From the NCBI GenBank assembly GCA_030613055.1, contig JAUWMR010000029.1:1-50825 (forward strand): a stretch of DNA of 50,825 nucleotides, in the 5' to 3' direction. The notes below the pieces were generated by a model that made no database searches, was not told the origin of the DNA, and was given only the letters and a program-made list of their open reading frames with translations. Source of the stretch: Desulfobacteraceae bacterium (GTDB lineage: Bacteria; Desulfobacterota; DSM-4660; Desulfatiglandales; Desulfatiglandaceae). A program made the translations under genes and the position numbers. Numbering within the stretch: position 1 is the stretch's first letter; each line of letters starts with the position of its first letter. Shown piece by piece: positions 1-50,825 of this stretch.

Positions 1-1479
1 ATTGATGACTATCTGGCAATTGGTGGTTATTCTGCATTAACCAAAGCACTTTCCCAGATGACTGATGTGGAAGTATTGGAGGAAGTAAAAAAATCCAACC
101 TGAGAGGAAGGGGAGGTGCGGGCTTTCCAGCAGGGAGAAAATGGGAAGGATCACGCAATGCCCCTGAGCCGATCAAATATGTGATAGTCAATGCGGATGA
201 GGGTGATCCCGGGGCATTTATGGACAGAGCGCTCCTTGAAGGAAATCCTCATTCAATCCTCGAGGGATTAATCCTTGGCGGTTATGCAATCGGCTCCCAC
301 GAGGGCTATTTTTATGTTCGACAGGAATACCCCCTGGCAGTAGAGAATATTAATCTGGCGATTAAACAGGCTGAAGAGTATGGTTTACTTGGGAAAAATA
401 TTCTTGGTTCAGGCTTTGATTTCAAAGTTTTCGTACACCAGGGGGCCGGCGCTTTTGTTTGTGGTGAATCAACTGCTCTGATGACGTCATTGGAAGGCAG
501 GGCAGGAGAGCCCAGACCAAAGTATATTCGCTCCAACATCAAGGGTCTTTGGAATAAACCCACCGTGTTGAATAATGTTGAGACCTGGGCAAATGTACCT
601 CTTATCATCAATAAAGGTGCTGACTGGTTTACTCAAATTGGAACTGAATCAAGCAAGGGCACAAAGATTTTTTCCCTTGTTGGCAAGATAACCAATACCG
701 GCCTTGTGGAAGTCCCCATGGGTATGACCTTGAAAGATATTATCTACAAGATAGGCGGTGGAATCCCTAACGGCAAGAAGTTCAAAGCAGTGCAGACCGG
801 AGGACCGTCCGGAGGATGTATCCCTGAGGAACTGTTAGATTTGGAAGTTGGTTTTGATGAACTCACCAAGGCCGGTTCAATGATGGGGTCAGGTGGAATG
901 ATTGTATTGGATGAAGATACCTGTATGGTTGATGTAGCCAGGTACTTTATTAATTTTCTCACAGATGAATCCTGCGGTAAATGTGTTCCTTGCCGTGAGG
1001 GGCTGCGGCAGATGCACAGGATTTTAACAAATATTACTGAAGGAAAGGGAAAAGAGGGCGATATAGAGCTTCTGGAGGAATTAGCCGAGACGGCAGTTGA
1101 AGCCTCCCTTTGTGCTTTAGGCAAGAGTGCCCCGAACCCGTTCTTGAGCACCTTGCGCTACTTCAGAGATGAGTATGAGGCACATATAAAAGAGAAACGG
1201 TGTCCGGCGTTGTCCTGCAAGGAGCTGATCTCGTACTATATTGACCCGGATAAGTGCACAGCTTGTATGGTTTGCGCAAGAAAGTGCCCTGCCGAGGCCA
1301 TTGACGGCGGCAAGAAAAAGATTCATATCATTGACCAGGAGAAATGTACAAATTGTGGAACCTGCTTTGAAGTTTGCCCCTCTAAATTTAGTGCGGTGAA
1401 GAAAATTTCCGGTGAGCCTGTTCCGTCTCCTATCCCTGAAGAAGAAAGAATTATAATCAGAAAGAGCAAAGAAAAATGA
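1..1479 (+). CDS. NuoF-like NADH-binding flavoprotein with C-terminal ferredoxin domain (5' partial)
   Basis: The reading frame is open from base 1, so the N-terminus lies outside the window. Known for the family: this subunit binds NADH and FMN and passes electrons to iron-sulfur clusters in hydrogenases, formate dehydrogenases and NADH dehydrogenases. Seen, counting from base 1: the FMN glycine motif [10 protein letters not shown] (36-45), the NADH motif [10 protein letters not shown] (148-157), four cysteines for the N3 [4Fe-4S] cluster (325, 328, 331, 371), and a tail with two CxxCxxCxxxC clusters (419-429 and 449-459). That tail is typical of HndC/HydB-type subunits, not of respiratory complex I. 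The stop overlaps the next start (ATGA), so the two are probably translationally coupled. The enzyme it serves is not visible; fdhD nearby makes formate dehydrogenase a candidate. Confidence 0.93.
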
Positions 1480-2090
1480 GTGAAATACTTTTACAGATTG
1501 ACGGAAGAGAAGTTGGAGCAAAGGAAGGGATGACCATTTTGGAGGCCGCCCAAAGTGCAGGGATATTTATTCCCACACTGTGTCACCACGAGAAATTAGA
1601 GCCTTATGGGGCTTGCCGAATTTGCTCCGTAGAAGTAGAAGTTCGCGGCTGGACAAGACTCGTTGCTGCCTGCGTTTACCCGGTAGAAAAAGATTTGGTA
1701 GTAAGAACCAGGTCTGAGAAGATAGATAAAACTCGCAAAATGATCTTAGAGCTATTGCTGGCTCATGCTCCGGATTCTCCCCAATTGCAGGATTTGGCTC
1801 AAGAGTATGGAGCAGACAAAGACCGTTTTGAAAAAGAGGCCTCATTTTGCATTCATTGTGGTCTATGTGTAAGATACTGTGCTGAGGTCAAGAAGAAGTA
1901 CGCTGTTGGATTTGTTGACAGAGGAACAAGGAAAGAGATATGTTTCATTCCGGAGATAGCCTCTAAGGAGTGCTGGAACTGTAAAGAATGTTTTCCGCTT
2001 TGCCCTACATCGGCACTACAAGCAGCTTACGTTTTGACTGAAGCTCTAACGTCTTTCTCACCTTCTTCCGAACCCGAGCCAGAGGAATAG
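1476..2090 (+). CDS. HoxU/NuoG-N-terminal-like [2Fe-2S]/2x[4Fe-4S] protein
   Basis: A 204-residue electron-transfer subunit that would take electrons from the NuoF-like protein just upstream. Seen: an N-terminal plant-type ferredoxin fold with [2Fe-2S] ligands C36, C47, C50 and C66, then two [4Fe-4S] sets, C125/C128/C131/C135 and C166/C169/C172/C176. The spot where NuoG and HoxU carry the His-Cys3 (N5) cluster keeps only H97 and has no cysteines, so that cluster should be absent. The protein ends in an acidic tail and lacks any catalytic domain, so it is a linker subunit, not a full NuoG. Its start overlaps the previous stop by 4 bases. The partner dehydrogenase or hydrogenase is unknown. Confidence 0.88.
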
Positions 2091-2120
2091 ACAACGATTA
2101 GAGTTCGCCTGTTCCGTTTC

Positions 2121-2951
2121 TTAATCCAAATCAATATTTTTCGCTCTGACCCGCTTCTCTCCGCATGGTACGATAAAGCCTGATTTCTTGTCCAAACATA
2201 CCAGTGTCATGTTAAGTTTCAACCCCATTTCCACAGCCATTGAAGTAGGATTCGATATGCTTATCAAGATCGGAATTCCGGCACGCGCGGCCTTCTGGAT
2301 TATCTCAAAGCTGATCCTGGAGGAAAGTACTGCCAGATATACATCGGACATTCTATTCCCCAGGAATAGAGCTCCGATTGACTTGTCCATCGCATTATGG
2401 CGTCCAACATCTTCTGCCTTGACAATGATATTAAGTCTCGAATCAAAGAGCATAACAGCATGTGTTCCCCGTGTTCGAACGTAATATTCCTGGTGCTGGA
2501 AAAATTTTTCAACACACTCAAACACCTGTCTGTAACTTATCTCGGATTCTTCATCAACAACTTTCAGATTATTGGTTAAATCTTCTATCATCTCCCTGCC
2601 GCATATCCCGCAACTGGTCTGGCTGAGAAAACCCCGTCTCTCAAGCTGTTCGGAGACTAACTTTTTTCTCTCGTCATTTAATTTAACCATTACGCTGTTT
2701 TCATCAAGATCGCTGCAGAAACCTATCGAGGCAATATCTTCAGGAGATTCAACCAGTCCTTCCGAAAGGCAGAAACCCGCCGCATGCGCGATCTCATCAC
2801 CCGGAGTCCGCATAACGACAGAATAGGGCCTGTCTTCCACTCTTATTAGCAGAGGTTCCTCGCGTACAAAGTCCTGTATATACCTGTTCACAAAACTATC
2901 TTCATAGCGCGCCAGATGGTAGGTCTGATAGATTTTTCTATTACTGTCCAT
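2121..2951 (-). CDS. fdhD: FdhD, formate dehydrogenase sulfurtransferase
   Basis: FdhD transfers sulfur from a cysteine desulfurase to the bis-MGD molybdenum or tungsten cofactor of formate dehydrogenase, which the enzyme needs for activity. The 276-residue length is normal. Seen: the CGICG motif with the redox cysteine pair C114/C117, the conserved GRHNAMDK segment and the DEIAHAAGF segment that mark the family. It lies opposite to the NuoF/HoxU pair, with their 3' ends 30 bases apart, so it has its own promoter. No formate dehydrogenase catalytic gene is in the window, so its client is elsewhere or just left of base 1. Confidence 0.95.
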   Translation of the reverse strand: MDSNRKIYQTYHLARYEDSFVNRYIQDFVREEPLLIRVEDRPYSVVMRTPGDEIAHAAGFCLSEGLVESPEDIASIGFCSDLDENSVMVKLNDERKKLVSEQLERRGFLSQTSCGICGREMIEDLTNNLKVVDEESEISYRQVFECVEKFFQHQEYYVRTRGTHAVMLFDSRLNIIVKAEDVGRHNAMDKSIGALFLGNRMSDVYLAVLSSRISFEIIQKAARAGIPILISISNPTSMAVEMGLKLNMTLVCLDKKSGFIVPCGEKRVRAKNIDLD

Positions 2952-3199
2952 AAATCATCTCTATAACTCCGCCCCCGAACACAATATCTTCAGAATAAAA
3001 TAACAACGCCGCCGGCGGCTCCAGTGGCGGAAGTTGAAGCGGCGGGTAAAACTTCCGAAACTTGGAGCGTTTCCTCATGCCATTCTGGACCTGCGGGATG
3101 AGATGCGCGAGAAACGGCGATCGGCAGATTGTATCGGCAATAATAGGATTGAGGAATAGCACTGGAAGCTTAACAAGAGTCAAGAGTAGACTTGACCCC
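2952..3199. other. Intergenic stretch with no recognised gene
   Basis: This 248-base gap holds short GC-rich inverted runs near 3007-3020. An open plus-strand stretch ends at a stop near 3160 and reads like a C-terminal tail rich in Arg and Glu; I could not place it in a family. It may be debris left when fdhD and the toxin-antitoxin pair were brought together. Confidence 0.3.
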
Positions 3200-3496
3200 T
3201 TATTGACCCCTTATCCAAGGCCTGATTTTATTCAGTTCCGGCTCCATCTTACGCTCAGCGACCTCAGTATCGTGCGCGGCCTGGGCGCGCAACCAATAGC
3301 CGTTGGACAAACCGAAAAACCGGCATAGCCGCAGATCGGTGTCCGCCGTGATGGAGCGTTTACCCAAAACAATCTCACTAATGCGCTGGGGGGGGACACC
3401 GACTTCTTTGGCCAGACGATACTGGCTCAGTCCCATCGGTTTAAGGAACTCTTCCAGAAGAATTTCACCGGGGGTAACGGGTTTAAGCTTTTTCAT
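3200..3496 (-). CDS. higA: HigA-family antitoxin
   Basis: A 98-residue antitoxin with a Cro/C1-type helix-turn-helix. The opening TPGEILLEEFLKPMGLS and the SQYRLAKEVGVPPQRISEI helix pair are typical of the HigA family, which binds its own promoter and neutralises HigB. A Shine-Dalgarno-like GAGGTG sits 8 bases before the ATG. The gene lies 12 bases after the toxin in the toxin-first order normal for higBA. Confidence 0.9.
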   Translation of the reverse strand: MKKLKPVTPGEILLEEFLKPMGLSQYRLAKEVGVPPQRISEIVLGKRSITADTDLRLCRFFGLSNGYWLRAQAAHDTEVAERKMEPELNKIRPWIRGQ

Positions 3497-3508
3497 GCTT
3501 GATTCACC

Positions 3509-3787
3509 TCAATGGTAATCCACGATTTCAACATCTTCTGCGCCCGCTTTCGTCCAACGAAAGCAGACGCGCCACTGATCGTTGATACGAATGCTGTACC
3601 GGCCTGCACGGTCGCCTTTGAGTGCTTCAAGGCGATTTCCGGGCGGTATCCTCAGATCATCCAGTCGGACGGCGATCTCCATCTGTCGCAGCTTCCTTCG
3701 CGCTGTCGCCGCGATGTTCGCGAACCGCCTCACGCGGACTCCTTTTGCGAGCGCTTCGGTATGAGCACATTTGAATGATCCGATCAC
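3509..3787 (-). CDS. higB: HigB-family RelE/ParE toxin
   Basis: A 92-residue RelE-superfamily toxin. HigB proteins cut mRNA on the ribosome. Seen: the typical opening IGSFKC (most family members start M-I-K-S-F), the core RLEALKGDRAGRYSIRIND and the end of the fold WRVCFRW...VEIVDYH. The start is GTG, with no Shine-Dalgarno sequence before it. The promoter at 3794-3822 puts the likely transcript start on this codon. The higA antitoxin follows 12 bases downstream. Confidence 0.88.
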   Translation of the reverse strand: MIGSFKCAHTEALAKGVRVRRFANIAATARRKLRQMEIAVRLDDLRIPPGNRLEALKGDRAGRYSIRINDQWRVCFRWTKAGAEDVEIVDYH

Positions 3788-3793
3788 GTTTAT

Positions 3794-3830
3794 ATATTAA
3801 CGCATGGTGTGATTAACGTCAAGTGTGATT
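3794..3830 (-). promoter_or_regulatory. sigma-70 promoter and candidate operator of higBA (first copy)
   Basis: On the minus strand, TTGACG (3822-3817) and TAATAT (3799-3794) are separated by 17 bases. The -10 box ends exactly 6 bases before the GTG of higB. On the plus strand GTGTGATT is directly repeated at 3807-3814 and 3823-3830, flanking the -35 box, and may be the HigA operator. Confidence 0.6.
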
Positions 3831-3893
3831 GTATGGCTTGTATTAGCTTAATGAAAATGTCCCCTTTAACTGCTGTGTTAAAATGTCCCCATT

Positions 3894-4035
3894 ATGAAAA
3901 AGGATATTTTAAACATGAGTCAGAGGGAGAGGCAGAGGCAGAGGCAGAGGCAGAGGCAGAGGCAGAGGTATCATCTTTTACAGATGGTTTTAGATGGTAA
4001 AAACACTTTAAAAGATGCCTGCCTACGAATGGGAG
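3894..4035 (+). pseudogene. N-terminal remnant of an IS transposase
   Basis: The frame starting MKKDILNMSQRER and continuing into YHLLQMVLDGKNTLKDACLRMG resembles the opening helix-turn-helix of ISNCY/IS481-like transposases. It breaks off after the CLRMG segment, where the sequence switches to an unrelated coding frame. The middle is stretched by a hexanucleotide repeat that adds Arg-Gln pairs. Only about 45 codons survive and no catalytic domain is present, so this is a dead fragment. Confidence 0.5.
3931..3966 (+). repeat. Hexanucleotide microsatellite (ggcaga)6
   Basis: Six perfect copies of ggcaga run through the transposase remnant, with partial units on both sides. Slippage in such a repeat keeps the frame, because the unit is 6 bases. 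Confidence 0.9.
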
Positions 4036-4512
4036 ATCCAGGGCGTATTAGACGAAGGGTTTGCCTCATGGGCGCGCGAAAAAGTGCCCGAGATTGAAAT
4101 GGGAATAAGACATCAGGGATTCAATGAGGTCGAATTGGGGTATGAGAATAAACAAGCTGTGAAAGAAGTAAGACGATGCCTGCAGTGCGATTTATGACTT
4201 TATCTGGGTTGCAATCCTTCTCCCCCTGAAAAGATATTGACCTTTAATGAGGAAAATACTAATGAGGTTCTGGAGGAGGAGGGCGTTTTTCAGCTCTATG
4301 ATGAGGAGCATAATGTCCTCTCTATAAAAGGAACCGCTAACATGAGGAAAAGCCTTCTGGAAGCACTGGAAGAGAGTCCATCGGCAGTTTGGTTTGATTT
4401 TGAAGAAGATAAGATGTATTCCAAGCGAGAAAGTGAAATGATTCAGCAATATTTACAGAAGCATGGGGAAATGCCTGGTGGGGGAGATGACGATTTGGAA
4501 GATTTGTTTTGA
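4036..4512 (+). pseudogene. C-terminal remnant of a GltD/NfnB-type FAD oxidoreductase with an in-frame TGA
   Basis: The frame contains HQGFNEVELGYENKQAVKEV followed by RRCLQCDL, which is how many GltD-like NAD(P)H/FAD oxidoreductases approach their C-terminal extension. A TGA stands at 4195-4197 and the same frame runs on for 105 codons to 4512, ending in an acidic DDDLEDLF tail after a KRESEMIQQYLQKHGEMPGG segment. From memory of family members, these two parts belong to one protein with Arg at the TGA position, so CGA to TGA is likely. The FAD- and NAD-binding domains are missing and the 5' side joins transposase debris. The downstream part could still be made alone from a TTG at 4237 as a 91-residue protein; that would be a different reading. 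Confidence 0.55.
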
Positions 4513-4575
4513 TTGTAGAAGTTCAACTGCTTATTTTTTTTGACAGGATTAATCCCGTTATTGATGGAATAATAA

Positions 4576-5718
4576 ATGGAAGTTGCAAATCCGCTCAGTG
4601 AAGTATCTGAGGCGATAATCGAAGCCGGTGGGGAAGCTCTCAAGTCTTGCTACCAGTGTGGGCTCTGTACGGCTTCTTGCCCCTGGAATCTGGTCCGCAG
4701 TTTCCTCACCCGAAGGCTTATTCATGAGTCACAGATTGGCCTGTTGGACCTTGGGAGTGAAGAAGTCTGGCTTTGTGCCACCTGTGGCGCTTGCGTGGAA
4801 AGATGTCCCCGCGGGGTGGAGATCATAGATATCTTTAAGGCATTACGGGGGATCGGGACCCAGTGGGGAGTAACTCCCAAGACCGTTAAAATTGCAATGG
4901 GTGGCATCTTGACTTCGGGGAACCCGTGGCAGGAAGAACGGGAAAAGAGAGCAGATTGGGCCAAGGATCTCGACATAAAGGCCTTCACACAGGGAACTGA
5001 ACTCCTTTATTACCCTTGCTGTACCCCTGCATATGACAGGCGGGCTCGAAGAATAGCCTTAGCCACGGTGGATATCCTGAAAAAGGCCGGTGTTGATTTC
5101 GGGATTTTGGGGCCTGAGGAAAATTGCTGTGGTGAGAGCGCGCGTAAGTTAGGGGAGGAGGATATTTTTCAAAGCCTGGCCAAGGGTAATATTGATGCTT
5201 TCAAACGCCATGAAGTGAAAAGGGTTTTGGTCTCCTCACCTCACTGCTATCATACCTTTAAAAACGAATACCCCGATCTTGGTGGGGATTTCGAAGTTGT
5301 TCACATCACTCAATTCCTAATGGAATTGATTGAGGATGGGAGGATAAAGCCCGAGAAGCCTTTTCCAAAGAAGGTCACCTATCATGACCCCTGTTACCTG
5401 GGGCGTCATAATAAGGTATACGAGGAGCCAAGAAAGGTGTTGGAAAGCATTCCGGAACTTGAACTCATTGAGCTTCCAGATTCCCGGGAGGAAGCCGTCT
5501 GCTGCGGTGGCGGCGGGGGAAGAATATGGATGGAGACCAAGAAGGAAGAGAGGTTCTCCGACCTACGGATAGAACAGGCCCTGGAGGTAGGCGCAGAAGT
5601 TCTGGCTATTTGTTGTCCCTATTGTATGCTCAATTTCGATGACAGCCTCCTTAATATGGGCAAAGAGGATGTGCTTGAGATTAAGGATATCTCAGAGCTG
5701 GTCAATGAAGTGATTTAG
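4576..5718 (+). CDS. HdrBC/HdrD-like iron-sulfur protein with two CCG domains
   Basis: A 380-residue cytoplasmic protein that combines the roles of heterodisulfide reductase subunits C and B. Seen in order: two N-terminal [4Fe-4S] motifs, CYQCGLCTASCP and CATCGACVERCP, then two cysteine-rich CCG domains, the first with CCTPAYD and ENCCGESARK plus a following SSPHCYH, the second with YHDPCYLGRHN, AVCCGGGGGR and ICCPYC. CCG domains hold the unusual [4Fe-4S] clusters that reduce disulfides in methanogen Hdr. The substrate here is unknown. It ends 10 bases before the HdrA-like gene, so the two probably form one complex. The FAD-oxidoreductase remnant lies directly upstream. Confidence 0.9.
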   Translation: MEVANPLSEVSEAIIEAGGEALKSCYQCGLCTASCPWNLVRSFLTRRLIHESQIGLLDLGSEEVWLCATCGACVERCPRGVEIIDIFKALRGIGTQWGVTPKTVKIAMGGILTSGNPWQEEREKRADWAKDLDIKAFTQGTELLYYPCCTPAYDRRARRIALATVDILKKAGVDFGILGPEENCCGESARKLGEEDIFQSLAKGNIDAFKRHEVKRVLVSSPHCYHTFKNEYPDLGGDFEVVHITQFLMELIEDGRIKPEKPFPKKVTYHDPCYLGRHNKVYEEPRKVLESIPELELIELPDSREEAVCCGGGGGRIWMETKKEERFSDLRIEQALEVGAEVLAICCPYCMLNFDDSLLNMGKEDVLEIKDISELVNEVI

Positions 5719-5728
5719 TGGGGTCAAT

Positions 5729-7705
5729 ATGGAGAGAAGAATAGGAGTTTACGTTTGCCACTGCGGGCTAAATATTGCTGCCACGGTTGACCCGAAGGAA
5801 GTAGCGGAATCCGCTGCATCCCTTAATGGAGTGGTGTTAGCCCGGGACTATATGTTCATGTGTTCCGATCCAGGTCAGGAGCTAATCCTTAAAGATATCA
5901 AGGAGCACAAACTTGACAGGGTGGTAGTGGCTGCTTGCTCTCCTTTAATGCACGAACATACTTTTCGCCGTGTTTGCCGTGAGGCCGGAATAAACCCCTA
6001 TTTTTTGGAAATCGCCAACATCCGGGAGCATTGTAGCTGGGTTCACGATGATGGGGCTACTGAGAAGGCCAAAGAGCTTGTTAGGGCAGCGGTGATGAAG
6101 GCTTACTATGACGAGCCCCTGGAGACAAGCGAAGTCGCAATCAATCCGAACACCCTTGTTGTAGGCGGCGGGATTGCCGGAATTCAGGCAGCCCTGGATA
6201 TAGCCGACGCCGGCTACAAAGTTTATTTAGTTGAGCGTGAACCCTCCATTGGTGGGCACATGATTCAGCTTGATAAGACATTCCCTACGCTTGACTGCTC
6301 TGCCTGCATTTTGACACCGAAAATGAGCGATGTCGGGTCCCATCCTAATATTGACCTTCTATCCTATAGCGAGGTTGAGGAAGTCTCAGGAAGTATAGGT
6401 GAATTCAGGGTCAAGGTCAGGAGGAAGGCCCGCTATGTGGACGAGAATAAGTGTACGGGATGTGGCCTTTGTATGGACGAGTGCCGTTTGAAGGGCCGTA
6501 TAACCAGTGAATTTGATCTGGGTCTGGGGATGAGAAGCGCTATCTACACCCCTTTTGCCCAGGCCGTGCCCAATAAACCTGTGATTGATCCTGAGCACTG
6601 CCTCATGCTGAAAACAGGTAAGTGCGGCAAGGAGGGCCCGAAGTGCGTTGAGGTGTGCGGGCCAGAGGCCATCGACTTCGAGCAGAAAGATACGTATCTG
6701 GAACTTGATGTGGGGAGCATTATCCTGGCAACCGGCTATGACCAGCAGGATCCGTCGGCTGTGCCCCAGTACGGATATGGCAAGTTCGACAATGTCATCA
6801 GCGGGTTGGAATTTGAACGACTTTCCAATGCCGCAGGCCCAACCGAAGGGCAGATCATGCTCAAGAACGGCCAGACACCCGAGAGTGTTGCCATTATTCA
6901 TTGTGTGGGCAGCCGGGATAAGAATTTTCACGAATATTGCTCCAGGGTCTGCTGCATGTATGCCCTCAAGTTCGCCCACCTGATAAGAGAGAAGACTAAC
7001 GCCGAAGTGTACCAGATGTACATTGACATGCGATGCTTTGGAGAAGGGTATGAGGAGTTCTATGAGCGGCTTAGCACCGAGGATGGGATAATGTTTATCC
7101 GGGGTAAGGCTTCCCAGGTTACCGACCGGGCCCAGACCGAGGAGGAAAAAGGGAAGCTGACCGTATGTGTAGAGGATACACTATTAGGGAAATTTATCCG
7201 GGTGCCGGTGGACATGGTGATCCTCTGTGACGCACTTGAGCCGAGGGCAGACACCGAGGAGATGGCAAAGGTCTTTTCCATTGGCCGGAGGGCGGATGGC
7301 TTTTTCATGGAGAGGCACGTAAAGCTTGACCCCATAAGTACATTGAACGATGGAATATTTATTGCCGGATGTTGTGAGGGGCCTAAAGACATACCCGACA
7401 CGGTAGCCCAGGCCAAGGCGGCCGCCTCTGAAGTGCTGAGTCTGTTGGCCCGGGGTTCAGTGGAAATTGAGCCAATCGTTGCCTCCGTGGACGAGGAAGT
7501 ATGCATCGGTTGCGGCCTATGCGAGAAGATGTGTGTCTATGGGGCGCTTTCCCTTGCCGAGCCTGAAGGAGTAATGACCGTAAATGAAGCGTTATGTAAA
7601 GGGTGCGGGGCCTGTTCCGGTATTTGTCCTTCAGGGGCGATGTCGCTGAGTCATTTTACATATCGACAGATTTTGGGCCAGGTGGAAGCCTTTAGCTCTT
7701 ACTAA
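5729..7705 (+). CDS. HdrA-like FAD iron-sulfur protein
   Basis: A 658-residue relative of heterodisulfide reductase subunit A, the flavoprotein where electron bifurcation or confurcation takes place. Seen: a short N-terminal domain with CHC (10-12); an FAD-binding Rossmann motif VVGGGIAGIQAALDIADAG near residue 147; the HdrA signature FPTLDCSACILTPKM; a CTGCGLCMDECR ferredoxin motif inserted after it; an FAD/NAD segment IIHCVGSRDKN; and a C-terminal pair of clusters, CIGCGLCEKMC and CKGCGACSGICP. It follows the HdrBC-like gene closely. With the NADH-binding pair near base 1 it suggests an NADH/ferredoxin/thiol electron-transfer system, as in Flx-Hdr complexes, though no FlxABCD set is visible. 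Confidence 0.93.
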   Translation: MERRIGVYVCHCGLNIAATVDPKEVAESAASLNGVVLARDYMFMCSDPGQELILKDIKEHKLDRVVVAACSPLMHEHTFRRVCREAGINPYFLEIANIREHCSWVHDDGATEKAKELVRAAVMKAYYDEPLETSEVAINPNTLVVGGGIAGIQAALDIADAGYKVYLVEREPSIGGHMIQLDKTFPTLDCSACILTPKMSDVGSHPNIDLLSYSEVEEVSGSIGEFRVKVRRKARYVDENKCTGCGLCMDECRLKGRITSEFDLGLGMRSAIYTPFAQAVPNKPVIDPEHCLMLKTGKCGKEGPKCVEVCGPEAIDFEQKDTYLELDVGSIILATGYDQQDPSAVPQYGYGKFDNVISGLEFERLSNAAGPTEGQIMLKNGQTPESVAIIHCVGSRDKNFHEYCSRVCCMYALKFAHLIREKTNAEVYQMYIDMRCFGEGYEEFYERLSTEDGIMFIRGKASQVTDRAQTEEEKGKLTVCVEDTLLGKFIRVPVDMVILCDALEPRADTEEMAKVFSIGRRADGFFMERHVKLDPISTLNDGIFIAGCCEGPKDIPDTVAQAKAAASEVLSLLARGSVEIEPIVASVDEEVCIGCGLCEKMCVYGALSLAEPEGVMTVNEALCKGCGACSGICPSGAMSLSHFTYRQILGQVEAFSSY

Positions 7706-7777
7706 TTTAAATAAGTCTTATTATTGACTGAGCTGAAAAAGTTCTGGACTTACCTGCCATCCGGGAAATCTAATCAA

Positions 7778-7903
7778 GGAATATTTTTCATTTTTTATAT
7801 CTCTATCAGGGAAGTAATATAAGATAGGATGTGAAACACCTTAAAACCAATACCAGATAACCAATACCCAATACCACCTAATTGAGCATCACTCAATTAG
7901 GGT
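7778..7903 (+). repeat. Dispersed repeat R1, copy 1
   Basis: This 126-base element recurs at 14875-14993 with only a few substitutions and a 7-base deletion. It ends in a perfect hairpin, cctaattgag-N5-ctcaattagg (7877-7901), and has a run of ccaatacc-type units before it. It fills most of the gap between the HdrA-like gene and the activator gene and ends just before that gene's start. Confidence 0.85.
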
Positions 7904-7913
7904 GTTACATGCA

Positions 7914-9299
7914 ATGAAAAAACATAAGCTGTACCAAATACCAGACCACGTCACGGACGTCATCCTCGAAAGTATTTCCGACGGGGTGTTTACCGTGGAT
8001 CACGAATGGCGAATTACCTCATTCAACCATGCTGCTGAGGAGATTACAGGAATCCCACGTGATGAGGCCCTTGGAAAACACTGCCGGGAAGTTTTCCGCT
8101 CCAACATGTGTGAAACAGATTGTGCCCTTCGTCGCACAATGAACGAGGGGAAACCCTTTGTCGATACATCCACTTATATAGTGAACAGCGAAAAACGACG
8201 CATTCCGGTTGCGGTCTCTACTTCGCTCCTCAAGGATGAGGATGGCACGGTGTTAGGCGGTGTTGAAACGTTCCGTGACATGAGCCTGGTAGAGGAATTG
8301 CGCAAGAAACTGGATGCCCGTTATCAGGTGGGCGATATGGTCAGCCGCAGTCCGTCCATGCACAGGATATTTACGATCCTGCCTCAGGTGGCGGAGAGCG
8401 ACAGCACGGTATTGATACAGGGAGAGACAGGGACCGGCAAGGAGCTATTGTCCCGGGCTATTCATGAGTTAAGTCCCAGGCGGGGCAAGCCTTTTATCAC
8501 GATCAATTGCGGCGCCTTTCCGGATACTTTGCTGGAATCAGAGCTTTTTGGATACAAGGCAGGGGCCTTTACCAACGCTACCAAAGACAAACCAGGGCAT
8601 TTTGCTGTTGCTGAAGGTGGCACAATTTTATTAGATGAAATTGGGGACCTCAGCGCTGCGTTTCAGGTGCGGCTTCTCAGGGTCCTTCAGGATCGGACGT
8701 TCCAGCCACTTGGAGCCACAAAATCTGTCAAAGCTGATGTGCGTGTAATTGTGGCTTCAAACAAAGACCTCAGCAAGCTGGTAAAGAGCGAAACTTTTCG
8801 GCAGGATCTTTTTTATCGCATTAATGTAGTCAGGTTGGATTTACCTCCCCTGCGCGATAGAAAAGAAGATATCCCTATGCTCGTTAAGCATTTTATTTCG
8901 AGGCTGAACCGCTTGCGTGGCAGGTCTGTTACAGGAATAAGCCAGAAGGGACTTGCACTACTCTTGTCGCACGATTATCCGGGCAATATCCGTGAACTGG
9001 AAAATATTATTGAGCACGCCTTTGTGCTTTGCCCCGATGGGCAGATTGAGTCCCATTGTCTGCCGGATAACCTCAGGGCTTTGCTCCGTGGTTCAACCAC
9101 GCATGCCAAAATTGATGCAGCATTGCAGTCAGTAGAAGTTCAGGTGATCATGGATGCGCTTAAACGCAACAAATACAATCGCCTGGCAACGGCCCGTGAC
9201 CTTGGCATACATAAAAGCACGCTATTTAGAAAAATTAAGATATTAGGCATCGAGCTTCCAAATCTCGATGGACGTACTCAACAAAAGCGAGCCCGTTAG
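7914..9299 (+). CDS. PAS-domain sigma-54-dependent transcriptional activator
   Basis: An NtrC/NifA-type enhancer-binding protein of 461 residues. Seen: an N-terminal PAS domain (about 15-125) with three spaced cysteines in CREVFRSNMCETDC, which could bind a metal or sense redox; an AAA+ domain with Walker A GETGTGKE, Walker B LLDEIGD and the arginine-finger region; and a Fis-type helix-turn-helix near the C-terminus (LATARDLGIHKSTLFRKI). The sigma-54 contact loop reads GAFTNA instead of GAFTGA. I chose ATG 7914; a GTG at 7902 overlaps the end of repeat R1. The downstream -24/-12 promoter is its most likely target. Confidence 0.92.
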   Translation: MKKHKLYQIPDHVTDVILESISDGVFTVDHEWRITSFNHAAEEITGIPRDEALGKHCREVFRSNMCETDCALRRTMNEGKPFVDTSTYIVNSEKRRIPVAVSTSLLKDEDGTVLGGVETFRDMSLVEELRKKLDARYQVGDMVSRSPSMHRIFTILPQVAESDSTVLIQGETGTGKELLSRAIHELSPRRGKPFITINCGAFPDTLLESELFGYKAGAFTNATKDKPGHFAVAEGGTILLDEIGDLSAAFQVRLLRVLQDRTFQPLGATKSVKADVRVIVASNKDLSKLVKSETFRQDLFYRINVVRLDLPPLRDRKEDIPMLVKHFISRLNRLRGRSVTGISQKGLALLLSHDYPGNIRELENIIEHAFVLCPDGQIESHCLPDNLRALLRGSTTHAKIDAALQSVEVQVIMDALKRNKYNRLATARDLGIHKSTLFRKIKILGIELPNLDGRTQQKRAR

Positions 9300-9402
9300 A
9301 GTCGCATTATTACTACTCTAATGCCCCCTATCATTGCATAAGCGCTACTCAATCAACGAATTCCATATTCTCCTTACAATCCCTGATTGCCATATAAGTC
9401 TT

Positions 9403-9425
9403 TGACAATACAGTATCTCTTGTCA
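9403..9425 (+). promoter_or_regulatory. Possible activator site (weak inverted repeat)
   Basis: TGACA and TGTCA face each other with 13 bases between, about 60 bases upstream of the predicted start of the sigma-54 promoter. The arms are short, so this is only a candidate enhancer site. Confidence 0.25.
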
Positions 9426-9448
9426 TAACGAAGTCTTTTTCTCAGTTG

Positions 9449-9464
9449 TGGCACACAATTTGCT
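9449..9464 (+). promoter_or_regulatory. sigma-54 (-24/-12) promoter
   Basis: TGGCAC-N5-TTGCT matches the sigma-54 consensus, with the invariant GG (9450-9451) and GC (9462-9463) 10 bases apart. Transcription would start near 9475, about 34 bases before the NifX-like gene. The upstream gene encodes a sigma-54 activator. Confidence 0.85.
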
Positions 9465-9508
9465 GTGAATTTGCTGTAGTCCAGGTTAGGCTCATGGAGA
9501 TATAGGCA

Positions 9509-9841
9509 ATGAAATTGGCTTTGACAGTCTGTGAAAATCGAATTTCTCCGCTCTTTGATTGTGCACGCATGTTGCTTATCGTGGATATTGTTGACCGCAC
9601 GTCAACCGGCAGGCATTTTGAGGTTTTGCATTATGAGTCGCCTTTTTCCCGGGCCGCAAAACTGTCTGATCTGGGTGTAAAGGTTTTGATTTGCGGCGCT
9701 GTCTCAGATCAATTTGCAAACATAATCGAGACATACGGTATCACGATTATCCCCTTTATCGCAGGCGCGGTTGACGAGGTGCTTGATGCCTATTTAACTG
9801 TCGGACTTTCCGATTCAAAGTTCCGAATGCCTGGATGCTGA
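9509..9841 (+). CDS. NifX/NifB-type iron-molybdenum cofactor-binding domain protein
   Basis: A 110-residue single-domain member of the dinitrogenase iron-molybdenum cofactor family (NifX, NafY, C-terminal NifB). Family members carry metal-sulfur cluster precursors. Seen: the opening LALTVCENRISPLFDCARML, the strand KVLICGAVSDQF and the end GAVDEVLDAYL; a C-terminal cysteine ends the protein. No nitrogenase genes are present, so the cargo is unlikely to be FeMo-co itself. It is the first gene after the sigma-54 promoter. Confidence 0.88.
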   Translation: MKLALTVCENRISPLFDCARMLLIVDIVDRTSTGRHFEVLHYESPFSRAAKLSDLGVKVLICGAVSDQFANIIETYGITIIPFIAGAVDEVLDAYLTVGLSDSKFRMPGC

Positions 9842-9880
9842 ACCGGGCGCGACAGTGGCTGTTGAGAGGAAAACTGATCG

Positions 9881-10819
9881 ATGGGAGATTATAGGTATTT
9901 GTTTGGCCCGGTGCCGTCCCGCCGGTTTGGGCGGTCTCTGGGTGTTGATTTGAACCCTTACAAGACATGCAGTCTGGATTGTGTTTTCTGCCAATTGGGA
10001 CGAACCTCGAAAAAGACAGTTACCAGGCAGGAATATGTCCCGACAGACATGGTATTATCTGAACTGGAAGATTGGGTAAAGAGAGGTGGCAAGGCAGACT
10101 ACATCACACTTTCCGGCTCCGGCGAGCCAACTCTTCATTTGCGTTTCGGGGAAGTGCTTGAGTTCATTCGCTCAAAAACCGCAATTTCTGCCGTGCTCCT
10201 GACGAACGCTACGATGCTTTATCTTCCGGAAGTGCGTGATGCTGCTGCCAGTGCCAACGTGGTAAAGGTTTCACTGAGCGCCTGGGATCAGTCATCCTAC
10301 AGGTGGGTGAACCGCCCACATACGCAACTGAGGTTTGATCAGCTTGTGGAAGGACAAAAGGCATTTAGGGCACAATTTAAGGGCAAGCTATGGATGGAGG
10401 TCTTTCTGGTGGGAGGAATGAATTCAACTCTGGATGATGTCCGTAAGATTGCTACCCTTGCAAAACAAATCAATCCGGACCGCATCCAGCTCAATACGGC
10501 TGTCCGTCCACCCGCGGAGGATTTTGTCGCGGCCCTGTCTAAGGAACATATAGAGTCTCTGACCCATCTGTTTCAACCGACAGCGGAAGTTATCGCGGAG
10601 TTCAGTGCAAACCATGCAGAACATATGCAGGCGAACCAGGAAACGATTTTTTCAATGTTGCAGCGACGACCGTGTACAGCGGATCAAATTGCAGATGTAT
10701 TCGATATGCATCTCAATGAGGTGTCGAAATATCTCGGGATTTTGATACGACGCGATCAGATCCATGTGGAACGTAAAAACTCCATGGTGTACTACGCAGT
10801 CAAAAAACAAAAAGAATAA
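9881..10819 (+). CDS. Radical SAM protein with C-terminal winged-helix domain
   Basis: A 312-residue radical SAM enzyme. The cluster motif CSLDCVFC (C30, C34, C37) binds the [4Fe-4S] centre that cleaves S-adenosylmethionine; GSGEPTLH and LTNATML match later strands of the barrel. The opening LFGPVPSRRFGRSLGVD is typical of an uncharacterised group often filed near wyosine-type enzymes. The last 70 residues look like a winged helix (DQIADVFDMHLNEVSKYLGIL). A GAGAGGAAAA sequence lies before the ATG. It probably shares the sigma-54 transcript with the NifX-like gene 39 bases upstream. The substrate is unknown. Confidence 0.88.
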   Translation: MGDYRYLFGPVPSRRFGRSLGVDLNPYKTCSLDCVFCQLGRTSKKTVTRQEYVPTDMVLSELEDWVKRGGKADYITLSGSGEPTLHLRFGEVLEFIRSKTAISAVLLTNATMLYLPEVRDAAASANVVKVSLSAWDQSSYRWVNRPHTQLRFDQLVEGQKAFRAQFKGKLWMEVFLVGGMNSTLDDVRKIATLAKQINPDRIQLNTAVRPPAEDFVAALSKEHIESLTHLFQPTAEVIAEFSANHAEHMQANQETIFSMLQRRPCTADQIADVFDMHLNEVSKYLGILIRRDQIHVERKNSMVYYAVKKQKE

Positions 10820-10949
10820 AGACTATGTGCAAGCATGAATATGAGTGCAAAATTTAATTACCTGAATAATTACAAAAGATGATTATTATTGTAACACCGG
10901 ATTTATATAAGAATGTATAGGACATAAAAATCTTGTTTATCTATGTCTG

Positions 10950-10979
10950 CCCCGCGGAACGCGGGGTAATCCTGTCTAA
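10950..10979 (+). repeat. Partial copy of GC-rich palindromic repeat R4
   Basis: ccccgcggaacgcgggg forms a hairpin, and the right side continues taatcctgtctaaa. The same core and right arm occur in the much longer palindrome at 16690-16740, so this is a degraded copy missing most of the left arm. Confidence 0.7.
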
Positions 10980-11035
10980 AGGTCTTTTAACAATGTGAAC
11001 TATTACGAAAAATTTAAACTTAGGAGGAGATGGAT

Positions 11036-11635
11036 ATGAAAATTGCTGTAAGCAGTAGTGGAAAGGATTTAGATTCCCAGGTGGATCCGCGCTTTGGCCG
11101 GTGTGCCTGTTTTATCATTGTAGAGACAGATGACATGAGCTTTGAGGCCTTTGATAACGGGAGTATCGCCCTGGGTGGAGGGGCCGGCATTCAAGCGGGC
11201 CAGTTTGTGGCCTCCAAAGGGGCTAAGGCTATTATAACCGGAAATGTCGGCCCAAATGCGGTGCAAACCCTTTCCGCTGCAGGGGTCGAGGTTTTTGTAG
11301 GGCAGTCCGGGACAGTCAGAGAGGTTATAGAAAATTACACGAGGGGTAAAATTAATTCGACAAGGACGCCCAATGTGGCCGATCACTACGGTATGGGATC
11401 CGGCGCAGGTATGGGCAGAGGCATGGGTATGGGCGGAGGCAGAGGTATGGGAATGGGCGGAGGCAGAGGTATGGGACGCGGAATGAGCGGCACAGCATTG
11501 GGTGGTTCAAGCCAGCCCAAATCCGTCCCATTATCAAAGGATGAAGATTTGAAGAGACTTAAAGATCAGGCAAATGAATTACACAAGCAGATTGAAGCCA
11601 TTGAAACAAGCATGAATGCCTTAGAAAAAAAATAG
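11036..11635 (+). CDS. NifX-like domain with Gly/Met/Arg-rich linker and coiled-coil tail
   Basis: A 199-residue protein. Residues 1-110 form a NifX-type fold, with AVSSSGKDLDSQVDPRFGRC at the start and AIITGNVGPNAVQTLSAAG later. A stretch of about 45 residues is then made of repeated GMGRG/GMGGGRG units, followed by a charged coiled coil (LKRLKDQANELHKQIEAIE). I chose ATG 11036 over 11030, because AGGAGG at 11023-11028 is 7 bases from the former. The linker and coiled coil resemble the DUF5320 proteins farther on. It precedes the Mrp/NifX fusion by 77 bases. Confidence 0.85.
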   Translation: MKIAVSSSGKDLDSQVDPRFGRCACFIIVETDDMSFEAFDNGSIALGGGAGIQAGQFVASKGAKAIITGNVGPNAVQTLSAAGVEVFVGQSGTVREVIENYTRGKINSTRTPNVADHYGMGSGAGMGRGMGMGGGRGMGMGGGRGMGRGMSGTALGGSSQPKSVPLSKDEDLKRLKDQANELHKQIEAIETSMNALEKK

Positions 11636-11712
11636 GAGCCGTTTTTTCAAAAGAAAAAACAGAAAGATGTTCGTAAAAATATTTTGGAGCAAAAACTGGA
11701 GGTTAACGATTT

Positions 11713-12945
11713 ATGGCAAATGAAAATAAGAGCCGGCAGGATAAGCATAAACAGCAGGATGTAGAGATAAAGGAAACATTAGGCCAAATAAAGAACAAGA
11801 TCCTGGTCATGAGCGGCAAAGGGGGCGTTGGCAAAAGCAGCATAGCAGCTTATCTCTCGGTAGCCTTAGCGAAGAGAGGTTACAGGGTAGGGCTCATGGA
11901 TGTGGATCTGCATGGTCCAAGTATACCTCGGATGCTTGGTCTGGAAGGAAGCCTTGGACCAGGTTCCGGGGAGGGAAAGCCCCGCCCTATCAGGTACATT
12001 CCAAATATGGAAGTGATTTCCATTGAACCCCTCATGGGAGAAAATAAGGATGCAGCGACGATATGGAGAGGACCGCTTAAGATCGGTGTTATCAGACAGT
12101 TCATTGCGGATATCGAATGGATGGATCTCGATTATATGATTATCGATTCACCTCCCGGCACGGGCGATGAGCCCCTGACCATTGCACAGACCATACCCGA
12201 TGCAAAGGCCTTGATTGTTACCACACCCCAAGAGATTTCATTAGCTGATGTCAGAAAATCCATAAATTTTTGCCGTCAGGTCAATATGGTGATCTTAGGC
12301 ATTGTTGAGAATATGAGCGGCCTCAAATGTCCTCATTGCGGAGAAATGATTGATATATTCAAGACCCGTGGCGGCATGCTCACTGCAAAAAAAGAGGGCC
12401 TGAGACTTTTGGGAACTCTGCCCTTTGAACCAGATGTGGTATCTAAGGGTGATACTGGGAGTATGAGTCTCTTGGACGACAATAAGCTCTTGCTCACCAA
12501 GGAATTCAACAAAATAGTGGATGAAATTGTGAAATTAACAGGGACCGGGGCAGAGCCTGTCCCTGAGCCAAAAAAGAAATCTCCGGGCAGAAAAAAGCGC
12601 TCAGCAGATATAAAAGTGCTTGTGGTTCCTGTGTCCGGGGGAAAGCTTTCAGCTCATTTTGGCCACTGTGAACAATTCGCATTTATCGAGACTCAAAACG
12701 GAAAGATAACGGAGACGGAAATGCTCAATCCACCAGCACATGAGCCTGGAGCGCTGCCCCAGTGGCTTTATGAGCAAGGTGCTGATGTAGCCATCGTGGG
12801 TGGAATGGGAGAAAGCGCACAGCAACTCCTGAGGGAAAAGGGGATTGAAGTAATCATCGGCGCTCCCATGGATTCCCCGGAGTCCCTGGCAAACCAGTAC
12901 CTTTCTGATACTTTGGTAGCGGGTGCTAACGTCTGTGACCATTAA
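11713..12945 (+). CDS. Mrp/NBP35-type ATPase fused to a NifX domain
   Basis: A 410-residue iron-sulfur cluster carrier ATPase. Known for the family: Mrp/NBP35 dimers bind a [4Fe-4S] cluster and hand it to apo-proteins. Seen: the deviant Walker A GKGGVGKS (35-42), the switch region DSPPGTGDE, and the CxxC pair C206/C209 that bridges the cluster. A Pro/Lys-rich linker leads to a C-terminal NifX-type domain (about 297-410) with GKLSAHFGHCEQF and GGMGESAQQLL. The fusion ties cluster delivery to metal-cofactor binding in one chain. GGAGG lies 10 bases before the ATG. Confidence 0.9.
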   Translation: MANENKSRQDKHKQQDVEIKETLGQIKNKILVMSGKGGVGKSSIAAYLSVALAKRGYRVGLMDVDLHGPSIPRMLGLEGSLGPGSGEGKPRPIRYIPNMEVISIEPLMGENKDAATIWRGPLKIGVIRQFIADIEWMDLDYMIIDSPPGTGDEPLTIAQTIPDAKALIVTTPQEISLADVRKSINFCRQVNMVILGIVENMSGLKCPHCGEMIDIFKTRGGMLTAKKEGLRLLGTLPFEPDVVSKGDTGSMSLLDDNKLLLTKEFNKIVDEIVKLTGTGAEPVPEPKKKSPGRKKRSADIKVLVVPVSGGKLSAHFGHCEQFAFIETQNGKITETEMLNPPAHEPGALPQWLYEQGADVAIVGGMGESAQQLLREKGIEVIIGAPMDSPESLANQYLSDTLVAGANVCDH

Positions 12946-12996
12946 AAAAAAGCAAAATGTTTTCAATCTCAAAATTTATTAATTACAAGGAAGTAA

Positions 12997-13071
12997 GCGT
13001 TCGCAGGTTCAGACCCGCCCGCCGGGCGGCAGACAGGGTTCATCATCTGTGGACCCTGAACCCATGAACGG
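12997..13071 (+). repeat. Dispersed repeat R2, copy 1
   Basis: gcgttcgcaggttcag (left) and ctgaacccatgaacg (right) form imperfect inverted arms around a GC-rich centre. A related element lies at 26006-26090. Both sit just before a gene's Shine-Dalgarno sequence. Confidence 0.7.
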
Positions 13072-13089
13072 TCAAAGAAGGAGAAAGTA

Positions 13090-13926
13090 ATGATTATCAG
13101 TATAGCAAGCGGAAAAGGGGGTACAGGAAAAACAACTGTGGCCACTAATCTGGCCATTTCTCTTGAATGCGATGTCCAGATTCTTGACTGTGATGTTGAA
13201 GAACCTAACGCTCACCTCTTTATCCGACCCACCATTGAAGAGGTTAAGACGATCACCACCCCTGTTCCCGAGGTGGATATGGACAAATGCACCCTTTGCG
13301 GGAAATGTGCGGAAATATGCCAGTTCAAGGCCATAATTGTCATCGGTGAGACGGTGCTGCCGTTCCATGAACTGTGTCACAGTTGTGGTGGGTGCATGGA
13401 GGTTTGCCCTGAAAAGGCCATAACGGAAACAGGCCGGGAATTAGGCATAATCGAGAGAGGAAACAAAAACGGGCTGGAATTTGTACATGGGAAATTAAGG
13501 ATTGGTGAGGCCATGTCGCCCCCCCTGATAAAAAAAGTGCGCGAATATACCCGGCCTGGCATATTAACCATCATTGATGCCCCTCCGGGCACCTCTTGCC
13601 CTGTGATTGCTTCCATGACGGGTGCGGATTTTGTTATGTTAGTCACGGAACCTACGCCGTTCGGCCTGTATGATCTCAAGCTTGCTGTCGGGGCCGTCAA
13701 GATCTTAGGGATTCCGTGTGGGCTGGTCATCAACCGGTCAGACATGGGGGATGATCAGGTAAGGGTCTATGCCGAACAGGAGGGTATTCCTATTTTGATG
13801 GAAATCCCTTTTGACCGGCGGATTGCAGAGGCCTATTCAAGGGGAGAGATGATCGTAGAGGTGATGCCCGAATGGAAAGACAAGTTCTCAGAGTTATATC
13901 TTCGTATTGAAAAAATTGTAGAATGA
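13090..13926 (+). CDS. MinD-type ATPase with inserted 2x[4Fe-4S] ferredoxin domain (A)
   Basis: A 278-residue P-loop ATPase. Seen: the deviant Walker A SGKGGTGKTT (7-16), an inserted ferredoxin domain with C67/C70/C73/C77 and C96/C99/C102/C106, and the switch-like DAPPGTSCP. Proteins of this kind occur in pairs in anaerobes and are thought to help iron-sulfur or metal-cofactor assembly; the exact task is not established. A second copy begins 15 bases downstream. The pair follows the Mrp/NifX fusion, which supports a shared role. AAGGAG precedes the ATG. Confidence 0.9.
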   Translation: MIISIASGKGGTGKTTVATNLAISLECDVQILDCDVEEPNAHLFIRPTIEEVKTITTPVPEVDMDKCTLCGKCAEICQFKAIIVIGETVLPFHELCHSCGGCMEVCPEKAITETGRELGIIERGNKNGLEFVHGKLRIGEAMSPPLIKKVREYTRPGILTIIDAPPGTSCPVIASMTGADFVMLVTEPTPFGLYDLKLAVGAVKILGIPCGLVINRSDMGDDQVRVYAEQEGIPILMEIPFDRRIAEAYSRGEMIVEVMPEWKDKFSELYLRIEKIVE

Positions 13927-13941
13927 AAAGGAGCAATATTA

Positions 13942-14808
13942 ATGAAAGAGATCGTCATCATAAGTGGCAAGGGAGGGACCGGGAAGACCAGTATTATTGC
14001 AGCATTTGCCTCATTGGCCAAAAACAAGGTCCTTTGTGATGCAGATGTGGACGCGGCCGATCTTCATTTGATTATGGACCCTGAGATCACGGAACGCCAT
14101 GATTTTGAATCCGGGCGTACGGCAATCATTAATCAGGATAAATGCACCGAGTGCGGCCTTTGCCGGGATTTGTGCAGATGGAATGCAATTAGCGAGGATT
14201 TTGTGGTGGACTCCATTGAATGTGAGGGCTGTGGTGTCTGTTGTTATTTCTGCCCTGAAGAAGCCATCGACTTTCCCCTGAATACCTGCGGCGAGTGGTA
14301 TCTTTCCGAGAGCCGTTTCGGCCCCATGGCCCATGCCCGATTAGGCATTGCGGAAGAAAATTCAGGAAAACTGGTGAGCCTTATCCGGCAGGAAGGTAAA
14401 AAGCTTGTTGAAGAAAAAAATCTGAGTTTGCTTCTTACGGATGGACCTCCAGGCATAGGTTGCCCGGTCATTGCATCCATGGGAGGGGCCACGGCAGTGC
14501 TCATCGTGACAGAACCCACGGTTTCGGGCAGGCATGATATGGAACGTGTGGCAGAGTTAGCAGCATTTTTTAAGATTCCTGCAATGATGTGTGTCAATAA
14601 GTTTGATCTCAATCCCAGTCAAGGAGAAGCCATTGAGGCCTTTGCAAGAGAAAGAAACGTAGGTGTGATAGGAAGGGTTCCTTTTGATCCTGCCTTCACT
14701 AATGCGATGGTTCAGGGCAAGACCATTGTGGAATTTGACAGCCAGTCTGAAGGTTGCGTGGCGGTCAAAACTATATGGGAAAATCTGGCACAAAGTTTTG
14801 AGATATGA
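13942..14808 (+). CDS. MinD-type ATPase with inserted 2x[4Fe-4S] ferredoxin domain (B)
   Basis: The tandem paralogue of the preceding gene, 288 residues. Seen: Walker A SGKGGTGKTS (8-17), ferredoxin cysteines C68/C71/C74/C78 and C94/C97/C100/C104 with an extra cysteine at C101, and DGPPGIGCP after the insert. The two proteins probably form a heterodimer, as the conserved side-by-side arrangement in other anaerobes suggests. An AAAGGAG lies before the start. Confidence 0.9.
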   Translation: MKEIVIISGKGGTGKTSIIAAFASLAKNKVLCDADVDAADLHLIMDPEITERHDFESGRTAIINQDKCTECGLCRDLCRWNAISEDFVVDSIECEGCGVCCYFCPEEAIDFPLNTCGEWYLSESRFGPMAHARLGIAEENSGKLVSLIRQEGKKLVEEKNLSLLLTDGPPGIGCPVIASMGGATAVLIVTEPTVSGRHDMERVAELAAFFKIPAMMCVNKFDLNPSQGEAIEAFARERNVGVIGRVPFDPAFTNAMVQGKTIVEFDSQSEGCVAVKTIWENLAQSFEI

Positions 14809-14825
14809 ATCAAAAGCTAAACAAT

Positions 14826-14993
14826 ACCTCAATTGAGGTGGTACTTGGTATCTGGTACTGGGTACTGGTTTAGAGGAATATTTTTCATTTTTTATATCTC
14901 TATCAGGGAAGTAATATAAGATAAGACGTGAAACACCTTAAAACCAATACCAGATACCCAATACCACCTAATTGAGCATCACTCAATTAGGGT
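14826..14993 (+). repeat. Repeat R1, copy 2, inside a larger inverted repeat
   Basis: The core (14875-14993) matches 7778-7903. Here it is preceded by a perfect palindrome, acctcaattgaggt (14826-14839), and a ggtatctggtactgggtactgg stretch (14840-14870) that is the imperfect reverse complement of the ccaataccagatacccaatacc part of the core. The whole could fold into one long hairpin. The terminal small hairpin is at 14967-14991. Confidence 0.75.
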
Positions 14994-15014
14994 AATAGAA
15001 AGGAGGTAAATAAA

Positions 15015-15254
15015 ATGCCGAGAGGAGATGGAACAGGACCAGGAGGCCAGGGACCTGGAACAGGTAGAGGTATGGGTAGAGGCGGCGGTGGACAAGGTCA
15101 AGGTGGTGGTCGGGGCCGGGGAGGTGGTTTTGCGGCAGGCCCTGGCGGTTATTGTGTCTGCCCTAACTGTGGTGAAAGAGCAACCCACAACTTGGGGAGC
15201 CCATGTTATGAGCAGCAATGTCCCAAGTGTGGAACGGCCATGACACGGGAATAG
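15015..15254 (+). CDS. Small Gly-rich protein with zinc-ribbon-like cysteines
   Basis: A 79-residue protein. Its first 50 residues are mostly Gly, Arg and Gln, and the opening MPRGDGTGPGGQGPGTGRGM is like that of DUF5320 and related short proteins found beside NifX and Mrp genes. Its end has four cysteines as CVCPNCGE and CPKCGT, with another cysteine (SPCYEQQ) between them, which suggests a zinc or iron site. A strong AAAGGAGGT sits 8 bases before the ATG, directly after repeat R1. The function is unknown. Confidence 0.8.
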   Translation: MPRGDGTGPGGQGPGTGRGMGRGGGGQGQGGGRGRGGGFAAGPGGYCVCPNCGERATHNLGSPCYEQQCPKCGTAMTRE

Positions 15255-15379
15255 TAAACCCTTTAGTTGCATAAATAAAATAGCAAAATGGGTTTAAAAC
15301 CAATAATTATAGACTTTTTCCACCTTTCACCTTGCATTTTGGAATTCACCGCAAGTGGTATCATGGAACCAATGAAAAA

Positions 15380-15525
15380 TTGCCATTTTATTTACCCTTC
15401 GGGAAAGCCGAGGATACCCCACCTCCTTCGTTGCCAAGGGTTCGCGGTAAAGTACTACAGCTTCACCCTTGGCGCCTTAGATCTGGGGCATCCTCGACTT
15501 TTGCAACGTTAGGGTAAAGAGGCAA
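15380..15525 (+). other. Long nested inverted repeat, 5' leader of the exporter gene
   Basis: Matching arms nest: ttgcc/ggcaa (15380/15521), tttaccct/agggtaaa (15391/15511), cgaggat-cccc/gggg-atcctcg (15409/15485) and gccaagggt/acccttggc (15433/15465). The stem is interrupted but spans 146 bases. It lies 48 bases before the exporter gene, so it could be a leader RNA structure or a miniature mobile element. It did not match a riboswitch class I know. Confidence 0.5.
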
Positions 15526-15572
15526 TTCGGAAATACCTCGCCGATAGGTATACGCTATATGAGGCTTAACTG

Positions 15573-16625
15573 ATGGTAATGTTATTAGAGGTATTCAAGC
15601 ATTCCTTGATGATCACCGTATTCGTGTTTGTGATGATGCTTTTGGTCGATTTTATCGATATGGCAAGTAAGGGACGTATGTCGGGCATCATCAAAGGAGG
15701 ACAGTGGAGACAATATACATTGGCGTCTTTTTTGGGTTCTACCCCTGGTTGTCTCGGCGCATTCATGAATGTCAGCCTTTATGTCCACGGCATGATCAGT
15801 TTTGGCGCTATCGTGGGTGGAATGATAGCCACTTCAGGAGATGAGGCGTTTGTGATGCTTGCCCAGTTCCCGGGTACAGCACTGGCCCTTTTCGTTCTGC
15901 TATTTGTGTTCGGCATAGTCTTTGCGTGGATAAGCGATAGAATGATCCAAATGACAGGTATTACCCCTTGCGAATCATGCTTTGATGCCGTTTGTGAAGA
16001 ATGCCTGCCCGGTACGGGTATTCAGGAAAAAATTAGTGACATCTTTAGACCCGCGAATCTCATTGAAAATTATAAGTCCTTTTCCTTCACCCGGTTCCTT
16101 CTCCTTATGCTTATAGTCTCTTTCCTGGTTTTAATTACAACAGGAACTCTCGGCCCACTTACCTGGGACTGGAAACGCATTACATTTATATCCCTTTCAC
16201 TGGGCACTTTGTGCATTATAACAATTTGCTCCGAACACTATCTTGAGTCCCATATCTGGGACCACATTATAAAAAAACACCTGTTTCGGGTCTTTTTGTG
16301 GAGTTTTGGAGCCCTTCTTTTTGTGCACTGGGGCCTGGCCTTTTGGAATCTGGATGCCTTTATCCATGACCATATGCTGGGGGTATTGCTGATCGGTGCC
16401 TTAATGGGCATCATTCCTGAATCAGGGCCGCATCTTATATTTGTGATGATGTATGCACAGGGCCTTATACCTTTCTCCGTGATATTCACCGCATCATTCG
16501 TGCAGGATGGTCACGGTATGCTCCCCCTGCTTTCCTATAGCCTTAAGGATTCTGTGCTTATTAAGGTTTTCAATCTTGCCTTTGGACTTGCCGTTGGGGG
16601 AGCGCTTTTTGTTTTTGGTTTATAA
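15573..16625 (+). CDS. Putative 10TM heavy-metal exporter (ArsP_2-like)
   Basis: A 350-residue inner-membrane protein with about nine to ten hydrophobic segments. Seen: GSTPGCLGAF in the first half and a matching IPESGPHLIFV in the second, a two-fold pattern known in the ArsP_2 / putative manganese transporter family. A middle cytoplasmic loop carries four cysteines (PCESCFDAVCEEC). Substrate predictions for this family are weak; manganese, arsenic and other metals have been proposed. Placed among metal-cofactor genes, a role in keeping a metal level down is plausible. GAGG lies just before the ATG. Confidence 0.75.
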   Translation: MVMLLEVFKHSLMITVFVFVMMLLVDFIDMASKGRMSGIIKGGQWRQYTLASFLGSTPGCLGAFMNVSLYVHGMISFGAIVGGMIATSGDEAFVMLAQFPGTALALFVLLFVFGIVFAWISDRMIQMTGITPCESCFDAVCEECLPGTGIQEKISDIFRPANLIENYKSFSFTRFLLLMLIVSFLVLITTGTLGPLTWDWKRITFISLSLGTLCIITICSEHYLESHIWDHIIKKHLFRVFLWSFGALLFVHWGLAFWNLDAFIHDHMLGVLLIGALMGIIPESGPHLIFVMMYAQGLIPFSVIFTASFVQDGHGMLPLLSYSLKDSVLIKVFNLAFGLAVGGALFVFGL

Positions 16626-16689
16626 TTTTGTATCAGTTTAGCTCTTTGAATAAATCGATTACGGATTGTGGAGACATGGGGATTTCTTT

Positions 16690-16740
16690 TTTTTTAGACA
16701 GGATAACCCCGCGGAACGCGGGGTTATCCTGTCTAAAAAA
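16690..16740 (+). repeat. Perfect 24-bp palindrome (repeat R4)
   Basis: Two perfect 24-base arms (16690-16713 and 16717-16740) surround a gaa loop. The centre is ccccgcg-gaa-cgcgggg, and the ends are T-rich on the left and A-rich on the right. No unpaired T-run follows the stem on either strand, so it is not a classical terminator. Confidence 0.9.
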
Positions 16741-16782
16741 TACCTGTGTAGTTACCATAATTTTTAAATTGGATTTTAGAAA

Positions 16783-17625
16783 ATGAAAACATATTTTGAT
16801 TGCTTTCCCTGTTTCTTGGAACAAGCGCTCCGGGCGGCGAGAATAGCAACAGATGATGAAAAAAAGATAAAAAAGGTGTTAGATGAAGTGGGGATGATGC
16901 TGAGGAACATCCCCCTTGAAAGCACCCCCCCTGAAAGCGGGAAAATGATCTATAATAAAGTTATGGAGATTACGGGAAATTTAGATCCCTACAGAGAAAT
17001 AAAAAAGGAAAGCACTAAAAAGGCCCTGTCATTGTATCCTTCTTTGAAAAGCCGGATTGAAAAATCAAATGATAGGCTCCTGACGGCAATTAGAATCGCG
17101 ATTGCCGGAAACGTGATAGACTTCGGTCCGAATTTGGGATTTGATCTGGAAGATGAGATAGAGGAGGTTCTTGATAAGGATTTTGCCATATGCGACTATG
17201 GTTCATTCAAAGACATGTTTGATGAAGCCCATGAGATCTTGTATATTGGAGATAATGCCGGGGAATGTGTCTTTGACAGAATCTTAATAGAGGAAATGAA
17301 GAAACCGGTGATATATGTTGTCAGGGATGTGCCGATTATAAATGATGCCACATATGAGGACGCTGTACAGGCAGGTATTGATCAAGTTGCGACTATATTA
17401 TCCTCCGGCACCGATGCACCTGGAACTATTTTAAAAACATGCAGTGCGGAATTTAAAAGAATTTACGATAGTACAGAGTTCATAATAAGCAAAGGGCAGG
17501 GAAATTATGAGGCGCTTTCCAATGAAAGACATCCGATATTTTTTTTGTTAAAGACAAAGTGCAGGGTCATTGCCGATGATATCGGTGTTGGTGAAGGTGA
17601 CATTATATTGAAAGGAACAGAGTAA
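16783..17625 (+). CDS. DUF89/ARMT1-like phosphatase-family protein
   Basis: A 280-residue protein of the DUF89 family, whose studied members are metal-dependent phosphatases that clear damaged metabolites. Seen: an N-terminal CxxC (C7, C10) in DCFPCFLEQ, the aspartate site YIGDNAGE, the strand VIYVVRDVPIINDAT, and the conserved SKGQGNYE. No clear Shine-Dalgarno sequence precedes the ATG. The archaeal-type N-terminal cysteine pair may bind a metal. Substrate is unknown. Confidence 0.88.
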   Translation: MKTYFDCFPCFLEQALRAARIATDDEKKIKKVLDEVGMMLRNIPLESTPPESGKMIYNKVMEITGNLDPYREIKKESTKKALSLYPSLKSRIEKSNDRLLTAIRIAIAGNVIDFGPNLGFDLEDEIEEVLDKDFAICDYGSFKDMFDEAHEILYIGDNAGECVFDRILIEEMKKPVIYVVRDVPIINDATYEDAVQAGIDQVATILSSGTDAPGTILKTCSAEFKRIYDSTEFIISKGQGNYEALSNERHPIFFLLKTKCRVIADDIGVGEGDIILKGTE

Positions 17626-17949
17626 CGGCTCAATATTTCGGGGTATAGTTTTTACCACGAAGGACACGAAGAGACAGAGTAAAAGAATATCCAATTTCCA
17701 ATTATCAATAACCAATTCCCAATGAAAAACACTTAAAACTTGGACCTGCCGGCAGTACTTGCCCGCAGTACGGCAGGCGGGCGGCAGGCGGGCGTGTTGC
17801 TGGCATTGGGTGAATTTGTGATGCGGCTTTTAAAAAAGAGATACCCATGTCCCGGTCCTGTTTTCAAAAAGGTAAACTATTAACTGTTAACGAAAAAAGT
17901 GCGTACTAAATAAAACATGTGAAGACATTTATTGAAGAGGAGGTCTATC
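17626..17949. other. Intergenic stretch with degraded repeats
   Basis: It holds a ccaatttccaattatcaat run (near 17690-17722) that looks like a weak relative of repeat R1, and a GC-rich set of gcaggcgggc units (17766-17795). No gene is seen. AGAGGAGG at 17936-17943 serves the next gene. Confidence 0.5.
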
Positions 17950-19863
17950 ATGGAAAGGATGCTTAATGGATTTACCTTAGGTAATCTGGAGCTTGTGAAC
18001 AGGTTTGTGTTTCCCCCGATTAAGCTCGGGTGCGGCAATCCCGATGGAACTGTGACAGACCGCCAGTTGAATTTCTATAAACAGATTGCGAGGAACGGTC
18101 CGGGATTGGTTATTATTGAGCCTGTTTCGGTTACTGCTGATGGCAGGGAACACCCTAAACAACCGTGCGTCCATTTTGCGGAGAGCGCCGCAGAACTCAA
18201 GAAGATTGCTGATGTTATGCATAGCGAAAATCGTTTTGCGTGTCTTCACCTGAACCATGCCGGAGCTGGCGCGCTTCCCAAAATCATTGGGGGTAAACCC
18301 AAGGCACCGAGCGTCATGACATGCGTTGCCAGGGAAGAGACCGTTTCAGTGGCCTTGACCGAGGAAGATATTGAGATGATCCTTGGCGGTTACAAATCCG
18401 CCGCCGAAAAGGCAAAGGAAGCAGGGTTTGACATAATAGAAATCCAGGGAGGCCATGGCTATCTCATTTCCCAATTCCTGAACGGAAAGCTTAACAAGAG
18501 AGAAGATCGCTTTGGCCAGGACCGGTTGCTCTTCGCAAGGGAGGCAATTTCAGCAGTAAAAAAGGGGGCCCCTGATCTCCCGTGTATTCTCCGGATATCA
18601 GGTAATGAAATGTCTCCTGAGTTCGGCATCAGCCAGGAAGAACTTCTACCTCTCTTGAAATTGGCTGAAGAAAGCGGAATCAACGCCATACACGTGGGTA
18701 TGGGAAATGCCTGTTTCAGTCCCCCGTGGTATTTTCATCATACCAGTCTACCGGACAAGCCCCAGATGGATGCCTTAGCCTGGGTGCGTGAACACACCAC
18801 TCTTCCCATGATTGTTGCAGGCAGGATGGGGAGAAAGGACAAGGTTATCAAGGTCCTGGATGATGGATTAGCCGATCTTGTGGCCCTTGGGAGACCTCTT
18901 ATTGCAGATCCCGATTTGATAGAGAAATGGCAAAAGGGGAAGGATGAGGAGGTTATGTATTGCGGCTATTGCCTCCAGGGATGCCTCCATCGCATGAAAA
19001 GTGGCGAATCTCTGGGCTGCAATTTAAATCCGGCCGTTGGTCTGCCTGATTTGATGCCCACGTCCAACCCAATAAAGGTTCTGATCGCGGGAGGAGGCCC
19101 CGCCGGAATGAGTACAGCCCTTTATATGACCAGACGTGGTCACATCGTTACCTTAGCCGAAAAAACGGATAATCTGGGAGGGCAATTCGCCGTCGCATGG
19201 CAGGCCCCAGGCAAGGAAAAAATGAAACAGGGGCTGGAAACTATTGAACGCTCTGTGAAGACGAGTGGCGCTTCTATCCTTATGAACAGGGCCGTGGACT
19301 CGGCCCTTGTGAGGGAGATTCAGCCCGATCTTTTGGTGTGGGCCACTGGAGCGGTTCAAAACATCCCGGAGATTAAGGGCCTTGACAATCAGTATGTCAT
19401 GACATCCATAGAGTATTTCCAGGGGGAAAAGGAGGTAAAAGGGCCGAGGGTCCTGGTGATTGGCGCGGGCAGGGCAGGGATTGAGATCGCTGAGAAGTTA
19501 GGCAAGGAGGGTTATAATGTGGTTGCCACAAAGCGGACCGATCCCATTGGAAGCATGATGGAAATGATTACAAAAAAACTGGCCTTGATGAGGATTGGGC
19601 AGATGGACAAGGTGACGCTGATGCCACATACAACGGTTAAGGAGTTCAAGGCTGAGAGCGTTGAGGTGGAAAAGGATGGGGAGAGACTGTCTTTGGAACC
19701 TTTCCAGAGCGTTATCCTGGCGTCCGGTATGCGATCGGCCGCGGAGCCCGATGAAGGAGTAGCGAACGCGGTTTCCATGATGGAAATAATTGGAGATGCC
19801 AGGGATGTCCGGGATATTTTCAGCGCTGTCCATGAAGGCTATAATCTTGCCCTCAAGTATTGA
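17950..19863 (+). CDS. OYE-family NADH:flavin oxidoreductase with [4Fe-4S] and FAD domains
   Basis: A 637-residue protein with the layout of 2,4-dienoyl-CoA reductase and trimethylamine dehydrogenase. Seen: an FMN-binding TIM barrel (residues 1-340) with the opening NGFTLGNLELVNRFVFPPIK; cysteines CGYC...GC...GC that bind a [4Fe-4S] cluster after the barrel; an FAD-binding motif VLIAGGGPAGMSTALYMTRR; and a second dinucleotide motif VLVIGAGRAGIEIAEKLG. Substrate is not clear from sequence; unsaturated acids or enones are usual. ATG 17950 is chosen over TTG 17932 because AGAGGAGG lies 6 bases before it. Confidence 0.9.
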   Translation: MERMLNGFTLGNLELVNRFVFPPIKLGCGNPDGTVTDRQLNFYKQIARNGPGLVIIEPVSVTADGREHPKQPCVHFAESAAELKKIADVMHSENRFACLHLNHAGAGALPKIIGGKPKAPSVMTCVAREETVSVALTEEDIEMILGGYKSAAEKAKEAGFDIIEIQGGHGYLISQFLNGKLNKREDRFGQDRLLFAREAISAVKKGAPDLPCILRISGNEMSPEFGISQEELLPLLKLAEESGINAIHVGMGNACFSPPWYFHHTSLPDKPQMDALAWVREHTTLPMIVAGRMGRKDKVIKVLDDGLADLVALGRPLIADPDLIEKWQKGKDEEVMYCGYCLQGCLHRMKSGESLGCNLNPAVGLPDLMPTSNPIKVLIAGGGPAGMSTALYMTRRGHIVTLAEKTDNLGGQFAVAWQAPGKEKMKQGLETIERSVKTSGASILMNRAVDSALVREIQPDLLVWATGAVQNIPEIKGLDNQYVMTSIEYFQGEKEVKGPRVLVIGAGRAGIEIAEKLGKEGYNVVATKRTDPIGSMMEMITKKLALMRIGQMDKVTLMPHTTVKEFKAESVEVEKDGERLSLEPFQSVILASGMRSAAEPDEGVANAVSMMEIIGDARDVRDIFSAVHEGYNLALKY

Positions 19864-19913
19864 AGATCAGGATAAAAGAAAGATTTTCGGGAATATAAAA
19901 GGTAAAAAAGTAG

Positions 19914-20393
19914 ATGCAAAGATTTCGAGGTACAGTATTGTCTGGTCGTAGTGGTAGACGCGGCAAAGGCCCTGGCAGAAGAATGTCAACGAAAGTCATG
20001 GCTCCAGAATCATTCCCTTACCAGCGACCTCGACGCGAATCGATATCGCCCACAAAAACCGAAATTGGGCGGAGACAAGATCTTCGAACGTTGACAGAAC
20101 AGGCACAGGCCATTGAATCCCGCCTTCGCTTTTTGGAGCAGCGAATCAGGGATATTGAGCAGAAACCCGCTCGCTCAAACTTCAAAGCCTTTGTGGATTC
20201 AGAAAGTTGTGTTGGCTGCGGGTCCTGCCTGGACGTTTGCCCTGCTGATGCCATCACTGTTAAGGGGATCGCCAGGGTTGATCCGAAACGTTGGATAGGC
20301 GGTGTGGGTGGTGTCGATCAATGCCCGCAGGGCGCGCTTGCATTGCATCTTTTGAACACGGGTCATAAAGGACAGGTTCGTGTCGCTTTATGA
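19914..20393 (+). CDS. Coiled-coil protein with a [4Fe-4S] ferredoxin domain
   Basis: A 159-residue protein in three parts: a basic Gly/Arg/Ser-rich head (SGRSGRRGKGPGRRMS), a predicted coiled coil (about 60-92), and a ferredoxin domain with one complete cluster motif, CVGCGSCLDVCP. The place of a second cluster reads GGVDQCPQGALAL and keeps only one cysteine, so the domain probably holds a single [4Fe-4S] cluster. The head and coiled coil recall the DUF5320 proteins in this island. It may be an electron donor for a neighbouring enzyme. Confidence 0.82.
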   Translation: MQRFRGTVLSGRSGRRGKGPGRRMSTKVMAPESFPYQRPRRESISPTKTEIGRRQDLRTLTEQAQAIESRLRFLEQRIRDIEQKPARSNFKAFVDSESCVGCGSCLDVCPADAITVKGIARVDPKRWIGGVGGVDQCPQGALALHLLNTGHKGQVRVAL

Positions 20394-20432
20394 GGTCATT
20401 TCAACTGATTCATTACAAAAGGAGACATACGC

Positions 20433-21089
20433 ATGGAATCCATATCGTTTTCAGATATTGCCATTGTATCTTGCGGTACGTTAAGTCTGGAATTGAACCA
20501 TTTGAAAAAAGAAGGCTTTTTAGATACAGATCATTTATTTTTTACTACACCCGGTCTCCATGAGGACATCCGTGAATTAGAACGTCAACTCATTGAGAGA
20601 ATAACCAAGGCCAAAGAAAAGGCGGACAAGGTGCTTGTGGTGTATGGTGGGAAGTTTTGTTATGTGAATGCCGATGAACCCTTGCGCACCATGAGGAATA
20701 TCATTGAAGAGCAGGGGCCGGGTGTGACGAGAATTGAGGCCACCCATTGTATGGACATGATAGTCAGCGAAGAGGAACGGGAAAGGATTGCACAGGAAGT
20801 CGCCGGCGGGGAAAAAGTCTGGTGGATGACGCCGGGCTGGATCAAATTCCGTCACAAAGTTTTCAAGGGATGGGACAAGGGTCTTGCCAATGAGAACTTC
20901 CCCAGACATACCGGAGGGGCGATAGTTCCTGATGGTATCGGTTATGTTGACCAGTATATGAATGAACACCCGGAAGAATTCCTTGAATACTCCGATTGGA
21001 TGGGAATTCCCATACAGGGGTACGCAGTTACTCTTGATCGATTTAAATCACTTTTGTCAGAGCAAGCAAGGATACTTCACGGGATATAA
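20433..21089 (+). CDS. DUF1638 family protein
   Basis: A 218-residue protein of the DUF1638 family, which has no settled function and often occurs near corrinoid or methyltransferase genes in anaerobes. Seen: the opening IAIVSCGTLSLEL, the middle VYGGKFCYV, the ATHCMDMI segment and WWMTPGW. Cysteine and histidine residues placed in these strands could bind a metal. AAAGGAGA lies before the ATG, and the methyltransferase gene follows 25 bases later. Confidence 0.82.
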   Translation: MESISFSDIAIVSCGTLSLELNHLKKEGFLDTDHLFFTTPGLHEDIRELERQLIERITKAKEKADKVLVVYGGKFCYVNADEPLRTMRNIIEEQGPGVTRIEATHCMDMIVSEEERERIAQEVAGGEKVWWMTPGWIKFRHKVFKGWDKGLANENFPRHTGGAIVPDGIGYVDQYMNEHPEEFLEYSDWMGIPIQGYAVTLDRFKSLLSEQARILHGI

Positions 21090-21114
21090 AAGAGCAAATA
21101 GGACAAAATGATTA

Positions 21115-21774
21115 ATGCCAAAAATATCCCCTTTTGAAAAATATGCGGAGCAGTACGAAGAGTGGTTCGTGAAAAATCGTTGGGTTTATGAAGCCGAATT
21201 GCGAGCTGTCAAAGACATGCTCCCGGTCGGAGGACGCGGCGTAGAAATCGGAGTAGGTTCAGGCCGATTTGCCGAACCATTGGGAATCAAGATTGGTGTA
21301 GAACCTTCAAAACGCATGAGAGAGATTGCTCAAAAGCGTGGAATTCAGGTCCTGAATGGGGTAGCTGAGGAACTTCCCTTTGATGATGCCGGTTTTGATT
21401 TCGTTTTGATGGTCACGACCGTATGCTTTGTTGATAACATTAGGAAGGCCTTGCTGGAGGCTCATAGAGTCCTCTACCATGGGGGATTTCTCATTATCGG
21501 TTTTGTAGATCGCAACAGTATGGTAGGGCAAACTTACTTAGATCACCAGAACGAGAATGTGTTCTACAAAGACGCGACCTTTTTCTCTGTTGACGAACTT
21601 GTCGAAATTATAGGTCAGGCAGGGTTTACAGATTTGACCTTCAAACAGACCATATTTAAGGGTTTATCCGAGACCACGAGAGATGAACCGGTAAAACCCG
21701 GTCATAGGGAAGGATCTTTTGTTGTGATACGCGGCAGGAAAGAAGAAGCTGAAATGACGGGAGCACAAAAGTGA
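21115..21774 (+). CDS. Class I SAM-dependent methyltransferase
   Basis: A 219-residue methyltransferase. Seen: motif I VEIGVGSGRFAEPL, the acidic residue after strand 2 (GVEPSKRM), and the post-motif FDFVLMVTTVCFVDN. The C-terminal part (SVDELVEIIGQAGF) is typical of the UbiE/COQ5-like group acting on small molecules. The acceptor is unknown. It lies between DUF1638 and the small ORF. Confidence 0.85.
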   Translation: MPKISPFEKYAEQYEEWFVKNRWVYEAELRAVKDMLPVGGRGVEIGVGSGRFAEPLGIKIGVEPSKRMREIAQKRGIQVLNGVAEELPFDDAGFDFVLMVTTVCFVDNIRKALLEAHRVLYHGGFLIIGFVDRNSMVGQTYLDHQNENVFYKDATFFSVDELVEIIGQAGFTDLTFKQTIFKGLSETTRDEPVKPGHREGSFVVIRGRKEEAEMTGAQK

Positions 21775-21786
21775 ACAGGCTAAATA

Positions 21787-21930
21787 ATGAAGAAATATGA
21801 GTTACACAATCTAAAAAAAGATTTCTCTCAAAAAGAGTCCGAGAAGATCGGGCTACTGAAAAGGTTTTTGGACTGGATAGCCAGGGGCGCGGATAAATCA
21901 AATATAAGAGGAACATCCTGCCCGTCCTGA
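21787..21930 (+). CDS. Small conserved-looking 47-residue protein
   Basis: A short frame starting MKKYELHNLKKDF and ending RGTSCPS, 12 bases after the methyltransferase gene. It is highly charged with one amphipathic hydrophobic patch (LLKRFLDWIARG), which resembles small proteins I have seen beside metal-related genes in deltaproteobacteria. No clear Shine-Dalgarno sequence was found. The helical patch plus a terminal cysteine suggest it binds a membrane or partner; there is no known function. Confidence 0.5.
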   Translation: MKKYELHNLKKDFSQKESEKIGLLKRFLDWIARGADKSNIRGTSCPS

Positions 21931-22001
21931 CGAATTAAGCATTAGCGACCCTCCAGGCAGGCAGGGTATGGAAAAATGCAGGATGTTTGAGGAGAATTAA
22001 A

Positions 22002-22244
22002 ATGCCAATTTATGAGTATCGATGCAATGTATGTGGGGCTACGTCTGAGTATCTAATAGGTGTGGGAAAAGATGAAAATATCGCTTGCAAAAAGTGCGGA
22101 AGCACTGAGATGGAGAGGATATTATCAGTTGCTTCATTTATGGGTGGAATATCGGAACGTGCTCCGGGCAGGACCTGCTGCGGTCGTGAAGAACGCTGTG
22201 AGACACCTCCATGCTCTGATGGAGGCACATGCAGACGAGAATAA
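22002..22244 (+). CDS. FmdB-family zinc-ribbon protein
   Basis: An 80-residue protein that starts MPIYEYRCNVCG and carries CKKCG farther on, so four cysteines form a zinc ribbon. FmdB-type proteins are often annotated as regulators, but the role is not shown. The C-terminal part is cysteine rich (RTCCGREERC, PPCSDGGTC). GAGGAGAATT precedes ATG 22002; a TTG at 21987 overlaps that site and was rejected. Confidence 0.88.
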   Translation: MPIYEYRCNVCGATSEYLIGVGKDENIACKKCGSTEMERILSVASFMGGISERAPGRTCCGREERCETPPCSDGGTCRRE

Positions 22245-22268
22245 GCACTTTGACAGGAGGTAAATACT

Positions 22269-22640
22269 GTGGTGACCAGAGATTATTACAGGACCCTTGG
22301 GCTCAAGCCGGATGCGTCGGCAGGGGAGATCAAGAAAATCTATCGCAAACTTGCAATGCAATATCATCCCGACAGGAATGGGGGCAAACCTGAGGGCGAA
22401 GAACGCCTGAAGGAGATCAATGAGGCCTATCAGATTTTAGGAAATGAGGAAAAAAGAAGGCGCTATGACCTCCAATATCGACAGCCTTTCGAAAATCGCG
22501 TGTTTTATGAAGGAGATGTGGATAACGATTTTATAACGGTGCTCCATAAGTTTTCTCAAATGGGTTTTAATACAAAGCGGACCGGGGGTTGCATGAGGAG
22601 AGGCTTCGGTAAAGGTGGCTGCGGAAGATGGAAAAGATGA
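22269..22640 (+). CDS. DnaJ-domain protein with Gly/Cys/Arg tail
   Basis: A 123-residue protein: a J domain (about 5-68) with the HPD motif (YHPDRNGG), which would stimulate DnaK ATPase, then a short tail ending [15 protein letters not shown]. The canonical Gly/Phe and zinc domains of DnaJ are absent. It starts at GTG 22269, or GTG 22272, 8 bases after AGGAGG. A second J protein with a longer Gly/Arg tail is at 36089-36655. Confidence 0.9.
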
Positions 22641-22785
22641 ATTCTGCGCCGATCCCTGGACTCATGAGAGAGACAGCGAAGACACCTTTGGTTGCCAACT
22701 TTCGAGTCCAGGGGTCGCGTCTGGAAAATATAATATATGTGAATAATAAATGGTTTTAGAAGCAATAGCACAAGGGGATAAACGA

Positions 22786-23553
22786 ATGAAAATATCGGTT
22801 TGTGGAAAAGGAGGAAGTGGGAAAAGCGTTTTAACCAGCTTGTTGGCCAATCAGGCTATATCCCATGGTCTTGGAGTTCTTGTAATAGATTCAGATGAAT
22901 CAAATTCTGGGCTTTTCAAAATGCTTGGTTTTAAAACTCCGCCTGTCCCGCTTATGGAGCTTGTTGGAGGAAAGAAAAAACTGAAAAAGAAGATGTCAGA
23001 CCCCAACATACTGGCAGAAAATCATTTTTCCATTAAGGATATTCCCTCTCAGCATCTAATCAGAAGGAACGGTTTTATACTGGTTAGCATAGGAAAAATC
23101 CTCCAGGCATTTGAAGGATGCGCCTGCCCCATGGGGGTATTAAACCGGGAATTCTTAAAAAAACTTCGCCTCGGTGAGAAAGAGATCGCAATCATTGATA
23201 TGGAAGCAGGCGTGGAACACTTTGGTCGAGGAATTGATGAAGGAATCGACAGGGTTCTTCTCGTAGTTGAGCCATCGTTCGAGTCCCTAACCGTGGCTGA
23301 GAAGATAAAAGGACTCGCCTCCGGAATGGACAAGGCAGTCTCGGCGGTCTTAAATAAAATAGACTCAGAGAAAATTGCCCATAAGCTGGAAGGTGAACTC
23401 AGAATCAAGAATATAGAAGTCATTGGGACCATTCCAAACGACCCTTTGGTATTCGAGGCGTGTTTGGAAGGCCGAGCCATCGGCAAGGGAGAGGCCTTTC
23501 ATGCGGCAGGGAAGGTATTGGATGATTTGCTACAGACCTCCTTAACTAGTTGA
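22786..23553 (+). CDS. CooC-like nickel-insertion ATPase
   Basis: A 255-residue P-loop ATPase like CooC, which loads nickel into carbon monoxide dehydrogenase. Seen: the deviant Walker A CGKGGSGKSVLTS at the N-terminus, the CxC pair in EGCACPMG that forms the metal site in CooC dimers, and DMEAGVEHFGRG at the switch. I chose ATG 22786, after an AAGGGG; an upstream ATG at 22750 would add 12 unusual residues. No CO dehydrogenase is in the window. The CooT-like gene follows. Confidence 0.87.
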   Translation: MKISVCGKGGSGKSVLTSLLANQAISHGLGVLVIDSDESNSGLFKMLGFKTPPVPLMELVGGKKKLKKKMSDPNILAENHFSIKDIPSQHLIRRNGFILVSIGKILQAFEGCACPMGVLNREFLKKLRLGEKEIAIIDMEAGVEHFGRGIDEGIDRVLLVVEPSFESLTVAEKIKGLASGMDKAVSAVLNKIDSEKIAHKLEGELRIKNIEVIGTIPNDPLVFEACLEGRAIGKGEAFHAAGKVLDDLLQTSLTS

Positions 23554-23690
23554 GTTATTGCCATTTTTTGTTTTCGTGCCATTTGCCAAAAAAACGGACA
23601 CTTGATGTGGTTGCAGCCTTTATCCCGCCAGGCGGGACTATTTTCCAACTCAACGACTTAACTATTTAACGATCTCTGGAGGAGGAGAAC

Positions 23691-23891
23691 ATGTGCTTGA
23701 GCACCGTGTATATGAATTCGGGGAATGAGGAAAAGGAAATTATGAAAGACGTAGCCCGTATAGAGGCTGAGGGCCAGGGCTTTTGGCTCATCAATCTGTT
23801 CGGGGAAAGGGAGTTCATCGAGGGTAGTATCGAAACCGTCGACCTCATGGACGAACACTTTGTGATTCTTGAAAAAAATACGTCGAATTAG
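23691..23891 (+). CDS. CooT-like small metal-binding protein
   Basis: A 66-residue protein starting MCLSTVY, the N-terminal signature of the CooT family, in which the first cysteine (C2) binds nickel. The strand EGSIETVDLMDEHFVILEK completes the small beta fold. GGAGGAGGAG sits just before the ATG. Together with the CooC-like gene 137 bases upstream it suggests nickel handling. Confidence 0.82.
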   Translation: MCLSTVYMNSGNEEKEIMKDVARIEAEGQGFWLINLFGEREFIEGSIETVDLMDEHFVILEKNTSN

Positions 23892-24007
23892 TGCCTTACG
23901 AAATCAGGCCCTCGTAAATGCGTTCGGCCCATGAATAGTATTGGCGGTTGAAAAAGAAGGTCAAATTCCTGCATGAGGAAAGATAAGCGGAGAAAACGGA
24001 GAGAGAT

Positions 24008-25114
24008 ATGAAGAGGAAAATAGGTTTGATCGTGAATCCCGTAGCAGGAATGGGTGGTAGCGTTGGTCTCAAAGGGACCGACGGCGAGATGTACAATAGG
24101 GCAATAGAGCTGGGTGCCAAGCCAGTTACCCCGAAAAGGACGAAAGACGTTCTAGCCCACATCAGGAATAATGAAAATATCACACTGTTTGTCGCACCTG
24201 GCAAGATGGGAGAACGACATGGCGAAGGTACTGATATGCCATATACCGTGATCGGGAAAGTTGGCGGGGACACCGCGGCAGAGGATACAAAAAGAATCAG
24301 CAAGGAAATGGTAAATAGCGGTATAGAACTCCTGGTTTTTGTGGGTGGCGATGGCACCGCAAGGGATATTTACGATGCGATCAATTCTAAGATACCTGTC
24401 GTTGCGGTGCCCGGTGGTGTGAAAGTTTTCAGTTCGGTGTTTTCGGTCAGTGCCAGAGCGGCTGCTGAGATGATAGAAGCCTTTGTAGAAAGCACTGATG
24501 TGATAGAAGAAGAAGTCCTGGATATAGATGAAGACGCCTTTAGAGAGGGAAGATTGGCATCCAGACTTTACGGTTATCTCTTAGTGCCCAATGTCAAGAA
24601 ATTATTGCAGGGTGCTAAGGAAGCCTCAGGTATCAGTGGATCCTCCGTGGAGTGGAAAAAGGAAATTGCCACATATACTGTGGAGGAGATGGGTAAAAGG
24701 ATTTTGTATCTACTCGGTCCAGGAACAACTTTGAAAGCTATTGCCGATGAACTTGGAGTTCCAAAAACACTTTTAGGGATAGATGCGATTTTCGAGGGAA
24801 AATCCGTGGGAAGAGATCTGAACGAAAAAGGCATTTTAGCATTGTTTGACAAATACAAGAAGAGAAAAATAATTTTGACTCCTATTGGGGGCAATGGATT
24901 TATTCTTGGCAGAGGGAGTAAGCAGTTCACCCTGGAAGTAATAAAACAAGTGGACAGGGAGAACATCATGGTGGTGGCAACAAGGGACAAGATAAACAGG
25001 CTGGACTGTCTGCGAGTTGATACAGGTGATTTAGATCTGGACAGGCTTCTCTCCGGATACATGGAGGTCACAGTAGGCTATAAAGAAAAAATGATGGTGA
25101 AGGTCAGATGCTGA
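24008..25114 (+). CDS. ATP-NAD kinase-like protein
   Basis: A 368-residue protein with the NAD kinase/diacylglycerol kinase fold. Seen: the phosphate-binding GGDGT motif (about residue 119) after VNPVAGMGGSVGLKG at the N-terminus, and the VPGGVKVFSSVFS segment. Relatives are annotated as ATP-NAD kinase or AcoX-like proteins of unknown substrate. The end overlaps the next frame by 7 bases. It is probably cotranscribed with the following two genes. Confidence 0.85.
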   Translation: MKRKIGLIVNPVAGMGGSVGLKGTDGEMYNRAIELGAKPVTPKRTKDVLAHIRNNENITLFVAPGKMGERHGEGTDMPYTVIGKVGGDTAAEDTKRISKEMVNSGIELLVFVGGDGTARDIYDAINSKIPVVAVPGGVKVFSSVFSVSARAAAEMIEAFVESTDVIEEEVLDIDEDAFREGRLASRLYGYLLVPNVKKLLQGAKEASGISGSSVEWKKEIATYTVEEMGKRILYLLGPGTTLKAIADELGVPKTLLGIDAIFEGKSVGRDLNEKGILALFDKYKKRKIILTPIGGNGFILGRGSKQFTLEVIKQVDRENIMVVATRDKINRLDCLRVDTGDLDLDRLLSGYMEVTVGYKEKMMVKVRC

Positions 25115-25242
25115 AAGAGCCTATCAAGCTGAACATGAATGAAGTGGCATATCCTCCTTCAAAGGAAATCATTGAGACCGCCCGGAAAAGCCTAAAGGAT
25201 TTGAATCGCTATAGCGATCCTGAAGATATGGAGCGACTATGA
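25108..25242 (+). pseudogene. N-terminal fragment of a HisC-like aminotransferase, overlapping both neighbours
   Basis: This 44-codon frame reads MLKEPIKLNMNEVAYPPSKE and continues to LNRYSDPEDMERL, close to the first 45 residues of histidinol-phosphate aminotransferases (KLNxNENPYPPS...RYPDPE). No PLP-binding lysine or core remains. Its ATG overlaps the kinase-like stop by 7 bases, and its TGA overlaps the next gene's ATG by 4. An internal deletion that kept both ends of the gene, including the downstream overlap, is the simplest reading. Confidence 0.55.
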
Positions 25243-25961
25243 AGATTTTGGATGATTTATTTTTAGCGCTAAATTTTGATGCTACTGTGAAAGATATACG
25301 CCAGGGGGTCTTTCATACCGGGGTACTAACTCGCAATTGTGGATTGGCCGCGACCTTGCCGCGAGATGCACTACAACAGGAGCCACCGATGGTAAAGGAA
25401 CCAGGTTTTCTGATGGACAAAACTCCTCAGGAACTGGCCCAACTGGCCTATTCCCAAAGCATACTTGAAGCGGCCATTGGCATGGCAACCATCAATTCAC
25501 TTCTTGAAGTGGATGAGACCTCATGCATTGAGCTTAATGCCGCTGAACTGATCATAGAAAAGGGGAAGGGCAAGAGAATAGCTGTTGTGGGGCACTTTCC
25601 ATTTATACCCAGGGTTCGTAAGTATTCAAAGGATGTCTGGGTTATTGAGAAAAACCCAAAGGAGGGTGACTTCGGTGAAGCTGAGGCAGACAATCTGATT
25701 CCACAGGCGGATGTTGTAGCCATCACAGGCACTGCCTTAACGAACCATACCATGGAACACCTCCTTGAACTCCGTCATTCCAGAGCCTATGTGATCTTGT
25801 TAGGCGATACGGCTCCCCTGTCCCCAATCCTGTTTGACTACGGAGTGGATGCCCTGTCTGGAACAAAAGTGGTTGATTCTGACCTTGCTTTTCAATGTGT
25901 CAGCCAGGGGGCAAATTTCAGGCAAATCAGGGGAGTAAAACGGCTCACCATGATGAAGTGA
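25239..25961 (+). CDS. DUF4213/DUF364 heavy-metal chelation-type protein
   Basis: A 240-residue protein. The N-terminal part resembles DUF4213 and the C-terminal Rossmann-like part resembles DUF364 (a putative heavy-metal chelation domain): KRIAVVGHFPFIPRVRKY, VWVIEKNP, and VAITGTALTNHTMEHLLEL. Such proteins are found with metal and cobalamin genes, but the activity is not shown. The start overlaps the HisC-like fragment (ATGA), so the two frames may be coupled. Confidence 0.8.
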   Translation: MKILDDLFLALNFDATVKDIRQGVFHTGVLTRNCGLAATLPRDALQQEPPMVKEPGFLMDKTPQELAQLAYSQSILEAAIGMATINSLLEVDETSCIELNAAELIIEKGKGKRIAVVGHFPFIPRVRKYSKDVWVIEKNPKEGDFGEAEADNLIPQADVVAITGTALTNHTMEHLLELRHSRAYVILLGDTAPLSPILFDYGVDALSGTKVVDSDLAFQCVSQGANFRQIRGVKRLTMMK

Positions 25962-26005
25962 AGAGCAGAAAGAGGTGGCGATAGGGTGCACAGAGATATT
26001 TGTAG

Positions 26006-26090
26006 GCGTTCACAGGTTCAGACATGCCCGCCGGATGACAGGAGGATTTTCGGTTAACCCTGAACCTTGAACCTCTGAACCCGTGAACGG
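26006..26090 (+). repeat. Dispersed repeat R2, copy 2
   Basis: It shares gcgttcacaggttcag and ctgaacccgtgaacgg with copy 1 at 12997-13071 and contains an extra ctgaaccttgaac unit. It stands immediately before the Shine-Dalgarno sequence of the next gene. Confidence 0.65.
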
Positions 26091-26111
26091 TTATATATAA
26101 GGAGAAAATAC

Positions 26112-26441
26112 ATGGATAATAATCAAGACAGCCCAAAGGAGAAACTCAGGGTTGTTGTTTCAACAGAACACAAAGAGGGAACAGTTACAGTTAAGGGGGT
26201 TGTGGAGAACGAAAGTGATGATGTTGTTTGTATTAAGGAGCTAACGGCCCTTTATAAGAACTTTGATGGTTTTGTAGTGGATATTGATAGGATGGCGTAT
26301 AAGTTTGACCTGCCTTCAAGGGACAAATTTCCGTTCAGATTTCCGGAAAGGAATGCACCTGTTAATTGCTATACTTATGAGGTTGTGGTGTCGAAGTTTC
26401 AGGTAAAAAATTTTGACGGCGAAAAATTATCCACCTCATAG
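26112..26441 (+). CDS. Hypothetical 109-residue beta-rich protein
   Basis: I do not recognise the family. There is no signal peptide or membrane segment. The sequence alternates short hydrophobic strands (RVVVSTEHKEGTVTVKGVVE) with charged turns, which suggests a small immunoglobulin-like or FxLYD-like beta fold. AAGGAGA lies before the ATG. It is the last plus-strand gene before the converging DUF5320 gene. Confidence 0.6.
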   Translation: MDNNQDSPKEKLRVVVSTEHKEGTVTVKGVVENESDDVVCIKELTALYKNFDGFVVDIDRMAYKFDLPSRDKFPFRFPERNAPVNCYTYEVVVSKFQVKNFDGEKLSTS

Positions 26442-26475
26442 GCCCTAAATTTTGCTATCCAGTCGCATGGGTATC

Positions 26476-26504
26476 CCGGGCCTCCTGCAAATCCGGAGAC
26501 CCGG
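26476..26504. terminator. Candidate hairpin terminator between converging genes
   Basis: ccgggcctcc (26476-26485) pairs with ggagacccgg (26495-26504) with one mismatch and a 9-base loop. Its place between converging genes supports a shared terminator. A clear T-run is missing. Confidence 0.4.
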
Positions 26505-26523
26505 AAGCCCATTTTACTCAATA

Positions 26524-26922
26524 TTATGATTCAGAAGATTCCGACTCGAGCTCCTCGATGCGTTTGTGCATGGCATCAAGTTCTCTTTTCATGGCATCGG
26601 CATCACCTTTGAGCATATTAACCTCGTCTTCGGGGTTCATGGCATAGGGATTCCCATAAGGGGCATTGTAGGCTGGTCCATACCATCCTCCATCAGGGGG
26701 ATAAGCTCCGCGCCAGCCGAAGCCTCTACCGTAGCCTTGACCCTGGCCGAAACCAGGGCCAAAACCACCCCTGAAACCACGTCCTCGACCAAATCCTCGG
26801 CCATACCCAAAACCCTGTCCAAATGCAGGCCTGTATCCGGCCCCCGCGGGGTTACAATATCCTCGAGCACCTCCGGTCATTGGACCGGCGCCCATGGGTC
26901 CTGATCCGTCTAATCCTGGCAT
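26524..26922 (-). CDS. DUF5320 protein (Gly/Tyr/Arg-rich with coiled coil)
   Basis: A 132-residue protein starting MPGLDGSGPMGAGPMTGGARG, the DUF5320 signature. The middle is a long Gly/Tyr/Phe/Arg low-complexity stretch, and the end is an acidic coiled coil (AMKRELDAMHKRIEELESE). The family occurs beside NifX and Mrp genes in anaerobes; the role is unknown. I chose ATG 26922 over GTG 26931, because GGAGGT lies 7 bases before it. Confidence 0.85.
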   Translation of the reverse strand: MPGLDGSGPMGAGPMTGGARGYCNPAGAGYRPAFGQGFGYGRGFGRGRGFRGGFGPGFGQGQGYGRGFGWRGAYPPDGGWYGPAYNAPYGNPYAMNPEDEVNMLKGDADAMKRELDAMHKRIEELESESSES

Positions 26923-26990
26923 AATACACACCTCCTTTTATGCTTCGTCTCGTTCATCAAACGCAGCCGTCTAATATTGTAACAGTTTGA

Positions 26991-27011
26991 GTCCCGGGGA
27001 ACACCCGGGAC
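26991..27011 (-). terminator. Perfect hairpin after the second DUF5320-like gene
   Basis: gtcccggg-gaaca-cccgggac has perfect 8-base arms, just past the stop of the 27015-27269 gene. No T-run follows, so it may stabilise or attenuate the transcript between the two DUF5320-type genes. Confidence 0.45.
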
Positions 27012-27014
27012 AGT

Positions 27015-27269
27015 CTACCTCCGGCCCCCTTTTCCGCGCCCTGCACCGGATCCCCGGCCGGAAAAACGCGCGCCTTGTCCGGAGAAACCTCTTCGGGAAT
27101 TTAGACCCATACCTCTGCCAGTGCCGCGACCTCGGCCAAAAGACCGGCCACCGACCATTCCCATACCACTACCAGAGCCATAAGCGGATCCAGAGGGATT
27201 ACAGAGGCCTTGACCTCTTCCAGTCATAGGTCCCATTCCTGCTGGTCCTGTTCCACTAAATCCAGGCAT
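27015..27269 (-). CDS. DUF5320-like Gly/Arg/Met-rich small protein
   Basis: An 84-residue protein starting MPGFSGTGPAGMGPMTGRGQ with one cysteine (GLCNPSG), then GRGRGTGRGMG-type repeats to the end. It lacks the coiled coil seen in its neighbour. A longer frame upstream is a shadow over the DUF134 gene. AGGAGGT precedes the ATG. It lies between DUF134 and the larger DUF5320 gene on one transcript. Confidence 0.78.
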   Translation of the reverse strand: MPGFSGTGPAGMGPMTGRGQGLCNPSGSAYGSGSGMGMVGGRSFGRGRGTGRGMGLNSRRGFSGQGARFSGRGSGAGRGKGGRR

Positions 27270-27288
27270 ATCAAACACCTCCTTTCTT

Positions 27289-27627
27289 TTAAAATCTACC
27301 GCCCCAGCCCCTGCGGTGTCTTCCTCTTCCTCTGGGCGGCATATCAAAATGACCACCCTCAATTCTAAGGATCTTGCCCATAACCAGGGCATCAGCAACA
27401 ATGGCCCTCGCTTCAGCCAAGATTCTCCCAAAGGTTTGACGTGAGACATTCATCATTTGGGCTGCTGTCTCCTGATCCAACCCTTGAAAATCGTTCAGTT
27501 TGATCGCCTCAAGACCCTCTATGGGAAGGATAACCTCCTGTCTTCCCCATGGGGGCACCCTGTTGGGAAGAAAGGCGTCAACAATGGGGTGTCCCTGAAC
27601 AAATCTGAGCTTTCTCGGCCTTGGCAT
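27289..27627 (-). CDS. DUF134 DNA-binding protein
   Basis: A 112-residue protein starting MPRPRKLRFV, typical of DUF134, a family with a sigma-r4-like helix-turn-helix (GLDQETAAQMMNVSRQTFGRIL). It is likely a transcription factor. The C-terminus carries a Gly/Arg tail (PPRGRGRHRRGWGGRF). I chose ATG 27627 over GTG 27633 because AGGAGG overlaps the GTG. It is the first gene of the minus-strand trio and its promoter carries palindromic operators. Confidence 0.85.
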   Translation of the reverse strand: MPRPRKLRFVQGHPIVDAFLPNRVPPWGRQEVILPIEGLEAIKLNDFQGLDQETAAQMMNVSRQTFGRILAEARAIVADALVMGKILRIEGGHFDMPPRGRGRHRRGWGGRF

Positions 27628-27639
27628 TTCCACCTCCTG

Positions 27640-27711
27640 TTATGAGCTTATGCTCATAATATAAATATTCACATATAATAGTCAAGCAATTATTTTGGGC
27701 ATATGCTCATT
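27640..27711 (-). promoter_or_regulatory. Promoter and operator-like palindromes of the DUF134 operon
   Basis: On the minus strand TTGACT (27685-27680) and TATATT (27663-27658) have a 16-base spacer. A perfect palindrome, ttatgagc-ttat-gctcataa (27640-27659), overlaps the -10 box and the start site. A half-match, gcatatgctcat (27699-27710), lies upstream of the -35. Such a layout fits autoregulation by the DUF134 protein. Confidence 0.6.
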
Positions 27712-28098
27712 TACTGGTTTCGCCCCGAAACAAAACAATACTTCAGCTGGCCAAATAAGAAGTAACATAATAGCTCAATAATTCAGGGTAACAAGTCATT
27801 GATTCTCATTTACCCGACCACAATGTGCCCCTTAGGGGCTTCGCCCCAGTTGGAATAATGGAATCCCGCCAGGGCGGGAGAATAATGGAATATTGGGTTG
27901 AAAATATGATAGAGGCTGAAGGCAAAATCTTTTAGCCTTAAGCGAAGCGAGCCTCCAACCTAAAGCGAAGCGCTTCTAAAACAAAAATTATTCCCTGCCT
28001 GCGGCAGGTAGGCATGTAGGCAAAAGCATCAAGCCACAATAAACACCTTTGATTTAAATAAGTTGTATAACTTCCGAGACGTTACGAATGGACTTTGC

Positions 28099-28165
28099 GT
28101 AGCGCAGGGCTTTAGCCCTGCTTAGGTAATGGTCCCGCTAAAGCGGGACTAAAGCCGTGCGCTAC
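28099..28165 (+). repeat. REP-like palindromic repeat R3, copy 1
   Basis: Flanked by gtagcgc and gcgctac, it contains gcagggctttagccctgc and tcccgctaaagcggga. The same units are at 44475-44526 and 49811-49833. Confidence 0.8.
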
Positions 28166-28220
28166 ATTTGTCAGCGGAATTTTAAAAGAATAAAACCAAA
28201 CGTTACAAAAGTCTTGTGTC

Positions 28221-28314
28221 GTGTCATGCGTGAAATATCGGATCAGGCACTCGTCATTCCCGCTTCCGCGGGAATGACAGCCATTTTTACGACATTACTT
28301 AGATGACATGACAC
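28221..28314 (+). repeat. Nested hairpin element
   Basis: Outer arms gtgtcatg (28221) and catgacac (28307) enclose a perfect hairpin gtcattcccgc-ttcc-gcgggaatgac (28253-28278). It looks like a small mobile palindromic element. Confidence 0.6.
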
Positions 28315-28379
28315 TAGGGTGCTGCCCCGGTGATATAGGCTTCTCATTTCACAGGGCCGTAGGCAACATGGGCAGGGTA

Positions 28380-29051
28380 TCACAAAATTAAGATCGATAG
28401 AAACAGGGTTGACATGTAAAAAAACAGCTTTGGCGGTGCCCCGCCGCGCAGAAATATATCATCTTTAATCCTTGTCAGGATCTCCGTCATAATGACTTCA
28501 TAGCCCATGTTGATATAGCCGTTTTCCCCAGCCTCGTTCGTCAGGAATAACAGGGCGTCCTGTTTGTCCCTGTAGGTCTTCAGCCGCCAGTTGGCATGGG
28601 CGATGTTATGGTATAGCCCTTGAAGCTTTTCAAGCGGGATTTGAATACTGGTAAAAAAAATGGCTTTTTTAATATCATATGCCTCTTGTATGCTTTTTGA
28701 CAGACCGAGGCTGAGGAGGTAGACACGGTCTTTATATGCGGGGTCCGGTGCAAATGCCGCCTCAAGAATCTTGTGTGAAGGCAGGTCATTGAAACCCGTG
28801 TCCGGCAATATCCCGGTATGGAAAATCCCCTCTATTTTTGTTTTCCTGGCTTCCAGGTCTTTTTCATATTTTGGGTTTTTGAGATAGAGCCTGCGGGTAA
28901 ATTCTTCAAGTGATTTATTATATTCGTCAACATGATATCGTATAATCTGCACATCAACCGGGACGATGGCTTTTTTCAACTGGTTATCGCCGGCCTGGCA
29001 GCCTGCGAGGCAAAGGCTGATGAGGATTATAATAATCGGGATAAAGGGCAT
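28380..29051 (-). CDS. Predicted lipoprotein of unknown function
   Basis: A 223-residue protein that opens with a hydrophobic stretch and a lipobox (LCLAGC), so it should be lipidated and anchored in the envelope. The rest is mostly helical and charged and I do not recognise the family; it ends with a second hydrophobic stretch. Start: longer frames reach 29219, but the promoter at 29096-29125 lies between, so ATG 29051, right before the signal peptide, is the likely start. Lnt, which acylates such proteins, is encoded nearby with a matching promoter. Confidence 0.7.
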   Translation of the reverse strand: MPFIPIIIILISLCLAGCQAGDNQLKKAIVPVDVQIIRYHVDEYNKSLEEFTRRLYLKNPKYEKDLEARKTKIEGIFHTGILPDTGFNDLPSHKILEAAFAPDPAYKDRVYLLSLGLSKSIQEAYDIKKAIFFTSIQIPLEKLQGLYHNIAHANWRLKTYRDKQDALLFLTNEAGENGYINMGYEVIMTEILTRIKDDIFLRGGAPPKLFFYMSTLFLSILIL

Positions 29052-29095
29052 AGCGCTTCTTTGAGATATTATGAAAAAAGTTTTTCCTGCGGGTA

Positions 29096-29125
29096 AGTAT
29101 AATAAATACTTGGCTTGTATGTCAA
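29096..29125 (-). promoter_or_regulatory. sigma-70 promoter of the lipoprotein gene (duplicated element R6)
   Basis: TTGACA (29125-29120), an 18-base spacer and TATACT (29101-29096) on the minus strand. The surrounding 50 bases (29086-29135) match the lnt promoter region at about 44 of 50 positions. Confidence 0.7.
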
Positions 29126-29341
29126 TAATGCCGCCCACAAAAAACTCCTTGTAATTCATGTAGCAATGCTTAAAATATCTAATCCGCCAAAGGCGGACAA
29201 GCCAGCCAGAGGCAGACAAGGGTTAATTCCCCGCAGCTTGCTGCGTTACATTTTTTGGTCCTGATACCTCGTAGATTGCTGCGAGGTAGTTCATTTTCGG
29301 CCAAGCCTTAAAAAGAGACCGTTTTTGGAGATCGTCCAACC

Positions 29342-31192
29342 ATGTCGACCGTGGAGAGAAACGAAAATCTGAGAAACATTGCCATCATTGCTCACGTGGA
29401 TCATGGCAAGACCACCCTGGTGGATGCCATGTTCCAACAGACCGGCCTTTTTCGGGCCGACCAGAAGGTGGATGAGCGCCTCATGGACACCATGGATCTG
29501 GAGCGTGAGCGCGGCATCACCATCGCGGCCAAAAACTGCTCGATCCAGTGGAAGGGGGTCCGAATCAACATTATCGACACCCCGGGGCATGCCGACTTCG
29601 GAGGGGAAGTGGAGCGGGCCATTTCCATGGCCGACGGCGCCATTCTTCTGGTGGACGCCTCGGAAGGTCCTTTGCCCCAGACCCGGTTCGTGCTCAAGAA
29701 GGCGTTGGAGGCAGGGCTGAAAATCCTCGTGGTAATCAACAAGATCGACCGGCAGGACGCCAGGCCTGAGCAGGTCCTGGATGAGATATATGACCTTATG
29801 ATCGACCTGGACGCCACCGAAGAACAGCTGGAATTTTCCCTGCTCTACGCCGTGGGCCGGGAGGGCATCGCTAAAAGGGCGCTGGAGGAAGAAGGGGAAA
29901 ATTTACACCCCCTTCTGGACACCATCCTCGAAGAGATCCCTGGCCCTTCACACGACTCCTCGGCCCCTTTCCAGATGCTGGTGTCCGATCTGGACTATTC
30001 CGATTACATGGGGCGGCTGGCCATCGGGAAGGTCTTTAACGGAACGGCCAGGTCCAGAGACAGCCTCATTTGCATGGGGGAGAAGGAACAGAATATTTCC
30101 TTAAAAGTGTCTAAGCTCCAGGTCTACCGAGGCATGACCCTTGTGGACGTAGACGAAGTCCAAGTCGGCGATATCGCGGTCCTGGCAGGGATTGAGGACG
30201 TGAAAATCGGGGATACCATCTGCAACGGGGAGGCCCCCATGGCCTTGCCCCGAATCAGCGTGGATAAACCCACCGTGTCCATGGAGTTTACCGTGAACGA
30301 CTCGCCCTTTGGGGGAACAGAAGGCCGCTATGTCCAGTCCAGCCGGATTCGGGCGCGTCTGCGGAGAGAGACCCTGCTCAACGTGGCCGTTGAGGTGGAA
30401 GAAAACGGGGACCGGGACAGCGTCCTGGTCAAGGGCCGGGGCGAGTTTCAGCTGGCGATCCTCATCGAGACCATGCGGCGGGAAGGCTATGAATTCTGCG
30501 TGGGACGGCCGGAGGTCATCTACCGTCATGAAAACGGTTGCAAAATGGAGCCGTTGGAACGTCTGATGGTGGACTGTGAGGAGCAATTTCTGGGCGTGGT
30601 GACAGAAAAACTCTCCCTTCGCAAGGGGAAGATGACCAACCTGGTCAACAACGGCAAGGGACGGGTGCATATGGAATTTTCCGTGCCCACCCGTGCCCTC
30701 ATCGGATACCGGGACGAATTCCTCACAGACACCCGTGGGACCGGCATCATGCACTCCCTGTTCGACGGCTACGGGGAGTATCGGGGAGATTGTCCAAGCC
30801 GGTTTACCGGTTCCATCGTCTCCGACCGCACGGGAAAGGCGGTCCCCTACGCACTGTTTAACCTGGAACCCAGGGGCCGTCTTTTCGTGGTGCCGGGTGA
30901 CCCTGTATACGAGGGGATGATCGTGGGTGAGCACAACCGGGTCCAGGACATCGGCGTAAACCCCAGCAAGGAAAAAAAGTTGTCGAACATGAGGGCCGCC
31001 GGAAAAGATGATAACGTCATCCTCACTCCCATCAAGCCCATGACCCTGGAGCAGGCCATCAGCTTCATTCGGGAAGACGAACGGGTGGAGATCACCCCCC
31101 TCTCAGTTAGAATGAGAAAAACCATTCTGTCTGATCAGAAACGCCACATGATGCGCGGCGCCCGGTTGAAGAAAAAGAACCTGGGCCTTTAG
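29342..31192 (+). CDS. typA: TypA/BipA ribosome-binding GTPase
   Basis: A 616-residue translation GTPase that binds the ribosome and supports growth under stress and 50S assembly. Seen: G1 AHVDHGKTTLVDAMF, the switch region RERGITIAAKN, G3 DTPGHADFGGEV and G4 NKIDR, then domains II, III, V and the C-terminal domain with VRMRKTILSD near the end. The length is normal. GGAG lies before the ATG. Its base composition is more GC-rich than that of the cofactor island. Its stop overlaps the converging acyltransferase stop by 4 bases. Confidence 0.96.
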   Translation: MSTVERNENLRNIAIIAHVDHGKTTLVDAMFQQTGLFRADQKVDERLMDTMDLERERGITIAAKNCSIQWKGVRINIIDTPGHADFGGEVERAISMADGAILLVDASEGPLPQTRFVLKKALEAGLKILVVINKIDRQDARPEQVLDEIYDLMIDLDATEEQLEFSLLYAVGREGIAKRALEEEGENLHPLLDTILEEIPGPSHDSSAPFQMLVSDLDYSDYMGRLAIGKVFNGTARSRDSLICMGEKEQNISLKVSKLQVYRGMTLVDVDEVQVGDIAVLAGIEDVKIGDTICNGEAPMALPRISVDKPTVSMEFTVNDSPFGGTEGRYVQSSRIRARLRRETLLNVAVEVEENGDRDSVLVKGRGEFQLAILIETMRREGYEFCVGRPEVIYRHENGCKMEPLERLMVDCEEQFLGVVTEKLSLRKGKMTNLVNNGKGRVHMEFSVPTRALIGYRDEFLTDTRGTGIMHSLFDGYGEYRGDCPSRFTGSIVSDRTGKAVPYALFNLEPRGRLFVVPGDPVYEGMIVGEHNRVQDIGVNPSKEKKLSNMRAAGKDDNVILTPIKPMTLEQAISFIREDERVEITPLSVRMRKTILSDQKRHMMRGARLKKKNLGL

Positions 31193-31815
31193 GGCATTTT
31201 CCACTCCGCCGGCGCAGGGGAGCTGCGCGCCTTTTTGGGATATTTACCTGCGATGTCGGCGTAAAAGTCCTGAATGATTTTCATATCCGCTTCCATATTT
31301 CCGGTCGGATGAACGACCGGCCCGATACCCCCAACCTTGCGTCGGTAATCCAGATACCCTAACACGATGGGGACATTCGCCCCCTTGGCGATATGGTAAA
31401 AGCCGGTTTTCCAGTACATAACATTCATGCGGGTTCCGGAAGGAGGAACCAGCAGGACCATTCGTGGATATGCACGAAAGGCCTCTATAGACTGTGCCAC
31501 AACATGGGTTGATTTGGAGCGATCGACGGGAATGGCTCCCAGCCATCTGAGAAAAGGACCCAATGGCCAGCGGAACCAGCCGGCCTTCATCATGATGAAG
31601 GGCTTGATTTCAAGAATGAACGCCAGGCAGATGGTGTAAAAAAAATCCCAATTGGAGGTGTGCGGTGCCGCTATGATGACGTATTTGGAGATGTACGGTC
31701 TTTTCCCCGCCGGTTTCCAGCCCGTGAATCGAAAAATGATCAGTGCCAGACAGCGCATCACGGTCTTCCCCATGGGTGTGTCGTGAACGGTCTTATGATG
31801 CATGACGCCCTGCAT
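31189..31815 (-). CDS. PlsC-like acyltransferase
   Basis: A 208-residue 1-acylglycerol-phosphate acyltransferase-like protein. The catalytic HX4D box is APHTSNWDFF, followed by the second box region LGAIPVDRSK and the LLVPPSGTR segment. Such enzymes acylate phospholipid precursors at the membrane. The start could be ATG 31815, overlapping the lnt end by 23 bases, or ATG 31803, which has CAGGG close upstream. It is coupled to lnt. Confidence 0.82.
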   Translation of the reverse strand: MQGVMHHKTVHDTPMGKTVMRCLALIIFRFTGWKPAGKRPYISKYVIIAAPHTSNWDFFYTICLAFILEIKPFIMMKAGWFRWPLGPFLRWLGAIPVDRSKSTHVVAQSIEAFRAYPRMVLLVPPSGTRMNVMYWKTGFYHIAKGANVPIVLGYLDYRRKVGGIGPVVHPTGNMEADMKIIQDFYADIAGKYPKKARSSPAPAEWKMP

Positions 31816-33445
31816 TTTTGAATCTTTGCCTTTTCCGGACGCGGTTTCCAATTTCCCCGCACACAATGAGAAATACCCCCAAAAACATGGAGATACGCCC
31901 CAAATAGTCCCCGTGCCGGGCAAAAAAAGTCCGGCCTTGACGAAGATGGATTCGGCCTTTGAGTGTGGCCTTTTTCCACCAGGGCGTGCGGGCAATCACC
32001 ATGCCTTTCGCGTCGATGAGGGCTGAGATCCCGGTATTGGCCACCCGTACCAGATCCCTGCGGCATTCGATGGCACGAACGGGGCTGAAATTGTAGTGGT
32101 GTCGATAGCCGGGCGTGTTTTTCCACCATCCGTCGTTGGTGATCATGCAGATAAAGCCCTTTGCTTCTGGCAGGTTCCGGGCACAGTAGGGACCAAACGC
32201 CGACTCAAAACAGACGATAGGCAGAATGCCAACGGAAGTATCGGGGGATACAAATGTATGGCTTTCCTGACGAAGGCTGTAGGTGCCGTTATATCCGCCA
32301 AGTTCCAGGGAGTATTTTCCAAGGAAGCCCAGATATTGCACAAAAGGCATGCGCTCGAACAGGGGGACCAACTTGGTTTTGTGATAGAATTGGGGCGCGG
32401 ATCCAGGTGAAAGAAAAAGGGCGGTATTGAAGGCCTCGTAGAAGAAGCCTTTTTCCCGGTTGAAACGGCTTCCTGGAGGGACATCCACCCCAACTTTTTG
32501 ATAGCTGTGGACCCCTACCAGACAGTTGAGCTTCGCGTATTTTGCCTGAAAATCCAACAACTGACGATAGTAAGGTGATGCACAAGGATTTCTCTCGTCA
32601 ATCTGCTGTACAATAAGGGTCTCGGGGCCGAACAGGTAGTTGGTTTCCTCGTCGCAGATGGAATCCGCTGTCCTGAAAAATTCTTCCAGTTGTTGGGCGT
32701 GCCTTTCCGGCACGAATTTTTCTGTGTATGGATCCAGATTGGGCTGAATCAAGGCCACCGTAACGGTTTCTCCATCCTCCCTGAAATTTTCAAATATCTG
32801 ATAGGAGACCAGAACAGGGATGAAAACCAGCAGAACGGTTACGACTCCCATTGGGACGATGGATCCCAAACCCCTTTTCCGATAGGTATCAGCCATTTTA
32901 AAGATCGCAATATTGGTCAGAATAATCCAGAGAGTGCCCCCGCGAACGCCTGTATACTCAACCCATTGTATGAGTTTGGGTGCCGTGGCCAGGGCGTTGC
33001 CCAGATTGAGCCAGGGCCAGGCCAGGTCCCAGGACTCATGAAAATGCTCATATCCCATCCAGATAATCAGAAAAGGAAATAACAGGGGGATGTTCAGGCT
33101 TGCTCGAACGCGGCTTATGGACCAGAAAACAAGGGCCTGTACAAGGGAATTGGCCAACATGATGAGGATGCCCCCCAACCACTGTGCTTGTGTGATCCAC
33201 CAGGTTCCCACAATATTCCAAAGCAGGAAACTGACAAAGGCATAATTGAACAGGGTGTAGCGGTTTGGGTGATCCCGGGTCTCCTCCTCCAGCAGTAAAA
33301 GGGGCACCCAGGCGATGAAAATGAGAAAGAACAAAGGCGAAACATACCAGGGAAGGCCCAACAACAGGCCACTGGTGAGGGACAAAAAAAGGTTTCTTCT
33401 GGTGTTCCGATCCATTAGGTTCCGGGTGATGGGGTCCTCCCTCAT
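31793..33445 (-). CDS. lnt: Apolipoprotein N-acyltransferase
   Basis: A 550-residue integral membrane enzyme that adds the third acyl chain to lipoproteins. Seen: about six to seven N-terminal membrane segments, then a nitrilase-fold domain with the catalytic triad: Glu in LFGPETLIV, Lys in YHKTKLVPLFE and Cys in PIVCFESAFG. ATG 33445 is preferred because AGGGAGA lies 7 bases before it; a longer frame starts at 33484. Its promoter is at 33575-33604, about 120 bases upstream. Confidence 0.93.
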   Translation of the reverse strand: MREDPITRNLMDRNTRRNLFLSLTSGLLLGLPWYVSPLFFLIFIAWVPLLLLEEETRDHPNRYTLFNYAFVSFLLWNIVGTWWITQAQWLGGILIMLANSLVQALVFWSISRVRASLNIPLLFPFLIIWMGYEHFHESWDLAWPWLNLGNALATAPKLIQWVEYTGVRGGTLWIILTNIAIFKMADTYRKRGLGSIVPMGVVTVLLVFIPVLVSYQIFENFREDGETVTVALIQPNLDPYTEKFVPERHAQQLEEFFRTADSICDEETNYLFGPETLIVQQIDERNPCASPYYRQLLDFQAKYAKLNCLVGVHSYQKVGVDVPPGSRFNREKGFFYEAFNTALFLSPGSAPQFYHKTKLVPLFERMPFVQYLGFLGKYSLELGGYNGTYSLRQESHTFVSPDTSVGILPIVCFESAFGPYCARNLPEAKGFICMITNDGWWKNTPGYRHHYNFSPVRAIECRRDLVRVANTGISALIDAKGMVIARTPWWKKATLKGRIHLRQGRTFFARHGDYLGRISMFLGVFLIVCGEIGNRVRKRQRFKNAGRHAS

Positions 33446-33574
33446 ATTAAAAATCTCCCTGCAAATGGCCGCCACTGAAATCACCTAAGCGACGAATCAT
33501 GCAGAGAGATGCGTCTTTAAATTATTTAACAGCGTTATATATTAAAATATCAAAGGGATACATCCCTGAGGGTA

Positions 33575-33604
33575 ATTATAATAAATACTTGACTTATGTG
33601 TCAA
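33575..33604 (-). promoter_or_regulatory. sigma-70 promoter of lnt (duplicated element R6)
   Basis: TTGACA (33604-33599), an 18-base spacer and TATAAT (33580-33575) on the minus strand, a near-perfect consensus. The 50 bases at 33565-33614 are a copy of those at 29086-29135. Confidence 0.75.
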
Positions 33605-33659
33605 TAATGACGCCATCGGGGAGAAATCGGTGCATTGTTGACTGTATTGATAAACCCTT

Positions 33660-33914
33660 TCACCGACGGCTGCCGGACTGCATCTCTTTGAGGTTAATAC
33701 CTTCTTTTTCAGATACCTCCTTGATTAGCTTTACAGCCAGCTTCCTTTGCGTGTCTCCTGAATACTGATATTTTACTCTTTCACAAAGGCGGGCAGGCAA
33801 GAGAAAAAACACCTCTCCATTGAAAAAAAATCGTTCTTTATTTTTTACTTGCCCGCCGTCTTTTTGGAGGGACAGGAGAATACAGGATTTTCCCCTTTTA
33901 CGCGGTGATAACAC
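33660..33914 (-). pseudogene. Possible C-terminal fragment of a REP-type transposase
   Basis: The end of this 84-codon frame, LAVKLIKEVSEKEG followed by INLKEMQSGSRR, resembles the region just before the last helix in REP-associated transposases. The first 40 codons run through a repeat and are probably not coding. No HUH or tyrosine motif is present. This is a weak match. Confidence 0.28.
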
Positions 33915-34127
33915 CCAAATATTGAGCAGATACGGCGCAATCCACCAAACTAATTAACTTTATTAGGTTTTCACCCACAATTATTTCATTTGTATTTATT
34001 TTATTCCATTTATTTCATTTTTTATTGTATTATTATAGTATCCGCTTTTTTGAGTTTGCATGTTTCCAGACACTATATGTTAGCCAGGCATATTGGTGAA
34101 ACGATAGAATCGCGATGAGATTCCTGA

Positions 34128-34412
34128 ATGAAAATACATGAGTTCATTTGGCCAAAAGACAGGATTGACCATATAGCACGACATGGGGTAAGACCTGAAG
34201 AAGTGGAGGAAACTTGCTTTGGTTAAGCGTTTGTTCGGTGTGCAAAATCAAAAGGAGAGAATCCTGTTTATTATATCCTTGGACAGACAGATGCTGGACG
34301 GTATCTGTTCTGCGTTGTGATTCAATTTCCTGATGGAAGTGGATATTCAGTCACTGCGCGCCCGATGACTGATAAGGAAAAACGACGGTACAAACAATGG
34401 AGAGAAAGATGA
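34128..34412 (+). pseudogene. BrnT-like toxin gene with an in-frame TAA
   Basis: The frame starts MKIHEFIWPKDRIDHIARHG and after a TAA at codon 33 (34224-34226) continues unchanged for 61 codons through NPVYYILGQTDAGRYLFCVV to KEKRRYKQWRER. Both halves fit one BrnT-family ribonuclease toxin, so a single nonsense change, perhaps CAA to TAA, inactivated it. Its final TGA overlaps the antitoxin start. Nothing else in the gene is broken, so the loss is recent or the sequence has an error. Confidence 0.7.
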
Positions 34413-34660
34413 ATAATTCAAAAATTCCCGAAACAGACTCTATTCAAGAACTGGCTCATTTTTGGGATACACATGACCTTGCTGACTTCGAAGATGAATT
34501 AGAAGAAGTAAGCGATCCGGTTTTCGAGCGGGAACCCGTAATAAAAGTTCCCTTGCTACCTGATGAGGCAGAAGCGGTTAGACAACTCGCCAAATCAAGA
34601 GGGATTCCTTATCCTGACTTAATCCGGCAATGGGTTCGCGAAAAAATTCAAGTACAGTGA
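34409..34660 (+). CDS. CopG/BrnA-type antitoxin
   Basis: An 83-residue antitoxin. The N-terminal acidic part (DLADFEDELEEVSDPVFE) would wrap the toxin and the C-terminal part (LLPDEAEAVRQLAKSRGI) is a ribbon-helix-helix-like DNA-binding unit. ATG 34409 overlaps the toxin's TGA and follows GGAGAG; ATG 34397 is the alternative. The cognate toxin carries a stop codon, so this may now be an orphan. Confidence 0.75.
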   Translation: MNNSKIPETDSIQELAHFWDTHDLADFEDELEEVSDPVFEREPVIKVPLLPDEAEAVRQLAKSRGIPYPDLIRQWVREKIQVQ

Positions 34661-34753
34661 ATCTCTGGTTGGTTAGGAAGAAAGAGGGTCAAATCGATAG
34701 TTAAGGTTTGCCCCCCTTTATATACGTATACCCTTCCAACGGAGGAAACAATT

Positions 34754-34945
34754 ATGGAATTCAACATTTTATATAAAAAGAAAAAAGACTGGTTTATCGG
34801 GCATATCCAAGAATACCCTGATTATGAAAGCCAAGGTAGAACTTTGGATGAATTGAGAGAAAATCTAATAGAAATCTATAATGATATCAATGAAGGCTTA
34901 GTCCCTGACGCTGAACCTTTTCAGTTAATGGAAGTCGCAATTTGA
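34754..34945 (+). CDS. hicB: HicB-family antitoxin
   Basis: A 63-residue protein with the HicB partial RNase H-like fold: strands EFNILYKKKKDWFIGHIQEYP and a helix DELRENLIEIYNDINEG. HicB normally pairs with HicA. Just downstream a TTG-initiated frame (34942) reads like a HicA opening (KRKGLLRIIKRL) but stops after 14 codons. GGAGG lies before the ATG. Confidence 0.75.
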   Translation: MEFNILYKKKKDWFIGHIQEYPDYESQGRTLDELRENLIEIYNDINEGLVPDAEPFQLMEVAI

Positions 34946-35221
34946 AAAGAAAAGGATTGCTTAGAATAATTAAAAGACTATCTTAGAATTGTCATTAGGG
35001 GTGAGAAGGCATCTCAGCCATTCGATTCGGAAATATAAAATAAAAGGGGACGCAAAACGTAACGTTGATTCCAAAACGATTTGACAATATAGTCTGAAGG
35101 AGATTGGCTTTTATTCAGGGAGATGTGATTTTTCTCTTGCCTGCCCGCCGTCCTTTTGGAGGGACAAGCCCTTTAATGGGTGACCCCCAAATCTAAGATC
35201 CAGTTCATCCTTAAAATCCTG
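34946..35221. other. Gap with possible hicA debris and a repeat
   Basis: The start may hold a decayed hicA (see hicB). The repeat unit ttgcctgcccgccgtccttttgg is at 35137-35159. No other gene is seen. Confidence 0.35.
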
Positions 35222-35250
35222 TTGACAGCATATAACCTTTATGTTATATT
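35222..35250 (+). promoter_or_regulatory. sigma-70 promoter and operator of the RelE-type toxin gene
   Basis: TTGACA (35222-35227), a 17-base spacer and TATATT (35245-35250). The -10 box ends 6 bases before the ATG at 35257. The palindrome tataac-N6-gttata (35231-35248) overlaps the -10 box and is a likely antitoxin operator. Confidence 0.75.
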
Positions 35251-35256
35251 TCCTAT

Positions 35257-35637
35257 ATGCCATGGAATGTAATCCTAAGTGACGAATACGAAATGTGGTT
35301 TTTTGAGCTTGCTGTGAAGGATCAGCAAGCCATTGCAACGGACTTGGAAGTTCTAAGTATAATGGGGCCTCAACTTGGCCGTCCTTATGTGGACCACGTC
35401 AAGGGATCACGCTTCCCAAATATGAAGGAATTGCGAACAAGGTTTGGAAGGCATGTTTATAGGAGCCTTTTCGCTTTTGATTTGGAGAGGCAAGCGCTTA
35501 TCCTTGTGGGTGGAGAGAAGTCAGGGAAAAAGGGTAAAACTTTATATAGGCGATTGATTGCCCGGGCAGACAGCATATTTGAGCGTCATCTTCAAGAACA
35601 GAGGAAGGGTATTCAGGGAACCAACAACAATAAGTAA
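35257..35637 (+). CDS. RelE/ParE-family (gp49-like) toxin
   Basis: A 126-residue toxin of the phage-derived gp49/RelE group. Seen: the opening PWNVILSDEYEMWFFELA, the core LGRPYVDHVKGSRFPNMKEL, and RHVYRSLFAFDLERQALILVGGEK. The length is normal for this group. No Shine-Dalgarno sequence precedes the ATG, and the promoter is placed so that the mRNA should begin at the start codon. The XRE antitoxin follows 34 bases later. Confidence 0.88.
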   Translation: MPWNVILSDEYEMWFFELAVKDQQAIATDLEVLSIMGPQLGRPYVDHVKGSRFPNMKELRTRFGRHVYRSLFAFDLERQALILVGGEKSGKKGKTLYRRLIARADSIFERHLQEQRKGIQGTNNNK

Positions 35638-35671
35638 GTGTTATTTCAAAGTTAACAACGAGGGCAAAGTC

Positions 35672-35968
35672 ATGAATTCTCTGGATCAGGTAATGAAAAA
35701 GGCGTTTACGCCTGAGAAACGGGCTGAAATCAGACGAAAGGCCAAGGAAAAAGTGGCTGCTATCAGGCTTCAGCATCTTCGGGAAACACGGCATGTTACT
35801 CAGGATCGGATAGCCAATTCGATGGGAATTTCACAAGCGGCTTTATCCCGTTTGGAGCGACGGCCAAACATCACCCTAAGTGCTCTCCAGAGATATGTTG
35901 AGGCATTGGGTGGACGGTTGGAGGTTCGTGCGGTTTTCAAGGAAGATACGCAGGAAATTCTTGAGTAA
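35672..35968 (+). CDS. XRE-family antitoxin
   Basis: A 98-residue antitoxin with a Cro/C1 helix-turn-helix (LRETRHVTQDRIANSMGISQ, AALSRLERR). It would bind its operator at 35231-35248 and neutralise the upstream toxin. I chose ATG 35672 after GAGGG; a longer frame starts at 35558 inside the toxin gene. Confidence 0.88.
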   Translation: MNSLDQVMKKAFTPEKRAEIRRKAKEKVAAIRLQHLRETRHVTQDRIANSMGISQAALSRLERRPNITLSALQRYVEALGGRLEVRAVFKEDTQEILE

Positions 35969-36088
35969 TTTTGTTTTGTCGAATCCAGAGCCCGACTAAG
36001 TTCCCATCATCTTCAGTAAACTACAACCTCTGTTTCTTTTTGAACTTAACATCTTAAGGGCGTCCCGCTAAATATCTTCCCATTCAAT

Positions 36089-36655
36089 TCAGCCTCGACC
36101 TCTTCCTTTACCTCCACCACCCCTAACTCTTCCCATTCCTTTGCCCCTTCCCATGCCTTTGCCTCTTCCTTTACCACCGGCTTTTCTTTGCCACTGGTTC
36201 AACTCCCCTTGCTCTATCTCAGTCTTTGCATCCGCTACTAAACGTTGAAATACTGATGAAAGATAGGACCATAGACTCAAAACAATGCCTGCGCCTGCTT
36301 CAACAATAGCCTCTGTTTTATCATATGTTTTAGAATCTTCTCGTTCCTGACGATAGTATGCCTCAGCCTTTGTTTTAGATCCGACCTCAACATCTTCCCT
36401 GGCTTTAAAATTTTCTCGTGGGCCTTTATCTTGCTCTGGCTCTAACTCTTGTTTCGAGGATAGATAGGATTCCAATGTCTCATACGCTACATTAATCTCT
36501 TTCAATTTCTCTTCAGCCTTTTGTTTCAGACGAGGATTGTTGGAAAAGCGGTCCGGATGCCAAACATTGACTATATCTTTATAAGCTTGTTTTACCTCAT
36601 ATGGCGAGGCACGCCGGTCCAATTCAAATATCTCAAAACATTTTTCAATATCCAT
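36089..36655 (-). CDS. J-domain protein with Gly/Arg/Lys tail
   Basis: A 188-residue protein: J domain at the N-terminus with the HPD motif (WHPDRFSN), a charged middle (EQDKGPRENFKARED), a moderately hydrophobic helix (AIVEAGAGIVLSLWSYLSSV), and a final 40 residues made of GKGRGKGMGRG units. The J domain would recruit DnaK. The tail is like that of the DUF5320 and NifX proteins of the cofactor island, 10 to 25 kb away. AGGAG precedes the ATG. Confidence 0.85.
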   Translation of the reverse strand: MDIEKCFEIFELDRRASPYEVKQAYKDIVNVWHPDRFSNNPRLKQKAEEKLKEINVAYETLESYLSSKQELEPEQDKGPRENFKAREDVEVGSKTKAEAYYRQEREDSKTYDKTEAIVEAGAGIVLSLWSYLSSVFQRLVADAKTEIEQGELNQWQRKAGGKGRGKGMGRGKGMGRVRGGGGKGRGRG

Positions 36656-36713
36656 GTTTATTTCTCCTATGAAGGGTGAAGTGAAGGGGGACGCTGGTAA
36701 AAAAGTAAGAAAG

Positions 36714-37721
36714 TCAATCGATCAAATGGTACCCGTTCTCACGAGCAATAGCCTCTCCCCTTTCCACTGAAAATCCCACTGCAGGGGGACTCATTTCCAA
36801 CCTCTTGGACAGTTCTCTAAGCGATATGCCCAACTCGCTGACAGCCCAAAAACAGCATAGACTCCTTGCCTTCACTTTTTGCTGCTGCTTGCCCCTGCAA
36901 AGTATTTCACGAGGCTCCATCCCATAGATTTCGGCCACCCTTTCGGCAATTCGATCCAGGTCATACCCCCGGCGTTTCAATTCGTAGTGGCGCTCATATT
37001 TCTCCCCCGCCTCCGAAAGCACTGACTCTACAAACTCTGAATCACCCAAAATCCGCTCGTCACTCATCACATGGTCTTGACCCTGCCGTCTCAGCCTCTT
37101 TACCTCAGACCATCCCCCAGCGCTCCGAACCAATCCCTCACCTGTAAGCTCATCCTGACGGCCCTGGCCGATGCCTACATTTACGTAGTTGACATACGCC
37201 TTTCTCGCGCTTTTAGCTGTTGTGCCAAAATATCCCAGCACATAGTCCACATCCTGCCACGGCCTCTTCTTCTTGCCCATTACTGTGCTGTGTCCGCAAT
37301 AGGGGTATCTGTTCAATTCTTTGAGATCCTCAATAATACCGGCACGAACCGGGTTCAAGTTAATATACCGGACAAGTTCTTTAAAATAGGCATCTTCCTG
37401 GCAAACAATGGATTTGTAACGATTCTGAAATAGCTGCCCATGGCGCTTGTGGCGGCGATTAAAACTGACGGCATAGCCCGTAAGAAGCCTTCTCATTACC
37501 GTCGTAAGGGGGACAAGTCCCGTTCGAAATAGAAAATGTGCGTGATTCGGGATGAATACCCATGCGTAACAGGCAGTTCCAGTCTCGGGCAGGAGTTTTG
37601 CCAGACGATCCAGGCAATCCTCTCGATCCCGATCATTTATAAATATCTTCCGACGCTCTATCCCCCGGATCATGATGTGGTGCAGGACACCGGGCGCGTC
37701 CAATCGAGCTTGTCTTGGCAT
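36714..37721 (-). CDS. REP-associated tyrosine transposase (RAYT-like)
   Basis: A 335-residue single-strand transposase of the Y1 HUH family. Seen: the opening MPRQARLDAPGVLHHIMIRG, the HUH pair in PNHAHFLF, and the catalytic tyrosine candidate in QEDAYFKELVRYINLNPVRAG. The C-terminal third carries a DnaA-C-like helix-turn-helix segment (LGISLRELSKRLEMS). Such proteins mobilise REP palindromes, which are scattered in this window. It seems intact. Confidence 0.9.
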   Translation of the reverse strand: MPRQARLDAPGVLHHIMIRGIERRKIFINDRDREDCLDRLAKLLPETGTACYAWVFIPNHAHFLFRTGLVPLTTVMRRLLTGYAVSFNRRHKRHGQLFQNRYKSIVCQEDAYFKELVRYINLNPVRAGIIEDLKELNRYPYCGHSTVMGKKKRPWQDVDYVLGYFGTTAKSARKAYVNYVNVGIGQGRQDELTGEGLVRSAGGWSEVKRLRRQGQDHVMSDERILGDSEFVESVLSEAGEKYERHYELKRRGYDLDRIAERVAEIYGMEPREILCRGKQQQKVKARSLCCFWAVSELGISLRELSKRLEMSPPAVGFSVERGEAIARENGYHLID

Positions 37722-37766
37722 GGCATATCATTGCTACAAAGCTCAGCACTTTGTCAACTTAATTAT

Positions 37767-38102
37767 TTACCAGCGTCCCCCTTCATTAGCATTCATTTTT
37801 ATCGGCTGAACATTTTGCCAGTCCTTGGAATCGTGAGCAGCATGCCATAAATCATAGTTCTTTTGCAGATTTAACCAGAGGTCCGGGGTTGTATTGAAAG
37901 CACGCGATAAACGTAATGACATATCAGGAGTGATAGACCCACGTTCATTGACAATTTTTGATGCCGTCTTTCGAGATACACCAAGGATTATAGCAAAATC
38001 CGTTATAGAGATTGATAGAGGTTCCAAATGATGGTTTTTTATTATTCGCCCCGGATGGGCAGGTGGTTTTTTGCGTATCTTCGGTTCTTTTAGTTCACTC
38101 AT
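37767..38102 (-). CDS. higA: HigA-family antitoxin (second copy)
   Basis: A 111-residue antitoxin with an N-terminal basic stretch and helix-turn-helix ISITDFAIILGVSRKTASKI. The APHPGRIIKNHHLEPL-like opening (PAHPGRIIKNHHLEPL) is typical. AAGGGGG lies before the ATG. It pairs with the HigB gene 57 bases upstream. Confidence 0.9.
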   Translation of the reverse strand: MSELKEPKIRKKPPAHPGRIIKNHHLEPLSISITDFAIILGVSRKTASKIVNERGSITPDMSLRLSRAFNTTPDLWLNLQKNYDLWHAAHDSKDWQNVQPIKMNANEGGRW

Positions 38103-38159
38103 AACTCTTACCCCCTTGTAGATATTCTCTGGAATTTTTAATATTAAGGCTTCAACAGA

Positions 38160-38438
38160 TTAATGGTAATCCTCGTAATCCACTTTACAGGCATCCCCTT
38201 TTTTGAATTTAAATGTGATCCGCCAATTGCCTGACACTTTCACCGCCCAGCGGCCTTTCTTTTTAGGTTTTAACAGATGCAAGTCTGAGCCTGGAAAATT
38301 CATATCCTTGATATAAGTTGCAGCCTCAAGACGTTCCAGAATGTCATCTACTTTATCAATGTGTTTAGACTGGATGCCTTTTTTAATTCCCTCATAAAAG
38401 AATTTCTCAAGTCTTTTATTGGAAAATGATTTTATCAT
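38160..38438 (-). CDS. higB: HigB-family toxin (second copy)
   Basis: A 92-residue RelE-superfamily mRNA-cleaving toxin starting MIKSFSNKRLEKFFYEG, with the core DLHLLKPKKKGRWAVKVSG, NWRITFKF and VDYEDYH. There is no Shine-Dalgarno sequence; the promoter at 38445-38473 again places the transcript start on the ATG. Confidence 0.92.
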   Translation of the reverse strand: MIKSFSNKRLEKFFYEGIKKGIQSKHIDKVDDILERLEAATYIKDMNFPGSDLHLLKPKKKGRWAVKVSGNWRITFKFKKGDACKVDYEDYH

Positions 38439-38444
38439 AATTCA

Positions 38445-38473
38445 ACTGTAACCTTCAAGGTTCCGTTTGTCAA
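38445..38473 (-). promoter_or_regulatory. sigma-70 promoter and operator of higBA (second copy)
   Basis: TTGACA (38473-38468), a 17-base spacer and TACAGT (38450-38445) on the minus strand, the -10 box ending 6 bases before the ATG. A palindrome, aacctt-c-aaggtt (38450-38462), lies in the spacer as a likely HigA operator. Confidence 0.65.
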
Positions 38474-39024
38474 GTATTCAAAATTAACAATTTTTGATTG
38501 AATGTGAGACAGGATTGTATTCAATGTAGGTGGGTTTGTTGTCCTGGGTGCGATATCTTCATCTTTTTCACTTTTTCGAATTTATGCACAAAAAAATGTG
38601 CATGATGCACAATATTTTGTGCAATATTTCTATTTTTTACTTCCCGAACCCCACCATATTCATGTGATTCCGAGATAATTTTTTATTAATGCGTCATATC
38701 ATGTTCCAGTGAAACCCCTTCTGGATAAGAGTTTCGCGGTGTTATGGGTTGAGGTCATTAATCCGAAATTCATTTTTTGTGACACAAATCGTGTTTTGGC
38801 ATGGGTGTTGCTGAATGTGATGTCATCAAGTGATTTATACAGCTTGATTTTTTGATGGTCTCGTAAAAAGTCGGATTTAATGAATATGTCATTTCGATAA
38901 CGCTATCTGCGGGAGAGGAATCTTATGTTTTCAATGCTTTACCCGTTCAAGATTTCTCGCTTTGCCCCGCCTGCCGTCCGGCGGGCAGGTCGAAATGACA
39001 AGTGGGAGTGAGTTTTTATTAAAA
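38474..39024. other. Intergenic region before the gsp operon
   Basis: No gene was found. It holds AT-rich runs with tgtgca units (38584-38624), one copy of the inverted repeat R5 (38852-38872), and a GC-rich palindrome (gcctgccgtccggcgggcagg, 38970-38990) just before gspC. Confidence 0.5.
38852..38872 (+). repeat. Inverted repeat R5, left copy
   Basis: ttgatggtctcgtaaaaagtc matches, in reverse orientation, the sequence at 44597-44617 with one mismatch. The two copies flank gspC to gspF. Confidence 0.8.
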
Positions 39025-39591
39025 ATGAATCTGAAAAGGCTTTTATTCATAACAAATATTTGTCTGTCGGGCGCCGTCCTCTGGATGGCATACAATATTG
39101 TCATTACCTTGACATCGAATAAAAGTGGTGAAGGGCGGAATAAATCGAATCAGGTAAATGTGGCAAGGGCAATCGAGGCGAATTCCGGCAGAACGGATAA
39201 GAAGGAAGACTATCGGGTCATTATCGCGCACGATATCTTCAAGACAACCATAGATGTGCCCCCCGGGCCGGCCAAACCCGGGCCTGAGAAAAAGCCACTG
39301 AAACTTGCCGATCTGAACCTTAAACTGAAGGGCACTGTGGTAGGAGAAAACAAGGACTCTTACGCGGTCATTTTAGACGGCACAAAAAAGAAGGAAGAAC
39401 TCTACTATTTGAACGGCATTATCCAGGGGGCGCGTATTGTGCGAATATTAACCGATCGGGTGGTCTTTGATTTAGGCGGGAACAGGGAAAGCTTGATGAT
39501 GACAATAGATGAGAGTGCGTTTCCGACGGCGCCGAAAAAAAAGAGAAGCAGGAAAAGGCTTCCCAGGCACGCCAGGACCCCGACAAAATAG
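39025..39591 (+). CDS. gspC: Type II secretion inner-membrane protein GspC
   Basis: A 188-residue protein that links the inner-membrane platform to the secretin. Seen: one N-terminal membrane segment (LLFITNICLSGAVLWMAYNI) and a periplasmic homology-region domain (DLNLKLKGTVVGENKDSYA). The PDZ or coiled-coil end of longer GspC proteins is absent. I chose ATG 39025; ATG 38995 and a TTG at 38962 lie within the GC-rich repeat. Confidence 0.82.
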   Translation: MNLKRLLFITNICLSGAVLWMAYNIVITLTSNKSGEGRNKSNQVNVARAIEANSGRTDKKEDYRVIIAHDIFKTTIDVPPGPAKPGPEKKPLKLADLNLKLKGTVVGENKDSYAVILDGTKKKEELYYLNGIIQGARIVRILTDRVVFDLGGNRESLMMTIDESAFPTAPKKKRSRKRLPRHARTPTK

Positions 39592-39607
39592 GGTATAAGG
39601 ACAACAT

Positions 39608-41578
39608 ATGCATTCATACAGCTACGGAAAAACTGGTTTGTTGTACTTAGTGATCCTGCTCCTGTTTCTATTTCCTATGACCACCGGTAGTATGGGAGAG
39701 GAGGAGGATAAACCTGAGGCCAAGAAAGTCCATGGGTCCAAACTTCGGTCAGTGACAATGAATTTCAATGACGTTGATCTGCGGGTCCTTATAAAATTTA
39801 TCAGCGAATTAACAGGAAAGAATTTTCTTGTAGATCCGGGTATCAAGGGCAAGGTGACCATTCTTTCTCCGCAGAAGGTGACCGTAGATGAGGCATACAA
39901 GGTTTTTTTATCGGTTCTCGAGGTAAACGGGTTTACCGCGGTCCAGGCCGGAAAGATCATAAAGATCGTTGCGTCCGGTGAAGCCAGGGCAAAGGCCTTA
40001 GAGACCCGTCGAGAAAGAGAGCCCTCCCTTATAGAAGACAAGGTCATCACCCAGTTGGTTCCCCTGGAATACGCTGATTCGGTCGCGCTTTCCAAATTGC
40101 TGCGCCCATTGATACCCAAGACGGGTCTTTTGATCCCCTATATGGAAACAAATATCCTGATCATTATTGATGTGTTGTCAAATATCAACCGCCTTCTCAA
40201 TATCATCAATGAACTGGATATCCCCGGAGAAAAAGAGGTGATCAATGTTTTTGCCCTTGAATACGCAAGGGTGGAAAAGTTAGCGCCAAAACTCATAAAA
40301 ATATTTCAAAAGAAAAAGAGTAAAAAGGCCCCGGCACAGATGATTAAAATCATCCCTGATGAGAGGACGAACTCCATTGTGGTCCTGGCCACCCCGCTGG
40401 TCACGTCCGATATTATAATGTTGATCGGGAAATTAGATAGGAAACAGGCCCGTCCCAGGGAAAATATTCACATCTACTCACTTCAAAATGCAGTTGCCGA
40501 AGATATTGCCAAGGTCCTTTTGGAAATACCGGCCAAGGCAGCGGCCGCTAAAAAAGGCAAGGCCCCGATTATTTCAAAAGAGGTACAGATATCCGCGGAC
40601 AAGGCAACAAACAGTCTTGTGATAATCGCTGATCCGGATGAGTACCGGATCTTGGAGGAGGTCATAAAAAAGTTAGATATCCCCAGAATCATGGTCTACG
40701 TTGAGGTATTGATCATAGAGGTATCCGCTTCAAAGGCCCTGGATCTGGGAGTGGAATGGCGTTTTGGAAACGAGTATAAAGGAGGCTTTGGGGCCGGCAA
40801 AGAGGGAGGGGCCTGGGTCACCGGAAGGAGGGGAACTGATGGCGGTATTACCGATCTGGCAGCAGGTACTCTCTCTGCTGGTTTTATGGCCGGTGTCATC
40901 GGACAGGGCATTACGTTGGGTACAGTCACATTTGCCACTATCGGGGCCTTTGTTGAAGCGGTTAGAACGGACAGCGATTTCAACATTCTGAGCACACCAC
41001 AGATCCTGACCCTGGACAATGAGGAGGCCACCATAGAGGTGGGGCAAAATCTCCCTTTTGTGACGCGGGTGGATCAGGGGGCTAATGAACAGGATCGTGC
41101 CATCCAGAATATCGAGTACAAGGACGTAGGGGTCATTCTCAAAGTGACACCCCAGATAAATAAAAATCGTTTTGTAAGACTGAAGGTTGAAGAAAGCGTA
41201 AAATCCGTGATTCAAACAACAGCCCTTGATAATGCCATTTTAGCCCCTACCACCACCTACCGCTCTGCCAAGACGACCATTACCGTAAGGGATGGAGAGA
41301 CGGCCGTAATAGGCGGGCTCATCGAAACCCGGATCAGCAGGGGCAAGACCCAGACCCCCTGCCTGGGAAACATTCCGGGACTTGGCTGGCTTTTTAAAAG
41401 CACATCAGATCGTGATGAAAAGACAAACCTTTTTGTTTTTTTGACGCCCCATATCATTGAAACGCCTGAAGAGCGTAAAAAACTCCACGAGGACAAGAGC
41501 ACGGAGATGGAAAAAGAACTTAAAAACAGGAGGGACAAAGACCAGCCAGAGACGCTAAGAAAGATGGGGTATGAATGA
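39608..41578 (+). CDS. gspD: Type II secretion secretin GspD
   Basis: A 656-residue outer-membrane channel subunit. Seen: an N-terminal signal peptide, the N0 domain (VTMNFNDVDLRVLIKFISEL), N1 to N3 repeats (TNILIIIDVLSNINRLL, TNSIVVLATP, TNSLVIIADP) and the secretin core with VGQNLPFVTRV, DVGVILKVTPQI and TVRDGETAVIGGLIE. A charged C-terminal tail may bind a pilotin. AAGGA precedes the ATG. Its stop overlaps gspE (ATGA). Confidence 0.96.
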   Translation: MHSYSYGKTGLLYLVILLLFLFPMTTGSMGEEEDKPEAKKVHGSKLRSVTMNFNDVDLRVLIKFISELTGKNFLVDPGIKGKVTILSPQKVTVDEAYKVFLSVLEVNGFTAVQAGKIIKIVASGEARAKALETRREREPSLIEDKVITQLVPLEYADSVALSKLLRPLIPKTGLLIPYMETNILIIIDVLSNINRLLNIINELDIPGEKEVINVFALEYARVEKLAPKLIKIFQKKKSKKAPAQMIKIIPDERTNSIVVLATPLVTSDIIMLIGKLDRKQARPRENIHIYSLQNAVAEDIAKVLLEIPAKAAAAKKGKAPIISKEVQISADKATNSLVIIADPDEYRILEEVIKKLDIPRIMVYVEVLIIEVSASKALDLGVEWRFGNEYKGGFGAGKEGGAWVTGRRGTDGGITDLAAGTLSAGFMAGVIGQGITLGTVTFATIGAFVEAVRTDSDFNILSTPQILTLDNEEATIEVGQNLPFVTRVDQGANEQDRAIQNIEYKDVGVILKVTPQINKNRFVRLKVEESVKSVIQTTALDNAILAPTTTYRSAKTTITVRDGETAVIGGLIETRISRGKTQTPCLGNIPGLGWLFKSTSDRDEKTNLFVFLTPHIIETPEERKKLHEDKSTEMEKELKNRRDKDQPETLRKMGYE

Positions 41579-43176
41579 TGGGGGATAGAGTTAGACATCA
41601 GATCTTTTTTAGGGATGATGATGTGGGTGAGGAAGAACGGCTGTCCGCATACGCGCAGCAGCTTGGTATCCCGTTTAAGAAACACATACAAAAGGACATG
41701 AAATGGAATGAGACGCTTAATATACCCATTCAATACTTCAAGCGTATGGGGATGATTCCCCTTTGTCAGACTGACAGCATCCTGACGGTAGCCATTAATG
41801 ATCCCTCAAATTTTCAGCCCGCAGACGAATTGGCCCGCATGGCGGGCTGTAAATTCGCCGAATTAGTACTAAGTCCCCTGGAAGAGATAACCTCAGCCAT
41901 TAATATGCTCTTTGATCAATCCAGCGATGTGGCTGAAAAAGTGGTTCAGGATCTGGGCGAATATCAATCGGGGGGCCAGTTCTTCAGTGAATTAGAAGAA
42001 ATAGAAGACCTCATGGATGTCACCCATGAGGCCCCGATTATCCGCCTGGTCAACATTATTATGACCCAGGCCTTGAGGCGCAGGGCGAGTGATATCCATA
42101 TTGAGCCGTATGAGAAGGAGATCAAGGTCCGATTCCGTATTGACGGGATCCTATATGAAGTGTTCACCCTTCCAAAGCGATTTCACCCCCACATTGTTTC
42201 CAGAATAAAGATAATGTCCAGTCTCGACATTGCTGAAAAGCGGGTCCCGCAGGACGGAAGGATCAAAATCAAGGTGGCCAACAGGGCCGTCGATATACGG
42301 GTCTCGATTATTCCCATGTCATTTGGTGAGAGAATTGTCCTGCGGCTACTTGATAAGGGAGTGTCCTTGTTAGGATTAGGGGAGATGGGCCTGAGCGGGG
42401 AAAAAGTTGAGATATTTGAGAGGTTGATCAATAAAAACAGCGGGATTTTGCTCGTAACCGGCCCGACCGGCAGTGGAAAGAGTACCACGCTTTATGCCGC
42501 CATTAACAGGATCAATTCCGTGGAGAAGAACATTATCACTATCGAGGACCCAATAGAATACGAATTGAGACAGGTCGGCCAGATTCAGGTCAACCCGAAG
42601 ACAGAGCTGACCTTTGCAAGGGGCCTGAGGTCCATTTTAAGGCATGACCCGGATGTAATCATGGTGGGAGAGATACGGGATCTGGAGACCGCGGAAATTG
42701 CTATCCAGGCGTCACTTACAGGCCACCTGGTTTTCAGCACGCTTCATACGAACGACGCGGCAGGTGCCCTTACGAGATTAGTTGAAATGGGTGTGGAGCC
42801 GTTTTTGATTGCTTCTTCTCTGTTAGCCTCGGTCGCGCAGAGACTGGTGAGACAAATATGCCTATTTTGCAAGGAACCCTTTGAACAGGATGAGTCAACC
42901 CTAAATAAACTCTGTCTGCCCAAAGAGCAGGTCTTTTACAGGGGAAAAGGGTGTCCTGAATGCATGGATACAGGCTACAGCGGTCGAACAGGGATATTTG
43001 AACTATTAATGATTGATAATGAAATCAGAAACCTTGTCAAGACCGGCGCGGATTCCGTCACAATCAAGGAGGCGGGAATACAGAAGGGAATGACTACTCT
43101 TTTCGAGGACGGTCTTGTGAAGGTAAAGGCGGGTATCACTACCCTCAACGAGGTACTGAGAGTATCGCAGGAGTAG
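41575..43176 (+). CDS. gspE: Type II secretion ATPase GspE
   Basis: A 533-residue cytoplasmic hexameric ATPase that drives the pseudopilus. Seen: an N-terminal MshEN-like domain, the ATPase domain with Walker A GPTGSGKST (about 297-305), Asp box EDPIEY, Walker B IMVGEIRDLETAEIAIQ and His box GHLVFSTLHTND, and a zinc motif with CLFC and CPEC near the C-terminus. Confidence 0.96.
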   Translation: MMGDRVRHQIFFRDDDVGEEERLSAYAQQLGIPFKKHIQKDMKWNETLNIPIQYFKRMGMIPLCQTDSILTVAINDPSNFQPADELARMAGCKFAELVLSPLEEITSAINMLFDQSSDVAEKVVQDLGEYQSGGQFFSELEEIEDLMDVTHEAPIIRLVNIIMTQALRRRASDIHIEPYEKEIKVRFRIDGILYEVFTLPKRFHPHIVSRIKIMSSLDIAEKRVPQDGRIKIKVANRAVDIRVSIIPMSFGERIVLRLLDKGVSLLGLGEMGLSGEKVEIFERLINKNSGILLVTGPTGSGKSTTLYAAINRINSVEKNIITIEDPIEYELRQVGQIQVNPKTELTFARGLRSILRHDPDVIMVGEIRDLETAEIAIQASLTGHLVFSTLHTNDAAGALTRLVEMGVEPFLIASSLLASVAQRLVRQICLFCKEPFEQDESTLNKLCLPKEQVFYRGKGCPECMDTGYSGRTGIFELLMIDNEIRNLVKTGADSVTIKEAGIQKGMTTLFEDGLVKVKAGITTLNEVLRVSQE

Positions 43177-43182
43177 GGATTT

Positions 43183-44412
43183 ATGCCCCTTTTTGAGTAT
43201 AAGGCCCTTAACAAAAAAGGAAGAAAGGTGACGGGTATTGTGACCGCAGACGGCCCGGCCTCCGCCCGGCTCAAGCTGAGCCATGAAATGATTTTTCCTG
43301 TGGAAATCAGGGAGACCAGGTCGACAAGAAAACGCGCACTCACCGGCCCTTTTACGACCCTCATAAGGAAGTTACATCGTATCAACCCTGCCCTGGTCTC
43401 TACTGCAATGAGGCAGTTAGCGACCCTCGTTTCATCGGGGCTCCCTCTAATTGACTGCCTTAATGCGCTGATCGAACAAACAGAAACTGCTTCTCTGAAA
43501 AAGATATTCACCGGGATAAGGGAGAAGGTTATGGAAGGAAGTTCCCTCTCATTAGCCATGGCAGAGCATGCCGCCGTATTCAACAACATGTTTGTGAATA
43601 TGGTGAGAGCAGGTGAGACAGGGGGTGCCCTGAATATTATTCTCAAGCGCCTGGCAGATTATTCAGAAAACAGGTTGAGGCTCAAGAAAAAAATAGATGC
43701 AGCCATGGCCTATCCCGTCTTCCTTCTAATGGTCAGCAGTATTATTTTGATTTTTCTTATGTCTTTTGTGATGCCGAAGGTGATTGGAATTTTCAAGGGT
43801 ATGGAGCTTGCCCTGCCATGGTCCACACGAGCGCTCATATGGACAACGGATGGCATGAAACAGTACTGGTGGCTGGCAGGCCTGGTATTGATCGCTATTG
43901 GCACTGGTATATATTCAGGCACAAAGACCGAACAGGGCCGCCTCATATGGGACCGTTTGCGTCTCCGCTTACCCGTAATCGGTCGGTTGCACCACAAGAC
44001 CGTCATTGCCCGTTTTACCAGAACCCTGTCCATTTTACTTAAAAGCGGCATCCCCCTTGTAGAGGCCCTGAAGACAGCAAGACCCTCCATGGACAACAGG
44101 ATAATGGAAGATGTCATTTCCGACACGGCCAGGCTCGTGGGAGAGGGACAGGACTTTTCAACGCATTTGAAAAAATCGGGCCTGTTCCCGCCTCTGGTAG
44201 TCCAGCTTATACGCGCGGGTGAGCAGAGCGGCGAACTTGAGGACATGTTAGCCAGGGCAGCCGACGCATATGAAGATGACGTGGAGTCGGCAGTCGCTTC
44301 TCTGACCGCAATCATAGAGCCTGCCATCATCCTTTTGATGGGGGGTGCGGTCGGTTTTATTGTTATGGCGATCCTGCTGCCTATATTTGATATGAGCAGC
44401 GGGATTCGATAG
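43183..44412 (+). CDS. gspF: Type II secretion platform protein GspF
   Basis: A 409-residue polytopic inner-membrane protein with two homologous cytoplasmic T2SF domains. Seen: three membrane segments (VFLLMVSSIILIFLMSFVM, WWLAGLVLIAIGTGIY and the one near the C-terminus), and the paired motifs LVSSGLPLIDCLNAL and LLKSGIPLVEALKTA that mark the duplicated domain. AGGGA lies in the 6-base gap after gspE. Confidence 0.95.
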   Translation: MPLFEYKALNKKGRKVTGIVTADGPASARLKLSHEMIFPVEIRETRSTRKRALTGPFTTLIRKLHRINPALVSTAMRQLATLVSSGLPLIDCLNALIEQTETASLKKIFTGIREKVMEGSSLSLAMAEHAAVFNNMFVNMVRAGETGGALNIILKRLADYSENRLRLKKKIDAAMAYPVFLLMVSSIILIFLMSFVMPKVIGIFKGMELALPWSTRALIWTTDGMKQYWWLAGLVLIAIGTGIYSGTKTEQGRLIWDRLRLRLPVIGRLHHKTVIARFTRTLSILLKSGIPLVEALKTARPSMDNRIMEDVISDTARLVGEGQDFSTHLKKSGLFPPLVVQLIRAGEQSGELEDMLARAADAYEDDVESAVASLTAIIEPAIILLMGGAVGFIVMAILLPIFDMSSGIR

Positions 44413-44474
44413 CACTGTTACAAAAATGAGTAATAGTTTAGCGCTTTGAAAACAGTAGCTGCCCGCATGGCTTC

Positions 44475-44526
44475 AGTCCCGCTTTAGCGGGACCATGGAC
44501 TAAGCAGGGCTAAAGCCCTGCGCTAC
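44475..44526 (+). repeat. REP-like palindromic repeat R3, copy 2
   Basis: It contains agtcccgctttagcgggac and gcagggctaaagccctgcgctac, the same units as at 28099-28165 but in inverted order. Confidence 0.8.
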
Positions 44527-44596
44527 GCTGAGTTCATGCCTATGTAATAATTATTAAATTGATGCGGGGCGGGAATGACAAAAAAAGACAGATAAA

Positions 44597-44617
44597 GACT
44601 TTTTACGAGACCGTCAA
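44597..44617 (+). repeat. Inverted repeat R5, right copy
   Basis: gactttttacgagaccgtcaa is the reverse complement of 38852-38872 with one mismatch. Confidence 0.8.
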
Positions 44618-44632
44618 TGATGAGAGGAAAAA

Positions 44633-45106
44633 ATGAAAAAACAGATCAAAGTCATTGGAAGTTCGCGCACCGGGCAGCGGGGTTTTACACTGCTTGAGAT
44701 TCTCGTTGTTATAACTATCCTTGGCATCCTTGCCAGCCTGGTGGCAGTAAGAATCATGGACAGGCCGGGCGAGTCCAGGATCCTCAAGGCAAGGCTCGAT
44801 ATACGGACCTTAGAGAATGCTCTCAAGATGTTTAAGCTGGACAACGCATTTTACCCTTCTTCCGAGCAGGGACTACGGGCCCTCGTGGAAAGACCTTCGG
44901 TCGGCCGGATTTCAAAAAAATGGCGCGAGGGCGGGTATCTTGAAAAGGGCGTGGTACCTAAAGACCCATGGGATAACGACTACCTTTACTTAGGTCCCGG
45001 TGTTCACAACCGCGATTTTGACCTCTGGTCTTGCGGGGCAGACGGTGAAGAAGGCGGCGACGGAGAAGACGGTGATGTTACTAACTGGGCTGTCAAGGGG
45101 AAATAG
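44633..45106 (+). CDS. gspG: Major pseudopilin GspG
   Basis: A 157-residue pseudopilin. The prepilin cleavage site is G17/F18 (GQRG-FTLLE with Glu at +5), followed by the hydrophobic helix. The later ENALKMFKLDNAFYPSSEQG and DPWDNDYLYLGPG are diagnostic for GspG, and the GADGEEGGDGEDGD end fits its calcium-binding loop. GAGAGG precedes the ATG. Confidence 0.95.
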   Translation: MKKQIKVIGSSRTGQRGFTLLEILVVITILGILASLVAVRIMDRPGESRILKARLDIRTLENALKMFKLDNAFYPSSEQGLRALVERPSVGRISKKWREGGYLEKGVVPKDPWDNDYLYLGPGVHNRDFDLWSCGADGEEGGDGEDGDVTNWAVKGK

Positions 45107-45620
45107 GCCTTTCGGCTTTACCCTTATAGAACTCCTCGTGGTCATGTTTATATTAGCCCTTTTTTCCGGCCTTGTTTTAATCAGGATCCAGAACGGTATT
45201 TATAAGGGGGATTTGAGGCGCGCGACCCGCATGATTATCAGCGAGGTAAACAGGCTGAGGGGCAGGGCGGCCTGTACCCACAGAAAACAGGAGCTGGGGT
45301 TTAATATTGATAAAAACCATCTCTATACGCTCAAACCTCTACAGGAGGGGAAAATCCCTTCAGAGTTGTTATTAGAAGAAAGGGAGGCGGCCTTTGAGAT
45401 AAAGGATTTACCGGAGGGCGTTGTTCTGGAGGACGTGGTTATATTCTCCAGGGGAAAGGTTCAGTGGGGCGAGGCCGTGATCAGGTTTTTTGCCAATGGT
45501 TGCGTTGAAGGCTCATTGATCCATCTTAAAAACCATAAGGATGAGGTTTATACCCTTCAAATAAACCCCATCACCGGGCGCATAAAGATTTATGACAGTT
45601 ATATCGACCAGGGCACATAA
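45075..45620 (+). CDS. gspH: Minor pseudopilin GspH
   Basis: A 181-residue protein with cleavage site G14/F15 (PFG-FTLIELLVV) and a beta-rich C-terminal domain. ATG 45075 overlaps the gspG end by 32 bases; a longer frame from 45000 would read through gspG. It follows gspG in the standard order. Confidence 0.82.
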   Translation: MLLTGLSRGNRPFGFTLIELLVVMFILALFSGLVLIRIQNGIYKGDLRRATRMIISEVNRLRGRAACTHRKQELGFNIDKNHLYTLKPLQEGKIPSELLLEEREAAFEIKDLPEGVVLEDVVIFSRGKVQWGEAVIRFFANGCVEGSLIHLKNHKDEVYTLQINPITGRIKIYDSYIDQGT

Positions 45621-45984
45621 GAAGGGCGGCTTCACCCTTTTAGAAATCATGATATCCCTGGGCCTGATTGCCGTTGCCCTCTTAGCTGTTCTGCGGCTTC
45701 AAGCCCAGAGCCTGGGGCTTCAGACAGAGGCCCAATTTACCACCATTGCCAATTACTTAGCCTTAGACAGGCTGTCACGGATTCAATCCTTGGACAAACC
45801 GGAAGCCGGGTCCTTTTCAGGTGACTTTGGCCCCGACTTCCCATATTTCCGCTTTCAGGAAGATATCGAAGAAATCATGGGCATTGATTATCTTATAAAA
45901 GTCAAGGTAACTATCATCCTGGATGAAAGGGGATCGATCAGGGAATTTCCCATAACAACTTACCTGTACAGGCAAAAAACATGA
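45592..45984 (+). CDS. gspI: Minor pseudopilin GspI
   Basis: A 130-residue protein with cleavage site G13/F14 (KKGG-FTLLEIMISL). It overlaps gspH by 29 bases. GspI forms the tip complex of the pseudopilus with GspJ and GspK. Confidence 0.85.
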   Translation: MTVISTRAHKKGGFTLLEIMISLGLIAVALLAVLRLQAQSLGLQTEAQFTTIANYLALDRLSRIQSLDKPEAGSFSGDFGPDFPYFRFQEDIEEIMGIDYLIKVKVTIILDERGSIREFPITTYLYRQKT

Positions 45985-46631
45985 GAGGGCTGACATTATT
46001 GGAGGTGCTGGTATCCCTGCTCATCCTGAGTATTATCATGGGAGCCGTCTACAGCACTTATACATCGAACGTGGAGGTCATCCAGAACACACGTCTGAAG
46101 GGGCAGGTCTATCAAATGGGCAGGATTGCCCTCGATCGAATGACAAGGGACCTGGAATCAGCCATTGTGGCTCTTGAGACGGCCCATGAAAAGACCCAGC
46201 TCGGAATGATAGCCATGGATCACGAGACAGATGGAAAACCTGCTGACAGGCTCGATTTTACCACCCTGGCCCACCTCCCCTTGAGCGATAGAGAACCCCG
46301 CACAGACCTTTGCGAGGTTGGCTACAGGCTCACTGAAGATCCTGAAAATGAGGGAAGATATATCCTCTACCGGAGGGACGACGCAATCCCGGATACCGAT
46401 CTTGGAAGTGGAGGGTACAGCCATGAATTAGCCAGAGGAGTTACAGGGCTGGATTTCATGTTTCAAGACGCCCGGGGAGAAGAATTCGACAACTGGGATA
46501 CCACGCAAGGGACGCCCTGTAGTGATCTACCCACATTAATAATCGTAAGATTGACTATTCAGGATGAACAGGGAGATGAGCATCTATTTGCCACGAGCAT
46601 TCATCCGGTCCTGGCAGAGAGAAAAACGTAA
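45981..46631 (+). CDS. gspJ: Minor pseudopilin GspJ
   Basis: A 216-residue protein with a very short leader and cleavage site G3/L4 (MRG-LTLLEVLVSL). The VYSTYTSNVEVIQ and ARGVTGLDFMFQD segments fit GspJ. Its ATG overlaps the gspI stop (ATGA). Confidence 0.87.
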   Translation: MRGLTLLEVLVSLLILSIIMGAVYSTYTSNVEVIQNTRLKGQVYQMGRIALDRMTRDLESAIVALETAHEKTQLGMIAMDHETDGKPADRLDFTTLAHLPLSDREPRTDLCEVGYRLTEDPENEGRYILYRRDDAIPDTDLGSGGYSHELARGVTGLDFMFQDARGEEFDNWDTTQGTPCSDLPTLIIVRLTIQDEQGDEHLFATSIHPVLAERKT

Positions 46632-46682
46632 CGCAACTACCCCGGTGTCAGGATCAGGGGTACAGGAGGACATCCCGATTTA

Positions 46683-47621
46683 ATGACAAAAATGGATTCC
46701 AATACAAAAAGCAATAAGGGCGCGGCCCTTGTCATTACCCTCCTGATCATTGCCACTCTGACCGGTTTAGCTGTCGGTTTTTCGGAGGAATCCGGCATTG
46801 AACTGGAACTGTCAGGCTATGTCAGGGATGGGAACAGGGCCCGTCAAATGGCACTGTCAGGCCTTGCGCTTGCCTTAGCCCTTCTTGATCAGGATGAAGA
46901 CAGGAATATGGACAGCCTCAGAGAGGACTGGAGCCGGTTCGGTCCGGAAACATTTCCTGAACAAATTCCCGACGCGGTTTTGTTTTCAGGGAGAATCGTT
47001 GACGAATTCAGTAAGATAAACATCAATTCCTTAATAACCGGAAACGGCCAAATAGGCGAGCAGAGGGCAAAACAACTGATCAGGCTTATTACCACCCTTG
47101 GCCTGGACCAAAACCATATCAATCCGGTTTTAGACTGGCTGGATACTGATGATATTGAACGTATGGAAGGCGCTGAAAATTATTATTACCAGAGTTTAGA
47201 TGATCCATATGAATGTTTTAACGGGCCCTTTCTGACGATTTCACAGGTTTTTTTGGTAAAAAACATGGCCACCATCAATAATATTATCGATTTCCTGACC
47301 ATTCACTCCCAGGGGAAGATAAACATAAATACGGCATCTCCCGAAATTTTACAGAGTCTCGACGAGGAAATTGATGCTGGTGTGGCACAATCCATCATAG
47401 ATTACCGTGCCGGAGAGGATTTTTTGAGTATTAGTGACTTAGGAAAGGTCCCGGGGATTAATGCGAGTTTGCTTAACAGGATTTCAGAATGGATTACGGT
47501 TAAAAGCTCTGCCTTCTGCATAAAGGTGGACGTGACTTATCAGGAGGCTGTCGCTCGCATCAGAGCCGTAGCAGTACGCAACGGGGATAAGTCGAAACTC
47601 GTATACTGTCAGGTCATGTGA
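46683..47621 (+). CDS. gspK: Minor pseudopilin GspK
   Basis: A 312-residue protein with cleavage after G13 (NKG-AALVITLLIIATL), lacking the usual Glu at +5, as is typical of GspK. The large C-terminal domain includes KININTASPEILQSL, a GspK signature. AGGAGG is 13 bases before the first ATG. Confidence 0.88.
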   Translation: MTKMDSNTKSNKGAALVITLLIIATLTGLAVGFSEESGIELELSGYVRDGNRARQMALSGLALALALLDQDEDRNMDSLREDWSRFGPETFPEQIPDAVLFSGRIVDEFSKININSLITGNGQIGEQRAKQLIRLITTLGLDQNHINPVLDWLDTDDIERMEGAENYYYQSLDDPYECFNGPFLTISQVFLVKNMATINNIIDFLTIHSQGKININTASPEILQSLDEEIDAGVAQSIIDYRAGEDFLSISDLGKVPGINASLLNRISEWITVKSSAFCIKVDVTYQEAVARIRAVAVRNGDKSKLVYCQVM

Positions 47622-49066
47622 TCATTATGTTTAATCCATTAAGGGAATTTTTTGTACCGAAATATGTAGTGGGCCTCCAGGTCACAGACCATTTCATAGG
47701 GGCGGTGCAGATATATAACTCTTTGAGAGGTCCGGAAATCAACAGGGTCGCCTTCAGAGAGTTAGAAAGCCAGGATCAGATTGAGGATGAGTTGATCGAC
47801 CTGTTTCGTGCAGGCAACCTGCGCCACGAAATGCTTATAACCTGTATTCCCACGTCTCTGGCCATGTTCAGGCAGCTTTCCCTTTCATTCGATAAACTAA
47901 AGAAATTGGATAAGATAATAAAATACCAAATGGAACCCCATGTTCCATACCCAATAGAACACATGATCGTCGACTTCCTGCCACCCGGTCCTGACGGAAA
48001 GATCATGACATTTGGTATTCAGAAGGCCTCTTTGGCTGAGCACATGGAAAGCCTTTCCGGGTTCAATCTGGCACCACGTGTGGTAACCTTGGACGATCTT
48101 GCCCTTTTATCGCTGTATGTTCGAAGAAACAGTGCGGGACCTGAGTATCCGGTATGTATTTTTCATATGGGTGTCGAAAGAAACGTGATGCAGGTCATAT
48201 CAAAAAAGAGTCTTGGGTTTATCCGCATCCTCCCGGGCGGTTCAGATGGGCTTGAAGCGCTGGAAAAGACGATCAGACTCTACCAGATAGACAATCCTGA
48301 TATTTTGCCTGAAGAGATTCTTCTGACCGGTCATCCGGGTGTTGACCAGGAGATGGAAGATCGGATCGCAACTTTTACCCGTATGAAGACAACCACGTGG
48401 AAGCCATTCGATGAACACAAACACCGGCTTGGACACATAGAACCTGAACTTCAGGCAAAATTGGGCGTGCCGCTTGGCCTCGCGCTCAGCATGGCAGGAC
48501 CCTCTGAAAAGCTATTTAATCTCAGGAAGGAGGAGTTTGTTAGCAGGAATATTGTGGATCTTAAAAAGACATTTTTGTTTATGATTACCGCAATTTTCCT
48601 GTTTATCATACTCTTCACCTTCAACCTTTACCAAGGTCTGTACATCCAGGAAAACAGGTACAGAGAATTAAAGAGGGATATCAGAGAAGTTTTTACAAAT
48701 GCGTTTCCAGAAACAAAGACGATCGTTAAGGGGCGGGAATTAGACCAGATGTCCCAGATGATTGAGGAAGAGGCGGTCAAATATCAGTGGCTTGAGGGTC
48801 TGACCGGTGAGGGAGCGGTCCTCAATGTACTCATAACCCTGAGCCGGACAATTTCCAGCTTTCCGGGCGTGATGGCAGATAACCTGTCAATAGAACAAAG
48901 GGACATAAAGCTCCACGGCAGGGCTGCTTCTTTTAAAACAGTGGACAGGCTGAAGCGGCATCTCTCAAATACGGGAATTTTTAAGACCATAAAGCTGGTG
49001 GGCGCTAAAATGGACAGGAAAAAAAAGGCGATAAGATTCAGTTTTGCCATGGAGAAAAAGCAATGA
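47618..49066 (+). CDS. gspL: Type II secretion platform protein GspL
   Basis: A 482-residue protein with an actin-like cytoplasmic domain like that of PilM, one membrane segment near residue 330 (FLFMITAIFLFIILFTF) and a periplasmic ferredoxin-like domain. It ties GspE to GspM. The start is GTG 47618 overlapping the gspK stop (GTGA); ATG 47627 is an alternative. Confidence 0.85.
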   Translation: MIIMFNPLREFFVPKYVVGLQVTDHFIGAVQIYNSLRGPEINRVAFRELESQDQIEDELIDLFRAGNLRHEMLITCIPTSLAMFRQLSLSFDKLKKLDKIIKYQMEPHVPYPIEHMIVDFLPPGPDGKIMTFGIQKASLAEHMESLSGFNLAPRVVTLDDLALLSLYVRRNSAGPEYPVCIFHMGVERNVMQVISKKSLGFIRILPGGSDGLEALEKTIRLYQIDNPDILPEEILLTGHPGVDQEMEDRIATFTRMKTTTWKPFDEHKHRLGHIEPELQAKLGVPLGLALSMAGPSEKLFNLRKEEFVSRNIVDLKKTFLFMITAIFLFIILFTFNLYQGLYIQENRYRELKRDIREVFTNAFPETKTIVKGRELDQMSQMIEEEAVKYQWLEGLTGEGAVLNVLITLSRTISSFPGVMADNLSIEQRDIKLHGRAASFKTVDRLKRHLSNTGIFKTIKLVGAKMDRKKKAIRFSFAMEKKQ

Positions 49067-49590
49067 AAGCCGGCAGACGTGAAATGGCCCTTATCTTTTT
49101 GGGTGGAATATTTTTCATCGCCATACTGTATTACCTGGTCATCCTGTCTCCGGCACTCACACGGCAGCGGATATTGGTAACCTACATAGAAAAAAAGGAA
49201 AAAGAACTGGCAGGTATGGCCGAGTTGAAGGCAAAGCGGGAAAGATTCAAAGACAGGAGGACTCAGGCCGAAAAAATGCTGACAGGCAGAGGAAAGGCGT
49301 TTACGCTTCTCTCCTTTTTAGAAGGAGTTTCACGGGAGGTGGGAATAAACGACAGAATTCAATATATGAAACCTCTCAGATTTCAAGAGAAATCCGGGCC
49401 GTTAAGACCGGCAGGTATTGAAATGAGCCTGGATAAGATTGACATAAAACAGTTGGCAGACTTGCTTTACAAAATTGAATGTTCCGGAAAATTGCTGAAT
49501 GTCAAACGCATAAAGATTCAATGCACGCCCCATCGTAAAGCCCGATACCTGAAAGTTACCCTCCAGATAAATACCTACATTTTTATGTAA
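49063..49590 (+). CDS. gspM: Type II secretion platform protein GspM
   Basis: A 175-residue protein with an N-terminal membrane segment (LIFLGGIFFIAILYYLVIL), a coiled coil and a periplasmic domain that pairs with GspL. Its ATG overlaps the gspL stop (ATGA). No gspN or prepilin peptidase follows in the window. Confidence 0.82.
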   Translation: MKAGRREMALIFLGGIFFIAILYYLVILSPALTRQRILVTYIEKKEKELAGMAELKAKRERFKDRRTQAEKMLTGRGKAFTLLSFLEGVSREVGINDRIQYMKPLRFQEKSGPLRPAGIEMSLDKIDIKQLADLLYKIECSGKLLNVKRIKIQCTPHRKARYLKVTLQINTYIFM

Positions 49591-49925
49591 ATACTCAGGT
49601 ATTCAGGTTAGAGGCTGAAGGCTGGAGGTTGGAGGCTGAAGTGATCTAACAGTCTTCAACCTTCAGTCTATCCACCTGCGTAGTTACGATATTTCCCCCT
49701 TTTTCCATGAAAAGAGATAAAGGACTACTTGAAATATATCCGGTGTTCTGATATTTAACCCTAATATTGCAAACCTACACTGGCGCGATTTTCCTTGGCA
49801 CGGGTTAGGGGCAGGGCTAAAGCCCTGCGCTACAAAATATGAAAAAAGGAGCTAAACAACCAGGTTTTGAAATATCACTTCAGCCGATTGTAAACGCTGA
49901 AGTTTCTTAATAGGGTTCACCCCAA
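49591..49925. other. Intergenic region after gspM
   Basis: No gene was found. Imperfect inverted runs (ggctgaaggctggagg and cttcaaccttcagtc, near 49612-49668) and repeat R3 are present. Confidence 0.5.
49811..49833 (+). repeat. REP-like palindromic repeat R3, copy 3 (single unit)
   Basis: gcagggctaaagccctgc followed by gctac is identical to the matching unit at 44504-44526. Confidence 0.8.
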
Positions 49926-50696
49926 ATGATGGAAAACAGGGCGTCCATAGATATCGGGACCTATACAGCGAGACTGCTGATCGCGGGGGAATCAGAGATA
50001 CAGGGACGACTTCTGCCGATTGCAAGAAAAAGGGCATATATCCGTCTTGGTGAGGGTTTCAGCCATTCAGAAGGAAAGATAATTCAACCTGAGTCCATCC
50101 GACGGACATTAGAAGTATTAAAAGATTTTTCGCGCGTAATTGAAGAGCTCAATGCCCATCAGGTATTTGCCGTCACAACCGGTGTGGTCAGGGAGGCCGA
50201 GAACAGGGACGAATTTCTGAGACTCATTTACGAGCACACAGGGATTCGCGTGAGAATAATAACAGGGGATACGGAAGCTTTCCTGAGCGCCAGGGGAGTT
50301 ATGAATGCCCTCGATATTCAGCAGGGGCCACTTCTTGTATTTGATCTGGGTGGCGGCAGCACGGAAATTTTTTTTAAAAGCGAGGGCGCACGAATAATCA
50401 GGTCTATTCCCTTAGGCTCCGTGATCCTGACCCGGGCGTATCTGAAATCGGACCCGCCCGAGGATAAACATGTTAATGCCCTTTCAAGACACATTGACGA
50501 ACTCCTTGAACAGAGCTTGCCTGAATTGAAGGGCAGGGGGGAGGACTATTCTATAGTGGGTACGGGGGGCACCGTAACGACCCTTGCTGCCATGCATTAT
50601 GGCATTGCGTTACAGGAAATCAATCCTGAGAAGATCAATGGACTGACACTGGAAACAAAAGATCTTGAAGCGCATTTTAATAAGAGGCTCTTCTGA
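49926..50696 (+). CDS. Ppx/GppA-family phosphatase, short at the C-terminus
   Basis: A 256-residue exopolyphosphatase/pppGpp phosphatase-like protein. Seen: phosphate loop 1 SIDIGTYTARLL, loop 2 VFDLGGGSTEIF, and loop VGTGGTVTTLA. The usual N-terminal pair of domains is about 300 residues long, so the last 40 to 50 residues, including the end of the second domain, are missing; the stop comes right after LEAHFNKRLF. I found no continuation in another frame within the window. Confidence 0.82.
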   Translation: MMENRASIDIGTYTARLLIAGESEIQGRLLPIARKRAYIRLGEGFSHSEGKIIQPESIRRTLEVLKDFSRVIEELNAHQVFAVTTGVVREAENRDEFLRLIYEHTGIRVRIITGDTEAFLSARGVMNALDIQQGPLLVFDLGGGSTEIFFKSEGARIIRSIPLGSVILTRAYLKSDPPEDKHVNALSRHIDELLEQSLPELKGRGEDYSIVGTGGTVTTLAAMHYGIALQEINPEKINGLTLETKDLEAHFNKRLF

Positions 50697-50825
50697 CTTT
50701 TGTGTGCAGGAGATCTAAGTTAACGTACTGAATAACCTGAAAAAATGTTCTTTGAAAATTGACACGTCTTGCAACACTGGATAAAGTGGTTGCATGGAAA
50801 CCAAAAAAACATTCTGTGACCTGTA
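50697..50825. other. 3' end of the window
   Basis: No gene is seen. It might include a rearrangement that shortened the Ppx/GppA-like gene. Confidence 0.4.

Follow-up and report, generated by a model that had tools for sequence, protein, structure and literature searches.

Operator conservation and recognition-helix covariation point to DUF134 proteins as small autorepressors

The DUF134 protein encoded in the window (the whole 50,825-nucleotide stretch analysed, from a Desulfobacteraceae bacterium) is very probably, at about 85% by our own estimate, a small dimeric autorepressor that would bind a palindrome on its own core promoter, serve a tiny regulon of its own operon and DUF5320 or NifX-like genes, and have its operator bases set by its recognition helix. 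The patterns that carry this proposal were read directly in the sequences, namely the conservation of the operator, its position at the promoter, its covariation with the protein and its recurrence in trans. The first-pass annotation had suggested a DUF134 binding motif, an interpretation to which conserved operators and helix covariation now lend support; candidate features beyond it are a full second operator at a fixed 52–53 bp, trans sites at DUF5320 genes and a specificity that appears readable from the helix.

The DUF134 gene lies on the minus strand (27289–27627) and encodes 112 residues counted from the ATG at 27627, the numbering used here. This ATG is the likely start because of the ribosome-binding site AGGAGG read from the sequence at 27633–27638 (minus strand), and an upstream GTG at 27633 was set aside in its favour. 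The product, which lacks cysteine, matches PF02001 (DUF134) over residues 4–97 (79.1 bits, cut-off 27). Two genes follow in the same direction (27015–27269 and 26524–26922, minus strand), both matching DUF5320 (PF17253; 34.1 and 76.9 bits, cut-off 27). The promoter of the DUF134 gene shows a -35 box TTGACT (27685–27680) and a -10 box read as TATATT or TATTAT (27663–27656), spaced by 16 or 18 bp on the minus strand.

The proximal operator (O2; 27640–27659, TTATGAGCATAAGCTCATAA in minus-strand reading) has perfect 8-bp arms, TTATGAGC-TTAT-GCTCATAA, and is conserved in the window's order. As the annotation had stated, it covers the -10 box; from the placement of TTGACT and TATATT/TATTAT it probably overlaps the presumed start site too. 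The distal operator (O1; 27693–27712, AAATGAGCATATGCCCAAAA in minus-strand reading) is placed just upstream of the -35 box, 53 bp from O2. It had been described as a related half-site, but it is a full 20-mer that matches 12 of the 16 consensus positions. When sites across the window were ranked, the O2 palindrome came out best and O1 second (12), with the next ones at 11. The window has four exact 8-4-8 inverted repeats, where resampled sequence has 1.1 on average; a lone repeat of this kind is not rare, and the statistical case therefore depends on relatives.

A protein-profile scan of GTDB genomes provided the best 80 of 568 confirmed loci, from many phyla; most of these loci carry a single palindrome immediately ahead of the gene, with TTATGRGCATATGCYYATAA as a frequent form. 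Added searches centred on Omnitrophota, Spirochaetota and the window (positive genomes: 85 of 145, 48 of 198 and 87 of 247, respectively), together with 60 regions fetched for additional Omnitrophota matches, gave a pooled set of 279 distinct DUF134 genes, 276 of them with enough upstream sequence. A blind site finder, which scores TTAT, ATAT, ATAA and palindromy and ignores the identity of bases 5–8, reached at least 12 in 222 of the 276 loci versus 4.7% of shuffles, and at least 14 in 160 versus 0.05%; no site of at least 12 was found by it in 54. The motif search before relatives' DUF134 genes that the annotation had called for thus returned conserved operators in many phyla, co-varying with the recognition helix. 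Proteins of the helix class SRPTVTRM (e.g. L002) had recognisable operators in none of nine cases and may have a different target. The distance from TTGAC to the start of the site is 26–27 bp in 31 of the 38 paired loci of the window's order described below, mostly 24–31 bp in Omnitrophota (46/79) and 6–10 bp in 65 of the 99 others, whereas a reversed control motif was found in 5 of 216. Judged by this spacing, the site lies mostly on the core promoter.

Among 99 relatives of the window genome, PF02001 was present in 53, and 51 DUF134 loci were read. The 45 testable loci exclude the divergent L002, L005 and L045 (outside the order), L007 (protein and site of another type), and L006 and L011 (less than 120 bp upstream). 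Two operators flank the -35 box and promoter in 38 of these 45, with start-to-start distances of 53 bp (23 loci), 52 bp (12), 54 bp (2) and 49 bp (1); a 52–53 bp pair, equivalent to five helical turns, is therefore present in 35 of the 38. Three of the remaining seven loci have a single site and four have none. None of 1920 shuffles of the upstream regions gave a best site of at least 14/16, and none a second-best site of at least 12. The distal 53-bp copy is not general outside the window's order. The regular spacing of the two sites hints at proteins in cooperative contact along a single face of the DNA.

A correspondence was found between the operator bases and the N-terminal end of the recognition helix (Ser62-Arg63-Gln64-Thr65-Phe66-Gly67-Arg68; codons at 27444–27424, minus strand), and in the predicted structure (model numbering +2) the co-varying residues fall at the start of this helix. 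The SRQTFGR helix goes with C8 in 143 of 144 half-sites, SRPTFSR with A7 in 43/44 and C8 in 44/44, and SRQTFGN with T5 in 50/50; Asn68 pairs with T5 in 54/54 half-sites. SQQTFSR is accompanied by T8 in 38/38, as is SQPTFHR, from another phylum, in 6/6, so that Gln63 is found in two phyla with differing helix backgrounds. In two-by-two tables over 216 loci, from which rows with mixed halves were dropped, Gln63 and T/T at base 8 agreed in 32 and 181 loci with no exceptions (n = 213), Asn68 and T at base 5 in 27 and 179 with three (n = 209), and Ser, Thr or His67 with non-Gln64 and A7 in 34 and 166 with seven (n = 207). Weighted mutual information, scored over all alignment columns (55.8 effective sequences), placed Arg68 on top for base 5, Gln64 for base 6, Gln64 and then Gly67 for base 7, and Arg63 for base 8; base 6 is weakly explained by the helix columns, and the rules for bases 5 and 8 are broken in at least one half-site at 12 of 216 loci. 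Contact of arginine with the G in a C:G pair, or of glutamine with the A in a T:A pair, is ordinary major-groove chemistry. Residues 63, 64, 67 and 68 would set half-site bases 8, 7 and 5.

Shared ancestry is what chiefly limits this covariation. On a tree from which the helix columns were omitted, the two main switches change state six and five times; independent pairs on well-supported branches amount to two per switch and agree nearly always, a number with which a sign test cannot reach 0.05, and allowing unsupported branches raises them to six and five. Prediction from the helix with one group left out, which excluded 50 loci with helices unseen elsewhere, was right for base 5 in 282 of 332 half-sites (majority guess 230) and for base 7 in 307 (263), with no gain at base 8 (326 versus 326) or base 6 (249 versus 245), because the Gln63 helices are not common to the groups. 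In 16 Omnitrophota genomes with two or three site-bearing DUF134 paralogs the helices differ and each paralog has its own operator type, with three types within one genome in G180, G223 and G248. A test set fetched later comprised 16 named plasmid loci of 189 records, some of them near-duplicates; bases 5 and 8 were as expected in 16/16, the base-5 rule being fixed beforehand for 11 of the 16 and that for residues 68 other than Arg or Asn (5/16) being phrased after viewing, and 13 of the 16 sites scored at least 12. A stronger claim, which we hold to be somewhat better than even, is that DUF134 proteins are one-operon repressors with a near one-to-one code of four residues, and that the helix switches insulate paralogs from each other, so that the operator could be predicted from the protein sequence. 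The code proposed within this claim, Arg63–C8, Gln63–T8, Arg68–G5 and Asn68–T5, would be almost one-to-one.

The regulon appears to be small. In the whole genome TTATGAGCNNNNGCTCATAA occurs without mismatch at the window site only, and no other site lies under two mismatches; at up to three mismatches there were 19 matches versus 13 for the reversed control. Matches with two or three mismatches being near the control level, a regulon beyond DUF134 and DUF5320 in this genome was set aside. In 32 named genomes (chosen from the 80 loci) the palindrome was found 36 times in the forward count and the reversed pattern four times; as a rule a genome has one palindrome, and three genomes have none. 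Five of seven extra sites precede second DUF134 genes (one of them with its frame broken after 66 residues), the sixth precedes a short open reading frame starting like DUF134 (L177), and the seventh is at G113:C552. Of 84 relatives, 48 have DUF134 over the cut-off, and 32 of these contain sites with at most one mismatch, as against none of the 36 without it; with at most two mismatches the counts were 46/48 and 6/36. Four genomes of the order whose DUF134 gene lacks its own operator (G005, G026, G047 and G052) all have a site ahead of a DUF5320 gene that lies far off. Two of the four show the 52-bp pair there, and such a pair precedes a remote DUF5320 gene also in G014 and G032.

In the relatives set the first gene downstream of DUF134 is DUF5320 at 34 of 44 loci. 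In other lineages it is Nitro_FeMo-Co (PF02579) at 64 of 102, a count made with a simple gene caller and short calls dropped. The closest known gene clusters are in this respect the NifX/NifB-like (PF02579) and DUF5320 ones; in the window DUF134 is partnered by two DUF5320 genes, and the nine PF02579 matches of the genome lie elsewhere. A second cluster in the window (9533–15176) contains three Nitro_FeMo-Co and two DUF5320 matches without a DUF134-type operator. DUF134 is present in 189 plasmid records, and the phage records gave no DUF134 match. On Enterobacterales and Aeromonas plasmids (L372, L375, L376, L379–L381) DUF134 adjoins a NifB/NifX-family gene, often with genes for a SLAC1-family channel and a PaaI thioesterase. 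At L127 (Omnitrophota; 5330–5929) the DUF134 belongs to the SRQTFGN class, and the gene after it is, as we take it by eye, similar to an ACR3-type arsenite permease.

Other sites were seen away from these contexts. L338 looks like a further copy of a DUF134 promoter, and operator-like sites were observed near L346, L349, L350 and L351; about 200 bp from the site at L346 (G007:C269) lies a stand-alone zinc-ribbon protein that resembles the DUF134 C-terminus and is perhaps a broken DUF134. A dispersed repeat at L339–L345, L347 and L348 carries TTATGRGCATATGCTCATAA or a near form and is also found in two genomes lacking DUF134; the operator-like palindromes of this repeat at contig ends (G020, G038, G012 and G019) were set aside, as they are not gene promoters.

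The predicted structure of DUF134 (mean pLDDT 85.8) contains a helix-turn-helix. Its residues 16–88 align with chains of sigma-70 region 4 (VIA Z as high as 7.0, with region 4 in many rows), and no Foldseek match was obtained at E ≤ 0.001, so that a predicted fold similar to sigma region 4 is suggestive only. The helix-turn-helix also gave a weak match to the C-terminal one of ECF sigma factors (TIGR02999; 20.7 bits against a cut-off of 126.15, profile positions 141–182 only), and membership in that family was rejected. Unlike sigma factors, DUF134 has no region 2 match, is a short stand-alone protein, and has a putative palindromic target rather than a -35 box. A sequence search found no convincing solved relative of DUF134. 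Since the window protein has no cysteine, a cysteine-ligated metal or Fe-S sensor was dropped for this lineage; 46 of 47 loci of the order lack both an N-terminal Cys and a C-terminal zinc ribbon, and an N-terminal Cys is found in 80 of 85 genes from the group of named loci. In this lineage the signal may therefore be carried by a partner, for instance DUF5320 or a NifX-like protein, which is speculation.

In the mechanism that we propose, DUF134 would be a small repressor with a helix-turn-helix resembling sigma region 4, and its dimer, suggested by the palindromic operator, would bind the 20-bp palindrome (TTATGAGCnnnnGCTCATAA in the window lineage) on its own core promoter, thereby blocking RNA polymerase. 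As the site is mostly on the core promoter, repression by occlusion is the form that may be argued, and repression rather than activation would follow from site position alone. In the window's order the second operator, five helical turns upstream and just above the -35 box, brackets the promoter, an arrangement that points to cooperative binding or a small loop. The tiny regulon would comprise the own operon and DUF5320, in cis or in trans, and in other lineages also NifX-like genes of metal-cofactor proteins, and the inducing signal would be tied to metal or Fe-S state. Direct binding, dimerisation, repression and looping by DUF134 are what we infer from comparative data. LacI, GalR and lambda CI are autoregulated repressors with paired operators around the promoter. 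DUF134 shares with them core-promoter operators and a second copy at whole helical turns; it differs in belonging to another protein family and in that its looping is only presumed.

The position of the distal operator leaves room for DUF134 activating its own promoter through that site, with the proximal one secondary, since class II activators bind just upstream of -35 and DUF134 resembles sigma region 4. We regard activation as unlikely, because the site conserved across phyla is the core-promoter one (26–27 or 6–10 bp from TTGAC), the distal 53-bp copy is not a general feature beyond the window's order, and the TTGAC boxes, being near consensus, would need little help. Much less probable still is that the palindrome belongs to another, unlinked regulator with DUF134 merely a member of its regulon: the gene neighbourhood alone is compatible with it and nothing specific speaks for it, but the half-site bases track DUF134's own recognition helix, even among paralogs of the same genome, and genomes without DUF134 lack sites with at most one mismatch. 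Least credible of all is an RNA hairpin, an attenuator or leader element in place of a DNA operator. The palindrome does lie between promoter and start codon; it overlaps the -10 box, so that the presumed transcript would start inside it and lack one arm, and against a hairpin there are also the second copy upstream of -35 and the palindromes placed within the -35/-10 spacer in other phyla. For autorepression, what was found is a conserved palindrome on DUF134's own core promoter and a specificity that follows the recognition helix, with limited tree-corrected support for the latter.

The window protein is a member of PF02001 (DUF134), a family annotated as of unknown function, which we take to be the same as UPF0251 and COG1342. 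The literature covered, mostly outside subscription journals, gave no operator, target, structure or regulator role for DUF134, UPF0251 or COG1342, and searches on the operator strings, DUF5320 and combined terms likewise gave no regulator role for DUF134. One paper names DUF134 and DUF5320 as without known function (PMC7565180); a mutation table in another (PMC5886521) and a passage on DUF1345 in a third (PMC8346489) give no regulator role for DUF134 either.

With the autorepressor reading, sequence alone provides a domain of unknown function, present in many sampled phyla, with a target, a regulon and a code that predicts its specificity, and DUF5320 and NifX-like proteins, themselves poorly understood, are tied to a regulator of their own. 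As the operator is short and a member of the family occurs on an E. coli plasmid, the proposal is testable in laboratory E. coli. The paralog sets constitute a natural record of how repressor specificity changes without cross-talk and, if the reading is true, the DUF134 family could be used to find the metal-cofactor regulon and to make orthogonal repressors.
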